From contig NZ_BDAM01000003.1 in assembly GCF_001895045.1 (NCBI RefSeq), forward strand, positions 1 through 64,000: DNA of 64,000 bases, read 5' to 3'. A model generated the notes under the pieces. The model saw nothing but the letters and a program-made list of their open reading frames with translations, ran no database searches and was not told where the DNA came from. The stretch's first letter is position 1; each line of letters starts with the position of its first letter. Source of the stretch: Rhodococcus coprophilus NBRC 100603 (GTDB taxonomy: Bacteria; Actinomycetota; Actinomycetes; Mycobacteriales; Mycobacteriaceae). This document shows, one piece after another, positions 1 to 64,000 of this stretch. The position numbers and the translations under genes are program-made.

Positions 1-1128
1 CCCGCCGAGCCCGAAGCGAAGCCCGCTCCCAAGCAGGAAGAGCCGAAGAAGGAAGCTCCGAAGCAGGAAGCACCCAAGCCGGCCGAGAAGCCCGCGGAGA
101 GCAAGCCTGCCGCGGCTCCGAAGGTCGAGCAGGCTGCGTCGGCTCCGGCTCCGCAGGCTGTCGCCTCGTCGGCCTCGTCCAACGGCTCCAGCCCGTACGT
201 CACTCCCCTCGTGCGCAAGCTCGCCGCGGAGAACGACGTCGACCTCGCCAGCGTCAAGGGCACCGGTGTCGGCGGCCGCATCCGTAAGCAGGACGTGCTG
301 GCCGCAGCCGAAGCCAGGAAGGCCCCCGCTGCCGAGGAGAAGGCTCCCGCCAAGGCGGCCGCTCCGTCCGGTGCCGCACCGGGCGTGCGCCCCGAACTGG
401 CAGATCTGCGCGGAACCACGCAGAGGGTCAACCGGATCCGGCAGATCACGGCCAAGAAGACCGTCGAGTCGCTGCAGACCACAGCACAGCTCACGCAGAC
501 CTTCGAGGTCGACATGACCAAGATCGCTCAGCTGCGCGCGCAGGCGAAGAAGTCGTTCGCCGAGCGCGAAGGCGTGAACCTCACCTTCCTGCCGTTCTTC
601 GCGAAGGCGGTCGTCGAGGCGCTTCGGGCCCACCCGAACGTCAACGCGTCGTTCGACGAAAGCAAGAAGGAGATCACGTACCACGCGGCCGAGCACCTCG
701 GCATCGCCGTGGACACCGAGCAGGGCCTGCTCTCCCCCGTGATCCACAACGCCGGCGACCTGTCGCTGGCAGGCCTGGCACGGGCCATCGCCGACCTCGC
801 CAAGCGCACGCGCGGCGGCGGGCTCAAGCCCGACGAGCTGGCCGGCGGCACGTTCACGATCACCAACATCGGAAGCCAGGGTGCCCTGTTCGACACCCCG
901 ATCCTGGTGCCGCCGCAGGCAGCGATGCTGGGCACGGGTGCGATCGTCAAGCGCCCGGTCGTGGTGACCGACGAGACCGGTAACGAATCGATCGGCGTCC
1001 GGTCGATGTGCTACCTGCCGCTCACCTACGATCACCGGCTCATCGACGGCGCCGACGCCGGTCGATTCCTGACGACGATCAAGCATCGTCTCGAGGAAGC
1101 CGCGTTCGAGGCAGAACTCGGCCTGTGA
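1..1128 (+). CDS. dlaT: Dihydrolipoamide acyltransferase E2 (DlaT/SucB), C-terminal part
   Basis: The reading frame is open from base 1, so the lipoyl domain(s) lie upstream of the window. The visible part begins with a Pro/Ala/Lys-rich linker (bases 1-195). A peripheral subunit-binding domain follows ([13 protein letters not shown] through [10 protein letters not shown], about bases 196-300), then a second linker and the acyltransferase catalytic domain, which ends with the active-site motif [10 protein letters not shown]. This trimer-forming E2 moves acyl groups from lipoyl-lysine to CoA in pyruvate and/or 2-oxoglutarate dehydrogenase. The M. tuberculosis counterpart (Rv2215) serves pyruvate dehydrogenase and a peroxidase system, so which complex it serves here is inferred. 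The lipoate attachment genes lipB and lipA follow directly, and the E1 gene aceE is at 45.5 kb. The GTG at 211 is internal, not the start. Confidence 0.95.
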
Positions 1129-1158
1129 CGGCCTGACCGCCACAGCCGCGCTCCGCAT

Positions 1159-1195
1159 AAGCGGGGGCTCCGTCGTCACGACGGGGCCCCCGCTT
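1159..1195 (+). terminator. Intrinsic terminator-like hairpin after dlaT
   Basis: A 17-bp stem (1159-1175 with 1179-1195, one G-U pair) closes a 3-nt loop, 30 bp after the dlaT stop. There is no long U tract, which is usual in actinobacteria. It separates dlaT from lipB. Confidence 0.7.
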
Positions 1196-1258
1196 GCTGC
1201 TGTCCGGCCCCGGTAGGGGTCGTTCCGCCCCGACCCGACCGGCGTAAAGTCCGGGTAC

Positions 1259-2038
1259 ATGAGCAACCCCACCGCGTCCGCCCGTTCCGACAACGCACCG
1301 GTCACCGTGGTGCATCTCGGGTCGATCGGGTACCTCGAGGCGTGGGAGCGGCAGCGCGAGATCCTCGATGCGCGCGCCGACGGCACCTGCTCCGATACCC
1401 TGCTCCTCCTCGAGCATCCGCCCGTGTACACCGCGGGCCGGCGCACCGAGGACGGCGACCGTCCCACCGACGGCACTCCCGTGATCGACGTCGACCGGGG
1501 TGGAAAGATCACCTGGCACGGTCCCGGCCAGCTTGTCGGGTATCCGATCGTCAAGCTCGCCGAGCCCATCGACGTGGTCGGTTACGTCCGCCGGATCGAG
1601 CAGGCGCTCATCACGGTGTGCACGGACCTGGGTCTGACGTGCGGGCGCATCGAGGGCCGGTCCGGGGTCTGGCTGCCCGCGGAACTGCGCGACGGCCAGT
1701 GGGTACCTGAGCGGAAGATCGCGGCGATCGGAATCCGCGTGCAACGTGGCGTCACGATGCACGGCTTCTCCCTCAACTGCAATTCGGCGCTCGACGCGTT
1801 CGACTCGATCGTGCCGTGCGGGATCCGCGACGCCGGTGTCGCGTCGCTGACGGGAGAACTCGGCCGGGAAATCACGATCGACGACGTCACGCCGGCGGTG
1901 ACCGAGGCTGTGCTCGATGCACTCGACGGAGGCATCCCCGTCACCGACGCGGACATCGACCGAGTCACCTTCGATGAGGCGGTCGCCGCCTCCGAAGGCT
2001 CTTCCACCGCCCCGGAATTCACCACTCTGAGGTTCTGA
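1259..2038 (+). CDS. lipB: Octanoyl-[ACP]:protein N-octanoyltransferase LipB
   Basis: This 259-residue enzyme moves octanoate from acyl carrier protein to the lipoyl lysine of E2/GcvH proteins, the first step of endogenous lipoate synthesis. The family signature [16 protein letters not shown] is at residues 81-96. The acyl-thioester cysteine is Cys187 (IVPCGIRD) and its partner lysine is Lys153 (ERKIAAIG); both match Cys176 and Lys142 of the M. tuberculosis enzyme with an 11-residue offset. The ATG at 1259 places the conserved fold about ten residues after the start. lipA begins 55 bp downstream and dlaT, a substrate protein, is just upstream, so synthesis and use of the cofactor are coded together. 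Confidence 0.97.
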
Positions 2039-2093
2039 CCTGCCGCGCTCCCCGACCGGATCCCGGCGCGAGCGCGGGCGTACGATCGAGGAC

Positions 2094-3104
2094 GTGACTG
2101 TGGCCCCAGAAGGACGCAAACTGCTGCGGATCGAGACCCGAAACGCTCAGACGCCGATCGAACGTAAACCGAACTGGATCAAGACCCGGGCGAAGATGGG
2201 CCCGGAATACACCGAGCTCAAAGGCCTCGTACGACGTGAGGGTCTGCACACGGTCTGCGAAGAGGCCGGGTGTCCCAACATCTACGAGTGCTGGGAAGAC
2301 CGTGAGGCGACGTTCCTGATCGGTGGTGAACAGTGCACGCGGCGCTGCGACTTCTGCCAGATCGACACCGGCAAGCCCGCGGCACTCGACCGTGACGAGC
2401 CGCGCCGTGTCGCCGAATCCGTTCAGGCGATGGGTCTTCGCTACTCGACGATCACCGGTGTCGCCCGCGACGACCTGCCCGACGGCGGTGCGTGGCTGTA
2501 CGCCGAGACCGTGCGCCAGATCCACGAACTCAACCCGGGCACGGGTGTCGAGAATCTCATCCCGGACTTCAACGGCAAGCCCGACCTGCTGCGCGAGGTG
2601 TTCGAATCCCGCCCCGAGGTGCTCGCCCACAACCTCGAGACGGTGCCGCGGATCTTCAAGCGGATCCGCCCGGCCTTCCGCTACCAGCGCTCGCTCGACG
2701 TGATCACCGCCGCCCGCGAGTTCGGCCTCGTCACGAAGTCGAACCTCATCCTGGGCATGGGCGAGACCCCCGAAGAGGTCACCGAAGCGCTGCACGATCT
2801 CCACGACGCCGGATGCGACATCATCACCATCACCCAGTACCTGCGGCCGTCGCCGCGGCACCATCCCGTCGAGCGGTGGGTCAAGCCCGAGGAGTTCGTC
2901 GAGCACTCCGACACGGCCCGTTCGATCGGTTTCGCCGGTGTGATGGCCGGACCGCTGGTGCGGTCGTCGTACCGCGCAGGGCGTCTCTACGCACAGGCGA
3001 TGGCACACCACGGCCGCGAACTCCCCGCGGCCCAGGCACATCTCGCCGAGGAGGGCACCGCGTCGCAGGAAGCGGGCTCCGTGCTCGCCCGATTCGGTAG
3101 CTGA
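2094..3104 (+). CDS. lipA: Lipoyl synthase LipA
   Basis: This radical-SAM enzyme (336 aa, GTG start) inserts two sulfurs into protein-bound octanoyl chains. Both iron-sulfur sites are complete. The auxiliary cluster cysteines are Cys55, Cys60 and Cys66 ([12 protein letters not shown]), and the SAM cluster cysteines are Cys81, Cys85 and Cys88 (CTRRCDFC). The C-terminal RSSYRAG motif, whose serine ligates the auxiliary cluster, is also present. Length and spacing match actinobacterial LipA. It acts after LipB on the same E2 lysine, and the two genes are probably co-transcribed (55-bp gap). Confidence 0.98.
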
Positions 3105-3183
3105 CGCTCCGTAACGGCACAGGGTTCCCGGTCGGCCCCGGTGGTGGCGAATACGCCTCCGCCGGGGCCGTATCCTTGACGGT

Positions 3184-3924
3184 ATGGCGAAGGGCAGTAG
3201 CAGCGACAAGGAAGCGAAGGCTGCGGCGAAAGCCGCACGGAAGCAGGCGTCGAAGGAGCGTCGCGGCCAGTTGTGGCAGGCGTTCCAGATTCAGCGCAAG
3301 GAAGACAAGTTCCTCCTTCCGTGGATGATCGGGGCGCTCGTCGCATCGATCGTGGTGTTCTTCCTCATCGGGCTGATCTTCGGGATCCAGTGGTTCCTGT
3401 TGCCGATCGGCATCCTCGTCGGCGTGCTGCTCGCGTTCATCATCTTCGGACGCCGGGTCCAGAAATCGGTGTACACGAAGGCCGACGGACAAGCCGGTGC
3501 GGCCGCGTGGGCACTCGACAATCTTCAGGGCGCGTGGCGCGTCACCCAGGCTGTCGCCGGGACGACGCAGCTCGACGCGGTCCATCGCGTCATCGGCCGT
3601 CCGGGCGTCATCCTCGTCGGTGAGGGCAACCCCGGTCGCGTCAGGGGCCTGATGGCGCAGGAGAAGAAGCGGGTCTCCCGCCTCGTCGGCGACACCCCGA
3701 TCTACGAGGTGGTCGTCGGCAACGAAGAAGGCCAGGTGAAGCTGTCGCAGCTGCAGAAGCATCTGTCGAAGCTGCCCCGAAACATCGACACCAAGCGCAT
3801 GGACACCATCGAAGGCCGTCTGTCGGCGCTCAGCACCAAGAAGACCGGTCCGGCCATGCCGAAGGGTCCGTTGCCGGCCGGCGCGAAGATGCGCAGCGTG
3901 CAGCGCACGATCCGCCGCCGCTGA
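3184..3924 (+). CDS. DUF4191 family membrane protein (Rv2219-like)
   Basis: This 246-residue protein has a strongly basic, lysine-rich N terminus (residues 1-38) and two adjacent membrane segments (about residues 48-68 and 73-92). A soluble C-terminal part ends in a basic tail. Composition, length and position between lipA and glnA1 match the actinobacterial DUF4191 family (Rv2219 in M. tuberculosis), whose function is unknown. It starts at ATG 3184, 79 bp after lipA, and could be co-transcribed with it. A strong hairpin follows 32 bp after the stop. Identity rests on synteny and topology; no enzyme motif is visible. Confidence 0.85.
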   Translation: MAKGSSSDKEAKAAAKAARKQASKERRGQLWQAFQIQRKEDKFLLPWMIGALVASIVVFFLIGLIFGIQWFLLPIGILVGVLLAFIIFGRRVQKSVYTKADGQAGAAAWALDNLQGAWRVTQAVAGTTQLDAVHRVIGRPGVILVGEGNPGRVRGLMAQEKKRVSRLVGDTPIYEVVVGNEEGQVKLSQLQKHLSKLPRNIDTKRMDTIEGRLSALSTKKTGPAMPKGPLPAGAKMRSVQRTIRRR

Positions 3925-3956
3925 CCCTGCGGTCCCCGACCGACCCACGCTCCGCG

Positions 3957-3995
3957 AAGACCGCCTCCGATTCACGACGAATCGGAGGCGGTCTT
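3957..3995. terminator. Bidirectional hairpin terminator
   Basis: A perfect 17-bp stem (3957-3973 with 3979-3995) with loop ACGAC. It sits between the end of the DUF4191 gene and the end of the convergent HxlR gene, so it may serve both. Confidence 0.8.
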
Positions 3996-4084
3996 CGTTG
4001 TACGGCCGGGTGGCCCGAGTGGCCCTCGCCGACGGAGCACCGGAAGCGTGCCTTCCGACTTCCGGCAATGCACCCGGTTGTGGG

Positions 4085-4471
4085 TCATGTCCGGCCTTCG
4101 ACCCGCGCGTCGTGGGCTGCACGGGCGGCGTCGATGTCATCGACGTTGGAAAATGCCCATTCGATCAAGGGCTGGACGGCCAGGCGCAGACTCTCTCCGG
4201 TCTCGGTCAGCGCATATGTGACCTGCGGGGGGACCGTGGGCGCCACCGTGCGCGAGACCAAGCCGTCACGCACGAGACGACGCAGAGTCACGGTGAGCAT
4301 GCGCTGACTGATACCCACCACGACCCTCCGGGCCTGGCTGAATCGCAGCGGGCCTTGGCCCAATGCGGCTACGACATAGAGCGACCACTTGTCCGAGACC
4401 AGGTCGAGGACCTCCCTGGCTCGGGTTCCGCCTTGCCCGCAGATCGGGTCGAATGCGTCTTTGGCCTGCAT
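4085..4471 (-). CDS. HxlR-family transcriptional regulator
   Basis: This 128-residue winged-helix protein has the HxlR family layout: an N-terminal cysteine (Cys11), VLDLVSDKWSLYVVAAL as the first helices, then RRVVVGISQRMLTVTLRRLVRDGLVSR as recognition helix and wing. Members often sense redox or electrophilic stress through N-terminal cysteines and repress a divergent oxidoreductase gene. Here an SDR gene is divergent, with 145 bp between the starts and an inverted repeat in the gap, so it is the likely target. This pair has no counterpart in the M. tuberculosis lipA-glnA1 interval and looks like a lineage-specific insertion. Confidence 0.88.
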   Translation of the reverse strand: MQAKDAFDPICGQGGTRAREVLDLVSDKWSLYVVAALGQGPLRFSQARRVVVGISQRMLTVTLRRLVRDGLVSRTVAPTVPPQVTYALTETGESLRLAVQPLIEWAFSNVDDIDAARAAHDARVEGRT

Positions 4472-4523
4472 GGTTACCTCCGGGGAACGACGGCACTCGA
4501 AAGTGCCTTCTTGACGACCCTAA

Positions 4524-4564
4524 GTCGGTTACCCAAAGTTACCAAGGAACCATTGATAACCGAC
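4524..4564. promoter_or_regulatory. Inverted repeat, possible HxlR operator
   Basis: GTCGGTTA (4524-4531) and TAACCGAC (4557-4564) form an exact 8-bp inverted repeat in the HxlR/SDR divergent promoter region. Two further GTTACC copies lie between the arms. Function is inferred from position. Confidence 0.4.
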
Positions 4565-4616
4565 AGGCTTCACTTCCCACCCCAGGGACGAAGATGCCGT
4601 TCAGAAGGAGCTCACC

Positions 4617-5285
4617 ATGTCTACTGTTGCTGTCGTCGGCGCCGGCCCCGGCATGGGCCTGGCCATCGCCCGCACTTTCGGATCCCACGGCTTCGATGTG
4701 GCACTGCTCTCGCGCAGCCAGGACAACCTCGATACCCACGCCGCGACCCTCACTGCCGAGGGCATCACCGCCAAAGGGTTCGCGGCCGATGTCCTGGACA
4801 CCGGTTCTTTGACCGGGGCCCTCGAGGCCGCGGCGGAGCACTTCGGCGGGATCGACGTGCTCGAGTATTCCCCGGGTGGACCCGACCCCAAGTTCGTTAC
4901 GCCCAGCAGACTCACCGTCGCGGATGTGGACCTGCAGATGCGGTACCTGCTCTACGGCGCGATCGCCGCCACCGGTGTAGTGCTGCCCGCGATGCGGCAG
5001 GCCGGCACCGGCACCCTGCTGTTCACCACCGGCGCGGGCTCGGTGGATCCCACCCCGATGCTCGGTGACATCAACACCGCCGGCGCGGCCCTTCGCTCAT
5101 GGGTGCTGAACCTCCACAAAGAGCTCGAACCCGAGGGCATTCAGGCCGCGCACGTGGCGATCGGGGCGTGGATCGGTGACCGCGCTCCGGAGGGCACGCC
5201 CAGCGCCTCCGCGGACCGGATCTCCCCGCTGTACTGGGACCTGCATATCGAGCGTGACCAGGCCGAGAGGATCTTTACTCCCTGA
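4617..5285 (+). CDS. SDR-fold NAD(P)-dependent oxidoreductase, atypical
   Basis: This 222-residue Rossmann protein opens with a cofactor loop (VVGAGPGMGLAIA, residues 6-18), and has an acidic residue near the end of the second strand region. The segment where SDRs carry the catalytic Tyr-x-x-x-Lys reads DINTAGAALRSWVLNLHKEL, so neither residue is in place. It may use another mechanism, or it may bind cofactor without classic SDR catalysis. The start ATG is preceded by AAGGAG at 4605-4610. Divergent from the HxlR regulator, which probably controls it. Substrate unknown. Confidence 0.85.
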   Translation: MSTVAVVGAGPGMGLAIARTFGSHGFDVALLSRSQDNLDTHAATLTAEGITAKGFAADVLDTGSLTGALEAAAEHFGGIDVLEYSPGGPDPKFVTPSRLTVADVDLQMRYLLYGAIAATGVVLPAMRQAGTGTLLFTTGAGSVDPTPMLGDINTAGAALRSWVLNLHKELEPEGIQAAHVAIGAWIGDRAPEGTPSASADRISPLYWDLHIERDQAERIFTP

Positions 5286-5339
5286 CCACGCGATGGCCGC
5301 TGTTGCGTCCCGGCCGGCCTCGGATTCGACGGATATGCC

Positions 5340-5816
5340 CTAGCGTGCGCGGACGATGGCGGTACCGGTCGCGCGGTCGTGCAGGCCGCGCCCGTCGACA
5401 TCGGTGACGGTGGCGGGGACGACGAAGACGATGAGCAACTGGCGGGCGAGCGCCCGGACGATACCCACCCGCACCGGTGCGTCCACCCGGGCGACGCGCA
5501 GCCCGGCGATGAACTGGCCGGGGGTGAACGAGAACAGCGTGACGGTGACGACACCGACGACGAACCAGATGATCAGCGTGTACGCCGAGAGCCGAGAGCT
5601 TTCGAGCGGATTCTCGCCGACCAGGCTCGCCGCGATCGCCATCGACAGGAACCAGTCGAGACAGAGGGCAAGCGCACGCCGTGCGGTCGAGACGAGGGAC
5701 CCCGGCCCGTGCTCCGGAAGACCGAGCAGTTCCCCTGTGTAGGCCTGCTCCTGCTGTTGCCCCTTCGGGAGCGCTGCAGAAGGTCCGGAAAGCCAACTGC
5801 CCGTCATACGTGCCAT
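5340..5816 (-). CDS. RDD family membrane protein (Rv2219A-like)
   Basis: This 158-residue protein has a hydrophilic N terminus (MARMTGSWLSGPS) followed by the RDD domain: an Arg/Asp membrane segment (RRALALCLDWFLSMAIAASL), a second segment (TLIIWFVVGVVTVTLF), then TPGQFIAGLRV and a third hydrophobic stretch. The start ATG at 5816 gives the usual family length; the upstream in-frame extension runs antisense to glnA1 and is not real. It is transcribed divergently from glnA1, as Rv2219A is in mycobacteria. Role unknown; RDD proteins are small integral membrane proteins, some linked to ion transport. Confidence 0.88.
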   Translation of the reverse strand: MARMTGSWLSGPSAALPKGQQQEQAYTGELLGLPEHGPGSLVSTARRALALCLDWFLSMAIAASLVGENPLESSRLSAYTLIIWFVVGVVTVTLFSFTPGQFIAGLRVARVDAPVRVGIVRALARQLLIVFVVPATVTDVDGRGLHDRATGTAIVRAR

Positions 5817-5915
5817 ACGTCCAGGATAGGCTGGTCGCTGCGGATCACCACGATCCCATGCACCGGCGGTGACCTCTACCACGTTTCTGCCCTGACAGCA
5901 GGGGCAATGCGAGCC

Positions 5916-5931
5916 GTAACACTGCCGAAAC
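5916..5931 (+). promoter_or_regulatory. GlnR-type half-site upstream of glnA1
   Basis: GTAAC-ACTGCC-GAAAC matches the GTnAC-n6-GAAAC unit of actinobacterial GlnR operators exactly, 96 bp before the glnA1 start. The second unit expected 11 bp further on is poorly conserved. GlnR control of glnA is well established in related genera. Confidence 0.55.
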
Positions 5932-6026
5932 ATAGGTTTGATGGGCGGGCAACACCAGGTCCATACCGTCTGATCCGACGCAGGCGCCCCAGCACCATGG
6001 CGCGCACCGACTGAAGGAGCACAAGC

Positions 6027-7463
6027 GTGGCGTTCACCACGGCCGAAGAGGTCATCAAGTACATCGCGGACGAAAACGTCGAGTACGTGGATATCCGCTT
6101 CACCGACCTGCCCGGCATCGAGCAGCACTTCTCGATCCCGGCGAAGGCGTTCAATCAGGACGTCTTCGAGGACGGCCTGGCCTTCGACGGCTCGTCCGTG
6201 CGTGGCTTCCAGTCCATCCACGAGTCGGACATGCTTTTGCTTCCGGACGTGACCACCGCGCGTATCGATCCCTTCCGTGCTGCCAAGACGCTCAACGTGA
6301 GCTTCTTCGTCCACGACCCCTTCACCCGCGAGTCGTACTCCCGCGACCCCCGCAACGTTGCGCGCAAGGCCGAGGAGTACCTGGTCAGCACCGGCATCGC
6401 CGACACCGCGTACTTCGGTGCCGAGGCCGAGTTCTACATCTTCGATTCCGTCTCCTACGACTCGAAGATGAACGGCTCGTTCTACGAGGTCGATTCGATC
6501 TCCGGCGCCTGGAACACCGGCGTGGACTACAACGCCGACGGCACCCCGAACCGCGGTTACAAGGTTCGCCCGAAGGGCGGCTACTTCCCCGTCGCTCCGT
6601 ACGACCACTACGTGGACCTGCGCGACGAGATCTCCACCAACCTGCAGCTCGCGGGCTTCGAGCTCGAGCGCGCCCACCACGAGGTCGGCACCGGCGGACA
6701 GGCCGAGATCAACTACAAGTTCAACACGCTGCTCTCGGCAGCCGACGACCTGCAGCTGTTCAAGTACATCGTCAAGAACACCGCGTGGAAGAACGGCAAG
6801 ACCGCCACCTTCATGCCGAAGCCCCTCTTCGGTGACAACGGCTCGGGCATGCACGTCCACCAGTCGCTGTGGAAGGACGGCAAGCCGCTGTTCCACGACG
6901 AGTCCGGCTACGCGGGTCTGTCCGACCTCGCCCGCTGGTACATCGGCGGCATCCTGCACCACGCGCCGTCGCTGCTCGCCTTCACCAACCCGACGATCAA
7001 CTCGTACCACCGTCTGGTTCCGGGCTACGAGGCGCCGATCAACCTCGTCTACAGCCAGCGCAACCGTTCGGCCGCGGTCCGTATCCCGATCACGGGCAAC
7101 AACCCGAAGGCCAAGCGCCTCGAGTTCCGCGCGCCCGACTCCTCGGGTAACCCGTACCTGAACTTCGCCGCGCAGATGATGGCCGGCCTGGACGGCATCA
7201 AGAAGAAGATCGAGCCGATGGCTCCGGTCGACAAGGACCTCTACGAGCTTCCTCCGGAGGAGGCCCGCAACATCCCGCAGGCTCCGACGTCGCTCAGCGC
7301 GGTCATCGACCGCCTCGAGTCCGACCACGAGTACCTCACCGAGGGTGGCGTGTTCACCACCGACCTGATCGAGACCTGGATCTCGCTCAAGCGTGAGCAG
7401 GAAATCGCTCCGGTCAACCTGCGCCCGCACCCGTACGAGTTCCAGCTGTACTTCGACTGCTGA
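6027..7463 (+). CDS. glnA1: Glutamine synthetase type I-beta, GlnA1
   Basis: This 478-residue subunit of the dodecameric enzyme makes glutamine from glutamate, ammonia and ATP. The Mg/ATP and glutamate-binding segments are present ([39 protein letters not shown]). The adenylylation loop is [15 protein letters not shown] with Tyr406, the residue number known for M. tuberculosis GlnA1. The modifying enzyme, glnE, lies 6 kb downstream. GTG start at 6027 follows GAAGGAG (6013-6019). The upstream half-site suggests GlnR regulation, and two hairpins follow the stop. A dominant housekeeping enzyme of nitrogen assimilation. Confidence 0.98.
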
Positions 7464-7540
7464 TTTCGTCACCCGGTCGAGCCGGCATGCGGGACTTCGT
7501 CCCGTCGCACTGCTTTGCAGCCGGTACGCAGTAGATCCAC

Positions 7541-7586
7541 CGAGTCCACCCGCTCCGCGATGACAATCGCCGGGCGGGTGGACTCG
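7541..7586 (+). terminator. glnA1 terminator hairpin 1
   Basis: A 13-bp perfect outer stem (7541-7553 with 7574-7586) encloses an inner 5-bp stem (7557-7561 with 7566-7570), 78 bp after glnA1. Confidence 0.75.
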
Positions 7587-7643
7587 TCTGCATGCGGACC
7601 CCTGTCGCGTCGACAAGGGGTGCATCCACCGGTCGACCTCGAC

Positions 7644-7682
7644 AGGCCCGGCCCACAGCGACTGTCGCTGTGGGCCGGGCCT
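7644..7682. terminator. Long perfect palindrome between convergent genes
   Basis: Arms 7644-7662 and 7664-7682 are perfectly complementary over 19 bp around a single T, making a very stable hairpin. It lies between glnA1 and the convergent NmrA-like gene and is read equally on both strands, so it probably ends both transcripts. Confidence 0.8.
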
Positions 7683-7702
7683 GGCGTTGTAGCGGGTGGT
7701 GG

Positions 7703-8566
7703 TCAGCCCTTCAGTGCCGACGTGACACTGGTCGCCATCGGGGTGGTGGGACGACCCAGCACGCTGCGCAAATCGTTGGTGACGTAGTCCAAGGCACCCT
7801 GCGAGATCGCGACATCGGCGTCGACGATCAATTCGACGACATGGTCGGGCAGCCCTGCCTGCTGCAGGATCCCTCTGTACTGCTCGGCGGGGACGTCGGT
7901 GTACGTGACGGGCACGCCCGACTGTGCCGCCACCTCGGCCGCCAGTTCGGACAGAGTCCACGCGGTGTCGCCGGTCAGGTCGTAGATCTTCCCGGCCTGA
8001 TCGTCGAGGGTCAGGATGATCGCGGCCGCTTCCGCAAGGTCGGCGCGGCTGGCCGAGGCCATCCGGCCGTTACCCGCGCTTCCGATGAGTGCGCCGTACT
8101 GGACGGCGTTCCCGATAGCTGCCGTGTGGTTTTCGGCGTACCAGCCGTTTCGCAATATGACGGCGGGCAGCCCGGAGGCAGCGATGGCCTGTTCGGTGGC
8201 GCGGTGTACGCGGGCCAATCCCATCGTGTTGGTGGGAGCGTTCGTGACAGACGTGTAGGCGAGAAGACTCACACCGGCCTCCGTCGCGGCGTCGATGACG
8301 GCCTGGTGCTGCTGGATACGCTTCGCGTCTGCCCCCGCAGGAGTCGAGACCAACAAGACCTTGTCGGCACCCTCAAAAGCAGCCGGCAGCGTCTCGGGCA
8401 GGTCGTAGTCGGCTCGGCGGAACTCGACACCCGACGCATCGAACTCCGCGGATCCGGACGAGTCGCGACCCGCCGCGACGATTCGGTCGGCCGGGACTCC
8501 CCGCTCGAGGAGGTGGCTGATGACCTGGTGCCCCAGTTGACCTGTGGCTCCGGTGACGACGATCAT
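7703..8566 (-). CDS. NmrA/QorB-like NAD(P)H-dependent reductase
   Basis: This 287-residue atypical SDR begins MIVVTGATGQLGHQV, a GxxGxxG cofactor loop, and continues like QorB/YtfG quinone reductases and NmrA proteins (LLVSTPAGADAKRIQQHQAVIDAA; VILRNGWYAEN). Such proteins reduce quinones or sense NAD(P) redox state. The in-frame extension to 8749 is rejected because the ATG at 8566 sits right before the first beta strand and follows AAGAAC at a plausible distance. It is divergent from an XRE regulator, a common arrangement for a locally regulated reductase. Substrate not known. Confidence 0.88.
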   Translation of the reverse strand: MIVVTGATGQLGHQVISHLLERGVPADRIVAAGRDSSGSAEFDASGVEFRRADYDLPETLPAAFEGADKVLLVSTPAGADAKRIQQHQAVIDAATEAGVSLLAYTSVTNAPTNTMGLARVHRATEQAIAASGLPAVILRNGWYAENHTAAIGNAVQYGALIGSAGNGRMASASRADLAEAAAIILTLDDQAGKIYDLTGDTAWTLSELAAEVAAQSGVPVTYTDVPAEQYRGILQQAGLPDHVVELIVDADVAISQGALDYVTNDLRSVLGRPTTPMATSVTSALKG

Positions 8567-8897
8567 GAATTCGTTCTTTCTGGTAAACGGATGGTGCAGG
8601 TGCAGCCACCAGGCACGTCGATCCGTTTGCCGATTCGGAGAATCGACGACGTCGTCGTCTCCTCGGTCTGCGACCGAGCACGAAGCCTGAGCGGCTCGCT
8701 TGTTCCTGGGAGATATGGATTCCCGGTCCCGGACTTTCGTCCATGGCACCGGCCCTGATGACTATCGTGTCGAGACTACGGTGCACATGCGGCGGGGACC
8801 AGAGAAGGATCTTCCTGGTACTCCCCTTCCCAGGCTGTGTTGTGGGTGGGAACAGCAGTACCAGCCGCGCCGCACCGACCACTGGGACAATGGAGTC
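8567..8897. other. Divergent intergenic region, no gene seen
   Basis: This 331-bp stretch separates the divergent starts of the NmrA-like gene and the XRE regulator. It must hold both promoters. I see no convincing long inverted repeat, RNA fold or reading frame in it. Confidence 0.5.
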
Positions 8898-9746
8898 ATG
8901 AGTTCGTCGGACGAGTTGGCAGCGGTACTGAGGGTGTGGCGCGAACGCCTGACGCCACAGATGGCCGGCCTCCCTGCGAACACGGCTCGACGCACGAAGG
9001 GTCTGCGACGCGAAGAACTTGCGGTGCTGGCGTCCGTGTCCGCCGACTACATCGTGCGACTCGAGCAGGGGCGCTCCTCGGCTCCTTCGGTGCAGGTGTG
9101 TGTCGCTCTTGCCCAGGCATTGCAGCTCAGCGACACCGAACAGGAACACCTGTTCCGTCTTGCCGGGCACGCCGCCGGTTGTCGACGTATCAGCCGACTG
9201 GTGCCCTCGAGCATCCGTCGGCTGGTGGAACGCACGGGCGAACGTCCGGTGGCCGTCTTCGACGCGATGTGGAACCTCCTGCTCTGGAACCCGATGTGGG
9301 CGGCCCTGACCGGCGACCCCTCCTCGTTGCGGGCAGCCGACCGGAACCTGTTGTGGCTTCACTTCACCGGCGCGTCGGATTGCCATATGTACGGCCCCGA
9401 CAGTGCCGAAGCTCTCGATGCGTCTCTGGTCGGTGATCTGCGTCGCAGCGCCGGGCGTTACCCCGATGATCCCGAGTTGAAGCAGCTCGTCGCACGGCTG
9501 AACGAGGCGAGCGTGCAGTTCCGCGAACTCTGGTCGCGACATCAGATCGATGAACATGGGCCGACGATCAAGCGGATCGTGCACTCCGAGGTCGGAACCC
9601 TCGATCTGGACTGCGACATTCTCACCACCCAACGCCACGACCTGCGGATCATGATGTACACCGCTGAACCTGGCAGCGAATCCGACAGCAAGCTCGCCTT
9701 ACTCGGAACGATCGGCATTCAGAAGGTGTCGGCCGACTTCGCGTAG
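8898..9746 (+). CDS. XRE-family regulator with MmyB-type ligand domain
   Basis: This 282-residue protein has an N-terminal helix-turn-helix (RREELAVLASVSADYIVRLEQGR, about residues 35-57) and a C-terminal MmyB-like PAS-fold domain. The latter carries the family hallmarks FDAMWNLLLWNPMWAALTGDP, the FTGASD segment and the later FRELWSRH. These regulators are common in actinobacteria and usually control a neighbouring oxidoreductase, here the divergent NmrA-like gene. The MmyB domain of one homologue binds a fatty acid; no ligand can be assigned here. Start chosen at ATG 8898, where the family begins; in-frame sequence upstream to 8700 looks non-coding. Confidence 0.92.
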   Translation: MSSSDELAAVLRVWRERLTPQMAGLPANTARRTKGLRREELAVLASVSADYIVRLEQGRSSAPSVQVCVALAQALQLSDTEQEHLFRLAGHAAGCRRISRLVPSSIRRLVERTGERPVAVFDAMWNLLLWNPMWAALTGDPSSLRAADRNLLWLHFTGASDCHMYGPDSAEALDASLVGDLRRSAGRYPDDPELKQLVARLNEASVQFRELWSRHQIDEHGPTIKRIVHSEVGTLDLDCDILTTQRHDLRIMMYTAEPGSESDSKLALLGTIGIQKVSADFA

Positions 9747-9964
9747 TGGTGTGGTGATTTGCGCCGAATGGCCGGTTGCTACTCCCTCCGCGTACATGCC
9801 CAGGCAAGCGTCGTCCCATGGTCCGGGCCTTCCGAGCCCGCCCGACAGCCAGCCCGATGAACAGTGCACGCTGCGGCGCCGTCGGGCACCGCGCGCACGG
9901 CCCGGACGCCACTCATCGCTGTGCAGCTCGCTCCGAACGCAGGCGACGGATCGGCCGAAATCAC

Positions 9965-9987
9965 GACTCATTCCAGAAAGGTGAGTC
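9965..9987. promoter_or_regulatory. FurA-type operator at the furA start
   Basis: GACTCA (9965-9970) and TGAGTC (9982-9987) are inverted arms around TTCCAGAAAGG. This resembles the FurA box described upstream of furA in mycobacteria. It ends 9 bp before the chosen GTG, so bound repressor would cover the transcription start. The same sequence contains AAAGGTGA, a possible ribosome binding site. Confidence 0.65.
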
Positions 9988-9995
9988 ATAGTGGG

Positions 9996-12655
<2,660 letters not shown>

Positions 12656-12694
12656 TCCGTCCGGGAACGGTGCCGCGAACCGGCACCGCGACAC

Positions 12695-12729
12695 CGAAGC
12701 CACCCGTCGCACGTCGGCGGGTGGCTTCG
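12695..12729 (+). terminator. katG terminator hairpins
   Basis: A 12-bp perfect stem (12695-12706 with 12718-12729) has an 11-nt loop, 39 bp after katG. A smaller 8-bp hairpin (12668-12675 with 12681-12688) precedes it. Confidence 0.75.
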
Positions 12730-13049
12730 TCGTGTGTGGACGGTCGTGCGCCGGCTGAGTCGAAGGCCCCCGGAATCCGACGCACCGGCGTACTGTTGTA
12801 GTGCCATTGACGGTGACCTCGATCACGCCGATGGCGATGGAGAACATTTCTTTGCGTCGGGGCAAAGACAGGGATACGCCGCCTGCGTCACGGCACCCGA
12901 TTCTCCGGTCGCCGCGTCCGTTGCCGACGCGACGCCTGTCGTTGCGTATCCGGTCGTCGTGCGAGAACGCCTGCGCGTTCGGCCCAGTCGAACCCGGGCT
13001 CGTGCCCGGCCGAGTACGCCGAACGACATGTCTCCTGGAGGAGACCGTG
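12730..13049. other. Intergenic region upstream of a secreted-protein gene
   Basis: This stretch of about 320 bp follows the katG terminator. It should contain the promoter of the next gene. The only site I can support is the ribosome binding sequence GGAGGAG at 13037-13043. An in-frame extension of the next gene to 12801 lacks coding character. Confidence 0.4.
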
Positions 13050-13376
13050 ATGCGCAGAATCATCCTCGGGGCTGCGGCTTGTTCCGCTGCCCTGCTCGTA
13101 AGCAGTCTCGGCGCCGGCGTTGCGGGTGCCCAGACAGATATCTCGACCGTGGGAATGTCCCAGGAACAGGCCGAGGCCACGCTGTCGGAGGCCGGCGTCG
13201 AGTACATCATCCTCAGCCGCTCGGGCAGCACCCTACAGAACTGCAACGTGACCGAGCAGCGCGACCGCGGCTACGACACCGAGGTCGAATACTCGTGGGA
13301 CGCCGACGACCAGGAGTGGGACAAGACCGAGACGCTGGTCTGGCGTGGCGTCGCCCTGGTCGTTTTCTGCGACTGA
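13050..13376 (+). CDS. Small secreted protein, PASTA-like
   Basis: This 108-residue precursor has a Sec signal peptide (MRRIILGAAACSAALLVSSLGAGVAGAQ, cut after AGA). The mature part begins with a segment like a PASTA repeat (VGMSQEQAEATLSEAGVEYII). It has two cysteines (LQNCNV and the C-terminal VVFCD) that could form a disulfide. The strong GGAGGAG at 13037-13043 fixes the start at ATG 13050; GTG 13047 is equally spaced. The gene is convergent with glnE (13-bp gap). Homologues are small exported actinobacterial proteins without known function. Confidence 0.8.
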   Translation: MRRIILGAAACSAALLVSSLGAGVAGAQTDISTVGMSQEQAEATLSEAGVEYIILSRSGSTLQNCNVTEQRDRGYDTEVEYSWDADDQEWDKTETLVWRGVALVVFCD

Positions 13377-13389
13377 CCCTCAGCCGCCG

Positions 13390-16300
13390 TCAGGCACCGA
13401 ACACCCGCTCGACCACTGCTCGCGCACGACGGGTGACGCGCAGATAGTGGTCGAGATACTCCGAGGCGTCTTCGCCCTGCCACCCGGTCACTCTCGCAAC
13501 CGCTGTGAGAAGCCTTCCCGGACCGGGCAATTGGTCGGTGCGTTTACCCCGGACCAGCACCAGCGCGTTGCGCGCACTGGTGGCGGTGATCCATGCGTCG
13601 CGCAGCAACTCGACATCCGAGGCGCTGATCAACTCCGCCGCGCCGATCGCGTCGAGGGTTTCGAGCGTCGACGTGTTGTGCAGCGCCTCGATGCGGTGGG
13701 CGTACAGCAACTGGAGCAACTGCACGGTCCATTCGATGTCTGCCAGCGCACCGCGGCCCAGTTTCGTGTGGGTCGCGGGATCGGCTCCGCGGGGCAGACG
13801 TTCCGAATCGACGCGCGCCTTGATCCGGCGGATCTCCCGCACTCCCTCCTGCGACAGGCCACCCTCCGGATAGCGCACCTTGTCGATCATGCGCAGGAAG
13901 CGCGTTCCCAGTTCCGGGTCGCCGGCGACGGCGTGCGCACGCAGCAGCGCCTGCACCTCCCACACCTCTGCCCACTGGGTGTAGTACGCCTCGTACGACG
14001 TGAGGGTCCGCACCAGAGGCCCGCTGCGGCCCTCCGGCCGCAGGTTCAGGTCGACCTCGAGGGGCGGATCCGTGCTCGGCGCACCAAGGAACTTCCGCAC
14101 CTGCTCGGCGACGGTCGTCGCCCATTTCACGGCGTCGGTGTCGTCGGCGTCCGCGTGCGGTTCGCAGACGAACAGCACGTCGGCGTCGGAGCCGTAGCCG
14201 AGTTCGGCGCCCCCGAGACGCCCCATCCCGATCACCGCGATCCGCGCGGGCGCCGGTCCGCGTGAACTTTCCGACGCGCGGATCACTGCGGTAAGCGCGG
14301 CTTCGAGTACCCCGGCCCACACCGTCGACAGCGCTTCGCACACCGCGGGCACGTCGAGCATGCCGAGGATGTCCGCGCTCGCGATCCGGGCGAGTTCGGC
14401 GCGGCGCAACGAGCGGGCGGCAAGGATTGCGCGCGCCGGATCGCCGTACCGCGACGACGACGCGACCAGCGCGCGGGCGACCTCGGCGGGTTTCGGTTCG
14501 AGCAACCGCGGACCGTTCGGGCCGTCGGCGTACAACCGGAGCACCTCCGGCGACTTCACGAGCAGATCCGCTACATATGCCGATGATCCGAGCACCGTCA
14601 TGAGGCGTTCTGCCACCGCCGGTTCGTCACGCAGCACTCGCAGGAACCACACGGTGTCGTACAGCGCATCGGACAGACGACGATACGCCAGCAACCCGGC
14701 ATCGGGATCGACTGTGTCGGCGAGATATTCGAGCAGTTGCGGTAGCAACATCGCCTGGATGCGCGCCTTACGGGACGCGCCGCCGGACAGGGCCGTGAGA
14801 TGGTCGAGCGCATGCCCGGGCGCGCTGTAGCCGAGCGCGGCGAGTTGGCGGACGGCGGCGTCCGGGGAGAGCCGGACGGCTTCCTTGTCAAGCTTGCTCA
14901 CCGACTCGAGGAGTGGCCGGTAGAACAGTTTCGCGTGCAGTTTCCGGACCCGCGACGAGTTGCGTTTGATCTCGGATTCGAGCACACCCAGGGCGTCCTT
15001 GCGCCCGTCCGCACGCATGTGCGACGCACGGGCGAGCCAGCGCAGGGCTTCCCGGTCGTCGGCGGGCGGCAGCGTGTGGGTGCGCTTGAGCCGCTGCAAC
15101 TGGAGCCGGTGCTCGAGCAGACGGAGGAATTCGTAGGACGCGCGGAGGTTCGCCGCGTCGTCGCGGCCGATGTAGCCACCGTCGGCGAGTGCCCCGAGCG
15201 CCTCGACCGTATTGGGGACCCGCAGCGATTCGTCGACGCGGCCGTGGACCAGCTGGAGCAACTGCACCGCGAACTCCACGTCGCGGATGCTTCCGCGACC
15301 GAGTTTGAGTTCACGTTCCTGCAACTCGGGGGGCACCAGGTCTTCGACGCGGCGGCGCATCGCCTGCACCTCCGGCACGAAGTCCTCACGCTCGGACGCC
15401 GTCCACACCATCGGGCTCAGTGCCTCGATGTACCGCCGGCCGAGGTCCAGATCCCCCGCCATCGGCCGGGCCTTGAGAAGCGCCTGGAACTCCCAGGTCT
15501 TGGCCCACCGGTTGTAGTAGGCGACGTGCGACTCGAGGGTGCGGACCAGCTCGCCACGCTTGCCCTCCGGGCGCAGCGCAGCGTCCACCTCGAAGAACGC
15601 GGAGGTGCCGATCCGCATCATTTCGCCGGCGATCCGGCTCGCCCGCGAATCGGCGGGCTCGGCGACGAAGACCACGTCGACGTCGCTGACATAGTTCAGT
15701 TCCCGCGCACCGCATTTGCCCATGGCGATCACGGCGAGGTGGATCGGGCAGGGCCCGTCGGGGACGACCGTCGACACGGCGACCGCGAGCGCTGCCGTCA
15801 GCGCCGCGTCGGCGAGGTCTGCGAGCAGCGCGCCCACCTCGAGGTACGGCAGGACCGGTTCGTTCTCCACGGTCGCGGCGAGGTCGGCGGCCGCGATGAT
15901 CATGAGCTGGTCGCGATACGCGGTCCGCAGCGCCGCGACTGCGGCAGGGCCGGTGATCTCGGCGCGGTAGAGCAACCGGCCGGCGCTCCCACCGGGCTCC
16001 GGGTACGCCTGGACGCTGTCGAGCATCCTCGCGGTGAAGGTGTGCTTGTCGGGCAGGTCCAGGGAACCTTCGAGCAGCCGCCAGCCGGCCGGATTGGCGA
16101 CCACGTGGTCACCGAATGCGGAGGACGCCCCGAACAGGCCGAACAGCCGACCACGCAGGCCCTTGTCCACGCGCAGCGCGGAGTCGAGTTCGGCCCAGCC
16201 CTCCTCGCCGAGGCTGTCGGCGAGGCGGGCGAGGGTACGCAGCGCCAGATCCGCGTTGGCGGCCCGAGACAACGCCCACAGCAGTTCGACGCTCTCCGCG

Positions 16301-16419
16301 TCGTTCCAGCCGAGCCGTTGCAACTCTTCGGGGGCGGTCGGCTCGACGAGGCCGAGCCGACCGGGAGCCGGGACAGTGGAACGAGAAGTCGGCGGTTTCA
16401 CCACCACATCATCCGCCAT
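13390..16419 (-). CDS. glnE: Glutamine synthetase adenylyltransferase/deadenylylase GlnE
   Basis: This 1009-residue bifunctional enzyme has two nucleotidyltransferase domains. The N-terminal one (deadenylylating; [21 protein letters not shown]) and the C-terminal one (adenylylating; [21 protein letters not shown]) both carry the G-x11-D-x-D motif intact. It attaches AMP to, and removes it from, Tyr406 of GlnA1, linking glutamine synthesis to nitrogen status. It starts 10 bp after the glnA2 stop, so the two are co-transcribed, as in mycobacteria. In M. tuberculosis glnE directly follows glnA1; here about 6 kb of other genes separates them. Confidence 0.97.
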
Positions 16420-16429
16420 CGCCGAACTA

Positions 16430-17788
16430 TTACAGCCCCAAGTACTGCTCGAGCTCGAACGGCGTGACCTGACTACGGTAGTTCTCCCATTCCCGCCACT
16501 TGTTGCGCAGGAAATAATCGAACACGTGCTCGCCGAGTGTCTCGGCGACCAACTCGGACTTCTCCATCTCGCGGAGCGCGATGTCGAGGTCGGTGGGCAG
16601 CTCGCGATAGCCCATCGCGCGACGCTCCGCCGACGTCAGCGACCACACGTCGTCCTCGGACTCGGGCGGGAGTTCGTACCCCTTCTCGATGCCGCGCAAC
16701 CCGGCTGCGAGCAGGACCGCGAACGCGAGGTACGGGTTGCAGGCCGAGTCCGGCGTGCGGATCTCTACGCGACGCGACGACGCCTTGTTCGGCGTGTACA
16801 TCGGGACACGGACGAGGGCCGAACGGTTCGACGGACCCCAGCTCGCTGCGGTCGGCGCTTCACCGCCGTGCACGAGGCGCTTGTAGGAGTTGACCCACTG
16901 GTTGGTGACCGCGCTGATCTCGTTGGAGTGCTCGAGGATACCGGCGATGAACGCCTTCCCGGTCGCCGAGAGCTGCAGCGGGTCGTCGGGATCGTGGAAC
17001 GCGTTGGTTTCGCCCTCGAACAGCGACATGTGGGTGTGCATGGCCGACCCCGCATGGTCGCGGAAGGGCTTCGGCATGAAGGTCGCGCGCACACCTTCCT
17101 GCATCGCGATCTCCTTGACCACGTAGCGGAAGGTCATGACGTTGTCTGCCATGGACAGCGCGTCGGCGTACCGCAGGTCGATCTCCTGCTGGCCGGGAGC
17201 CGTCTCGTGGTGGCTGAACTCGACCGAGATCCCCATGGACTCGAGCGCGTCGATGGCATGCCGGCGGAAGTGCGGTGCGGACCGATGGACGGATTGGTCG
17301 AAGTACCCACCCATGTCGGCGGGGACGGGCGCAGCGCCTTCTTCGCCGTTCTCCACCAGGAAGAACTCGATCTCGGGGTGCACGTAGCAGCTGAAGCCGA
17401 GATCGGACGCCTTGTTGAGCTGACGTCGCAGGACATGCCGCGGGTCGGCCCAGCTGGGCGTGCCGCCCGGCATGGTGATGTCGCAGAACATGCGCGCGGA
17501 GTACTGGTGACCCCGGTCGTCGGTCCACGGCAGCACCTGGAAGGTCGTCGCGTCGGGTCGGGCGACCATGTCCGCTTCCGAGATGCGGGAGAACCCCTCG
17601 ATGGCCGAGCCGTCGAAGCCGATGCCCTCCTCGAAGGCCCCCTCGAGTTCGGCCGGGGCAATCGCCACGGATTTCAAGGTGCCGACCACGTCGGTGAACC
17701 ACAGGCGAACGAACCGAATGTCGCGCTCTTCGAGGGTGCGGAGCACGAACTCCTTCTGGCGATCCATATCCGCGAGAGTAGGCATCAT
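16430..17788 (-). CDS. glnA2: Glutamine synthetase type I, GlnA2
   Basis: This 452-residue protein is very similar to M. tuberculosis GlnA2 ([64 protein letters not shown]). In the C-terminal region it lacks the adenylylation-loop tyrosine of GlnA1: the corresponding stretch reads [15 protein letters not shown], so GlnE is not expected to modify it (inference from alignment by eye). The start may be ATG 17788, ATG 17785 or ATG 17767; the last matches the mycobacterial N terminus. A weak GlnR-like sequence (GTAAC-n6-TTAAC) lies on the minus strand at 17806-17791. It forms an operon with glnE. Confidence 0.95.
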
Positions 17789-17852
17789 CCGTTAATTCCG
17801 TGTTACATACATGCCTTCGTGCCCATGGCGTGTTGCTCACATCTTGCCGCAC

Positions 17853-19400
17853 TCAGCAGTGAGGGTCGCTTCCGGGGACCTCGAGATCGATCAAATACCT
17901 GGTCACAGCGCTGTCGACGCATTCCTCACCGTCGAACACGACGGTGTGCTGGGTTCCCTCGAAAGTCACCAGCGCGCCACCCAGATACTCGGCAAGTTCC
18001 ACACCGGCGAGATAGGGGGTGGCCGGATCGGCGGTCGTGGACACCACCAGCACGGGCGCGAGCCCGGAAAGGTCGGCCACCTCCGTGCCGGATGTCGGCG
18101 GGACGGGCCAGAACGCACACACGTCGAGTGCGGCGGATCCGTTGCCGCGCCCGTCGTCGAGGAACGGGGCAGCCTCCCGGAAGCGGGTGTCGATTTCCCC
18201 GGCGAGCGCCCGGTCGGTCACGGGCTCGTCGTCGACGCATCGAACCGCGTCGAACGCGGCCGTGATGTTGCTGTAGCTGCCGTCGTCACCGCGACCTTCG
18301 TACAGGTCGGCGAGCAGCAGGAGGGTGTCCCCGGTGCCGCTGGTCGCCAGGGACTCCAGCCCGCCGCGCAGCGACCCCCACAGGGCCGGCGAGTACAGGG
18401 CTTGCTGGACCCCGGTGATGGCGTCGCCGTAGCTCAGGCCGCGCGGGTCGGTTGTGGGAGCGGGTGTTTCGAGCAGCGGCCCGACGAGGGCGCGGAACCG
18501 CTCCACGGCCTGGGAGGGGTCCGTGCCGAGCGGACATCCGTCGTAGCCCGCGCAGTAGTTCGCGAAGTCCTCGAAGGCGCGTTGGAAGCCCTCCGCCTGC
18601 AGCAACATCTCCTCGACCGGATCCTGATCCGGATCGATCGCGCCGTCGAGCACCATCGCGCGCACCCGGTCGGGAAACTTTTGGGCGTACTCGGCACCGA
18701 TCCGGGTGCCGTACGAGAAGCCGAGGTAGTTCAGCCGGTCGTCGCCGAGTACGCCGCGCACGACGTCCATGTCGCGCACCACCTCACGGGTGCCGACGTG
18801 CGCCAGCACGTCCACACCCGTGCGCTCGGCGCACAGATCTGCGTACTCCCGGTTGAGCTTTTCCGCCTCTGCGATGCCCGCGGGGCTGGTGTCGCCCGGG
18901 TCGAGGGCGCGGTCGGCGTCGGTTTCCGCGGCCGTGCGGCACACGATCCCCGGTTCGGAGGAGCCGATCCCGCGCGGGTCCATCCCGATGACGTCGAAGC
19001 GCTCGGCGACCGGAGTTCCGTCCGCGACCAGCGCGACCGACAATCCCGATGCGCCCGGGCCACCCGGATTGGTCAGCAGTGACCCGATCCGCTCCCCACC
19101 GGCCCGAGACCGCGACAATGCGATCGAGACGGTCTCTCCCGCGGGGTCGCCGTAATCGAGCGGGACGGAGATGCGCGCGCACTCCACGCCGTTCCGGGCG
19201 AGCACGGGGCCGTCGGTTCCGTATCCCGCGCACGACTCCCAGCGCACGCTCTGTCGGTAGAACTGCTCGAGTTCCGCCGGCACCCCGGCATCCGACGGTG
19301 GTTGCACGGCAGCCGGCGCCGAGCACCCCAGGACGGTCAGCGCTGCGACGAAGGCCACCGCGACCGGACGGAACAGGCGCATTCGGGAAGATTTCGACAC
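17853..19400 (-). CDS. Exported alpha/beta-hydrolase protease, Hip1/CaeA-like lipoprotein
   Basis: This 515-residue protein has a lipoprotein signal peptide with lipobox VLGCSAP (Cys26), so it is probably anchored to the outer face of the membrane. The alpha/beta-hydrolase core has the nucleophile elbow GFSYGT, a TAP-like C-terminal domain, the acid residue in VVSTTADPATPY and the histidine in FEGTQHTVVF. Synteny (glnE-glnA2-this-panB) equates it with M. tuberculosis Rv2223c/Rv2224c; Rv2224c is Hip1, a serine protease of the cell envelope that cleaves GroEL2. One copy is present here where M. tuberculosis has two. GTG start at 19400; ATG 19382 is possible. Divergent from panB. Confidence 0.9.
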   Translation of the reverse strand: MSKSSRMRLFRPVAVAFVAALTVLGCSAPAAVQPPSDAGVPAELEQFYRQSVRWESCAGYGTDGPVLARNGVECARISVPLDYGDPAGETVSIALSRSRAGGERIGSLLTNPGGPGASGLSVALVADGTPVAERFDVIGMDPRGIGSSEPGIVCRTAAETDADRALDPGDTSPAGIAEAEKLNREYADLCAERTGVDVLAHVGTREVVRDMDVVRGVLGDDRLNYLGFSYGTRIGAEYAQKFPDRVRAMVLDGAIDPDQDPVEEMLLQAEGFQRAFEDFANYCAGYDGCPLGTDPSQAVERFRALVGPLLETPAPTTDPRGLSYGDAITGVQQALYSPALWGSLRGGLESLATSGTGDTLLLLADLYEGRGDDGSYSNITAAFDAVRCVDDEPVTDRALAGEIDTRFREAAPFLDDGRGNGSAALDVCAFWPVPPTSGTEVADLSGLAPVLVVSTTADPATPYLAGVELAEYLGGALVTFEGTQHTVVFDGEECVDSAVTRYLIDLEVPGSDPHC

Positions 19401-19550
19401 ACGCCGATCGTCCCACGAGCCGATATATCGCCTGCGCTGTGACCAAACGCACCGCCGGGTGGTCTTCGGGCACCGACCGACGGTGGCAGACTGAGACGGT
19501 CATCACCCAACCCGGGGACCCCTAGGGCCTCGAGGCAGAAAGGGACAGCG

Positions 19551-20402
19551 ATGTCCGAAAACATGACGCCCGTGTACGGCGGTTCCGCTCCCGCCGCCGA
19601 TGCACCCAAGCGCAAGACTCGAGTCCAGCACCTGCTCGCGATGAAGGCCGAAGGCCGCCGCTGGGCAGAACTGACCGCCTACGACTACTCCTCGGCGCGA
19701 ATCTTCGAAGAAGCCGGCATTCCGGTTCTTCTCGTCGGCGACTCCGCCGCGAATGTCGTCTACGGCTACGACACCACCGTTCCGGTCACCATCGACGAAC
19801 TGCTCCCCTTGGTCCGTGGTGTGGTGCGCGGCGCCCCCCACGCGCTCGTCATCGCCGATCTGCCGTTCGGCTCGTACGAGGCGTCCCCCGAGCAGGCGCT
19901 CGCGACCTCCATCCGGTTCATGAAGGAAGGTGGCGCGCACGCGGTCAAGCTCGAAGGCGGAGAACGGGTCGCCCCGCAGATCGCCGCGATCACTGCGGCC
20001 GGCATTCCGGTGCAGGCGCACATCGGTTTCACTCCTCAGTCCGTCAACTCGCTCGGCGGTTTCCGCGTGCAGGGCCGCGGCGACGGCGCCGAGCAGCTCA
20101 TCGCGGACGCGATCGCAGTCCAGGAAGCCGGCGCCTTCTCCGTGGTGATGGAGATGGTGCCCGCCCAGCTGGCCGGTCAGGTCACGAGCAAGCTGACCAT
20201 CCCGACGGTCGGTATCGGCGCCGGAAACGAATGCGACGCCCAGGTTCTCGTGTGGCAGGACATGGCCGGCTACACGAGTGGAAAGACCGCGAAGTTCGTC
20301 AAGAAGTTCGGTGCCGTGGGCGACGAACTGCGGCGCGCCGCGGGGCAGTACGCGGAAGAGGTCGCCGCGGGTACGTTCCCCGGCCCCGAGCATTCCTTCT
20401 GA
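19551..20402 (+). CDS. panB: 3-methyl-2-oxobutanoate hydroxymethyltransferase PanB
   Basis: This 283-residue TIM-barrel enzyme adds a hydroxymethyl group from methylene-THF to 2-oxoisovalerate, the first committed step to pantothenate and CoA. Recognisable segments are [17 protein letters not shown]-like [22 protein letters not shown] (Mg-binding Asp), the [13 protein letters not shown] segment, [11 protein letters not shown] and [17 protein letters not shown]. Start ATG 19551 follows GAAAGG. Transcription ends at the strong hairpin 20 bp after the stop. Confidence 0.97.
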
Positions 20403-20421
20403 GCTCCCGAACCACAGAAGC

Positions 20422-20461
20422 GAGAAGCCCTTCCCCCAGCGTATGGGGGGAAGGGCTTCTC
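20422..20461 (+). terminator. panB terminator
   Basis: A perfect 16-bp stem (20422-20437 with 20446-20461) has an 8-nt loop, 20 bp after the panB stop. Confidence 0.85.
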
Positions 20462-20569
20462 ACTGTGATGTGCGTCCCCCGCTCCGGACGGGGCAGCCTC
20501 ACCGCCACATCGCAATTCGGTGGCACACTCGACGGCGACAACGACCCCGACCCGCGAGGTGCACCACCT

Positions 20570-21007
20570 ATGAACCGATTCCGTCAGGTACCGGCAGCGG
20601 CCGCCGTCGCGGCCGCCATGATCGGCGTTCTCGGGGCGTGCGCTCCGGCTCCCGAGTCCGGACAGACCGGTTCCAGCTCGGAACTGTCGTCCGCCGAGGC
20701 GACCACGTCGGCGACGCGGGCTCCGCAGTCCGGTGCCGATGTCACAGACGCCCAGGCAGAGGACTTGTGCACCCGGATGGAAGCGCAACTGTCGCCTTGG
20801 CGCACCTACACCCCGTCGGTCGGGCGCGGTGGACTGAACATCCTGGTCGCCGAGTGGGCCGGGGCAAACGGACTGGATTTTCTCGCAGTCGCGGGTGACC
20901 GGGCCCGGATCGACACGATCACCTCCGAGCAATGCCCCGAGGTGCGCGAGGAAGCGATCACGGCACTCGAGATCCCCGACCTCGCATCCGGTCTCGTCGG
21001 TTTCTGA
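20570..21007 (+). CDS. Small lipoprotein of unknown function
   Basis: This 145-residue precursor has a signal peptide and lipobox VLGACAP (Cys25). A Ser/Thr-rich linker follows, then a compact domain with a Cys pair (EDLCTRM and SEQCPEV). The mature protein should sit on the outer face of the cytoplasmic membrane. The start ATG 20570 immediately precedes the signal peptide; upstream in-frame sequence overlaps the panB terminator and is not coding. Its stop overlaps the start of the iminopeptidase gene (ATGA), so the two are translationally coupled. No family assignment possible. Confidence 0.8.
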   Translation: MNRFRQVPAAAAVAAAMIGVLGACAPAPESGQTGSSSELSSAEATTSATRAPQSGADVTDAQAEDLCTRMEAQLSPWRTYTPSVGRGGLNILVAEWAGANGLDFLAVAGDRARIDTITSEQCPEVREEAITALEIPDLASGLVGF

Positions 21008-21969
21008 TGAGCGAGCGTCGCGAACTGTATCCGCCCGTCGAACCGTACGAGCAGGGCATGCTCGACGTCGGCGACGGACAGCAACTGTACTGGGAGGTCA
21101 GCGGCAATCCTGCCGGCAAGCCGGCGGTGTTCCTGCACGGAGGACCCGGCGGCGGCGTGGCACCGACGCAGCGCCGGTTCTTCGATCCCGACGCCTACCG
21201 CATCGTGCTTTTCGACCAGCGTGGCTGCGGAAAGTCGCGGCCGCATGTCGCCGACGGAGCCGACCTGTCGGTGAACACGACCGATCATCTGATCGACGAC
21301 ATCGAGCGCCTGCGTACCCATCTCGGAGTCGAGCGGTGGCTGGTGTTCGGCGGATCGTGGGGCTCGACGCTCGCGCTCGCCTACAGCCAGCGACATCCGG
21401 ACCGCGTCACCGAACTCGTGCTGCGCGGGATCTTCCTGTTGCGGCGCAGCGAAATCGACTGGTACTACAACGGTGGTGCGGGACAGATGTTTCCCGATCT
21501 GTGGGAGGAGTTCACCGCGCCGCTCGTCGCTGCGGAACCCGGGGAGCATCCCGTCGACACCTACCGGCGTCTGCTGCATTCTCCCGACCCGGACGTAGCG
21601 CTCGAGGCCGCGATCGCCTGGTCGTCGTGGGAGGGTGCCACCAGCACGCTCCTTCCTCATCCCGACCGGGTCACCGAAACGTCCGAACCGCGTTTCGCGC
21701 TCGCCTTCGCGCGGATCGAGAACCACTACTTCTTCCACCGGGGGTTCTTCGAGGACGGGCGTCTGCTGCGCGACGCGCATCTGCTCGGCGACATCCCCGG
21801 GGTGATCGTGCAGGGCCGGTACGACGTGGTGTGCCCGGCGCGCAGTGCGTGGGATCTGCACCGGGCGTGGCCGGAATCCGATCTGCGGATCGTAGACGAC
21901 GCGGGCCATGCCGCGACCGAACCTGGGATCGTCCACGAACTCGTGGGGGCCACCGATCGTTTCCGGTAG
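21007..21969 (+). CDS. pip: Prolyl aminopeptidase (proline iminopeptidase)
   Basis: This 320-residue alpha/beta hydrolase of peptidase family S33 removes N-terminal proline. It has the oxyanion segment HGGPGGG, the family marker DQRGCGKSRPH, the nucleophile elbow GGSWGS, the acid in GRYDVVCPA and the catalytic histidine in DDAGHAA. Its length is typical. It starts with an ATGA overlap after the lipoprotein gene, so both come from one transcript beginning after the panB terminator. No signal peptide, so cytoplasmic. Confidence 0.95.
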   Translation: MSERRELYPPVEPYEQGMLDVGDGQQLYWEVSGNPAGKPAVFLHGGPGGGVAPTQRRFFDPDAYRIVLFDQRGCGKSRPHVADGADLSVNTTDHLIDDIERLRTHLGVERWLVFGGSWGSTLALAYSQRHPDRVTELVLRGIFLLRRSEIDWYYNGGAGQMFPDLWEEFTAPLVAAEPGEHPVDTYRRLLHSPDPDVALEAAIAWSSWEGATSTLLPHPDRVTETSEPRFALAFARIENHYFFHRGFFEDGRLLRDAHLLGDIPGVIVQGRYDVVCPARSAWDLHRAWPESDLRIVDDAGHAATEPGIVHELVGATDRFR

Positions 21970-21982
21970 CCCGCGTCCGGGT

Positions 21983-22585
21983 TCAGCCGGGTAGCCGTCC
22001 GAATCCGACCACCGCATCGTCGGCTGCCCAGTCGACGGTGTGGACTCGGATCTTCCCGAACTCGTTGCCGCCCACGGTGGTCGCGGTCTCGCCGTCGACC
22101 GCGACGACGATATTGGTGTGTTCGCGCTGCCCGAATCCGAGCGAGCTGTGGTAGAGCACCACGTCACCCACGCTCGGGCGGTAGCCGGATCCTGCCGGTT
22201 CGAAACGGCCGGTCGATTCGTAGTACTCCCCGAGCGTGTAGACCCCCGGGATGCGCCAGTGTCCGGAATGCGGATTCGACAGGGGCACACCGGCTTCGCG
22301 CATGATCCAGCTTACGAAGTCCGCGCACCACGGTTCCCTGATGCCTTCGGAATAGAAGGTCCCGGGTCGCTGCTCGCGGTGCTGATCCTCGAGCAGTTCG
22401 ACGATCTGCACCTGCGTCGGAGACAACGCCGACGTGTCCACATCCGGGAACGACGCACTGTCCCAGGGGAACAACCGGTTCGGGGCGAGCCACCACACCG
22501 ATGCGGCGACGAGCGCAACCGCGAGCACGACGGCTGTCGTGACGAGCGTGGCCGGCCGGCGCGTGACGGAGCGATCAGGGTTCAT
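21983..22585 (-). CDS. Membrane-anchored CHAP-domain protein
   Basis: This 200-residue protein has one N-terminal membrane segment (LVTTAVVLAVALVAASVWWLA, residues 13-33), then an extracytoplasmic CHAP (NlpC/P60-like) domain. The catalytic cysteine is in EPWCADFVSWIM and the histidine in EHTNIVVAVDG; the PSVGDVVLY strand is typical. CHAP enzymes cut peptidoglycan peptides or amide bonds. Start ATG 22585 is preferred because the extension to 22648 overlaps the ribonuclease gene. It overlaps the upstream RNB gene by 11 bp and is probably co-transcribed with it. Convergent with pip. Confidence 0.85.
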   Translation of the reverse strand: MNPDRSVTRRPATLVTTAVVLAVALVAASVWWLAPNRLFPWDSASFPDVDTSALSPTQVQIVELLEDQHREQRPGTFYSEGIREPWCADFVSWIMREAGVPLSNPHSGHWRIPGVYTLGEYYESTGRFEPAGSGYRPSVGDVVLYHSSLGFGQREHTNIVVAVDGETATTVGGNEFGKIRVHTVDWAADDAVVGFGRLPG

Positions 22586-23981
22586 GGGCGAACTGCACTG
22601 TGCGCGACTGCGGGTCGGAGAGCACCAGGCGGACCGTGATGCGCTCACTTTCCGCTGGGGCGCCGGCGCACGCCCCGATCACCGTCTCGGACGGAACGAA
22701 TATCTCGGCATCGCGCCGCTCGGTGGCACCTCGCAGGACGGTGGCCTCGAAGGTCTCCCCCACACGCGACGACAGCACGACGGCCTCCGAGAGGTCGATG
22801 CACGCGCGCCCGACCTTGCCCGCAAGCGAATCGGACGACGACATGATCTTCGGTAGCGAGCCGAGCATGTCCCGCACGTCGCCGGGCACCGCCGCACCCG
22901 ACGACACGGCAAGGCACACCTCCGTGGCGTAGCGGTCGGACAACCGGCGCAGTGGTGCCGTGACGTGCGCGTACGGTGCACCGATCGCGCCGTGCACGGT
23001 GAGTTCCGGCAGTTCTCCGTCGAAAGCGACGTACGACGCGCCGCGGAGCAGGGTCGGCGCCTCGCTCATCAGCACGAGGGTGGTCGGCAGGTTCGCGTCG
23101 AGACCGGCAAGGAAGGCGCCCACCGACATCTCGGCGGGCCACTCGACGCCCAGCGACCGGGCGGTGCGGCGCAGGGAGGCGACCGCATCAGGGTCGGCCG
23201 GCGGCAACGTACGCAGCAAGCCGATCTCCGCGTCGATCATGATGTTCGCCGCGCACATGCCGGTCAGCAGCGACACCTGCGAATTCCAGTCGTCCGCTTC
23301 GGTGCGCGGTTCGATCTCGAGTCGCCAGCCGTCGCCGTCGGCGACCACATCCTGTTCGGGCAAGCGGAGTTCGATCGCACCGCGTTCCCGGGCCGCTGCC
23401 TCGCGTAACCGGCCGAACTCGGGCAATGCCGCGATCGATGGATGGAGGGTGCCCGCCTCCGCATCGCGCTGCACCCCGGCGTAGGCGAGGCGTGCGACCG
23501 AACGCACCCGGGCACGCGAGACGGACACCGCCGCGGGTTCGGCGCGTTCGTCCATCTCGATTCGCCACAACACCGCCGGCCGCACCTCGTCGGGGAGCAG
23601 GCTGGCCGTTCCCTCCGACAACTCCCGCGGGTGCAACGGGATCGAGCCGTCGGGCAGATAGAACGTCTGGGCGCGGCGGTGCGTCTCCCGATCGAGAGCG
23701 CCACCGGGCTCGACGACTGCGTACACATCGGCGATCGCGTAGTGCAGGACGAAACCGGTGTCGGTGCGCTCGAGATGGAGGGCCTGATCGAGATCCATCG
23801 ACCCGGGCGGGTCGAGTGTCACCAGAGGCAGATCAGTGCGGTCCTCGCGCAGCGACGCGAATCGGTCCGTTGCCGCCCGCGCTTCCGCGAGAGCGTCTTC
23901 GGGGAAATCGTCGACGAGGTCGAATTCTGCTCGCACACCGGCGAAATCGATCTCCGGTGCGACGACGACGGGTCTGGTCAC
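22575..23981 (-). CDS. RNB-domain exoribonuclease (RNase II/R family)
   Basis: This protein of about 468 residues has the RNB catalytic signature DPPGSMDLDQALHLE, holding the metal-binding aspartates, then HYAIADVYAVVEPGG, FYLPDGSIPLHPRELSEG and the late APLRRLSDRYATEV segment. It has no clear S1 domain, so it is shorter than RNase II/R and belongs to the compact actinobacterial RNB group. It degrades RNA from the 3' end. The start is uncertain: GTG 23981 follows GAGGAG at 13 nt, while ATG 24032 would overlap the preceding gene. CHAP gene downstream. Confidence 0.88.
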   Translation of the reverse strand: MTRPVVVAPEIDFAGVRAEFDLVDDFPEDALAEARAATDRFASLREDRTDLPLVTLDPPGSMDLDQALHLERTDTGFVLHYAIADVYAVVEPGGALDRETHRRAQTFYLPDGSIPLHPRELSEGTASLLPDEVRPAVLWRIEMDERAEPAAVSVSRARVRSVARLAYAGVQRDAEAGTLHPSIAALPEFGRLREAAARERGAIELRLPEQDVVADGDGWRLEIEPRTEADDWNSQVSLLTGMCAANIMIDAEIGLLRTLPPADPDAVASLRRTARSLGVEWPAEMSVGAFLAGLDANLPTTLVLMSEAPTLLRGASYVAFDGELPELTVHGAIGAPYAHVTAPLRRLSDRYATEVCLAVSSGAAVPGDVRDMLGSLPKIMSSSDSLAGKVGRACIDLSEAVVLSSRVGETFEATVLRGATERRDAEIFVPSETVIGACAGAPAESERITVRLVLSDPQSRTVQFAHEP

Positions 23982-24006
23982 CAAGGCCGTGGCGCTCCTC
24001 GCACGG

Positions 24007-24186
24007 TCAGTTGTTCCATTCCTCGTCGGCATCGTCGGCGGCCTTGTTGCGGGCCGCGGCGATTTCGAGGGCACGCATCGCGGTCTCCCGGTCAGGGTAG
24101 GGACCCATGCGATTGAGAGCGTTGGGGTCTTTGCCCTGGGTCACCTTGCCGGTCTTCACGTCGAAATACCAACCGTCGTCACTCAT
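24007..24186 (-). CDS. Small SPOR-like conserved protein
   Basis: This 59-residue protein (MSDDGWYFDVKTGKVTQGKD...) has the pattern of small actinobacterial proteins often annotated as SPOR-domain or mis-annotated as aminopeptidase: WYFDVKTGKVTQG, then GPYPDRETAMRALE, then an acidic tail. The RETA.RAL helix resembles a half SPOR repeat, which in larger proteins binds peptidoglycan; no signal peptide is present here. Start ATG 24186 gives the conserved N terminus. Lies 25 bp upstream of the RNB gene and probably shares its transcript. Confidence 0.75.
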   Translation of the reverse strand: MSDDGWYFDVKTGKVTQGKDPNALNRMGPYPDRETAMRALEIAAARNKAADDADEEWNN

Positions 24187-24316
24187 GACCCCAGTCTGCC
24201 CGAAGTGCGCCGCGATACCCGGTATATCGGGCGCGGTTTCGGCGAAACTCGGGCTCGCCGGGGACTGGTAGCGTCTGCGCGACGCCAAGATCGTCACATA
24301 CCGAAGGAGATCACAT

Positions 24317-24409
24317 ATGTCGTACATCCTTTTCGATGCACTGCTGCCCTACGTCGGCCCCGAAGCCGCTTCGTACTGGGCTCACCTGCTGGTCGTCGGA
24401 CCGCTCTGA
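24317..24409 (+). CDS. Candidate 30-residue small protein
   Basis: A short reading frame encodes MSYILFDALLPYVGPEAASY followed by ten more residues. It is preceded by a strong Shine-Dalgarno (GAAGGAGA, 24303-24310) with 6-nt spacing. The peptide is hydrophobic and aromatic, without charge clusters, so it might associate with the membrane. It lies between the divergent SPOR-like gene and the convergent RNase P RNA gene, and a hairpin follows 11 bp after the stop. No homologue is recognised; reality rests on the ribosome site and local layout. Confidence 0.5.
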   Translation: MSYILFDALLPYVGPEAASYWAHLLVVGPL

Positions 24410-24420
24410 CCCGCAGGGTC

Positions 24421-24442
24421 GCGCCGGCGAATCCGCCGGCGC
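24421..24442. terminator. Hairpin between small ORF and rnpB
   Basis: A perfect 9-bp GC stem (24421-24429 with 24434-24442) has loop AATC. It lies downstream of both the small reading frame and the convergent rnpB, so it could stop both. Confidence 0.6.
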
Positions 24443-24473
24443 GGCCGGTGATCGAACGGGAACAGGAACCGCA

Positions 24474-24894
<421 letters not shown>

Positions 24895-24996
24895 GGACAG
24901 CGTAGCGCCTCCCCCGGTTCCGGCCGCACAGACCCTTCCCGTCGACCCTTCGGGAGCGACCCGATCAGCCGCACAGCCTGCACCCGGAGCATTACC

Positions 24997-25521
24997 GTGA
25001 ACGCCATGACTCGCTATGTCGCCCTGCTGCGCGGGATCAACGTCGGCGGAATCCGGATCAGGATGGCCGATCTGGCCGAGGTGTTCTCCGCGGCCGGACA
25101 TCGCGACGTCCGCACCGTTCTCGCGTCGGGGAATGTGCTGTTCGACTCCGACGACGACGCCACGGCACTCGAAGCCGCCCTAGAAGCCGCGCTGACCGAC
25201 CGTTTCGGCTACGACGCCTACACTTTCGTCGTCGAACAGTCGCGGGTCGCGGACCTGGTCGCCGCCTACCCGTTCGACGATCGTGACGACCACCATTCCT
25301 ACGTGGTCTTCGTGTCCGATCCCGGTGTGCTCGACGCACTGGCGGGCGCCGAGAGCCTCGGCGACGGGGTCGAACGCGTACAGCGGGGAGACGGCGTCCT
25401 GTACTGGCAGGTCGAAAAGGGACGCACGCTCGACAGTAATGTGGGCAAGCGAAGCGGGGACGGCCGCTACAAGTCCGTCACCACTGCTCGGAATCTGAAA
25501 ACCCTCCGCAAGCTTCTGTGA
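24997..25521 (+). CDS. DUF1697 family protein
   Basis: This 174-residue protein shows the DUF1697 pattern: TRYVALLRGINVGG at the N terminus, MADLAEVFSAAGHRDVRTVLASGNVLF, and the C-terminal SRSGDGRYKSVTTARN-like end KRSGDGRYKSVTTARNLKTL. Family members are widespread soluble proteins without a proven role. The GTG start at 24997 follows GGAG (24987-24990) with a 6-nt gap; ATG 25006 is the alternative. It stands alone between the divergent rnpB and the lipase gene. Confidence 0.88.
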   Translation: MNAMTRYVALLRGINVGGIRIRMADLAEVFSAAGHRDVRTVLASGNVLFDSDDDATALEAALEAALTDRFGYDAYTFVVEQSRVADLVAAYPFDDRDDHHSYVVFVSDPGVLDALAGAESLGDGVERVQRGDGVLYWQVEKGRTLDSNVGKRSGDGRYKSVTTARNLKTLRKLL

Positions 25522-25624
25522 CTTCTCACCACAAGCCAGCTCTACCCCCGGCACCCCCATAAGTCCGATTACCCTCCGCGGTGGCCGCGGACGCGGCAAC
25601 CCATTTCGGACTCGAAGGATGTAC

Positions 25625-26890
25625 ATGCGGATTGCCGCAGGACTGCTCGCCGCAGCCGCCGTTTCAGGACTTGTCCTCACTGTGCCCGCTACGGCAACCG
25701 CCCAGCCGGTTCCGCCCGGCAGCACCGCGCCGGCCGACGACTTCTACGCCACCCCCGACCTGGGATCCGGGTCCCCCGGCGACGTCGTGCGTACCGCTCC
25801 GTCGGTCGCCGCGATCATCCCCGGCACCCCCGCAATACTCGACGCGTCGGTGACCCGCGTGATGTATCGCAGCGAGAGCGCTACCGGCACGCCCGTCGCC
25901 GTCGTCGGCACCGTGCTCGTGCCCTCGTTGCCATGGTCGGGCGACGGCCCCCGCCCGACGGTCGTGGTCGGTCCCGGCACCCAGGGCATGGGCGACCAGT
26001 GCGCCCCCTCCAAACTGATGACCTTCGGGCAGGAGTACGAGCACCTGCAGATCGGCCCGCTCCTCGCGCGCGGCTACGCAGTCGCCGTCACCGATTACGA
26101 GGGACTCGGCACCGCCGGCGTCCACCCCTATCTCAACCGGGCCTCGCAGGGCCACGCGATGCTCGACCTCGCCCGCGCCACCCGGTCGCTCGGAGAACTC
26201 GGCGTCGACGAGGGCGGCCCGATCGCGTTCTGGGGCTACTCCCAGGGCGGCATGGCCGCGGCCTCGGCCGCCGAACTCGCCTCCACCTACGCCCCGGAAC
26301 TGCCGGTCGCCGGCTCGGTCGCGGGATCGCCGCCCGCGTCGCTGAGGGATCTGGCGGTCGCCGGCGACGGTTCGTTCCTGTCCGGCGGCATCGGATGGGT
26401 GGTCAACGGGTTCATCGCCGCGTACCCGGAACATGCCGACGAGATGCTGAGCGTGTTCAATCCGGCGGGGATCGACATTCTCGCCCGCGCCGAACGCTCG
26501 TGCGTGTTCGACGCCCCGTTGCTGGACCCGTTCTCCTCGACGACCCGGTACACCGCCGACGGCCGCCCCATCGTCGAGTATCTCTCCGACGAGCCGTGGG
26601 CTTCGCTCGTCGCCGAACAGGAACTCGGCAATCGGACTCCGTCCGCCCCCGTCTTCGTGGCACAGGCCACCGGCGACGACTTCGTTCTCGTCTCCGGCGT
26701 CGACACAATGGTCGGCAAGTGGTGTGCAGCCGGAGCGACCGTCACCTACCAGCGGTACGACGTGCCTCCGATGCTCACCAAGACCGGTTTCGGTCACGTC
26801 GTCGGGCTCTTCCCGGCTCTGGTAGAGGGCATCGACTGGCTCGATCAGCGGTTTGCCGGGGCGCCTGCCGCGTCGAACTGCACCCCCTGA
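25625..26890 (+). CDS. Secreted lipase, LIP family
   Basis: This 421-residue precursor has a signal peptide (MRIAAGLLAAAAVSGLVLTV... cut after ATA). The alpha/beta-hydrolase of the secretory LIP family has YEGLGTAGVHPYLNR, the nucleophile elbow GYSQGG (with AAASAAELA), a family-specific cap region and the C-terminal GFGHVVG segment holding the histidine. Such enzymes release fatty acids from triacylglycerols and related esters. ATG 25625 is preferred because AAGGA (25615-25619) has a proper 5-nt gap to it; ATG 25619 overlaps that site. An isolated gene ended by a hairpin 65 bp downstream. Confidence 0.92.
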   Translation: MRIAAGLLAAAAVSGLVLTVPATATAQPVPPGSTAPADDFYATPDLGSGSPGDVVRTAPSVAAIIPGTPAILDASVTRVMYRSESATGTPVAVVGTVLVPSLPWSGDGPRPTVVVGPGTQGMGDQCAPSKLMTFGQEYEHLQIGPLLARGYAVAVTDYEGLGTAGVHPYLNRASQGHAMLDLARATRSLGELGVDEGGPIAFWGYSQGGMAAASAAELASTYAPELPVAGSVAGSPPASLRDLAVAGDGSFLSGGIGWVVNGFIAAYPEHADEMLSVFNPAGIDILARAERSCVFDAPLLDPFSSTTRYTADGRPIVEYLSDEPWASLVAEQELGNRTPSAPVFVAQATGDDFVLVSGVDTMVGKWCAAGATVTYQRYDVPPMLTKTGFGHVVGLFPALVEGIDWLDQRFAGAPAASNCTP

Positions 26891-26955
26891 GAAAAGTTCG
26901 GGAAAAAGCTCGTGTGATCGGTAACACCCCGCCGATCGCAGCGATACATGATGTG

Positions 26956-27000
26956 AGTGGCCACGCAAGCATCCCCCGACATGCCTGCGCGGCCACTTTT
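26956..27000. terminator. Terminator hairpin with T run
   Basis: The stem pairs 26956-26972 with 26981-26997, with two mismatches, and is followed by TTTT on the plus strand. It lies between the lipase gene and the convergent RNase H/phosphatase gene. Confidence 0.7.
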
Positions 27001-27038
27001 CATTCCTGTACCGGGACGTCGGATGCCGACGTCGAATG

Positions 27039-28175
27039 TCACAGATGCGAGGTGTCGTTGACCAGTCGCACCGAGGACCCGCCGTCCGGGTAGAACTCCG
27101 CGATGCTCAGCGACGCAAGATCGAGATGCAGGCGGTAGAGCAGGGACGGACCCGAATCCAGCGCAAGGCGCAGGAACGTCTTGATCGGGGTGACATGCGA
27201 GACGACCAGCACCGTGGCACCACCGAACTCGGCGACGAGATCATCTCGCACGCCGACGATCCGGGCGTGCACCTCGTCGAAACTCTCCCCACCGGGCGGA
27301 CGCACCGAGGTGTCACCGAGCCACGCGCGATGGATGTCCGGGTCGCGTTCGGCTGCTTCGCCGAACGTGAGGCCCTCCCACTGCCCGAAGTCGGTTTCGA
27401 TGAGACCGCTGTGCACCGTCACCGGCAGGTCCAGCGCATCGGCGACCGCGGTGGCGGTTTCGCGGGTGCGCCCGAGTGGTGACGACACCACGGCGGCGAC
27501 GCCTCCGCGCGCCCCGATCCGACGAGCAGCGGCCGTGGCCTGGTCCCGGCCGAGTTCGGTGAGAGGCGGATTGCCCCGACCGGAGTACCGGCGTTCCACC
27601 GACAGCGGAGTCTGGCCGTGCCGCAGGAGCAGCAGGCGAGTCGGCGAACCCGTTGCCCCGGTCCAGCCCGGCGACGGCGTCGCGGGTGTGGCGGGGACCG
27701 GCGGCGACGACTCTGCCGGGACCGGCGACTCCGCGGCGGCAGGTGCGTCCGTTCCGGCGACGAGCGCTTCGGCAGCAGCGTCCATGGCCACGTTCGCGAG
27801 ACGATCGGCGTACGCGTTCTCGGCGCGGGGAATCCACGTGTATTCGACTCGGCGGAACCTCGAAGCCACGTCCCGCGCTGCCGCCGCGAGCGGAATCATG
27901 TCGGGATGCTTGACTTTCCAGCGCCCCGACATCTGCTCCACGACGAGCTTGGAATCCATGCGGACGTCCGCTTCGTCCGCTCCGAGTTCCGCGGCGGCGG
28001 TCAGCCCGGCGATCAGTCCCCGGTATTCGGCGACATTGTTGGTGGCCCGCCCGATGCTCGCGTGCCGCTCGGCGAGAACGGTCCGGTGGTCGCCGTCGAA
28101 CACGACCGCTCCGTAGCCGGCCGGCCCCGGGTTACCTCTCGAGCCGCCGTCCGCTTCGACGACGACCCGGGTCAC
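27039..28175 (-). CDS. Bifunctional RNase HI / histidine acid phosphatase (Rv2228c-like)
   Basis: This 378-residue fusion begins with an RNase HI domain: VVEADGGSRGNPGPAGYG, NNVAEYRGLIAGL, RMDSKLVVEQM and ENAYADRLAN carry the catalytic acidic residues. A Pro/Ala-rich linker follows (about residues 140-170). The second part is a phosphoglycerate-mutase-type phosphatase with LLLLRHGQTPLSV and VLVVSHVTPIK. In M. tuberculosis the same fusion (Rv2228c) has RNase H and alpha-ribazole phosphatase (CobC) activity. The GTG start overlaps the stop of the zinc-ribbon gene (GTGA), so these genes are coupled. The in-frame extension to 28415 is antisense noise. Confidence 0.93.
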   Translation of the reverse strand: MTRVVVEADGGSRGNPGPAGYGAVVFDGDHRTVLAERHASIGRATNNVAEYRGLIAGLTAAAELGADEADVRMDSKLVVEQMSGRWKVKHPDMIPLAAAARDVASRFRRVEYTWIPRAENAYADRLANVAMDAAAEALVAGTDAPAAAESPVPAESSPPVPATPATPSPGWTGATGSPTRLLLLRHGQTPLSVERRYSGRGNPPLTELGRDQATAAARRIGARGGVAAVVSSPLGRTRETATAVADALDLPVTVHSGLIETDFGQWEGLTFGEAAERDPDIHRAWLGDTSVRPPGGESFDEVHARIVGVRDDLVAEFGGATVLVVSHVTPIKTFLRLALDSGPSLLYRLHLDLASLSIAEFYPDGGSSVRLVNDTSHL

Positions 28176-28909
28176 AGTCCGGATTCCTTGGTGCGCACCA
28201 AGATCGAGTTGCACTCGGGGCAGCGCACGAGCGCGTCGGCGGGTGCGGACGCGATCCGGGCGATCTCGCCGCGGTCGAGCTCGAGACGGCACGCTCCACA
28301 GCGACGCCCCTGCAGCAATGCCGCACCGATCCCGGTCTGTTCGCGCTGCTTCTCGTACAACGCGACGAGATCCTCGGGCAGCACTGCGATCAGCGCCGCG
28401 CGGTCGCTCCGGCACCGCTGTTCCGCCACGTCGATGTCGGCGAGAGCCTCGTCCCGGGCGCGGGTCGCGTCGGCGAGCTGGTCGTCGATCTGCGACACCT
28501 GCGCCCCGGCGTGATCGTGATCGCCCTTCGACGCCTCGCGGCGTTCCATCACCTCGAGCAGGTCGTCCTCGAGCGCACCCTGGCGCCGTTCGAGGCTTCC
28601 CAGTTCGTGCTGCAGTTCCGTGAGCTGCTTCGAGCCGACCGACCCGCTCTCGAGCATCGTCCGATCACGCTGGGCGCGCATGCGCACCGCTTCGATCTCA
28701 CCCTCGAGCTTGCGGATGTCGCGGTCGAGGTCGTCCATGATGATCTCGACAGCCACGGCCGCATCCTTGCGCGCATTGCGGTCGGACTGGAGCCGGTCCA
28801 CCGTCTGCTGTTCGGGCAGCGTACGACGGCGGTGCGCATGGCGATTCAGCTCGGCGTCCACGGCGGCGAGAGACAGAAGCTTGGCCTGCACTGCGGATTC
28901 GACGTTCAC
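28172..28909 (-). CDS. Coiled-coil zinc-ribbon protein (Rv2229c-like)
   Basis: This 245-residue protein is mostly alpha-helical coiled coil (about residues 5-190, rich in Glu, Arg, Leu, Gln). It ends in a C4 zinc ribbon: CGACRLELDRGE and, 20 residues on, CPECNSILVR. It belongs to the actinobacterial CT398-like/DUF164 family, related to flagellar-chaperone-like zinc-ribbon proteins, with no settled function. Position between Nif3 and the RNase H fusion matches Rv2229c. The start ATG 28909 gives MNVESAVQAKL. Downstream gene overlaps by 4 bp; probably one three-gene operon. Confidence 0.9.
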   Translation of the reverse strand: MNVESAVQAKLLSLAAVDAELNRHAHRRRTLPEQQTVDRLQSDRNARKDAAVAVEIIMDDLDRDIRKLEGEIEAVRMRAQRDRTMLESGSVGSKQLTELQHELGSLERRQGALEDDLLEVMERREASKGDHDHAGAQVSQIDDQLADATRARDEALADIDVAEQRCRSDRAALIAVLPEDLVALYEKQREQTGIGAALLQGRRCGACRLELDRGEIARIASAPADALVRCPECNSILVRTKESGL

Positions 28910-28984
28910 TCGGGTGGTTCCTGCTTTCGGTGGGGCATCGATGGGCGGGGATGACGGACAGCCCCGGAGACGGGTCGTAGCTGA

Positions 28985-30130
28985 TTACGGTACCGCGCGC
29001 ACCGCCGCGGTCGTCCACGGATCGGTCCGCAGCAGGCTCACCCGCGTCTCCCAGCCGTCACGAGCCGCGAACGACGCGTCGAGAACCTCCTGTGCCTGGG
29101 CACACCACGGATACTCGCTCGCCCAGTGCGCGACGTCGACGAGCGCAGGTCCACCCGCACGCAGATGCTCGTCGGCCGGATGGTGTCGCAGGTCGGCGGT
29201 CAGGTACGCGTCCACGCCCAGCGCCGCAGCCGTATCGAGGAACGAGTCGCCCGACCCTCCGCACACCGCGACGGTCCGGATCGGGCGTTCCGGGTCGCCC
29301 GCGGCGCGCACACCCCACACGGTTGCGGGCAGTGCCGCCGCCACCGATTCGGCGAACTCGGCAAGCGTCACCGTCTCGGGAAGCTCCCCCACTCGTCCCA
29401 GCCCGCGAGCACTGGGCAGTTCGGCGAGTTCGAGCACGTCGAAAGCAGGTTCCTCGTACGGATGCGCGGTGCGCAGAGCCGCGAGCACCCGGGAGCGGGA
29501 CCGGCGCGGCGCGATCACCTCGATGCGGGCTTCTTCGACGCGTTCGAGTTCACCGAGTTCTCCGACGGTGGGGTCGGCAGCTCCGCCGGGACGGAACTGA
29601 CCGGTTCCCGAGGTGGTCCAGGAGCATTCCGTGTAGTTGCCGAGCGCTCCCGCCCCTGCATCGAACAGGGCTTGCCGGACGGTGTCGGCGGAGTCGGACG
29701 GCACCATCACCACCCATTTGTCGGTGGCAGCCTCGGGCTTGGGCTCGAGCGGTCGCAGGCCGGTGAGTCCGAGCGCGTCGGCCAGAGCGTCGGATACGCC
29801 CGGATTCGCACGGTCGGCGTTGGTGTGGGCGGTGAACAGTGCGCATCCGCCGCGGATGAGGCGATGGATCAGCGCGCCCTTCGGTGTGTGCGCACCGACC
29901 GTGTCCACCCCGCGCAACAACAACGGATGGTGGACGAGAAGCAACTGCGCGCCCCACTCGAGTGCTTCGTCGACGACCGCCTCGGTCGCGTCGACTGCGA
30001 GCAGCACCTTGCGGACCGGGTCGGCGGGGTCGCCCGCCACCAGTCCGACAGAATCCCATCCCTCGGCGAGCGACGGCGGGTACGCCGTATCGAGTACGTC
30101 GATCACCTCACGCAGCGACGGCGCAGTCAC
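28985..30130 (-). CDS. Nif3-like dinuclear metal centre protein (Rv2230c-like)
   Basis: This 381-residue protein has the Nif3/DUF34 two-lobe architecture with a PII-like insert. Metal ligands are visible in [11 protein letters not shown] (two histidines), [11 protein letters not shown], and the C-terminal [11 protein letters not shown]; the GGSGDSF loop also fits. Nif3 proteins form hexameric rings with two metals per subunit. An NTP-cyclohydrolase-like activity has been suggested, but the function is not settled. First gene of the operon with the zinc-ribbon protein and RNase H/phosphatase. Start at 30130 follows AGGAGG on the minus strand. Confidence 0.92.
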
Positions 30131-30206
30131 GTGTCCTCCTGGGTTGTGGTGGCTGTTCCGATGACCCTACGCGGCACGATTCCGCCGAAGTGGGCACAAT
30201 GTCTGC

Positions 30207-30896
30207 GTGACCATTCTCGTCGAACCACAGCCGCTGCTTCTGCCCGCCCCGGTTGTCCTGTTCGATCTCGACGGAACGCTCACAGACTCCGCGACGGGTG
30301 TGATCAAGGGATTCCTCCACGCCGCCGACACGGTCGGATTCGCCCCTCCCACGGGCAACCTCCACCGGCTGCTGGGTCCACCCATGCGCGACAGCCTCAT
30401 CGAACTCGGACTCGACGAGCACCAGATCGTCGCAGGTATTGCGGCCTACCGCGAGTACTACTCGGCGACCGGCTGGGCCGAGAACGCCGTGTTCGAGGGC
30501 ATGGAACCCCTGCTCGAGACGGTGCGCGACGCGGGCAGCCGGCTCGCGGTGGCCACCTCGAAATCGCAGATGTTCGCCGAGCGCATCCTCGAGCACTTCG
30601 GCCTCGCCTCCTACTTCGAATTCATCGGCGGGGCGAGCGAGGACGGAACGCGCCGCACGAAGTCCGACGTCGTCGCACACAGCCTCGAGGCCCTGGGCAT
30701 CCGGCCCGTCGAGGGCGGCACCACGGGGGTGGTGATGGTCGGCGACCGCGAGCACGACATTCACGGTGCGGGACGCTGGGGCGTCCCGACGGTCTTCGTC
30801 GAATGGGGTTACGGCGACGACATCGAGGCGCAGGCCGCCGCTCGCGTCGCGAGCAGCGTCGACGAATTGCGCGAGGTGCTCACGGGTGGCCGCTGA
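30207..30896 (+). CDS. ptkA: HAD-superfamily phosphatase/kinase, PtkA-like
   Basis: This 229-residue HAD protein has motif I VLFDLDGTLTDS (Asp20, Asp22), motif II VATSKSQ, the lysine region and VMVGDREHDIHGA as motif IV. It overlaps the next gene, a low-molecular-weight tyrosine phosphatase, exactly as ptkA (Rv2232) stands beside ptpA in M. tuberculosis. There PtkA is an unusual HAD-fold tyrosine kinase that phosphorylates PtpA. This protein is shorter and lacks the long disordered N-terminal extension of mycobacterial PtkA, so kinase activity is not assured; a phosphoglycolate-phosphatase-like role is possible. Confidence 0.85.
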   Translation: MTILVEPQPLLLPAPVVLFDLDGTLTDSATGVIKGFLHAADTVGFAPPTGNLHRLLGPPMRDSLIELGLDEHQIVAGIAAYREYYSATGWAENAVFEGMEPLLETVRDAGSRLAVATSKSQMFAERILEHFGLASYFEFIGGASEDGTRRTKSDVVAHSLEALGIRPVEGGTTGVVMVGDREHDIHGAGRWGVPTVFVEWGYGDDIEAQAAARVASSVDELREVLTGGR

Positions 30897-31356
30897 CCGG
30901 GTGCTCCACGTGACGTTCGTCTGCACCGGCAACATCTGCCGGTCTCCGATGGCCGAGAAGATCTTCGCCGAGCACGTACGGCGGGAAGGACTCGACCACC
31001 GGGTACGGGTGAGCAGCGCCGGAACCCACGGCTGGCACATCGGCTCCGAGGCCGACCCGCGGACGAACGCCGTGCTCCAGCGGCACGGATATCCCACCGG
31101 GCACGTCGCGGCAGAACTCGGTCCGTCGCACCTCTCCGCAGACCTCGTCGTGGCGATGACGACCGATCACGATCGGACGCTGGCGCACCTGGGTGTGCCG
31201 GCGGAACGGCGTGTCCTGCTTCGTGCGCTGGACCCGGATGCCGACGGCGATTCGGTGCCCGATCCGTACTACGGTGGGCTCCCCGAGTTCGAGCAGGTCC
31301 GCGGCCAGATCGAGGGTGCGATTCCCGCGCTGCTCGACTGGGTGCGGCGGCAGTGA
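30886..31356 (+). CDS. ptpA: Low-molecular-weight protein tyrosine phosphatase PtpA
   Basis: This 156-residue enzyme has the P-loop C-x5-R-S at the N terminus (VCTGNICRSPMAEK; Cys13, Arg19) and the general-acid motif DPYYGG near residue 127. It removes phosphate from tyrosine. In M. tuberculosis PtpA is secreted into macrophages, but here a housekeeping or physiological role is more likely. The GTG start at 30886 overlaps the HAD gene by 11 bp, and the SURF1 gene overlaps its stop (GTGA), so the three genes are translationally coupled. Confidence 0.96.
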   Translation: MAADRVLHVTFVCTGNICRSPMAEKIFAEHVRREGLDHRVRVSSAGTHGWHIGSEADPRTNAVLQRHGYPTGHVAAELGPSHLSADLVVAMTTDHDRTLAHLGVPAERRVLLRALDPDADGDSVPDPYYGGLPEFEQVRGQIEGAIPALLDWVRRQ

Positions 31357-32300
31357 GACCTACCTCACCGTCTACCGTGGGACACGTGCGCCGATTGACG
31401 TTTCTCCTCCGTCCCAGCTGGCTGGTCCTGGCCCTGGTGGTGGGCGGCTTCGCTTACGCGTGCTTCACCGTCCTCGCCCCGTGGCAGCTGGGTAAGAACA
31501 CGAGCACCGAGGAACGTAACGATCGTCTCGCCGCGTCCATGTCCGAGGATCCTGTGCCCGTCGGTGACCTTCTCGCCGGCCCCGGTCCGACGGTGGACGA
31601 CGAGTGGCGACGGGTCGTGGCCCAGGGGTCGTATCTCCCCGACTCCGACGTGCTCGTGCGACTGCGCAACATCGACGGCCGGCCCGCCTACGAAGTCCTC
31701 ACTCCGTTCGAGTTCGACGACGGACGGATGATCCTCGTCAATCGTGGTTTCGTGCGCCCGGTCCAGGGCACCGCGGTTCCCGAGGTTCCCGCTGCACCGA
31801 CCGGGGAGGTCTCCCTCGATGCCCGGATCCGGATGTCGGAGGGCACGGTCGCCGGCAAGGATCCGTTCACCGACGCGGGCTACCAGCAGGTCTACTTCAT
31901 CGACGCCCCGCAGGTCGCTCAGGTCACCGGGCTCCCCCTCGAGGACGTGTACCTGCAGCTCGACGACGGGCAGCCGGGCGGGCTCGGCACCATCCCGCTG
32001 CCTCAGCTCGATGCGGGTCCGTACCTTTCCTACGGTCTCCAGTGGCTCGCGTTCGGCATCATGGCGCCGCTCGGCCTCGGCTACTTCGCGTGGGCGGAAA
32101 TCCGCGAACGCCGGAAGACGAAGGCCGTGAACTCCGCCGCGCCGGACGCCGACGCCCCGGGCGACGGTGTGCCGGACACCCGGGTGCCCGACAGCGCTCT
32201 TTCCGACGGAACCGTGCCCGGCAGCGACGCGCAGGCACCGCGCGCTGCGTCGCCGTCTCCCGCGGACAAGCTCGCCGACCGCTACGGACGTTCCCGGTGA
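31353..32300 (+). CDS. SURF1 family cytochrome oxidase assembly protein
   Basis: This 315-residue membrane protein has the SURF1 layout. An N-terminal membrane segment (SWLVLALVVGGFAYACFTVLAPWQLGKN) carries the conserved W-Q-L, followed by a large periplasmic domain (RPAYEVLTPFEF; ILVNRGFV). A C-terminal segment follows (SYGLQWLAFGIMAPLGLGYF), then a long acidic, Pro-rich cytoplasmic tail (about 60 residues). SURF1 helps insert haem a into cytochrome oxidase. GTG 31353 overlaps ptpA; a GTG nine codons later is possible. Position after ptpA equals Rv2235c-type synteny. Confidence 0.92.
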   Translation: MRPTSPSTVGHVRRLTFLLRPSWLVLALVVGGFAYACFTVLAPWQLGKNTSTEERNDRLAASMSEDPVPVGDLLAGPGPTVDDEWRRVVAQGSYLPDSDVLVRLRNIDGRPAYEVLTPFEFDDGRMILVNRGFVRPVQGTAVPEVPAAPTGEVSLDARIRMSEGTVAGKDPFTDAGYQQVYFIDAPQVAQVTGLPLEDVYLQLDDGQPGGLGTIPLPQLDAGPYLSYGLQWLAFGIMAPLGLGYFAWAEIRERRKTKAVNSAAPDADAPGDGVPDTRVPDSALSDGTVPGSDAQAPRAASPSPADKLADRYGRSR

Positions 32301-32334
32301 CGGGCTGCGCGGACCGTACTTCCGAGGAGCCCTG

Positions 32335-32691
32335 ATGTACGCCACGGTCGACGACTACCTGGCGGACAAGGATCCGGCCGCGGTCGACGCGTTCCTGCGG
32401 TTCCGAACCATGGTGCTTGCGCTCGGCGACGACGTCGAGGAACGCGTTCACGCGTCGGAGGTCTCGTGGAGCCGTGACCGCGTATTCGCGGCCGCGTTCG
32501 TGTACGCATCGAAGCTCGAGGTGGCTCTCGATCTTCCCCGGCGCGTCCATCACGCGGCGCTGCGTGAAGCCTTCCCGACCGGGCCCATCACTACGCATCG
32601 CTTGAGTCTCGTCGCGGCCGACGACTTCGACGACCACCTGACGGAACTGCTGCACGAGGCGTACGCGACGGCCGCGGAGCCGCGCCGCTAG
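32335..32691 (+). CDS. DUF5655-like protein
   Basis: This 118-residue soluble protein (MYATVDDYLADKDPAAVDAF...) has a composition and motif order like DUF5655/YdhG-type proteins of the two-layer sandwich fold: a TVDDYLADKDPAAV start, a SEVSWSRDRVFAAAFVY strand pair and a C-terminal HxxxLxxxxDxDDHLTELL helix. Function unknown. GAGGAG at 32324-32329 fixes the ATG at 32335, 34 bp after the SURF1 gene, so it may be the last gene of that operon. A terminator follows. Confidence 0.7.
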   Translation: MYATVDDYLADKDPAAVDAFLRFRTMVLALGDDVEERVHASEVSWSRDRVFAAAFVYASKLEVALDLPRRVHHAALREAFPTGPITTHRLSLVAADDFDDHLTELLHEAYATAAEPRR

Positions 32692-32720
32692 TCCACTCTC
32701 GAGTCACCCTCTCCACTGCG

Positions 32721-32747
32721 AAACCACCCCTCTCCGAGGGGTGGTTT
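32721..32747 (+). terminator. Hairpin terminator
   Basis: A perfect 11-bp stem (32721-32731 with 32737-32747) ends in TTT on the plus strand, with loop CTCCG. It insulates the ABC importer operon from the SURF1 operon. Confidence 0.8.
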
Positions 32748-32769
32748 GCCGTTTATGCGGGAGTTCGTA

Positions 32770-32788
32770 TTAAGGTAGCCTTACCGCA
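32770..32788. promoter_or_regulatory. IdeR/DtxR-like iron box 1
   Basis: TTAAGGTAGCCTTACCGCA matches 14 of 19 positions of the IdeR consensus TTAGGTTAGSCTAACCTAA. It lies 69 bp upstream of the substrate-binding protein start. IdeR represses iron uptake genes when iron is sufficient. Confidence 0.65.
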
Positions 32789-32789
32789 A

Positions 32790-32808
32790 TAAGGATTGCC
32801 TAACCTCT
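32790..32808. promoter_or_regulatory. IdeR/DtxR-like iron box 2
   Basis: TAAGGATTGCCTAACCTCT also matches 14 of 19 consensus positions and directly follows box 1. Tandem boxes are usual at strongly iron-regulated promoters. The start codon is 48 bp away. Confidence 0.65.
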
Positions 32809-32856
32809 TGTTCTTTGGGCAGTGCCGTGCACCCTCTCAGCAGAATGTGAACTCAG

Positions 32857-34500
32857 TTGACGCGCATACTCCGGCGTTCTCACGTCGTACCCCTGGTCCT
32901 CGCGCCGGTACTCCTCGTTGCAGCATGCGGCGGTTCGGGCGACACGACGGACTCGGCTTCGGGACCCTCGACCGCCCGATCGCTGACCGTTGCCGCCTCC
33001 AAGGACTCCGGCCCCCTCAACATCTTCGCCGGGCAGACCGACCAGATGACCGAGCTGATCTACGACAAGCTCCTGTCGCCGTCCCCGTACGTCGCCGACC
33101 CGCAGCCCTGGCTGGCCACCGATGTCCGCCAGGTCGACGCGACCACGTGGGAGGTCGACCTCCGCGACGACGTCACCTGGCACGACGGTGAGGCGTTCAC
33201 AGCGGACGACGTCGTCTTCAGCTTCCATTACATGCACGCCGCCCCCACCGGTCGATACACCCACCACGTCAACGACACACCGTCCATCTCCACGGTCGAC
33301 GCCGTGGGTGAGGACTCGGTCCGCTTCGTGTGCGACTACTCGTGCCCCGAACTGGGTCCGGTCACACTCGCAGACCTCCCGATCATTCCCGAGCACGTGT
33401 GGTCGAAGGTCGACCCTGCCGAGGCCAAGGCGGTCACCGACCTTCCGATCGGCACCGGCCCCTTCGTGCTCGTCGACTACAGCCCCACCAGCGGGTACCG
33501 CTTCGAGGCGAACGCCGACTACTTCGCAGGCACCCCGACCGTCGACGAACTCGTCATGCCGGTCATCGAGGACAACGCCGCCGCCTTCACCGCGCTCAGC
33601 TCCGGCCAGATCGACGCCGCCGACCGCGCGCTCACACCCGAACTCGTCGACCGGTTCACCGCCTCGAACGACATCGGCGTGATCACTGTCGCGCCGCTGA
33701 GCTACCCGGAACTCAAACTGAACTTCACCCGGGAACCGTTCGCACAGGCCGACTTCCGCGCGGCACTGAACCTCGCCGTTGATCGCGACGAGCTGCTCGA
33801 GGTCGTCGGACTCGGCCAGGGCCGTCCCGGCACCCAGGGCTATATCCACCCGGACGCACCGTTCGCCGACCCCGACGCTTCGACCCCCTACGACGCCGAG
33901 CAGGCCACGGCGCTGCTCGACCGCCTCGGCTGGGCCGACCGCGACGGCGACGGCACCCGGGAAAACCCTGCCGGTGAACCGGCTACCTTCACCCTGGCCG
34001 TCAACGGGGGCAACGCACCGCAGGTCCGCGCCGCCGAACTGCTCGTCGAAGACTTCGCCGAGATCGGCATCGCCGTCACCGTGACTCCGCTCGACTCCGG
34101 ATCGTTCTCCGATGCGGCGTCCAAGAAGACCTACGACATGATGGTCACCACGAACAGCCCACACGCAGTGGCCGATTCGACGCAGTTCATCATGTCGCAC
34201 CGCTCCGGCAATCTGTGGAAGCACCCCGACATCGCCTACCCGGAATTCGACGCCCTGTACGACGCGTGGAAGGTCACCGAGACCAACGACGCTCGCATCG
34301 CCGCCATGCAGGACATGCAGAAGCTGTTCAACCGCCAGCCCACCGCGATCGCGCTGTACTACCCGGACGAGTACTGGGCCTTCCGCGCCGACACGTTCGG
34401 TGGATGGATCGAAACTCCCGGTTACGGCATCGTCCACAAGTGGTCGTTCCTGCCCGCGGATGTCGTCGAGGCCGCCAACGCACAAGCGCCGCAGGACTGA
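32857..34500 (+). CDS. ABC transporter substrate-binding lipoprotein, SBP family 5
   Basis: This 547-residue extracytoplasmic binding protein has a lipobox (LLVAACGGSG, Cys24) and the family-5 (peptide/nickel/opine) signature regions: WEVDLRDDVTWHDGEAFTADDVVFSF and the later RAALNLAVDRDELL. It delivers its ligand to the permeases coded downstream. Family 5 proteins bind peptides, nickel chelates, opines or metallophores, and the sequence alone does not reveal which. Iron boxes upstream favour a metal-chelate ligand (inference). The start is TTG 32857; the ATG 12 bp upstream is followed at once by a stop. The first permease starts 3 bp after the stop. Confidence 0.9.
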   Translation: MTRILRRSHVVPLVLAPVLLVAACGGSGDTTDSASGPSTARSLTVAASKDSGPLNIFAGQTDQMTELIYDKLLSPSPYVADPQPWLATDVRQVDATTWEVDLRDDVTWHDGEAFTADDVVFSFHYMHAAPTGRYTHHVNDTPSISTVDAVGEDSVRFVCDYSCPELGPVTLADLPIIPEHVWSKVDPAEAKAVTDLPIGTGPFVLVDYSPTSGYRFEANADYFAGTPTVDELVMPVIEDNAAAFTALSSGQIDAADRALTPELVDRFTASNDIGVITVAPLSYPELKLNFTREPFAQADFRAALNLAVDRDELLEVVGLGQGRPGTQGYIHPDAPFADPDASTPYDAEQATALLDRLGWADRDGDGTRENPAGEPATFTLAVNGGNAPQVRAAELLVEDFAEIGIAVTVTPLDSGSFSDAASKKTYDMMVTTNSPHAVADSTQFIMSHRSGNLWKHPDIAYPEFDALYDAWKVTETNDARIAAMQDMQKLFNRQPTAIALYYPDEYWAFRADTFGGWIETPGYGIVHKWSFLPADVVEAANAQAPQD

Positions 34501-34503
34501 TCC

Positions 34504-35499
34504 ATGACCGTCGTGCGTCGAGCAGGGCAATACGCGCTCGTGTTGTGGGCGGCGGTGACGCTGAACTTCGCGTTGCCCTACTTGGCGCCCGGCGATCCCG
34601 TCGAATACCTCTATGGAGGCGACCAGCAGGCCCTCGATCCGAAGTACATCGCGCAGATGCGCGCCGAGTACGGACTCGACCGGCCGATCCTCGAGCAATA
34701 CCTTTCGTTCTGGTCCGGTCTGCTGCACGGAGATCTCGGAATCTCCGTGCAGCACAACCGGCCCGTGGTCGATGTCCTGTGGGACAAGCTGCCCTGGACG
34801 GTCGCGCTGGTGGGTATCGGCACTCTCCTGGCGTTCTGCATCGGAACCCTGCTCGGAGCCTGGGCGGCTTGGCGCCGCGGCACGGCCAAGGAAACCGGAA
34901 CTGTCGTCGGCGTTCTCGTTCTCGATTCCATGCCCGGTTTCTTCATCGGAATGATCCTCATCGCGGTGTTCTCCGTGACCCTGGGATGGTTCCCGTCCTA
35001 CGGGGCAGCGGCCATCACCTCCACCGGTGGGGAATGGTTGCTCGAAGTCGTCTCGCGCATGGCCCTTCCAGTCGCCACGCTCACGATCGCCGGTGTCGGC
35101 GGGTTCTTCCTCATGACCCGGGCGTCGATGGTCGGGGTGCTCGACGAGCCGTTCGTGCGCCTCGCCCGCGCGAAAGGGGCGAGCGAGTTCCGCGTCGCCG
35201 TCGGACACGCCCTGCGCAACGCCCTGTTGCCCGTCTACACCACGCTCAGCTTGACCGTCGGCGCGCTGCTATCCGGTGCGGTGGTCGTCGAGTCCGTCTT
35301 CGCCTACCCCGGGTTGGGCAAGCTCACCTTCGACGCGGTCACCGCGCGGGACTACCCGCTGCTGCAGGGCGCGTTCCTGCTCGCCACCGTCGGCATCGTC
35401 GCGGCGAACATCGTCGCCGACCTGACGTATCCCCTGCTCGACCCCCGGGTCCGCCGCGATCGGACCTCCACCACGACCCGCGAAGAGGTGACCGTGTGA
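34504..35499 (+). CDS. ABC permease, DppB type
   Basis: This 331-residue inner-membrane protein has six predicted membrane segments. Family regions are the N-terminal LAPGDPVEYLYGG after the first helix and the extracytoplasmic MRAEYGLDRPILEQYLSFW. The EAA loop that contacts the ATPase reads VRLARAKGASEFRVAVGHALRNALLP. It pairs with the DppC-type domain of the next gene to form the channel. It starts 3 bp after the binding-protein gene and overlaps the next gene by 4 bp, so the operon is tightly coupled. Confidence 0.93.
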   Translation: MTVVRRAGQYALVLWAAVTLNFALPYLAPGDPVEYLYGGDQQALDPKYIAQMRAEYGLDRPILEQYLSFWSGLLHGDLGISVQHNRPVVDVLWDKLPWTVALVGIGTLLAFCIGTLLGAWAAWRRGTAKETGTVVGVLVLDSMPGFFIGMILIAVFSVTLGWFPSYGAAAITSTGGEWLLEVVSRMALPVATLTIAGVGGFFLMTRASMVGVLDEPFVRLARAKGASEFRVAVGHALRNALLPVYTTLSLTVGALLSGAVVVESVFAYPGLGKLTFDAVTARDYPLLQGAFLLATVGIVAANIVADLTYPLLDPRVRRDRTSTTTREEVTV

Positions 35500-37184
35500 G
35501 CATCATCGGCACGAAGACACGGTCGCAACGCCTCGCGCTCGCCGGGGCTGTAATCCTCGGGATCTTGCTGGTGTGCGCACTCGCCGCACCGTGGTTGTCC
35601 CCGTTCGATCCTGCCGAGCGCGCGACACGACCGTTCGCGTCGCCGTCCTGGCAGCACTGGCTCGGCGCCGACGACGTCGGGCACGACCTGTTCTCGATGC
35701 TGCTGCACGGTGCTCGCGTCTCGCTGTTCGTCGGTGTCGTCGCCGCAAGCGTCGCCACCGCGATCGGCACGCTCGTCGGTGTCGTCGCGGGGTACGCACG
35801 TGGTGTCGTCGGCACCGTGCTCATGCGTGTGGTCGACGTCGTGCTCTCGCTCCCGGTGCTGCCGCTGACGATCGTGATCGGTGTGTTCGCCGGCCCCGGT
35901 CTGCGCACCCAGATCCTGGTCATCTCCGCCGTCCTCTGGGCAGGCATGGCCCGTGAACTGCGCGCGCAGGTACTGACCCTGCGCGAACGCGACCACATCC
36001 AGGCCGAGCGCGCGATGGGAGCGAGCTCGATCCATGTGCTGCGCCGCCACATCGCACCCGCGATGCTCCCCCTCGTCGTCCCGCAATTCGTCCTCACCGT
36101 CAAGACCGCGATCCTCCTCGAAGCATCTCTGTCGTTCCTCGGCCTCGGCGACATCTCGGCGGCCAGCTGGGGGTCGATGCTGTCGATGGCACACGCGCGC
36201 AATGCGTTCCTCACCGATGCGTGGCTGTGGTGGGTCCTTCCGCCCGGCATCGCGATCGCCGTCACGGTGCTCGGGTTCGCTTTGCTCGGCAACGCGATCG
36301 AAGAGCGATCCCGACCGATTCTTCTGCCGCGCACACTTTCTCGCCGGACGCGTCTGCGCACCAACTCCGAAACGGTGACCGGCGACGTGCAGCACCCCCT
36401 GGTGATCGACGATCTCACCGTCCGCTATGGCACGGACGGACGCGGAGCGACCGGCGTGTCTTTCTCGGTCGCACCGGGCGAACTCGTCGGACTGGTCGGG
36501 GAATCGGGCAGCGGCAAGTCCACCGTCGCCGCTGCCGCAGTGGGTTTGCTGCCGCCCGCGGCGCAGATCGCGTCCGGACGCGTGATGGTGTCCGGCCGGG
36601 ACGTCGCGGCCATGACGCCGGCGGAACTGCGCGCCATGCGCGGCAACCGCATCGCTCTCGTTCCGCAGGAGGCTCTCAGCGCACTGAACCCGGTGATGAC
36701 CATCGGCTCCCAACTGGACGAAGCCGTCAGAGCGCACCGTTCCTGCAGCCGTGCCGACGCGCGGGCACGCACGCTCGACCTGCTGGCCCAGGTGGATCTC
36801 GGTGCCGATCGGGCCGACGCCTACCCGCACCAACTGTCCGGCGGTATGCGCCAGCGTGTCGTCATCGCGATGGCATTGGCGAACGATCCGGACGTTCTGA
36901 TCGCCGACGAGCCCACCAGCGGTCTCGACGTGCTCCGCGAAGCCGAAGTGCTCGCACTGCTCGACGACCTGCGGACCCGTTATTCGCTCGCACTGCTGGT
37001 CGTCACCCACAACCTCCCGGTCATCGAGCGGATCGCCGACCGTATCGCGGTGATGAAGGACGGAGAATTGGTGGAGATCGGCCCGGTCACGCAGATCACC
37101 GGAGCACCCGAGCATCCCTACACCCGCCACCTCGTCGAGTCCGCTCCGAGGCTCCGGCCCGCGCTGCTCGAGGTCGCACGGTGA
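35496..37184 (+). CDS. Fused ABC permease (DppC type) and ATPase (DppD type)
   Basis: One uninterrupted 562-residue frame joins two proteins that are normally separate. Residues 1-280 form the DppC permease, with [24 protein letters not shown] and the EAA loop [24 protein letters not shown]. After a short basic linker (about 281-300) comes a complete ATPase: Walker [11 protein letters not shown]-loop [11 protein letters not shown], signature LSGGMRQR, Walker B VLIADEPT and the His switch VVTHN. A GTG start overlaps the upstream permease stop. The fusion would fix one ATPase per channel half. No frameshift is needed to read it through. Confidence 0.92.
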
Positions 37185-37942
37185 ACCCGCTGCTCGACAT
37201 CCGTTCGCTGTCGGTTGCGTTCGACGGTGTGCCCGCAGTGTCGGACGTGTCCCTGCGGGTCGAGGCAGGCGAATCCATCGCGCTGGTGGGCGGTTCCGGT
37301 GCCGGTAAGTCCACGGTGGCGCGGGCGGTGGCCGGGCTGGTCACCCCGACAGCCGGCAGCATCGTATTCGACGGTATCGACGTGACGACTGCTCGCGGAC
37401 GGCAACGGCGCCAGGTCCGCCGCGACATGCACATGGTCTTCCAGGACCCGTACGCGTCGCTGCCACCCGGACTGCGGGTGCGGGACATCGTCGCCGAACC
37501 CATGGTGATCCACGGACTCGGTGACCGTGCCGAGCGACGAGATGCGACAGTCGCTGCTCTCGACGCCGTGCACCTGACTCCCACGGACCGGTACCTGGAC
37601 CGATTTCCTCACGAGTTGTCCGGTGGCCAGCGCCAGCGAGTGGCCTTCGCGCGGGCGCTGGTGACGCGTCCGCGCCTCTTGCTCGCCGACGAACCGACCA
37701 GCGGCCTCGACGCGTCGCTCCGCATCGGGATCGTCGACCTGATGACCGAACTCGCCGGCACCGCACATCTCGCGGTCGTGCACATCACGCACGATCTGGC
37801 TCTCGCAGAGCGGAGTTGCGAGAACATCGCCGTGATGCAGGCCGGACGCATCGTGGAAACAGGTTGTGCGAAAGAGGTTCTCGCACGTCCCCGCCACGCC
37901 TACACCGCAGCGCTTGTCGCGGCGGCGTCCGGCGCCCACTGA
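37181..37942 (+). CDS. ABC transporter ATPase (DppF type)
   Basis: This 253-residue cytoplasmic ATPase has Walker A GGSGAGKST, Q-loop VFQDPYASLPPG, signature LSGGQRQRVAFARAL, Walker [13 protein letters not shown] and the switch histidine in HITHD. It pairs with the ATPase domain of the fusion protein to make the asymmetric nucleotide-binding dimer. It is short for DppF and lacks the C-terminal peptide-importer zinc/Fe-S-like extension. The GTG start overlaps the stop of the fusion gene (GTGA). Confidence 0.92.
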   Translation: MNPLLDIRSLSVAFDGVPAVSDVSLRVEAGESIALVGGSGAGKSTVARAVAGLVTPTAGSIVFDGIDVTTARGRQRRQVRRDMHMVFQDPYASLPPGLRVRDIVAEPMVIHGLGDRAERRDATVAALDAVHLTPTDRYLDRFPHELSGGQRQRVAFARALVTRPRLLLADEPTSGLDASLRIGIVDLMTELAGTAHLAVVHITHDLALAERSCENIAVMQAGRIVETGCAKEVLARPRHAYTAALVAAASGAH

Positions 37943-37980
37943 CCGAACACGGAAACAGTTGTAATACAGGAGGATCGATC

Positions 37981-38487
37981 ATGTCTGCACTGCTCGAGGT
38001 CGTCGACAACGGAACCGTCATCGGTTTCGACATCGACGACATCATGAAGTACCACGGCCCCGGGTTTCCCGGTGGCGTCGCGCACGCCGTCAAGGTGCTC
38101 GAACGTGCCCTGCCGGTCCTGAGCCCCGATGCACCGGCCGAGCGCCGGGACATCTCGGCGGTCACCGCCCACCGCGGGCCGGGGGTCCGCGACACGTTCG
38201 AGGCCGTCACCCGTGGCGTCACGGAAGGTCGCTTCACCGTCGACTCGGCCCTGGAACGCCCCGAGCGAGGAGAGACGCTCGAGCGGTACGTATTCGAACT
38301 CACCTATCGGGGAAAGACGGTCAGGCTCGAGATCCGCGAAGGGTTCGTCACCGACGAATTCATCGCCCTCGGCCGCAAAGCCGATCGCACCGAGGACGAG
38401 GACGAGCGGCTGACCGCCCTCAAGCAGGAAATGGCGGATCGGCTCCTCGCTGCTCCGGCCACCGAGGTCTACGACATCGTCGGCTAG
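37981..38487 (+). CDS. Conserved protein of unknown function in the importer operon
   Basis: This 168-residue soluble protein starts at ATG 37981 behind CAGGAGG. The segments DDIMKYHGPGFPGGVAHAVKV and VTAHRGPGVRDTFEAVTRG recall the layout of FmdE-like domains (a histidine-glycine motif, then a Gly-rich loop before a helix). The usual FmdE cysteines are absent, so this is only a loose resemblance. It has no signal peptide and no cysteine at all. Being 38 bp after the second ATPase, it is likely in the same iron-regulated transcript and may process the imported ligand; that is inference. Confidence 0.75.
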   Translation: MSALLEVVDNGTVIGFDIDDIMKYHGPGFPGGVAHAVKVLERALPVLSPDAPAERRDISAVTAHRGPGVRDTFEAVTRGVTEGRFTVDSALERPERGETLERYVFELTYRGKTVRLEIREGFVTDEFIALGRKADRTEDEDERLTALKQEMADRLLAAPATEVYDIVG

Positions 38488-38502
38488 CCGTAGGGTGCCT
38501 CC

Positions 38503-38913
38503 ATGCCGAGTCCCGCACGCACCGCCCTCGTTCTGCTCGCCGTTGCTGCGACGACGGTCGTCGCCTGGTTCGGGTGGCTCGGGTGGGAGGCGGGGTACCG
38601 GACGCTGCCGGACGGCACGGTCACGGGTCCGTATTCGACGGTGCAAGTCGTCGGCTGCGCCGTGACGATCGCCGGCATCGTCGTCGCGGGATGTCTCACA
38701 CTGCGTTGCGCGGCGCGCACAAGCGCAGCCGTGATCGCCTGTGCGACCGTCTCCTTCGCGGCGGTATGGGCACGGGATGCGGCGTCCCGGGACGAGACCG
38801 GATTGTGGGCAGTAGGGCTGGTCTTCCTGGTGGTCGGCGCGGTTGCCGGGTTGGCCGTCGTCGCGGTACTGACCCGGCTCGTGCGGGACGCGGTCCTCCG
38901 TCGACGCGCCTGA
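38503..38913 (+). CDS. Small four-helix membrane protein
   Basis: This 136-residue protein has four hydrophobic segments (about residues 6-26, 45-67, 72-90 and 99-124) and a basic C terminus (RDAVLRRRA), which suggests an inside location for both ends. It starts 16 bp after the preceding gene and probably ends the importer operon. It resembles no named family that I recognise. It could be a membrane partner of the importer or an unrelated passenger. A strong hairpin lies 147 bp downstream. Confidence 0.7.
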   Translation: MPSPARTALVLLAVAATTVVAWFGWLGWEAGYRTLPDGTVTGPYSTVQVVGCAVTIAGIVVAGCLTLRCAARTSAAVIACATVSFAAVWARDAASRDETGLWAVGLVFLVVGAVAGLAVVAVLTRLVRDAVLRRRA

Positions 38914-39059
38914 GCGACGACAAGCCCAACCGACATGTCGGCGGTCACTGCTGCTTTTCGATCATGGGTGACAGGCGCAGGGACCACAGGAACGGAATGG
39001 GCCACGGGCACGCCAATGCGATTGTGGCTCACACCCTGAAGGAAGACGCCGCGAGCTGA

Positions 39060-39091
39060 GCCCGGCGCGTGGCAACATTCACGCGCCGGGC
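39060..39091. terminator. Hairpin between convergent operons
   Basis: A perfect 12-bp GC stem (39060-39071 with 39080-39091) has an 8-nt loop. It lies between the importer operon and the convergent ThuA-like pair. The 146 bp before it (38914-39059) contain no supported gene. Confidence 0.75.
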
Positions 39092-39115
39092 CGCTACGGT
39101 GCGGAACGCACTCCG

Positions 39116-39790
39116 TCAGGTGTTGTCTATCCAGCGCAGCAGCGCATACAGGAAGCGGGTCGCTCCCGGCATGAAGTTGCTGCCGTGGTGGTACATCGGG
39201 TCCAGTGTGGTCGCGATGATCCGTCCGGGGGTGGTGACGGTGTCCTCGTACAGCATCATGCCGGCGTCGCGCGGAACACCTTCGGAGTCAGGCTCTTCCG
39301 ACACCAGCAGAGGCACTACGTCGGCGTCGATGTTGTAGATGCCGTGGTGGTGCCAGATCACGGCCTTCGTGGTGAGGTACTGCCAGGATTCGTGGTCGTG
39401 GCTGCGGGTCCGGATCATCGGATCCTCCTTGGTGAGCCACCACCAGAAGTTCGTCGGTCGCGGTTCCCACGTGACGCCGGGAAGCCAGGTGTGGGCGCCG
39501 CTTTCGCCAAGCGCGACCACGGTGCCACCACGCTGGGCGACGGAGTAGAACTGCGCCGCATTCTTGGCAACCAGGTCGGGGTGCAGGCGGTCGCCGACGA
39601 TGACGGTGTCGTACCCGTCCAGGTCGCCGGGCAGCAGGTCCGGTAGGTAGAGAAAGTCCGGCTGGTGGGCGAGGACCGCCGGGTCCTTCATCATCTGGAG
39701 GTGAAAGTACGTGCCGCCGTGGACGATGGCGAGCGTGCGAGCGCGCTTGGGTGCGCGGTCTGAACGGGTGAACGGTTCGACGATCGTCAT
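39116..39790 (-). CDS. ThuA/GATase1-like protein, second of a pair
   Basis: This 224-residue soluble protein has a flavodoxin-like class I glutamine amidotransferase (ThuA-type) pattern: strand TLAIVHGGTYFHLQ, then DLDGYDTVIVGDRLHPDLV, then RGGTVVALGESGAHTWLPGV. The nucleophile-elbow position lacks cysteine (ALGESG), so it is not a normal amidotransferase. It has a striking IWHHHGIYNID segment and YHHGSNF near the C terminus, histidines that could bind metal. Start ATG 39790 overlaps the stop of the upstream partner (ATGA). It shares the iron box at 40483 with that gene. Function unknown. Confidence 0.75.
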   Translation of the reverse strand: MTIVEPFTRSDRAPKRARTLAIVHGGTYFHLQMMKDPAVLAHQPDFLYLPDLLPGDLDGYDTVIVGDRLHPDLVAKNAAQFYSVAQRGGTVVALGESGAHTWLPGVTWEPRPTNFWWWLTKEDPMIRTRSHDHESWQYLTTKAVIWHHHGIYNIDADVVPLLVSEEPDSEGVPRDAGMMLYEDTVTTPGRIIATTLDPMYHHGSNFMPGATRFLYALLRWIDNT

Positions 39791-40473
39791 CGCTGCACCA
39801 ACCAATCGACGAGCTGGACGGCCAGCAACGAGGAAGTATTCGGATCGTTTTTCCAGCCGAGGAGATCGTTGCCGCCGTGGGCGAGCACCTGGCCTTCTCC
39901 GAGCGGGTAGACGTAGTCGAACGGAAGAGCGTGTCGCCCGATGCGGGTCGTCACGATGGCATCTTCCGGGATCTTGTCGATGTATCCACGGCCGTAGAAG
40001 CCCGTGACACCCTTGCGGGTGCTCAGGTCGACCGGTTCGACGCCCTCCCACACCGGATGCGGGTCACCGAGGGTGATCGCCAGGTCCTTGGGTCCGGTGT
40101 AGGCGAGCTTGCGCCATACGCCAAGTCCCGGAAGGAAATCTGTGAGCACGTGGCCCATCACCGCGATCCGTCCGCCGGAGGTGACGAACTCGGTGAGCAG
40201 ATCTTTGTTGCGCTCGAGGAAGATCTGGTCGGCGCCGCCGCCGATAATGAGTCCGCGGATCGCGGAGAGGTCCGTGTCGGGAAGACGGTAGATGTCGACA
40301 CGTGCGAGGCGCGGATCTTCGGTGGGCCCCTCGGCGCCCATGGTGACGTGCAGAGCGGGAGCGACGACCGAGGGCAGCCCACCGTCGCGGGGGGTAGGCA
40401 TGGAAACTAGAGAGGGGTCTGGTGCTGGCACAGGACTCTTCCGGTTCGGAGAGCGCGGGACGCTCGTCAGCAT
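39787..40473 (-). CDS. ThuA/GATase1-like protein, first of a pair
   Basis: This 228-residue protein has the same fold pattern: IRGLIIGGGADQIFLERNKDLL, then VTSGGRIAVMGHVLTDFLPG and a C-terminal GEGQVLAHGGNDLLGW. The elbow reads VMGHV, without cysteine, so it too is probably not a glutaminase. The N-terminal 24 residues are low in order; ATG 40401 is an alternative start that removes them. An IdeR-like box lies 10 bp upstream of ATG 40473, close enough to suggest a short-leader or leaderless transcript. Such paired proteins may form a heterodimer (inference). Confidence 0.75.
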   Translation of the reverse strand: MLTSVPRSPNRKSPVPAPDPSLVSMPTPRDGGLPSVVAPALHVTMGAEGPTEDPRLARVDIYRLPDTDLSAIRGLIIGGGADQIFLERNKDLLTEFVTSGGRIAVMGHVLTDFLPGLGVWRKLAYTGPKDLAITLGDPHPVWEGVEPVDLSTRKGVTGFYGRGYIDKIPEDAIVTTRIGRHALPFDYVYPLGEGQVLAHGGNDLLGWKNDPNTSSLLAVQLVDWLVQR

Positions 40474-40482
40474 AGTCAGGAC

Positions 40483-40501
40483 TAAGGTTAGGCTTTCATA
40501 A
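40483..40501. promoter_or_regulatory. IdeR/DtxR-like iron box 3
   Basis: TAAGGTTAGGCTTTCATAA (plus strand) matches 14 of 19 positions of TTAGGTTAGSCTAACCTAA, with the left half nearly perfect. It lies directly upstream of the ThuA-like pair, in its promoter. Confidence 0.65.
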
Positions 40502-40596
40502 TAACCAGCACGTGCGGGCAGGGCTCATCCCACCCCCGCATGCCGACAGCTTCGCGACGCGCACGCCGCGCTGTCGACGCAGCCGCGCGTCTGCCG

Positions 40597-41202
40597 TCAA
40601 CCCAGCAGGCCTTCGACGATCGTTCGCGCGGTTGGCACCGCAGCCTCGTCGCCCAGCCGGGCCCCCGTGTTCGCCGCAGCCACGATGGCATCCAGCTGGA
40701 AGGCCAAGGCACGTGCGTCGCCTCCGGCGAGTCGGCCCTGACTCTGAGCGCGAGAGATTTCCTTCTCCAGCAGGGCGAACCAATCCCGGCGGTCGGCGTC
40801 GATCGCGTCACGAATCGGACCGGGCCGGCTGTCGAACTCCGCGGTGGTGGCGACTCGAAAACAACCGCCCGGCAGGACCGGTTCGCTGATGTAGTCGAAC
40901 CAGTTGTCGACGATCGCACGCAGCCGCGCCATACCCTCCGGCTCGGCCAGCGCCGGCTTCACGACATGCTCGACGAATATCTCCCGAGCCGCACGCACCG
41001 CAGCGAGCTGCAGATTCTCCTTGGTGCCGAACAGCGTGGCGACCCCGCTCTTGCTCAGGCCCAGATCGCCGGCGAGCCGACCGAGACTCAAGCCCGTCAG
41101 ACCCTCGACCGATGCCACATCGGCGGCACGGCGCGCGATCGTCGCCCGAGCGCGCGCGCCCTTGATCAACCGCTGATCCGAAATCTGCTCTATCTCAGCC
41201 AC
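40597..41202 (-). CDS. TetR-family transcriptional regulator
   Basis: This 201-residue repressor has an N-terminal TetR helix-turn-helix (ARATIARRAADVASVEGLTGLSLGRLAGDLGLSKSGVATLFGTKENL, about residues 18-63). The C-terminal domain has VLPGGCFRVATTAEFDSRPG, seen in the TetR_C_16-like group near YcdC/AcrR types. It is divergent from the SGNH hydrolase gene, with palindromic sequences between, so it probably controls itself and that gene. It lies downstream of no iron box and is likely independent of the neighbouring importer locus. Ligand unknown. Confidence 0.9.
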   Translation of the reverse strand: MAEIEQISDQRLIKGARARATIARRAADVASVEGLTGLSLGRLAGDLGLSKSGVATLFGTKENLQLAAVRAAREIFVEHVVKPALAEPEGMARLRAIVDNWFDYISEPVLPGGCFRVATTAEFDSRPGPIRDAIDADRRDWFALLEKEISRAQSQGRLAGGDARALAFQLDAIVAAANTGARLGDEAAVPTARTIVEGLLG

Positions 41203-41233
41203 CCGCTCATTCTGGCATTGAAGTCTTGCAAAG

Positions 41234-41275
41234 ACGAACGATCGGTCGTACTTTCATAAGAACACGCACGATCGT
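41234..41275. promoter_or_regulatory. Candidate TetR operator sequences
   Basis: ACGAACGATCGGTCGT (41234-41249) is a near-perfect palindrome centred on CGATCG. A second palindrome, ACGATCGT, lies at 41268-41275. Both are in the TetR/SGNH divergent region, 31 to 73 bp upstream of the regulator start. Confidence 0.5.
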
Positions 41276-41401
41276 CCGTTCGCTTTTCCCGAGTCGGCTT
41301 CCCCGCATACACCCGCGGGCAGCCCATGACAGACCCGTACGCGCCGGGATCGCACTCGTGGCATGCGCGACCACCCCACCTCGCCCCAGGAGGGTTCTTC
41401 G

Positions 41402-42166
41402 ATGACCGACAACGATATTCGCGACACCGAGGGACATACAGAAGCAACCGATCCGATGCTGCTGCCTCCCGCGACAGCACGGGAATTGCTGGCCGGCACA
41501 CCCTGGCGCCGGTTCGCGGTGATCGGCGATTCGACCGCCGCAGGCACCGGTGATCCGTGGCCGGGATACGACGAGGTGCCGTGGGCCGACCGGCTTGCGG
41601 CAACCATGACGGCGACGCACCCGGATTTCGCCTATCTCAATACGGGCAAGATCGGCGCCACGATCGGCCAGGTCCGCGCCGAGCAGGCGCGCTCCGCCCT
41701 CGACTTCGAGCCGGACCTGGTGCACATCAGTTGCGGCGGCAACGATCTGTTCCTCTTCGACGCCGACCCTCGATCGGTCGAGCGCGACCTCGAGGAACTC
41801 TGCACCACCATCGCCACGAGCGGAGCGCAGTTGTCGATGTTCACCCTGGCCGATGCATTCACCGGTCGGCTGCGCGCACTGCGTCCCCGCTTCATTGCTT
41901 TCGCGGAGGCCGTACGACGGGTGGCCGCACGCCACGACGCGATCCTCACCGACCTGTGGGATCACCCGGCCAGATTCCGGCAGAACTGGCTGAGCCAAGA
42001 CCACATCCACCTGACGATGGCCGGACACGCCGTCGTCGCGTCCGAGGTCATCAGATCACTGGCGCAGTCGCATCGAGGCACCGCGAACGGCGCTCCGTTG
42101 CCCTCGATCGATCACGCTCATCAATCACGGTCATCTAGTGCGGGTGAACCCATACGGCGCTTGTGA
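41402..42166 (+). CDS. SGNH/GDSL hydrolase
   Basis: This 254-residue cytoplasmic esterase-type enzyme has block I IGDSTAAGTG (catalytic Ser), block II glycine in TGKIGATIG, block III CGGNDLFLF and block V QDHIHLTMAGH (catalytic Asp and His). It hydrolyses esters or related bonds of unknown identity. No signal peptide. The ATG at 41402 follows AGGAGG with a 7-nt gap. Divergent from, and probably regulated by, the TetR protein. Confidence 0.9.
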   Translation: MTDNDIRDTEGHTEATDPMLLPPATARELLAGTPWRRFAVIGDSTAAGTGDPWPGYDEVPWADRLAATMTATHPDFAYLNTGKIGATIGQVRAEQARSALDFEPDLVHISCGGNDLFLFDADPRSVERDLEELCTTIATSGAQLSMFTLADAFTGRLRALRPRFIAFAEAVRRVAARHDAILTDLWDHPARFRQNWLSQDHIHLTMAGHAVVASEVIRSLAQSHRGTANGAPLPSIDHAHQSRSSSAGEPIRRL

Positions 42167-42563
42167 ACTCGGGTCTCGTCGGTTCACATTCCGGCTGGCC
42201 TGCATACGACCCCGAGCGTTTCACAGAGGCGGAGGACGTCGCGTCGATATCTCCTGCAGTGAAACTGGGCACTAAGAACGGGTGCCGTCCCTCGTCGACT
42301 ATCGCACCGGCCACCCGATGACCTCACCGCGTCGCGCGACAGCTTCTGCGGGACCCCTCACCTGAGCCCTCCGAAGGCACAGGAACTCAATCGTCGACCG
42401 CCACAACCTCGCCCTGCATGCGACGCCCTGCTCTCGGCGACAAGCCGGCGACCCTGCACAACCACGCGACACCGTTATCGCCCTCGACGTGACTCTTATG
42501 GTTGTCTGGATCTAATTCGGTGATACGCCGCCAATACCATCTGACCGATCGGAGTAGAGCAGT
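42167..42563. other. 397-bp region without a supported gene
   Basis: Starts with a short inverted repeat (TGTGAAC at 42162-42168, GTTCACA at 42182-42188) that overlaps the SGNH stop and could end its transcript. Beyond that I see no coding pattern; local base use is slightly lower in GC than the neighbours. It may belong to the decayed element that ends at tRNA-Val. Confidence 0.4.
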
Positions 42564-43298
42564 ATGGATCCTGAGGTCCCTGACCCCCGCGAGCCGCATT
42601 CTCCTCAACAAAGCCCGGACCCACGCACCCGCACGATCTGGATGCTGGGGACCGCTGTAGCGGTGTTGGCCGGTGTGCTCATCGTGGTGCTCAGCCTGTT
42701 CCTGCTCCGCAGTCAAGACCGCGCCTCCGAGACCGCGGCAACTCCCCGAGCCGGGGGCGGCGAGGCCAGTACGACACAGGTGGTGCCCGCCCCACTCGAC
42801 GGCGCTCGAGCGACTACCCCGCTACCCGCGGCGACCGGACCCACCACCTCTACGCCGGTGACGGAAGAGGCATCGCCGGAAGACAATCGATCGGAGTGGC
42901 CTGGGCCGAACTCTGTGGGACTCGCGCCGTCACCGGAGTTTCCGACTTCACTGCCACGGTGGACTTCGACGAGGTCATGGACTGTGCTGCCCCGCTACTT
43001 CACCGACTCGCCATGGGCGAAAGCTCCTGGCCCGGACTATGCAGCTTTCCCCGCCACGATGAACGGTTGCGACTCGAGCCGGTTCCTGGTGCGTTGGCGA
43101 GCCGTCAACGACAACAGCCAGCTCGTCGCTACCTACGTCGATGCCGTCGGCACGCCGGGGATGCAGGTCACCGGAAACGCCGGCTGGATGGACCTCGACC
43201 AGTGCCACACCCCCGCATTCCAGCTCCTCGAGAACGCCGACGGATCGACCCTTACCGATGTGACGATCACAGTCCAGCAATACATGCCGGCTCCCTGA
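42564..43298 (+). CDS. Membrane-anchored protein of unknown function
   Basis: This 244-residue protein has a Pro-rich cytoplasmic N terminus (about 25 residues), one membrane helix (IWMLGTAVAVLAGVLIVVLSLFLL, residues 27-50) and a long Thr/Pro/Ala-rich extracellular stalk. The C-terminal domain of about 110 residues has two cysteines (NGCDSSRFL and LDQCHTP). No family recognised. The middle (residues 105-150) is oddly rich in Trp/Ser/Pro, so an undetected frameshift cannot be excluded. It lies alone between the SGNH gene and element remnants. Confidence 0.6.
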   Translation: MDPEVPDPREPHSPQQSPDPRTRTIWMLGTAVAVLAGVLIVVLSLFLLRSQDRASETAATPRAGGGEASTTQVVPAPLDGARATTPLPAATGPTTSTPVTEEASPEDNRSEWPGPNSVGLAPSPEFPTSLPRWTSTRSWTVLPRYFTDSPWAKAPGPDYAAFPATMNGCDSSRFLVRWRAVNDNSQLVATYVDAVGTPGMQVTGNAGWMDLDQCHTPAFQLLENADGSTLTDVTITVQQYMPAP

Positions 43299-43453
43299 GC
43301 CCTGTCACATAAGAGCGGAGGGGCAGGTGCTCAGTGTTGCAGTTCGGCGACGAGGCTCGGTGCCGCTGCAGACAGCTTCATCAGACACAAACCCGAGTGC
43401 GCAAGCTCGGCGCGACAGCGGAGGAAGAACCACTTCAATCCTCGAGCAGGCAG

Positions 43454-43846
43454 TCCGTGGCGTATGCGACCGATGAGTTGATGGCCCTGGTCGGTTCCCA
43501 TATCGATGTCTCGGAAGGTCGAGCGCTCGAGGCACGCTCCGAGACGATCGTGCTCCGCGACAGCGGCGGCAAAAAGCTGCTCGACTACCTCGACACCATC
43601 GCGACCGAGGCGATGCGGCGCGACGTCCTGCGGATCAATGAGAGCCTTACCGACCTACGAATCCTTCACCGCGGTCGGAGGCTGCGCACGCCGATCATTC
43701 GCCGAATCTTCAACGGCTCGTTCGAGCGTGGGGCCGACTGTACTTCCAGGGCACATCGATTCAGAACATGTGCGCCGACGACCGGCTCGACCTCGAGGTC
43801 GTAGTGGAGGGGGACTGCGCCCAGTGGTGGAGATCGATTACCGCGC
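43454..43846 (+). pseudogene. Frameshifted fragment of a plasmid/phage-type gene
   Basis: Coding-like sequence runs in one frame from ATDELMALVGSH to RIFNGSFERG. It then needs a one-base shift near 43731 to continue as GRLYFQGTSIQNM, and another shift near 43821 to reach PVVEIDYRAR. These pieces in order (IRRIFNGSF..GGRLY..QNM....VVEIDY) resemble a protein common on actinobacterial plasmids and prophages whose function is not established. At least two indels and loss of both ends make it a pseudogene. It joins directly to the integrase remnant. Confidence 0.55.
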
Positions 43847-44059
43847 ACGAGCCTGGCGGTCTCCGCGGGAGTCAATGTGAAGGCGTTGCAACGGATGCTC
43901 GGGCACGCGAGCGCTGCGATGACTCTCGACACCTACGCCGACCTCTTCGATGAGGATCTTGATGCGGTGGCCAATGCCCTTTCGGAAGCTCGAGCGAAAG
44001 CCAGTGTGGGCAAAATGTGGGCAAAGAACGCATCAAACAGGCGAGCAGGAAAGCCCTGA
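43841..44059 (+). pseudogene. C-terminal remnant of a tyrosine recombinase (integrase)
   Basis: About 72 codons match the end of phage-type integrases: TSLAVSAGVNVKALQRMLGH, then ASAAMTLDTYADLFDEDLD, which holds the late histidine and the nucleophile tyrosine (DTY). The N-terminal DNA-binding and core domains, including the R-H-x-x-R start of the active site, are missing. The fragment ends 27 bp from the 3' end of tRNA-Val, the usual place for an integrase beside its attachment site. It indicates a decayed integrated element. Confidence 0.8.
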
Positions 44060-44086
44060 CCAGGACTTTCACCGCCACCTACATGG

Positions 44087-44158
44087 TGGGCGCGGAGGGT
44101 TTCGAACCCCCGACCGCTGGTGTGTAAAACCAGAGCTCTACCACTGAGCTACACGCCC
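44087..44158 (-). tRNA. tRNA-Val (anticodon TAC)
   Basis: A 72-nt cloverleaf on the minus strand: acceptor GGGCGTG with CGCGCCC, D arm with GCTCAGTGGTAGAGC, anticodon stem CTGGT/ACCAG around loop TTTACAC (anticodon TAC, reading GUA), and T arm with GGTTCGAAA. Discriminator A is at 44087. CCA is not encoded. Confidence 0.95.
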
Positions 44159-44190
44159 GAAAGTCGGCGGCCGAAGCCGCCGACGTCGCA

Positions 44191-44655
44191 TCAGGACTCT
44201 AGCGCGGCGAGCGCTCTGACCCAAGCTCCCTGGTCACGGGGCTCTCCGGGCTGGTTCTCCTCAGCGAATTGCACGATGCCGGCCTTGTCGATAACGAAGG
44301 TGCCGCGATTCGCGAACCCGAACTTGTCGTTGAAGACGCCGTACGCCTGAGCCACTTCACCGTGCGGCCAGAAATCCGACAGCAGGGGGAACAGGTATCC
44401 CTGCTCGGCCGCCCAGATCTTGTGCGTGGGCGACGGCCCGACCGACACCGCGAGGATCGCGGTGTCGTCGTTGTCGAAGGTCGGCAGGTCGTCGCGCACC
44501 GCGCACAACTCGCCCTGGCATACGCCCGTGAACGCGAGGGGGTAGAAGATCAGCAGAACGTTCTTCTTGCCCCGGAAGCTCGAGAGAGAGACTTCCTGGT
44601 TGTTCTGATCCTTGAGGGTGAAGTCGGGCGCCTCGGTGCCCACTGCGATCGCCAT
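44191..44655 (-). CDS. ahpE: One-cysteine peroxiredoxin AhpE
   Basis: This 154-residue peroxidase has the peroxidatic cysteine Cys46 in FYPLAFTGVCQGEL and no resolving cysteine in the usual place, as in M. tuberculosis AhpE (Rv2238c, Cys45). It reduces fatty-acid hydroperoxides and peroxynitrite, with recycling by mycothiol/mycoredoxin in related species. The C-terminal FANRGTFVIDKAG strand carries the conserved arginine. Synteny with the DUF3052 gene upstream and aceE beyond matches Rv2238c-Rv2241. Confidence 0.96.
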   Translation of the reverse strand: MAIAVGTEAPDFTLKDQNNQEVSLSSFRGKKNVLLIFYPLAFTGVCQGELCAVRDDLPTFDNDDTAILAVSVGPSPTHKIWAAEQGYLFPLLSDFWPHGEVAQAYGVFNDKFGFANRGTFVIDKAGIVQFAEENQPGEPRDQGAWVRALAALES

Positions 44656-44686
44656 GCGGTACTGGTCCTTCGTTCGGGAGAGCCGG

Positions 44687-45109
44687 TCAGCGACGCGGAC
44701 GGCCGGTCTTCGGCTGCACGAGACGGCTACCGATCCAGTCCCCGAGGTTCGCCGCCGAGGTCTGGGTCAATCCGGCGGTGGTGGCGGACTCGGCGATCTC
44801 ACTGGGCTCGACGTGGTCGACGCGACCGTTCTTCGGGGTCAGGACCCAGACGACACCGTCGTCGGCAAGAGGGCTCACCGCATCCATCAGCGTGTCCACC
44901 AGGTCACCGTCGCTCTCGCGCCACCACAGCAGCACGACATCGACGACTTCGTCGGACTCTTCGTCGAGGAGCTCGGTTCCGGTGATCTCTTCGATCGCCG
45001 ACCTCAGCTCGTCGTCGGTGTCCTCGTCCCACCCGAGTTCCTGCACCACATGGTCGTGAGTGATACCGAGCTTGGAAACGTAGTTCTTGGCATCCGCCGC
45101 GGCGACCAC
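44687..45109 (-). CDS. DUF3052 family protein (Rv2239c-like)
   Basis: This 140-residue acidic protein (DAKNYVSKLGITHDHVVQELGWDED; DVVLLWWRESDGDLVDTLMDA; WVLTPKNGRVDHVEPSEIAE) belongs to the actinobacterial DUF3052 family with no known function. The GTG start at 45109 has AGGAG at the right distance on the minus strand and gives the conserved N terminus; the extension to 45172 runs into the promoter region. It is 31 bp upstream of ahpE and probably co-transcribed. Divergent from aceE. Confidence 0.9.
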   Translation of the reverse strand: MVAAADAKNYVSKLGITHDHVVQELGWDEDTDDELRSAIEEITGTELLDEESDEVVDVVLLWWRESDGDLVDTLMDAVSPLADDGVVWVLTPKNGRVDHVEPSEIAESATTAGLTQTSAANLGDWIGSRLVQPKTGRPRR

Positions 45110-45458
45110 GGTGGCTCCTCCTAACGGTAGTGGTGCGCGAATCGCTTCGGCGTACCGGTGTGTGACGATCAATGGTCAAAGCGAACATGGTCGGGAGGCT
45201 CAACGCAACCCGAATCGCTGGGAAACAGCAAGAATCTTTCCCCGGACGCTACGCGGTCACCGCCGGATACCCGCGGTGCGGTGCCGCAGCACACACTCTC
45301 GCAGGTCCCGATCAGAGGGCATCTCGCCTCTTCCGCCACAAGATGGGGGAGAATGAGACCAGCATCATGTTCAGATGTCGATTGGGCCGGCCCCCACAAG
45401 AGCCGACCTTCTGAATGGGCGCCCCACCTGCGCGCTCTACCACGATGAGGAGCAGACG
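45110..45458. other. Divergent promoter region of DUF3052 and aceE
   Basis: 349 bp without a supported gene. It should carry the promoters of both transcription units. An in-frame upstream ATG for aceE exists at 45375 but has no ribosome site. I find no clear operator. Confidence 0.45.
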
Positions 45459-48308
<2,850 letters not shown>

Positions 48309-48369
48309 TCGCGGCAGCTCATGCGGTTCGGTCACGGTGACCGGGTGATCCCCGGGTAGGTTCGTTGGC

Positions 48370-49683
48370 ATGGTCGACGAGCCCTCATCGGGTCCGAAAT
48401 CGCGGGTACCGGGCGTCCCATCGGGGCGCCCGGTACCGCCTGCGCGGCCCGACCGCGCACCCCTGCCCGACGCGCTCCTGCGTCGCGTCAAGCAGTTCTC
48501 GGGGCGTATGTCCACCGAGGCCGTGCACGTCCTGCAGGAACAACTGCCTTTCTTCTCCGACCTCGACGCCTCACAGCGCGCGACGGTTCAGCTGGTGATC
48601 CAGACGTCGGTGGTGGACTTCCTCGAATGGGTGCGCAACCCCGACAACGATCCGAGGTTCAGCCTCGACGCGTTCCAGATGATCCCTCAGGATCTGGCGA
48701 ACCGTCTGACACTTCTCCAGACGGTCGACATGGTGCGGGCGGCCATGGAGTTCTTCGAGCAGTGGCTGCCTGCTCTGGCGCGGAACGAGGAGCAACTTGT
48801 CGCGCTGACCGAGGCCATCCTGCGCTACGGCCGCGAGCTGGGCTTCGCGGCGGCGGCGGTGTACGCGACGGCAGCCGAGTCCCGCGGCGCGTGGGATACC
48901 CGGCTCGAGGCGCTGGTCGTCGACGCGGTGGTGCGCGGTGACACAGGTGCCGACATGCAGTCGCGGGCCGCGACCCTCAATTGGGTCGCCACGGCTCCCG
49001 CGACGGTCGTGGTGGGCACGCCCCCGCCCGAAGAGGGTGTGTCGGTGGTGACGACGGTCCATACGATCGCGCAGCGACACGGGCGTGCTGCGCTCGCCGT
49101 GGTGCAGGGTGAGCGTCTGGTGATGGTCGTCAGCGGCGATCTGCACGGCACGACCGAGGCTGCGGGTTTTCTCGAAGAACTGATGCGGGCGTTTTCGGAC
49201 GATCCCGTGGTGATCGGTCCGACTACCGCCACCCTCGGTGCGGCCCACGTCTCCGCTGTCGAAGCACTGGCAGGCATGGAAGCGGTCGGCGGCTGGCCCG
49301 GTGCGCCCCGACCGGTCCACGCGGCCGAACTCCTACCCGAGCGGGCGCTGCTGGGCGATCCGGCGGCGATCACCGCGCTCGACGACTACATCGTCGCGCC
49401 TCTCGCGGCGGCCGGATCGGCACTCGCGGACACTCTCGACGCGTATCTCGACAGCGGAGGAGCGGTCGAGGCGTGTGCAAGGAAGCTGTTTGTTCATCCA
49501 AATACCGTGCGGTATCGGCTCAAGCGGATCACAGAAGTCACCGGTCGGGATCCCACAAATCCGCGCGATGCGTACGTGTTGCGCATCGCGGCAACGGTAG
49601 GTCGTCTGGCTCGAAGCCATAACGAACTGAAATCTCCAGCACCACCGGTCACACGGTTCACAATCCGCGAATCGGACATGTAA
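48370..49683 (+). CDS. mabR: PucR/CdaR-type regulator of the FAS-II operon (MabR-like)
   Basis: This 437-residue protein has a long N-terminal sensory region, a GGDEF-like middle part (ALAVVQGERLVMVVSGDLHG) and a C-terminal PucR helix-turn-helix (LDAYLDSGGAVEACARKLFVHPNTVRYRLKRITEVTGRDP). It lies between aceE and fabD exactly as Rv2242 (MabR), a regulator of mycolic acid FAS-II genes in M. tuberculosis. A TTTGTA inverted repeat follows its stop, in front of fabD. ATG 48370 start; Pro-rich first 35 residues. Confidence 0.9.
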   Translation: MVDEPSSGPKSRVPGVPSGRPVPPARPDRAPLPDALLRRVKQFSGRMSTEAVHVLQEQLPFFSDLDASQRATVQLVIQTSVVDFLEWVRNPDNDPRFSLDAFQMIPQDLANRLTLLQTVDMVRAAMEFFEQWLPALARNEEQLVALTEAILRYGRELGFAAAAVYATAAESRGAWDTRLEALVVDAVVRGDTGADMQSRAATLNWVATAPATVVVGTPPPEEGVSVVTTVHTIAQRHGRAALAVVQGERLVMVVSGDLHGTTEAAGFLEELMRAFSDDPVVIGPTTATLGAAHVSAVEALAGMEAVGGWPGAPRPVHAAELLPERALLGDPAAITALDDYIVAPLAAAGSALADTLDAYLDSGGAVEACARKLFVHPNTVRYRLKRITEVTGRDPTNPRDAYVLRIAATVGRLARSHNELKSPAPPVTRFTIRESDM

Positions 49684-49724
49684 CACGGCGGGATGCTCGA
49701 CCGATGGCGGACGACGACGTGGGA

Positions 49725-49745
49725 ATTTGTAAGAACCCTACAAAT
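49725..49745. promoter_or_regulatory. Probable MabR operator upstream of fabD
   Basis: ATTTGTA-AGAACCC-TACAAAT is a perfect 7-bp inverted repeat with 7-nt spacer, AT-rich in a GC-rich setting, 67 bp before the fabD start and 42 bp after mabR. Position suits a regulator site for the fabD-acpM-kasA operon. Confidence 0.65.
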
Positions 49746-49811
49746 CCTGGCGCGACCTTTCATTCCCACCGACATCTCGCAAGGGTGCTCACAGGGTGTT
49801 CGCTGATCTTC

Positions 49812-50729
49812 GTGATTGCGCTGCTTGCCCCCGGCCAGGGATCCCAGACACCCGGCATGCTTGCTCCGTGGCTGGAGCAGGCCGGTGCTGCCGACCGCAT
49901 AGCGCTGTGGTCGAAGGCTTCCGGTCTCGACCTCGAGCGCCTCGGCACCGTCGCCACCGCAGACGAGATCACCGATACCTCCGTCACCCAGCCACTGGTG
50001 GTGGCGACCGCGCTGCTCGCCTTCGAAGAACTCGAGCGGCTGGGCCTCGTGCCCGCAGACGTGATCGTCGCGGGCCACTCGGTCGGCGAACTGGCCGCCG
50101 CCGCAATGGCAGGAGTCATCAGCACCGACGAGGCCGTGAGCCTGGCGGCGATTCGCGGCCGCGAAATGGCGAAGGCGTGCGCCCTCGAACCCACCGGCAT
50201 GTCCGCAGTGCTCGGCGGCGCAGAGGACGAGGTGCTCGCGCGCCTCGAAGAACTCGACCTGACGCCGGCCAACATGAACGCGGCCGGCCAGATCGTTGCT
50301 GCCGGACGTCTCGACGCGCTCGCGGCACTCGCCGCGGACGCGCCCGCCAAGGCTCGTGTCCGCGCCCTGCCGGTCGCAGGCGCGTTCCACACCCGGTTCA
50401 TGGCCCCCGCGCAGGATGCGGTGGCCGCTGCCGCGGCGAAGATCGCCCCGAGCGATCCCACCCGCACCCTGTTGTCCAACTTCGACGGTGCACCGGCCAC
50501 CTCGGGCGCCGAGGCGCTCGAGCGGCTCGCGGCGCAGGTCACCCGCCCTGTGCGGTGGGACCTGTGCACGGCACACCTGCGTTCCGCCCCGGTTTCGACC
50601 GTGGTGGAACTTCCCCCCGCCGGCACGCTCGTGGGCATCGCCAAGCGCGAGATGCGCGGCACGCCCACCGCGGCCCTCAAAACACCCGCGGATATCTCCG
50701 CTCTGGCCGAAACACTCGAACTCGGTTAG
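49812..50729 (+). CDS. fabD: Malonyl-CoA:ACP transacylase FabD
   Basis: This 305-residue enzyme loads malonate onto acyl carrier protein. The active-site elbow is VAGHSVGE (Ser90); the partner histidine is in AGAFHTRFM, and LLAPGQGSQTPGM forms the oxyanion side. It aligns along its length with M. tuberculosis FabD (Rv2243), whose N terminus MIALLAPGQGSQ fixes the GTG at 49812. No strong Shine-Dalgarno is visible, and GTG 49785 is possible. First gene of the fabD-acpM-kasA unit. Confidence 0.96.
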   Translation: MIALLAPGQGSQTPGMLAPWLEQAGAADRIALWSKASGLDLERLGTVATADEITDTSVTQPLVVATALLAFEELERLGLVPADVIVAGHSVGELAAAAMAGVISTDEAVSLAAIRGREMAKACALEPTGMSAVLGGAEDEVLARLEELDLTPANMNAAGQIVAAGRLDALAALAADAPAKARVRALPVAGAFHTRFMAPAQDAVAAAAAKIAPSDPTRTLLSNFDGAPATSGAEALERLAAQVTRPVRWDLCTAHLRSAPVSTVVELPPAGTLVGIAKREMRGTPTAALKTPADISALAETLELG

Positions 50730-50847
50730 GTTGCTGCGCGCATCCGTCGCGTAGCACGGGCACATCCCGGGAACATTCCGGGCCCGGCCGGAAACATTCG
50801 GCCGGTTTCACACGACATAGTCGGTACATCACGAAGGGAGCCACGAC

Positions 50848-51123
50848 GTGGCCACTCAGGAAGAAATCATCGCCGGTCTCGCGGAGATCATCGAAGAAGT
50901 CACCGGCATCGAGCCCTCCGAGGTGACCGTCGACAAGTCCTTCGTCGACGACCTCGACATCGACTCGCTGTCCATGGTCGAGATCGCTGTGCAGACCGAG
51001 GACAAGTACGGCGTGAAGATCCCCGACGAGGATCTCGCCAGCCTGCGCACCGTCGGCGACGCCGTGAACTACATCCAGAAGCTCGAGGCCGAGGGCGTTC
51101 AGGCCACGAACGACAACGAGTGA
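50848..51123 (+). CDS. acpM: Meromycolate/FAS-II acyl carrier protein AcpM
   Basis: This 91-residue acidic carrier protein has the phosphopantetheine attachment site DIDSLSMVE with Ser40. Its C-terminal tail ([14 protein letters not shown]) is shorter than the long tail of mycobacterial AcpM. It carries growing chains between FabD, KasA and the other FAS-II enzymes. GTG 50848 follows AAGGGAG (50833-50839). Its stop overlaps the kasA start. Confidence 0.97.
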
Positions 51124-52373
51124 GCTCAACCGTGACCTCCCCTTCTCCTCGGACGTTGCGCAACGTCGTCGTCACGAGCCTTGCGGCTTCGACGTCGATC
51201 GCCGGCGATGTGGATGCCAGCTGGAAGGCACTGCTGGCCGGTGAGAGTGGGATCGGAGTGCTCGACGGCTTCGTCGACGAATTCGACCTGCCGGTCCGTA
51301 TCGGCGGCAAGCTGAAGGTGAGTCCCGACGAGTTTCTGAGCCGGGTCGAGGTCCGGCGGATGAGCTTCGCCGAGCGCCTCGCCCTCACTCTCGGCCGCAC
51401 GGTGTGGGAGAACGCCGGTAGCCCGGAGGTCGACAAGGACCGGCTCGCCGTCGTCATCGGCACCGGACTCGGCGGCGGCGAGACGCTCATCGACTCGGTC
51501 GACAAGCTGCGCAGCGGCGGCTACCGCAAGGTGTCGCCGTTCGCGGTGCAGATGATCATGCCGAACGGCCCGGCGGCCACGGTGGGCCTCGAACTCGGCG
51601 CACGCGCCGGTGTCATCACGCCGGTCTCGGCATGCTCGTCCGGCTCCGAGGCGATCGCCAACGCGTTCCGCATGATCTCGAACGGTGACGCCGACATCGC
51701 TGTCACCGGCGGTGTCGAGAGTCAGCTCGAGGCGGTCGGTCTCGCGAGCTTCGCAATGATGCGGGCGTTGAGCACTCGCAACGACGATCCCCAGGGTGCG
51801 TCGCGGCCGTTCGACAAGGACCGGGACGGATTCGTCTTCGGCGAGGCCGGGGCCTTGATGGTCCTCGAGTCCGAAGAACACGCCAAGGCGCGTGGGGCGA
51901 CCATCCACGCCCGGATCCTCGGCGCGGGTATCACCTCCGACGGCTACCACATCGTGGCGCCGCATCCGGAAGGCACAGGCGCGGCCCGCGCGATGACGCG
52001 GGCGATCGAAAGTGCCGGCCTCACCAAGGCCGACATCGGGCACGTCAACGCACACGCGACGGCCACTCCCATCGGCGACATCGCCGAGGCGAGGGCGATC
52101 AACGCCGCTGTGGGCAACCATGCAGCGATCTACGCCCCGAAGTCCGCACTCGGACATTCGATCGGCGCTGTCGGTGCGCTCGAAGCAGTACTCACGGTCC
52201 TGAGTCTGCGTGACGGAGTCGTTCCGCCCACGCTGAATCTCGAGAACCAGGATCCAGAGATCGACCTCGACGTGGTCAAGGGCGAAGCCCGCTACGGACA
52301 GATCGATTTCGCGCTGAACAACTCGTTCGGTTTCGGTGGGCACAACGTGGCACTCGCGTTCGGTCGGGCCTGA
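51120..52373 (+). CDS. kasA: Beta-ketoacyl-ACP synthase KasA
   Basis: This 417-residue condensing enzyme has the Cys-His-His triad with lysine: Cys172 in [12 protein letters not shown], His312 in VNAHATATP, Lys341 and His346 in [14 protein letters not shown]. It elongates FAS-II chains in mycolic acid synthesis and is closest by position and sequence to M. tuberculosis KasA (Rv2245). The GTG start at 51120 overlaps the acpM stop; an internal GTG at residue 5 is an alternative. M. tuberculosis has kasB next; here accD6 follows with a hairpin between. Confidence 0.96.
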
Positions 52374-52396
52374 GCCGACACGCTCATCCCACCGTT

Positions 52397-52426
52397 GCGG
52401 TGGAGGCTCCCCGGAGCCTCCACCGC
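52397..52426 (+). terminator. Perfect hairpin between kasA and accD6
   Basis: A 14-bp perfect stem (52397-52410 with 52413-52426) has a minimal CC loop, 23 bp after kasA and 36 bp before accD6. It could attenuate, process or stabilise the transcript. Confidence 0.6.
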
Positions 52427-52462
52427 AGCCCACCACCACCGCGCTCGACCGAGGAGCACTCG

Positions 52463-53896
52463 ATGACCATCCTGGATCCGGCAAAACAACGCGGTCTCGC
52501 GGCGGATCCGCGCGATCCCCTGCGCCGACTCGAGGCACTCTTCGACTCGGGCAGCACGGAATTGCTCCATCCCCGCGACAAGTCGGGCGTTCTCGCCGCG
52601 ATCGGATCCATCGACGGAGTGCGCACGGTCGCCTACTGCTCCGACGCGACCGTCATGGGTGGCGCGATGGGCGTCGAGGGTTGCAGGCACATCGTCGCGG
52701 CCATCGATACCGCCCTCGAACTCGAGGCCCCCATCATCGGGCTCTTCCACTCCGGTGGAGCCCGCCTCGCAGAGGGTGTCGAAGCCCTGCACGCCGTCGG
52801 CCTCGTCTTCGAGGCGATGGTGCGTGCATCCGGCACCATCCCCCAGATCTCCGTCGTCCTCGGGTTCGCCGCGGGCGGTGCGGCCTACGGCCCCGCCCTC
52901 ACCGACATCGTGATCATGGCCCCCGAAGGACGCGTGTTCGTCACCGGCCCCGACGTGGTGCGCAGCGTCACCGGCGAGCAGGTGGACATGGAGTCCCTCG
53001 GCGGACCGGACACCCACACCAAGAAGTCGGGTGTCGCCCACATCGCCGCCCACGACGAGGACGACGCTCTGTATCGCGCGCGACGCCTGGTGTCGATGCT
53101 CGCCGAGCAGGGTGAGTTCGACGTCGCTGCCGCCGCTCTCGGCGACACCGACTTGCGCGCGCTCATGCCGGAATCGCCGCGCCGCGCCTACGACGTGCGT
53201 CCGATCGTCCACGAGTTGCTCGACAACGTCGAAGGCGACTCCAGCTTCGAGGAACTCCAGGGCGGGTGGGCCCGCAACATCGTCACCGGTTTCGGCCGTC
53301 TCGGTGGCCGCACCGTCGGCGTCATCGCCAACAATCCCCTTCGTCTCGGCGGGTGCCTGAATTCCGAGAGTGCGGAGAAAGCCGCACGTTTCGTGCGCAT
53401 GTGCAATGCCTTCGGTGTTCCGCTCGTGGTGATCGTCGACGTACCCGGCTATCTTCCCGGCGTCAGCCAGGAGTGGGAAGGCGTCGTGCGGCGAGGCGCG
53501 AAACTGCTCCACGCCTTCGCCGAGGCCCGCGTTCCGCGCGTGACCCTCGTGACCCGCAAGATCTACGGCGGCGCGTACATCGCGATGAACTCGCGTGCTC
53601 TCGGGGCGACAGCGGTGTTCGCGTGGCCCGAGTCCGAGGTCGCGGTGATGGGAGCGAAGGCCGCCGTCGGGATCCTGCACAAACGCGCTCTGGCCGCGGC
53701 ACCGGAGGAGGAGCGCGAAGCTCTCCACGACCGGCTCGCGTCCGAGCACGAGGCCATCGCGGGAGGCGTCGGGCGGGCCATCTCGATCGGTGTGGTCGAC
53801 GAGATGATCGACCCGGCGCAGACACGCAGCACTCTCGCGGCCGCACTGGCCGCAGCGCCCGCGACACGTGGGCGCCACAAGAACATCCCGTTGTGA
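52463..53896 (+). CDS. accD6: Acyl-CoA carboxylase carboxyltransferase subunit AccD6
   Basis: This 477-residue beta subunit transfers carboxyl groups from biotin to acetyl-CoA (and propionyl-CoA) to make the malonyl-CoA used by FabD. Two crotonase-like halves are visible. The N-terminal half has GLFHSGGARLAEGVEALHAVG and the oxyanion glycines GFAAGGAAYGPALTD. The C-terminal half has VDVPGYLPGVSQEWEGVVRRGAKLL, KIYGGAYIAMNSR and AVMGAKAAVGI. Position and length match M. tuberculosis AccD6 (Rv2247). ATG 52463 follows GAGGAG. It needs an AccA-type biotin subunit coded elsewhere. Confidence 0.96.
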   Translation: MTILDPAKQRGLAADPRDPLRRLEALFDSGSTELLHPRDKSGVLAAIGSIDGVRTVAYCSDATVMGGAMGVEGCRHIVAAIDTALELEAPIIGLFHSGGARLAEGVEALHAVGLVFEAMVRASGTIPQISVVLGFAAGGAAYGPALTDIVIMAPEGRVFVTGPDVVRSVTGEQVDMESLGGPDTHTKKSGVAHIAAHDEDDALYRARRLVSMLAEQGEFDVAAAALGDTDLRALMPESPRRAYDVRPIVHELLDNVEGDSSFEELQGGWARNIVTGFGRLGGRTVGVIANNPLRLGGCLNSESAEKAARFVRMCNAFGVPLVVIVDVPGYLPGVSQEWEGVVRRGAKLLHAFAEARVPRVTLVTRKIYGGAYIAMNSRALGATAVFAWPESEVAVMGAKAAVGILHKRALAAAPEEEREALHDRLASEHEAIAGGVGRAISIGVVDEMIDPAQTRSTLAAALAAAPATRGRHKNIPL

Positions 53897-53920
53897 CGGG
53901 CTGACCGGCCCTTCCATCGA

Positions 53921-53968
53921 CGACGCCGGCGCCGCCACCTTTCCTCAAAGGTGGCGGCGCCGGCGTCG
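53921..53968 (+). terminator. Very long perfect terminator hairpin after accD6
   Basis: A 22-bp perfect stem (53921-53942 with 53947-53968), one more pair possible outside, has loop CCTC, 24 bp after the stop. It separates the FAS-II operon from the convergent DUF3145 gene. Confidence 0.85.
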
Positions 53969-54020
53969 TGCGGAGGTCAGCGCGTACGGTATTCGGTTCG
54001 TGCGGGGCGTCGCGGGTGGA

Positions 54021-54527
54021 TCAGCCGACGTCGCGCCGGAGCCACGTCACCTCGGCCCCCTCGTCGCCGCTGCGGTAGGGCTCGAGTTCTTCGTCCCATG
54101 CGGTGCCGAGGGCACGATGAAGGTCGGCTGCGGTGTCGGAGGACGCGAGCATCGCGCGCAGCCGCATTTCGCCGACGACGATGTCGCCGTTGGCGCTGGT
54201 GCAACCGCGCCAGAGTCCCAGCCGTGGCACATAGCTGTAGCGTTCGCCGTCGACACCCTCGCTGGGGTTCTCGGTGATCTCGAAACGCAGCATGGGCCAG
54301 ACGAGCAGGGCGTCCGCGAGGCGACCGGCGGTGCCCACAGGACCGACCCAGTCGACGGAGGTTCGCAGCACACCCACGTCGGCGGGCTGCCCCGTCCACG
54401 TCAGTTCCGGGCGACTGTTCAGTGTGGCAGCCAGCGCCCATTCGATATGTGGACAGACCGCGGCGGGCGAAGAGTGGATATAGATCACCCCGGTTGTCGC
54501 ATCCGCGAACTGATTGGATACGCGCAT
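54021..54527 (-). CDS. DUF3145 family protein
   Basis: This 168-residue protein matches the actinobacterial DUF3145 family (GVIYIHSSPAAVCPHIEWALA; LRFEITENPSEGVDGERYSYVP; WDEELEPYRSG). It is found beside the FAS-II genes in several mycolic-acid bacteria, but its role is unknown. It is soluble, with no signal peptide. ATG 54527 has GGAGG upstream on the minus strand. Convergent with accD6 across the long hairpin. Confidence 0.92.
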   Translation of the reverse strand: MRVSNQFADATTGVIYIHSSPAAVCPHIEWALAATLNSRPELTWTGQPADVGVLRTSVDWVGPVGTAGRLADALLVWPMLRFEITENPSEGVDGERYSYVPRLGLWRGCTSANGDIVVGEMRLRAMLASSDTAADLHRALGTAWDEELEPYRSGDEGAEVTWLRRDVG

Positions 54528-54649
54528 ACATTCACCTCCGATTCGACGAGGACGTCTTCCCCAACGACCTCTGTCCGAAAGGTGTCTACATGCGGCGTGG
54601 TAACAAGTGTGCGCCTGTTGCCAGTGTTTCGCCGGGAAACGAAAGAGGT

Positions 54650-55462
54650 TTATGTGATTTCGGTCAGCACCGCGTCACTCAGTGCAGGCCAGAGCGGTTT
54701 TGCCCAGTCTCCGAAGCCCTTGTCGGTGAGTACGACACATGCGCCACCGAATTCGGGATCTACCCAGAGAAATGTTCCGGATTGGCCGAAATGCCCGAAT
54801 GTTCGCGGTGAATTCGTCGTCCCGGTCCAATGTGGATTCTTCTCGCCGCGAATTTCGAATCCCAAACCCCAGTCGTTGGGCTTGAACATTCCGTAGCCGG
54901 GCACCAGTCCGTTCAAGCCCGGAAACTGCACTCCGGTAGCTTCCGCGAAGAGGGGGTCGGAGACGAGCGTAGGGGTCAGCAACTCTCCCGCGAACACCGC
55001 GAGGTCGGCCGCCGACGAACGGCCACCGTGGCCCGCCGGTCCGGGCAGGCTGGAGTCGCGCATCCCGAGTGGCTCGAAGACGGCCTGCGCCAGGTACTCC
55101 GGGAACGGGATGTCGGTCTCGCCGGCGATGAACTCGGCGAGGATCTCGAATCCGGCGCTCGAGTAGATCCGCTTGCGGCCCGGTTCGGCTTTCACTGTGC
55201 GGTCGCCGAAGGCAAGACCCGACGCGTGGGCGAGCAGATGCCGCACGGTCGAGCCGGGTGGTCCGGCGGGCTGATCCAGCTCGATCGCCCCCTCCTCGAT
55301 CGCCACGAGCGCCGCGTACGCGACGAGGGGCTTGGTCACCGAGGCCAGCTCGTAGACCGCTGTCTGCTCCCCCTCGGACGCGATCACGCCACCCCCGCGG
55401 GTGACGATTGCGGCGGCGGCGTGATCGACGGGCCATTCGGAGATCAATTCCAGACTGCGCAC
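54650..55462 (-). CDS. Beta-lactamase-fold serine hydrolase (class C/esterase type)
   Basis: This 270-residue enzyme has the S-x-x-K motif SVTK (Ser41, Lys44) in ELASVTKPLVAYAAL and the Tyr motif region in KRIYSSAGFEIL (Y-S-S in place of Y-x-N). The third motif reads HFGQSGTF (H-x-G). It resembles EstB-like esterases and D-Ala-D-Ala peptidases. No signal peptide is visible, which favours an intracellular esterase over a cell-wall enzyme. It is short for the family. The gene lies between DUF3145 and the NDMA-ADH gene, all on the minus strand. Confidence 0.88.
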   Translation of the reverse strand: MRSLELISEWPVDHAAAAIVTRGGGVIASEGEQTAVYELASVTKPLVAYAALVAIEEGAIELDQPAGPPGSTVRHLLAHASGLAFGDRTVKAEPGRKRIYSSAGFEILAEFIAGETDIPFPEYLAQAVFEPLGMRDSSLPGPAGHGGRSSAADLAVFAGELLTPTLVSDPLFAEATGVQFPGLNGLVPGYGMFKPNDWGLGFEIRGEKNPHWTGTTNSPRTFGHFGQSGTFLWVDPEFGGACVVLTDKGFGDWAKPLWPALSDAVLTEIT

Positions 55463-55496
55463 CGATCCAGGGTACGAGATGCCGGATGACCCGAGG

Positions 55497-56624
55497 TCAC
55501 CAGTCGGCCTCTGTGTAGCGGATCACGCCGCGGATGTTCTTGCCGTCGAGCATGTCCCGGTAACCGTCATTGATCTGCTCGAGCGTGTAGGTGCGCGTCA
55601 CCATGTCGGCCAGGTTGAGCTGACCGGACTTGTAGAGGTCCAACAGCTGCGGGATGTCGACGCGTGCATTGCAGCCACCGAAGATGTTGCCCTTGAGGTC
55701 CTTCTGCAGCATGGAGAAGAGGAACGAGTTCAGCTTGACGTCCATGTCGGACATGAAGCCCATGGCCGTGACGACACACTTGCCGCCCTTTGCGGTGAGC
55801 GTGAGCGCCGGATCGACGAGGTCACCCTTCATCTCGCCGACAGTGATGATCGTCTCCTGGCACATGCGTCCCCAGGTGACCTCCATGATCGGCACGATTG
55901 CTTCTTCGATCGAGGCATAGGTGTGGGTGGCACCGAATTTCATCGCCTGCTCGCGCTTCCACGGCACCGGATCGATGGCGAAAATGTGGCGGGCACCGGA
56001 CGCGACCGCACCCTGCAGCGCACTCATGCCCACGCCGCCGACGCCGATGATCGCAACCGAATCGCCCGGCTTGACGTCGGCGATGTGGGTGGCCGAACCC
56101 CAGCCGGTCGGGACACCGCATCCGACGAGGGCGGCGAGTTCGAAAGGCACGTCCTTGTCGATCTTGACGACCTGGCTCTGGTTCACGGTCATGTAGGGAG
56201 AGAACGTCCCGAGCAGGCACATCGGGATGACGTTCTGCCCGCGGGCCTGGATCCGGTAGCTGCCGTCGGAGATCGCCTGACCGCTCAGGAGCCCTGCTCC
56301 CAGATCGCACAGGTTCGAGTGGCCGCTGGCACACGACGGACACCGACCGCATGCGGGGATGAAGGACAACACGACGTGGTCGCCGACCTCGAAGCCGACG
56401 ACGCCGTCGCCGACCTTGGTGATGACGCCGGAGCCCTCGTGCCCGCCCATGACCGGGAAGGACGGCATCGGCGTTGCACCGGTGACGATGTGGTGGTCGG
56501 AGTGACACATGCCGGCGGCTTCCATGCGGATCTGGACTTCACCCGCCACGGGATCGCCGAGTTCGATCTCCTCTACCGACCACGCCTCGTCGATCCCCCA
56601 CAGCACTGCACCCTTGGTCTTCAT
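55497..56624 (-). CDS. NDMA-dependent zinc alcohol dehydrogenase
   Basis: This 375-residue medium-chain dehydrogenase has catalytic zinc ligands Cys40 (GMCHSDHH), His62 and Glu63 (MGGHEGSG), the structural zinc set CGRCPSCASGHSNLC and the cofactor loop IIGVGGVGMSALQG. The pattern GQAISDGSYRIQARGQNVIPMCLLGTF and the ending NIRGVIRYTEADW are typical of the actinobacterial NDMA-dependent type. These enzymes hold NAD tightly and use an artificial acceptor in vitro, probably the mycofactocin system in vivo (family knowledge). ATG 56624 follows GGAGGG. It is divergent from the DUF35/thiolase pair, with a KstR-like site between. Confidence 0.93.
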   Translation of the reverse strand: MKTKGAVLWGIDEAWSVEEIELGDPVAGEVQIRMEAAGMCHSDHHIVTGATPMPSFPVMGGHEGSGVITKVGDGVVGFEVGDHVVLSFIPACGRCPSCASGHSNLCDLGAGLLSGQAISDGSYRIQARGQNVIPMCLLGTFSPYMTVNQSQVVKIDKDVPFELAALVGCGVPTGWGSATHIADVKPGDSVAIIGVGGVGMSALQGAVASGARHIFAIDPVPWKREQAMKFGATHTYASIEEAIVPIMEVTWGRMCQETIITVGEMKGDLVDPALTLTAKGGKCVVTAMGFMSDMDVKLNSFLFSMLQKDLKGNIFGGCNARVDIPQLLDLYKSGQLNLADMVTRTYTLEQINDGYRDMLDGKNIRGVIRYTEADW

Positions 56625-56684
56625 CTGACGCCCTCCATCGCATTGCAAGTTGTGCACGTGACGATAGCCACATTCCGCAGAAAT

Positions 56685-56698
56685 TGGAACAGGTTCTA
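56685..56698. promoter_or_regulatory. KstR-type operator
   Basis: TGGAACAGGTTCTA fits the KstR motif TnnAACnnGTTnnA at every fixed position. It lies in the divergent region, 61 bp from the ADH start and 159 bp from the DUF35 start. KstR represses sterol catabolism genes in rhodococci and mycobacteria. Confidence 0.65.
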
Positions 56699-56856
56699 CA
56701 AAAGGTTCCGCGGCGCCTGCCGGCGCAGTCGCGCCGACTCCCGAGAGCTCGGATATGCTCCTCTCATTGTGGAGAATGCGATTTCCGTCTAGCGTAATTG
56801 CCATGGCCGCAGCACTCGCGAAACCGGGTGGCGGCACCGACAACGGAGGATGACCT

Positions 56857-57276
56857 ATGACGACGAAGGCGCTCGCGCCCGACGTTTCGACCTGGCCCGC
56901 GGAGAACCCCCAGCTCATCGGCAGCCATTGCGACGACTGCGCCGCCACCACCTGGCCCCGGCAACCGCGGTGCCCGCGGTGCAGCGGCGCGAATGTGTCG
57001 GATCTGCTTCTCCCGCGGCGCGGAACCCTGGTGGCCTGGACCACCCAGGGATTCGTCCCCAAGCAGCCTTACGCCGGCAACGAGACCGCCGCGACCTTCA
57101 CACCGTTCACATTCGGCCTGATCCAGCTCGGCGATGTGGTGCGTGTCGAAGCCCGGCTCACCGAGGCCGATCCCGCCCGGCTGCAGCCCGGCATGGACTT
57201 CGAACTCACGTTCGTTCCGTTCTACGTCGACGAGGACGGGACGGAAATCTTCACATGGGCCTTCGAGCCGATCTGA
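56857..57276 (+). CDS. DUF35 OB-fold/zinc-ribbon protein, thiolase partner
   Basis: This 139-residue protein has an N-terminal rubredoxin-like zinc ribbon (Cys25, Cys28, Cys39, Cys42: SHCDDCAATTWPRQPRCPRC), then an OB fold (GTLVAWTTQGF; VRVEARLTEAD; FELTFVPFYVDEDG). In actinobacterial sterol degradation such proteins bind the adjacent SCP2-type thiolase or aldolase and are needed for its activity (Ltp2, ChsH2 and Rv3521 relatives). The start follows GGAGGATG. The thiolase gene is 34 bp downstream, so a complex is likely. Confidence 0.9.
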   Translation: MTTKALAPDVSTWPAENPQLIGSHCDDCAATTWPRQPRCPRCSGANVSDLLLPRRGTLVAWTTQGFVPKQPYAGNETAATFTPFTFGLIQLGDVVRVEARLTEADPARLQPGMDFELTFVPFYVDEDGTEIFTWAFEPI

Positions 57277-57310
57277 CCAGCACACACCCGATCGAGGAGT
57301 CCTTGAAACT

Positions 57311-58459
57311 ATGAACGACGTTGCCATCATCGGTGTGGGCCTGCACCCGTTCGGCAGATTCGGCACCAAGTCGGCCATCGAGATGGCGGCCGACGCAATC
57401 CAGCTCGCACTCGAGGATTCGGGTGTGGCATGGAAAGACATCCAGTTCGGCATCGGTGGAAGCTACGAGGTGGACAACACCGACGCCGTCACCCGGCTGG
57501 TCGGCCTGACCGGCATCCCCTTCACCAATGTCTTCAACGCGTGCGCGACCTCCGCGAGCGCGATCGAACAGACCGCGGACGGCATCCGCTCCGGGAAGTA
57601 CGACATCGGCATCGCCGTCGGCACGGACAAGCACCCGCGCGGCGCATTCACAGCCGATCCCGCCATGCTCGGCCTTCCCGCCTGGTACGCGGAGAACGGA
57701 CAGTTCGTCACCACCAAGTTCTTCGGCATGAAGGCCAACCGCTACACCCTCGAGCACAACATCTCCCACGAGACGCTCGCCCGGGTCGCCGCCAAGAACT
57801 ACCGCAACGGCGGCCTCAACCCGAAGGCGTTCCGCCGCACGGAGTTCAGTATCGAGGAGATCCTCGAGTCGCCCATGCTGAACTACCCGCTCACCGCAAA
57901 GATGTTCTGTGCTCCCGACGAAGGCGCTGCAGCCGTCATCATGTGCCGCGGCGATCTGGCGTCGAAGTACACCACGAACAAGCCGGTGTACCTGCGCTCC
58001 ACCGCGATTCGCACCCGCACGTACGGTGCCTACGAGGTGCACGCGACGTGGGCAGCGGTCGACGAGGACGTCTCGCCGACCGTCTACGCCGCGAAGGCAG
58101 CCTACGAGGCGGCCGGCATCGGGCCCGAGGACGTCGACGTCGCACAGTTGCAGGACACCGACGCCGGTGCGGAAGTCATCCACATGGCCGAGACCGGGCT
58201 GTGCGCCGACGGCGACCAGGAAAAGCTGATCGCGGAGGGCGCCACCGAGATCGGCGGCTCCCTGCCCGTGAACACCGACGGTGGTCTCATCGCGAACGGC
58301 GAACCGATCGGTGCGTCCGGGATCCGCCAGGTGCACGAGCTCGTCTTGCAGCTCCGCGGCCAGGCGGGCGATCGCCAGGTGCCCGGAGAGCCGAAGGTCG
58401 GACTGGCCCAGGTCTACGGAGCACCCGGAACGGCCGCCGCGTCGATCTTGTCCCTCTGA
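57311..58459 (+). CDS. SCP2-type thiolase / lipid-transfer thiolase
   Basis: This 382-residue thiolase-fold enzyme has the nucleophile cysteine Cys78 in FNACATSASA. The C-terminal part has QLQDTDAGAEVIHMAETG and NTDGGLIANGEPIGASGIRQVHEL, and ends GAPGTAAASIL. It fits the SCPx-thiolase group (Rv3522/Rv3523-like) used in sterol side-chain beta-oxidation, as thiolase or retro-aldolase with a DUF35 partner. The KstR-type site upstream supports this. ATG 57311 is preceded by AGGAG (57294-57298). Exact substrate not known. Confidence 0.9.
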   Translation: MNDVAIIGVGLHPFGRFGTKSAIEMAADAIQLALEDSGVAWKDIQFGIGGSYEVDNTDAVTRLVGLTGIPFTNVFNACATSASAIEQTADGIRSGKYDIGIAVGTDKHPRGAFTADPAMLGLPAWYAENGQFVTTKFFGMKANRYTLEHNISHETLARVAAKNYRNGGLNPKAFRRTEFSIEEILESPMLNYPLTAKMFCAPDEGAAAVIMCRGDLASKYTTNKPVYLRSTAIRTRTYGAYEVHATWAAVDEDVSPTVYAAKAAYEAAGIGPEDVDVAQLQDTDAGAEVIHMAETGLCADGDQEKLIAEGATEIGGSLPVNTDGGLIANGEPIGASGIRQVHELVLQLRGQAGDRQVPGEPKVGLAQVYGAPGTAAASILSL

Positions 58460-58503
58460 TCGTGCGCGCTACGTAACCGCCCGTCCGGGGCTACTCGCAG
58501 CCG

Positions 58504-58541
58504 AAAGGAGGCGGCGCCGCGACAGCGGCGCCGCCTCCTTT
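58504..58541. terminator. Perfect hairpin between convergent genes
   Basis: A 17-bp perfect stem (58504-58520 with 58525-58541) has loop GACA. It lies between the thiolase gene and the convergent endonuclease/exonuclease/phosphatase gene. Confidence 0.85.
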
Positions 58542-58560
58542 CCCTCAGAGCTCGTACGAC

Positions 58561-59571
58561 TTACTCGGGCATGCCGTCGAGACGCAGTTGCGCGATCACC
58601 GCACGATGGTCCGATCCCGGCACGCTCACCGTCTCCACCTCGGTCGCCGATCCACCTGCGACGAGAATGTGGTCGATGCCGACCACCGGCGGGATCCGTT
58701 TGTCCGTGGGGTAGGTGCGCAGGTGCCCCGCACCGACTTGCTCGGCGGCATCACCGAAGCGGCCCGACAGCAATACCCGGAACTGCGAATGATCGTATGT
58801 CGCATTGAAATCGGCGCCCGCGACAACCGGACGTTTCCCTGGTGCCTGTTCGAGAATATCGTGCAGACGGGACAGTTCGTCGGCCCATACGTGCGCGTCG
58901 AAGACCGGCGGCACGGGATGAAAGGCGTAGACGCCGACCGGCCCAGCACCCGGAATCTCCGCTGTCGCAGATATCTGGTTCATCACGAACCCGTCGTACT
59001 CGACAGTGTCGGACAGCGGATAGGCGCTCCAGATCCCTGTTCCGTTCGCGGCGGGGGCGGGCGAGAGATGCCGATACGGCAGCACCGTGTCGAGACCCGC
59101 TCGGGCCAGAGCCTCGACGGCCTCGGGCGAAAGTTCGTCGACCGTGAGCAGTCCGATGTTTCGCTCGCGCACCTCGGTCACCACTGCGGCGGCGTCCGCC
59201 TCTCCGTAAAGGATGTTTGTCTGCATCACGTGCACCACAGGGCCTTCGGCGAGGTCCGCGTCACCGATGTAGAGGGGTGCCTGGGTCGTCACAGCCCCTA
59301 TGACGACAAGACCCGCGACCGCCACGCCGGCCCGTTTCCCGAGAGCCAGGAATGCCAGGAGACCGATCAGTGCGCACGCCATCAGATACGGGGCTCCCGA
59401 TGCCGCGAGCACGAGAACACGCGCCGACGACGGGCTGAAGTGCAACGCGATCCCGATCGCACCGATCGAGACCGCAACCCATGCACCCGTCCCGATTGCG
59501 GCCCGCACCCACGTGGTCTTCACATCCGACAGCCAAGCACGACGGGTGTCCGCGCCGCGATGCCGGGCCAC
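58561..59571 (-). CDS. Membrane-anchored endonuclease/exonuclease/phosphatase-fold protein
   Basis: This 336-residue protein has three N-terminal hydrophobic segments (about residues 25-43, 50-77 and 80-100), then an EEP-fold catalytic domain. The domain shows the metal-binding MQTNILYGEAD start, VVAGADFNATYDHSQFR, VVGIDHILV and GSDHRAV. Actinobacterial members are exported or membrane-bound and may act on phosphodiesters or lipids; no substrate is evident. The expected glutamate after the first strand is in the weak LTVDELSPE segment. GTG 59571 or GTG 59523 may be the start; neither has a clear ribosome site. Confidence 0.85.
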   Translation of the reverse strand: MARHRGADTRRAWLSDVKTTWVRAAIGTGAWVAVSIGAIGIALHFSPSSARVLVLAASGAPYLMACALIGLLAFLALGKRAGVAVAGLVVIGAVTTQAPLYIGDADLAEGPVVHVMQTNILYGEADAAAVVTEVRERNIGLLTVDELSPEAVEALARAGLDTVLPYRHLSPAPAANGTGIWSAYPLSDTVEYDGFVMNQISATAEIPGAGPVGVYAFHPVPPVFDAHVWADELSRLHDILEQAPGKRPVVAGADFNATYDHSQFRVLLSGRFGDAAEQVGAGHLRTYPTDKRIPPVVGIDHILVAGGSATEVETVSVPGSDHRAVIAQLRLDGMPE

Positions 59572-59739
59572 ACTGTTGTTTGTTCAGAACACTTTCGAGA
59601 ACCGGGGATCAGCGACCGGCATCTCCAGATCTCGTAGGATCCCGGAGAGCGGCACCCTTTCGATAAAGGTACAATTCGGACATCACAGGGGTCGATGCCG
59701 GGGGGCGACTCAGAACCTCTCGGATTTCTAAGGGCGCCC

Positions 59740-60762
59740 ATGAATCGATCCCCTATGCCCCGTCGCGTGTGCTTTACGCTCACAGCGCTTGCCGCCTGCG
59801 TGGTCGCCTCGACAGCCGGATCCGGCATTGCGGCCGCGACTCCCGTACCGACTGGTGCATACGTCGACAGTGTGACCCCGGTTTCCGAACAGCACTGGCG
59901 AGTCGGTGTGTATTCACCCGCGATGGACAGTGTGGTGCCACTCGACGTTCTCCACGCGGCAGACAGCGGCGAGCCGCGACCGATCCTCTACGCGCTCGGC
60001 GGCGCCGGCGTCGGGACCATCGAAGGCACCGGTTGGATGGAGAGCAGCGACATCGCCGAGTTCTTTTCCGACAAGAACGTCAACGTCGTGGTTCCCGCCA
60101 CTGGCAACTTCAGCTATTTCACCGACTGGGCCGAGGACGACGACATTCTCGGCCGCAACATGTGGGAGACCTTCCTGACCGAAGAACTCCCTCCGGTTAT
60201 GGACGCGGAACTGGGCGCCAATGGGGTCCAATCGATACTGGGCATGTCGATGAGCGCCGGATCGGCACTGGACTTGGCCGTCCGGAGCGGTGACCTGTAT
60301 TCGGGCGTCGCGTCTTTCAGCGGATGTGTGCGCACGAGCGATCCCCTCGGCCGGAAGTACGTCGAGCTGGTGGTGGAGCGTCGCGGGAAAGGCAACACGG
60401 ACAACATGTGGGGCCCGGAAGGTGACCCGCGATGGGCCGAGCATGATGTCTACCTCCACGCCGAGCAGTTGCGGGGCAAGGCACTCTATTTGTCGAGCCG
60501 TAACGGGCTTCCCGGCCCTCACGACGTGCCCGGACAGGAACGTGCGGCAGGCGAGTCGTTCCGTACGCAGCTCGTCCTCGGCGGTGCCATCGAGGCCGCG
60601 ACGCTTGTGTGCACTACCCAACTGGCGCAGCGGCTCGACGAGCTGGGAATCCCGGTGACCGCGGACCTCGGCGCCGCGGGAACCCACTCCTGGGGCTACT
60701 GGGAAGACGATCTGCGCAGCTCGTGGCCGATTCTCGCCGAGTCGATGGGCGTCGAGATCTGA
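59740..60762 (+). CDS. Secreted mycolyltransferase-like esterase (Antigen 85 family)
   Basis: This 340-residue precursor has a signal peptide (MNRSPMPRRVCFTLTALAACVVA..., cut near AAA). The esterase-D/Antigen 85 fold shows PILYALGGAGVG, VVVPATGNFSYFTDW, the nucleophile elbow LGMSMSAGSALDLA and the catalytic histidine in GTHSWGYWEDDL. Antigen 85 and related enzymes transfer mycolic acids to trehalose and arabinogalactan, and their short corynebacterial relatives do the same. Whether this one is a mycolyltransferase or a plain esterase cannot be told. ATG 59740 places the signal peptide correctly. Single gene. Confidence 0.88.
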   Translation: MNRSPMPRRVCFTLTALAACVVASTAGSGIAAATPVPTGAYVDSVTPVSEQHWRVGVYSPAMDSVVPLDVLHAADSGEPRPILYALGGAGVGTIEGTGWMESSDIAEFFSDKNVNVVVPATGNFSYFTDWAEDDDILGRNMWETFLTEELPPVMDAELGANGVQSILGMSMSAGSALDLAVRSGDLYSGVASFSGCVRTSDPLGRKYVELVVERRGKGNTDNMWGPEGDPRWAEHDVYLHAEQLRGKALYLSSRNGLPGPHDVPGQERAAGESFRTQLVLGGAIEAATLVCTTQLAQRLDELGIPVTADLGAAGTHSWGYWEDDLRSSWPILAESMGVEI

Positions 60763-60850
60763 CCTGCGTTGCTCCCCGAGAACGCGGGTCTCGGGGAGCA
60801 ACGAGTCGAGGAGGTCACCCTCCGGCGACCGCCCGGCTGCACACTCGGGT

Positions 60851-61555
60851 TCAGGTGTTCCGACCGCCGCTGACCGGGAGGATCTGTCCAGTGATGTAAC
60901 CGGCTTCCTCCGAGATGAGGAACGAACACGCGGCAGCGATGTCCTCGGGTCGTCCGACTCGCCGCACCGGGGTCCGCATGATGTGCTCCTCGATGGTGCC
61001 GCCGAGATGACCCTTCTCCTCGGCCCTGCGCAGCATGGGTGTGTCGACGAATCCTGGCGGTACCGCGTTGACGGTGATGCCGTGGGGCCCGTATTCCAGC
61101 GCCAGCGACTTGGTCAGCCCGTTGACGGCCGATTTCGCCGCGACATAGGCCGACATGAACGGCTGACCCGAATGCGTACTCGACGAGGAGATGTTGACGA
61201 TTCGACCCCAGCCCGCATCCAGCATGTCGGGAAGGACAGCCTGTGCGCAGTGGTAGACACTGGTCAGGTTGATGTCGATCAGTCGCTGCCACGTGTCGAA
61301 GTCCGTGTTGGTGAACCGTTTGTGCAGCTCGAGTCCCGCCCCGTTGACAAGGATCGTGATCGGCCCCCACTGTGCCCGGATTTCGGCCAGTGCCGCGTCG
61401 ATCTGTGCGCGGTCCGTCACGTCTGCCGTGTACTCGTATTCCGACGAGGACGGCTTCAGATCGAGGACCGCGACGCGGTAACCGTCCTTCCTCAGACGCT
61501 CCGCAACGGCACGTCCGATACCCGAACCGCCGCCGGTCACGACGGCAGATTTCAT
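60851..61555 (-). CDS. SDR oxidoreductase, FabG-like
   Basis: This 234-residue classical short-chain dehydrogenase has TGGGSGIGRAVAE (cofactor), NGAGLE (structural motif), the catalytic serine in ISSSSTHSG and Y-x-x-x-K in AYVAAKSAV, then VPPGFVDTPM. It binds NAD(H), as suggested by Asp at the end of strand two (VAVLDLK). The gene follows the TauD-type dioxygenase; ATG 61555 overlaps its stop (ATGA), while GTG 61561 is an alternative start. It is the last gene of the window's terminal catabolic operon and probably oxidises a hydroxy intermediate. Confidence 0.92.
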   Translation of the reverse strand: MKSAVVTGGGSGIGRAVAERLRKDGYRVAVLDLKPSSSEYEYTADVTDRAQIDAALAEIRAQWGPITILVNGAGLELHKRFTNTDFDTWQRLIDINLTSVYHCAQAVLPDMLDAGWGRIVNISSSSTHSGQPFMSAYVAAKSAVNGLTKSLALEYGPHGITVNAVPPGFVDTPMLRRAEEKGHLGGTIEEHIMRTPVRRVGRPEDIAAACSFLISEEAGYITGQILPVSGGRNT

Positions 61556-62358
61556 GACCACGCCTCGTCGCCGGCGATTGTGCTGCGGCGCATCAGGCGT
61601 TCGGACGACGGGTCGTACGGCAGTGCGCGGTGCAGCATGCCGGTGTTGTCCCAGATCACCACATCACCCACCTGCCACTCGTGGGTGTAGCAGAAGCGCT
61701 CCTGAGTGGTCCAGGCCAGCAGCTCGTCGAGGAGCTCGCGACTCTCGACAGGATCCATGCCCACGATGTGGTCTGCCGTCGCGCCGATGACCAGGGATCG
61801 GCGGCCGTCACGGCGATCCCAGATCAGCGACGACTCATGGGTGGGAAGCCGGCGCCAGAGCTCGACCTGCTCATCGGTGGGATCCGGATAGACCGTTCGC
61901 TGCGCCGCTTCGAAGCTGTGCAGCACGCGTAACCCCTCGTAGCGCTTGCGTTGCGACTCTGGCAGGTTCTCGTACGCCGCGTACGTACTGGCGAACTCGG
62001 TTTCACCGCCGATCGCCGCGACATGCCGGGCACTGAGAACGGTCATCTTCGCCGGCACATCGTTGGTGGTGTCGTCGATGTGCCAGCTCAGCGTGCCCTT
62101 GAGGTACTCTGCGGACCGCGTCTTCGCCGGGTCCAGAGAGACCGTCATGATCTCCTCCCCCGGTATCGGCTGCACCACGGTGCCGAGCTTTCGACTGAAG
62201 GCGATCTGAGCTTCGTCGTCGAGGTGAAGGCCCCGGATGAGCAGTACCCCCCGCCACTTCAGCGCCTCGGTCAGTCGAGGGACCACCGCCTCGTCCAGAC
62301 TCTCGACACCGGTGACTTCGACACCGAATGCCGGAGTGAGCGCTCGAGTCTCGATCAT
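61552..62358 (-). CDS. TauD/TfdA-family Fe(II)/2-oxoglutarate dioxygenase
   Basis: This 268-residue non-haem iron oxygenase has the H-x-D motif (His93, Asp95 in LSWHIDDTT), the distal histidine His243 (TGMLHRALPY) and the 2-oxoglutarate-binding arginine at the end (RLMRRST). TauD takes taurine, TfdA takes 2,4-D and related ethers; this sequence (PIPGEEIMTVSLDP; TVLSARHVAAIGGETEF) is nearer TfdA/AlkS-like alkyl-ether or sulfate cleaving members, but the substrate is open. The start ATG 62358 follows GGAG on the minus strand with a 7-nt gap. Part of the operon running off the window end. Confidence 0.92.
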   Translation of the reverse strand: MIETRALTPAFGVEVTGVESLDEAVVPRLTEALKWRGVLLIRGLHLDDEAQIAFSRKLGTVVQPIPGEEIMTVSLDPAKTRSAEYLKGTLSWHIDDTTNDVPAKMTVLSARHVAAIGGETEFASTYAAYENLPESQRKRYEGLRVLHSFEAAQRTVYPDPTDEQVELWRRLPTHESSLIWDRRDGRRSLVIGATADHIVGMDPVESRELLDELLAWTTQERFCYTHEWQVGDVVIWDNTGMLHRALPYDPSSERLMRRSTIAGDEAWS

Positions 62359-62416
62359 GAAAAATCTCCGTTCGTACTCGATCGATCCCGGCCTGCTGCA
62401 GACCGGAGACCACACA

Positions 62417-62956
62417 TCAGATGGATACGCCGGCCCTGTCGAGGCAGCGGTGAACGGCTTCCATGTAGGCGGTTTGACCGTGGAACGGACCACTCACGCC
62501 GATCGCGACTTCGAGGAAGGGGCTGTACTCGTCGTTGACATGGGTTTCCCACCGCGTGATCTCGGCGTCGTCGTTCGTCTCGACGAAGCTGTACGAATAG
62601 AACCCCATCGTGACGCCGTCCGCCTTGGTTCCTTCCCAACGGGTCTTCATGACGAAGCCGTTGTCGGCAGGCCAGTAGTCGAAGCTCTTCGGCTTCCAGT
62701 CCGGAAAGGTCAGGGAGTACGCCTTCGCTTCCAACGTCGACGTCCGGGCCGTGTCCTCTGCGACCTCGCTCATCCGAATGACCTGTTCGCCCGTGAAGTA
62801 CGGCGACGTGTAGATGGCGTCGGCAGCGAACTTCCAGGCCCCGTCACTGTTTTCGCCCGCGTATTCTTCCCCGTCCTTGACACCCTGGCGCAGGTACGCG
62901 TTACCGTAGCTCTCGGCCATCCGGCGATGCTGAGCGATGCGTTCTTCGACGTTCAT
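62417..62956 (-). CDS. NTF2/SnoaL-like protein
   Basis: This 179-residue protein starts with a helix (VEERIAQHRRMAESYGNAYLRQG). Strands typical of the NTF2 cone fold follow (FAADAIYTSPYF; FVMKTRWEGTKADG; GFYSYSFVETNDDAEITRWETHV), suggesting a small enzyme or ligand-binding protein. ATG 62956 has GAGGAGA upstream on the minus strand. Proteins of this fold accompany oxygenases in many catabolic operons as isomerases, cyclases or dehalogenases; no catalytic pair can be named. Lies between the TauD gene and a second NTF2-like gene. Confidence 0.75.
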   Translation of the reverse strand: MNVEERIAQHRRMAESYGNAYLRQGVKDGEEYAGENSDGAWKFAADAIYTSPYFTGEQVIRMSEVAEDTARTSTLEAKAYSLTFPDWKPKSFDYWPADNGFVMKTRWEGTKADGVTMGFYSYSFVETNDDAEITRWETHVNDEYSPFLEVAIGVSGPFHGQTAYMEAVHRCLDRAGVSI

Positions 62957-63031
62957 TCGATCTCCTCTTGGATACACGTAGTCGTTCGATCTCGGTCACC
63001 TCGGCGTTCCCCAGCGGGAGACACCGATAGG

Positions 63032-63496
63032 TCATTCCTGAATTCCGACACCCTCATAGCTCGCAAGCATCCCGGCCTCGGGCATCGCCATCTGCAGATA
63101 CACGTCGATGTGGCGAATCTTCCCGGCCTCGTCGAATTCGAAGGCCGCCAGTGAATTCACCACGTTACTGAATTCCCCTACGCTGCTTCGCTCCTCGAGC
63201 TCGAGGAATACCAGCCCCGGCGTTTCGGTGACGCGCTTGAACACACCCTCCCACTCGGACGACGACGCCCAGTTCGTGAGGAAGTCGGTGTACTGCTCCC
63301 AGTTCATAACCTCTTTGAAGTTGCCCACTCGCTCGAATTCGTCGACCGCGACGAGCTCCGCCAGGGGCTCCCAGCTCCGGACGGAGAATCCGGAATCCTT
63401 GGCACTGTCCACAATGCGCTTCGTCACCCGGGTGTATTCCAGCACCGCACGAGACAATCCGGTGTACTCGTCGATGACGTCGTCTATCTTCCTCAT
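63032..63496 (-). CDS. NTF2-like protein, second copy
   Basis: This 154-residue protein has the same general fold (WEPLAELVAVDEFERVGNF; LVFLELEERSSVGEFSNVVNSLAAFEFDEAGKIRHIDVYLQM) with the usual ending strand pair. It does not look like a close paralogue of the neighbouring NTF2-like protein. Because ring-hydroxylating oxygenase beta subunits share this fold and the gene directly follows an oxygenase alpha gene, it could be a divergent beta subunit; its length is near the lower end for those. Start ATG 63496 as MRKIDDVIDEY. Confidence 0.7.
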   Translation of the reverse strand: MRKIDDVIDEYTGLSRAVLEYTRVTKRIVDSAKDSGFSVRSWEPLAELVAVDEFERVGNFKEVMNWEQYTDFLTNWASSSEWEGVFKRVTETPGLVFLELEERSSVGEFSNVVNSLAAFEFDEAGKIRHIDVYLQMAMPEAGMLASYEGVGIQE

Positions 63497-63541
63497 TGCC
63501 AGAACCTTTCGAGTTTTCGTTCGCCGAGACCGAGAACGGCG

Positions 63542-64000
63542 TCAGCCCTTGCCTGCGAGGTAGCGATCCAGTACCGAATGGAATTTCGCGATGGGGACTT
63601 CTTCCCTGATGAGGGACATGTATTCGAGGGACTTGTTGCGCAAGCCGATCTGCTGGCGTGGCATCTGCTCGTAATCCTGTTGGAGCGCAAGGAAATACTT
63701 GAAGCTCCCTGGCTCCTCGACCTCGATCTGTTGCGCCCGGGCCGCCTCGCGATATTCCGCGGGCAGGTACATGACGCTGATGATCTGCCAGACGCATCGG
63801 GCGGGGTCACCGTCGGGATGCGGTGTGGCGACGATAACGGTCGCCTCTCCCGCCCGCACCGTCATGAAGAAATTCGGGAAGAGCACCCAGCCGTGATTGT
63901 CACTCATCTGCGCGTCGGTGAGTCCGCTGACGTCGAACCCCATCCCGGTGAGCGTTTCGCGGGTGGCTTGCTGGAGCAACGACCGACCCGAGACTCCCTC
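63542..64000 (-). CDS. Ring-hydroxylating oxygenase alpha subunit, C-terminal part
   Basis: The frame stays open past the window edge, so only the last 152 residues are seen. They form the end of the catalytic START-like domain of Rieske oxygenase alpha subunits: NHGWVLFPNFFMTVRAGEATVIVATPHPDG, then QQDYEQMPRQQIGLRNKSLEYMSLIREEVPIAKFH and the terminal YLAGKG. The Rieske cluster and iron ligands lie outside the window. These enzymes add dioxygen to, or demethylate, aromatic and related compounds. First visible gene of the operon with two NTF2-like proteins, a TauD-type dioxygenase and an SDR. Confidence 0.88.
   Translation of the reverse strand, partial: EGVSGRSLLQQATRETLTGMGFDVSGLTDAQMSDNHGWVLFPNFFMTVRAGEATVIVATPHPDGDPARCVWQIISVMYLPAEYREAARAQQIEVEEPGSFKYFLALQQDYEQMPRQQIGLRNKSLEYMSLIREEVPIAKFHSVLDRYLAGKG

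Follow-up and report, generated by a model that had tools for sequence, protein, structure and literature searches.

Cytosolic release of iron from siderophores is the work of esterases (Fes/IroE) and of reductases (FhuF/SIP). To our knowledge, few families are known to release iron from imported ferric chelates in the cytosol, and we know of no siderophore system that counts among its parts the trio of proteins described here, a pair that we call thuA and thuB and an FmdE-like protein. The trio would do the same job as Fes/IroE and FhuF/SIP, iron release after import, and by name belongs to other protein families than they do. On the transport side, the staphylopine importer CntABCDF and NikABCDE share with our locus a family-5 substrate-binding protein (SBP), two permease domains and two ATPase domains; the locus differs from both in its scores, which lie far below cut-off, in having no recognised opine genes, and in its iron boxes. 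FecB/FecCD ferric-siderophore importers are the commonest partner of the thuA-thuB pair across genomes, where they are controlled by iron boxes and, in several proteobacteria, accompanied by TonB receptors. Unlike these systems, the importer studied here belongs to family 5. Among the papers listed in literature searches, judged from titles and the opening lines of abstracts, none was recognisable as a description of such a module; iupABC of Rhodococcus equi may be a FecB-type relative (cf. PMC5550956). Reading the sequences together, we consider it probable that the locus encodes an iron-regulated ferric-chelate importer and, in the cytosol, a conserved module that acts on the chelate after its import.

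The locus spans positions 32770..40501 of the window, the whole 64-kb stretch of DNA that was analysed, and consists of three boxes and two convergent units. The plus-strand unit begins with P0001 (32857..34500), a family-5 SBP lipoprotein that matches PF00496 with 258.9 bits against a cut-off of 32.4 and has a lipobox-like LLVAACGG when read by eye. It continues with P0002, an OppB/NikB-like permease (34504..35499; BPD_transp_1, 123 bits), P0003, a permease-ATPase fusion in an ORF of 562 aa (35496..37184; BPD_transp_1, 83.7 bits, and ABC_tran, 103.8 bits), and P0004, a second ATPase (37181..37942; ABC_tran, 121.9 bits). SBP_bac_5, permease and ATPase domains thus lie on contiguous genes, as in a family-5 ABC importer. 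The unit ends with P0005 (37981..38487), which hhalign places as a divergent FmdE-superfamily protein lacking the signature Cys, and P0006 (38503..38913), a 136-aa membrane protein that is not conserved. The minus-strand unit consists of P0008, or thuA (39787..40473), followed by its paralogue P0007, or thuB (39116..39790), and the two genes overlap by 4 nt. Both the gene caller and the relatives place the start of P0008 inside the longest ORF, probably at 40401 instead of 40473, which would put the third box about 82 bp upstream of the gene. The earlier note had described two convergent units flanked by three IdeR-like boxes, and this arrangement held; its count of seven genes was one short of the eight that we found. 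Both the protein of unknown role and the small membrane protein that it listed are present, and the former no longer lacks a relative, being a remote one of FmdE. We rejected P0006 as a part of the module, since only 4 of 9 other relatives carrying a family-5 importer have a homologue, and likewise the TetR gene P0009, for which a search of 16 stretches gave no counterpart.

IdeR/DtxR-like boxes 1 and 2 lie at 32770..32788 and 32790..32808, the latter some 50 bp upstream of the start of the SBP gene, and each matches 13/19 positions on the plus strand and 14/19 on the minus strand. Box 3 (40483..40501), upstream of P0008, matches 15/19 and 14/19, respectively. For scoring we used what we take to be the DtxR/IdeR consensus, TTAGGTTAGGCTAACCTAA, with 19 positions. 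Against this consensus, the three boxes are the only places in the whole 64 kb that reach 13/19, and four further listed places score 12/19. A search with the full consensus at up to three mismatches gave no match, so the boxes are not near-perfect, and a shorter degenerate pattern was not enriched in the whole genome (6 matches against 5 in the reversed control). Because single sites are imperfect and the degenerate pattern does not exceed its control, the case for the boxes lies in the cluster of three and in the relatives described below. From these predicted 19-bp palindromic boxes in the promoters we infer IdeR/DtxR-type control of both units.

The SBP is not a recognisable staphylopine or opine binder: it scores 92.6 bits with the CntA NCBIfam model, whose curated cut-off is 800, and 136.7 bits with the NikA model against a cut-off of 393. 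Its best solved relative is AppA, an oligopeptide binder, and no opine synthesis genes were recognised in the window's gene list. The pair opposite the importer is equally hard to name. P0007 has a class-I GATase/ThuA-type fold, judged by sequence or model, so that the earlier description of the two proteins as ThuA-like stands at fold level for P0007. By Pfam sequence match it fails for both: neither matches ThuA (PF06283), P0007 gives at best a chance-level hit in Pfam (E = 0.19), and P0008 has none at all. The window's own genome has no PF06283 match. In the wider families, ThuA was matched by 1 of 64 thuB members (E = 5e-4) and is absent from the families matched by the 47 thuA members at E <= 0.1. 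Profile comparison by hhalign gave a weak link between thuB and canonical ThuA (Prob 20 local, 78 global) and none for thuA (3.6 local, 0.07 global), while the thuA and thuB families (A4, A6) are paralogous to each other (Prob 97.7, E = 2e-12). When A1, A2 and A3 were compared by sequence with solved structures, no credible relative emerged. The earlier remark that the usual cysteine is missing was borne out: P0007 and P0008 contain no Cys residues, and the best Cys column covers 7 of 64 thuB and 14 of 47 thuA sequences. The pair therefore lacks the conserved nucleophilic Cys of class-I glutamine amidotransferases and differs from these enzymes and from the ThuA family (PF06283) in having no catalytic Cys and in occurring as a pair.

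P0005 shows a similar relation to its namesake. Its family aligns with 11 canonical FmdE sequences over 131 columns (hhalign Prob 95.9, E = 6e-9), which indicates remote homology within the FmdE superfamily; the same family (A5) gives Prob 0.1 each with canonical ThuA and with the NMT1 profile. Pfam FmdE (PF02663) scores P0005 at 13.5 bits, below the cut-off of 22.9, and is matched at E <= 0.1 by 10 of 40 family members (best, 0.0026). Where FmdE has FHGHxCPG, P0005 has YHGPxxPGG. The family and FmdE are thus alignable over the domain, but the family lacks the signature Cys; it has no conserved Cys (best column 10/40) and conserves Arg, Asp and Glu instead. A P0005-type gene lies within 7 kb in 40 of 80 thuB loci, and in G438, G160, G200 and G295 P0005-type genes occur with no importer nearby. 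Since half of the loci lack it at this distance and importer-free copies exist, P0005 may serve a different function.

The pairing of these genes with importers extends well beyond the window. Among the loci fetched from named genomes, thuA adjoins thuB in 79 of 80, an importer of the FecB/FecCD, family-5 or NMT1/TauT type lies within 7 kb of thuB in 78, and FecB/FecCD is the commonest partner (57), counts that are not independent because these loci are the best 80 of 199 and include close relatives. Importer linkage by chance would be about 5%, an estimate made without the TauT type from the window's genome, whose 4.5 Mb contain 9 matches to FecCD and 11 to SBP5. The gap between thuA and thuB is zero or negative in 64 of 69 cases, and that between the importer ATPase and thuA in 31 of 42. 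P0008 is found in 15 of 61 genomes, all 15 of which also have P0007 and P0005; a P0001-type importer (E <= 1e-60) is found in 10 of the 61, and all 10 have the trio. These neighbourhoods argue that thuA/thuB-importer linkage is general. The importer of locus L052 is by Pfam a Peripla_BP_2, FecCD and ABC_tran system. The importer type changes at least eight times on the thuB tree, and the trio looks like a portable module that was re-paired with several unrelated importers. The module seems to follow the cargo, not the importer, as if import were followed by a step common to these systems. In several proteobacteria TonB receptors stand beside the pair, and in Rhizobium etli it adjoins a deposited "iron-siderophore ABC transporter." That the pair accompanies FecB/FecCD importers and TonB receptors speaks for an iron chelate as the cargo. 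The co-occurrence that the earlier note had made a check of its reading is thus present, and its proposal of metallophore uptake and processing gains from this, from the iron boxes and from the FecB/TonB pairing; it loses the restriction to family-5 importers.

Could the ligand be haem or another iron tetrapyrrole, with the trio as a haem-handling or haem-opening system? The Methylocystis locus contains a HemP gene along with TonB receptors, in Chelatococcus composti genes that look by eye like a haem-uptake locus lie at a distance of about 2 kb, and the invariant residues of thuB are rich in Trp and His. Among solved structures, a Bradyrhizobium TonB receptor is closest to PhuR, then to the colicin I receptor and ShuA, but its matches mix haem, siderophore, copper and B12 receptors. 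Moreover, no haem oxygenase gene was recognised within the units in the gene lists examined, and the importer partners are mostly of the FecB/FecCD, family-5 or TauT type. We regard haem as an unlikely ligand.

The promoters of the relatives bear on the nature of the metal. In 55 actinobacterial loci, 47 of 75 unit promoters carry an IdeR box of at least 14/19, whereas 0 of 421 control promoters do. An 18/19 Fur-box match lies directly ahead of a fmdE-thuA-thuB-SBP5-Opp run in Paenibacillus, and GCAAATGATAATCATTTGC (a 15/19 Fur box) precedes a TonB receptor-FecB-FecCD-ATPase-thuA-thuB run in Cupriavidus. A 14/19 Fur box sits between a thu fusion and FecB in Labrenzia (L198), where shuffles get 13, and a putative one of 13/19 sits between divergent units in Rhizobium etli (L197). 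In the Methylocystis locus no site reaches 13/19 for the Fur box, and two Chloroflexales loci score at most 11/19 for the IdeR box. In alphaproteobacteria, a putative Irr half-site occurs in 9 of 36 heads versus 3 of 154 controls, but the heads are AT-richer and one scrambled hexamer is enriched too (4/36 versus 2/154); a RirA-like TGA-N9-TCA occurs in 4 of 36 heads and 6 of 154 controls. The IdeR and Fur boxes argue against a cobalt or nickel chelate as the cargo with the iron boxes reflecting cross-control, as do the NikA scores far under cut-off. That reading draws on the resemblance of the SBP to NikA, among others, on a CooC-like gene (by eye) in L100, and on nitrile hydratase genes adjoining the Bradyrhizobium loci, whose alpha subunit has VCTLCSC and is presumably of the cobalt type; we find it quite improbable. 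A cobalamin riboswitch reading was rejected, since Rfam at the gathering score found tRNAs alone in 14 of the 80 loci.

Instead of processing a metallophore, the trio might make one. The cytosolic proteins share the boxes, the pair has its own promoter in the window, and in G032 (L060) a P0005-type gene that stands without thuA/thuB is only a few genes away from genes that read by eye as coding for a lysine N-hydroxylase and for a peptide synthetase. Beside thuA-thuB itself, however, no synthetase or exporter gene was recognised in the gene lists examined, and the pair is often coupled straight behind the importer ATPase, so we give a role in synthesis little credence. We find it very improbable that the importer simply carries peptides or sugars, with sugar enzymes of the ThuA type beside it and boxes that are incidental. 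The AppA match and the ThuA family name would suit this reading; against it stand a pair found behind FecB/FecCD importers and TonB receptors, iron boxes that far exceed controls, and the lack of a ThuA call by Pfam.

Under ferric-chelate import, scarce iron would take an IdeR/DtxR-type repressor off the boxes and both units would be made. Outside the cell the lipoprotein would bind the iron chelate, which the permeases and ATPases would then import, as is usual for the family. In the cytosol, thuA-thuB and the FmdE-like protein would act on the chelate, by releasing its iron or breaking down the carrier. The pair is probably a heterodimer, since thuA and thuB are fused in some species (7 of 80 loci). 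Since a catalytic Cys is not conserved, we favour hydrolysis or metal exchange, at the His-, Asp- and Trp-lined residues of thuB, over amidotransfer or thiol chemistry as the way in which the ligand may be opened. The presence of the trio next to unrelated iron importers suggests an undescribed handling route for an imported iron compound. We tentatively propose, as possible rather than likely, that next to esterases and reductases there is a third general kind of iron release in the cytosol, carried out by thuA-thuB either alone or together with the FmdE-like protein: a Cys-free GATase-fold heterodimer would open one class of ferric chelates in Actinomycetota, Chloroflexota, Pseudomonadota and Bacillota, controlled by the host's own iron repressor and paired with several unrelated importers. 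Many unassigned FecB, family-5 and TauT-type importers could then be labelled iron importers through their module neighbours, and the module offers concrete knock-out targets. In the plasmid records examined, the module proteins are annotated "hypothetical." In Methylobacter (L135), a 16/19 Fur-box match at 1432 is upstream of an ExbB/ExbD-TonB receptor-importer stretch, about 1.5 kb from it and with a possible gene in between, and a gene in this genus reads by eye as a bacterioferritin.

The plus-strand unit of the locus (P0001-P0006, 32857..38913) encodes the lipoprotein P0001 (a family-5 substrate-binding protein), the permease P0002, P0003 (35496-37184), in which a permease and an ATPase are fused, and the ATPase P0004, all firmly placed by Pfam, followed by P0005, a sub-threshold match to FmdE, and P0006, a small membrane protein without a Pfam match. 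The convergent minus-strand unit (40473..39116) consists of P0008 and P0007, which overlap by 4 nt; we use the working names thuA for P0008, which has no Pfam match, and thuB for P0007, whose one match is a chance one (E 0.19). The host genome is 4.5 Mb, and its closest named relative at the locus is Rhodococcus sp. 105337, with a thuB 95% identical. When we scored the window on both strands against the IdeR/DtxR consensus, the three IdeR-like boxes proposed in the earlier note, at 32770, 32790 and 40483, proved to be the sole sites with at least 13/19 matches in 64 kb. The lipoprotein gene starts some 50-90 bp downstream of the first two, and thuA, at its probable start 40401, about 82 bp downstream of the third. 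No box in the window reaches 16/19, and in the whole genome a short box pattern is not commoner than its reversed control (6 versus 5). We therefore turned to a comparison of relatives.

We scored 75 unit heads (first-gene promoters) and 421 control promoters in 55 actinobacterial loci. Boxes of at least 14/19 occur at 47 of the 75 heads and at none of the 421 controls, and boxes of at least 13/19 at 53 and 2, respectively; of the 54 loci that had a head to score, 44 show at least one at 14/19 or better. Several of the 22 low-scoring heads may be gene-caller artefacts, since their start genes sit inside a run, and others, the FecB heads of loci L087, L093 and L098 among them, are genuine shortfalls. 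In non-actinobacterial loci, 2/32 heads reach 14/19, versus 0/172 controls. A Paenibacillus cellulosilyticus run (fmdE-thuA-thuB-SBP5-OppB-OppC-ATPases; fmdE denotes P0005-type genes) has Fur-box matches of 18/19 at 6790 and 16/19 at 6827, ahead of an fmdE match starting at 6866; the maximum in 20 shuffles of the locus is 14. Similarly, the Cupriavidus Fur-box match GCAAATGATAATCATTTGC (15/19; shuffles reach 13) precedes a run of a TonB receptor-like gene, FecB, FecCD, ATPase, thuA and thuB. A putative Irr half-site, TTAGAA, occurs in alphaproteobacteria at 9/36 heads versus 3/154 controls, the heads being AT-richer; one of five scrambled hexamers is clearly enriched too (4/36 versus 2/154). 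In Methylocystis, FecB-FecCD-ATPase-thuA-thuB-fmdE has HemP and two TonB receptor genes around it, and no site at the locus reaches 13/19 for the Fur box. In Rhizobium etli a deposited "iron-siderophore ABC transporter" adjoins genes that were deposited as "hypothetical protein" and match thuA and thuB.

Among 61 genomes, our own and 60 close relatives, 17 have a match to P0005, 16 to P0007 and 15 to P0008. Two of these matches, that to P0005 in G056 and that to P0007 in G055 (E about 1e-3), are likely to be noise. Every one of the 15 genomes with P0008 also has P0007 and P0005. G032 has P0005 and lacks the thuA-thuB pair, and G057 has a second P0005 copy away from it. The association of the ThuA-like pair with the importer, a check that the earlier note proposed, held up: a P0001-type binding protein (E <= 1e-60) is found in 10/61 genomes, and all 10 have the trio of thuA, thuB and P0005 (hypergeometric value 3e-8, uncorrected for kinship). 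The other five trio genomes pair it with a different importer. The order in G004 (L052) is Peripla_BP_2, FecCD, ABC_tran, thuA, thuB, P0005, and G008, via its named copy L115, has the same order. G006 and G017 have ATPase-thuA-thuB-P0005 in the part covered, and G026 has Peripla_BP_2-permease-ATPase-thuA-thuB, with P0005 about 6 kb off.

A scan with the thuB alignment across 84,980 species, one genome each, gave 199 relatives among 266 candidate stretches. With just 3 of 396 evenly drawn Actinomycetota genomes having it, our own included, thuB is rare and patchy in this phylum. We counted neighbourhoods in the best 80 of the 199, a set skewed to close relatives and including near-duplicates, from Actinomycetota, Chloroflexota, Alphaproteobacteria and one Methylobacter bin. 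In these 80, thuA adjoins thuB at 79 loci; 78 have an importer, and 40 a P0005-type gene, no more than 7 kb from thuB. The 78 importers comprise 57 FecB/FecCD, 9 family-5, 8 NMT1/TauT-type and 4 partial or mixed. One exception, L100, has a family-5 importer about 7-10 kb from thuB; the other, L136, has none within the 14.5 kb examined (3.9 kb of it upstream). Because our genome has 9 FecCD matches (8 above cut-off) and 11 SBP5, we estimate a chance importer neighbour at about 5% per locus, TauT-type left out. Sequence demonstrates both the boxes and the gene linkage. Plasmid records with a thuB match (30/72,556) include Rhizobium, Methylocystis, Cupriavidus and Paenibacillus; two are from Natribaculum, an archaeon.

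The genes are tightly coupled: the thuA-thuB gap is zero or less in 64/69 loci and the ATPase-thuA gap in 31/42. Seven of the best 80 loci, and also L056 and L058, have a single fused thuA-thuB ORF. Elsewhere in the phylum, G086 (L169) carries the pair within the importer run, SBP5-thuA-thuB-OppB-OppC/ATPase. On a thuB tree of 69 rows (64 from the family alignment and 5 added), importer type changes at least 8 times, with several long branches unsure; for the Fec label, starred branches force at least 5 changes. The strongest argument that the trio would be tied to the cargo, not to the transporter, is this re-pairing: it has repeatedly joined unrelated importers, with iron boxes kept in the lineages where they are readable. 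In Rhodococcus sp. ARC_M6 (L073, 6075-15909), a FecB-type module with thuA-thuB faces one of the family-5 type, which carries two fmdE copies and an extra thuA in addition to its fused thuA-thuB.

Most likely, iron limitation would derepress both units, the lipoprotein would bind an iron chelate and, as known for the family, the ABC importer would carry it inward; the thuA-thuB pair and P0005 would then release iron from the carrier or degrade the carrier. We infer the complex, the ligand and the chemistry. For some copies of the module, the evidence suggests cobalt or nickel as cargo instead: nitrile-hydratase genes adjoin Bradyrhizobium copies, and L100 has a CooC-like gene. The Bradyrhizobium nitrile hydratase alpha contains VCTLCSC, which we take to be the cobalt-type motif. 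By eye, nitrile hydratase alpha, beta and activator genes adjoin fmdE-thuA-thuB at 7024-8680 of L128 (Bradyrhizobium), and an activator gene lies next to the module also in L125, L133 and L140. Two further findings count against the iron-chelate proposal: one TonB receptor has haem, siderophore, copper and B12 receptors as its best solved relatives, and in G032, without the pair, the P0005-type gene lies near siderophore-synthesis-like genes. By eye, that gene (L060, 9391-19901) is a few genes from a lysine N-hydroxylase and a peptide synthetase. In G438 (L162, 8576-11231), a P0005-type gene overlaps panB by 4 nt (by eye), with panC next and no importer close by; this copy may have a role outside iron.

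Each part of the module belongs to a known family or is remotely related to one, and we recognised no description of it among the literature matches listed, which mostly leave out subscription journals. The bolder reading, that the trio is a general and new iron-release machinery, is a tentative one, with the odds somewhat against it.

Several copies have further neighbours. By eye, nifH-, nifD- and nifK-like genes directly follow the module's TonB receptor-like gene in Rhodoplanes tepidamans (L132, 16390-19737). In Chelatococcus composti (L112, 1-5121), a locus that by eye is for haem uptake lies about 2 kb from a TauT-type importer with thuA-thuB; its genes resemble those for FecB, FecCD, HemP (a small gene), a TonB receptor and a small monooxygenase. 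The 22.7-kb Labrenzia plasmid pTHAF187b_d (L198), typed conjugative, carries a fused thuA-thuB gene, FecB-FecCD-ATPase and fmdE, with phnG and phnH next after. Finally, the permease-ATPase fusion of the window's family-5 importer recurs in L169 (10128-12593) and L100 (2691-5252), where both kinds of profile, permease and ATPase, match ORFs of 821 and 853 aa, which have room for a second ATPase domain.
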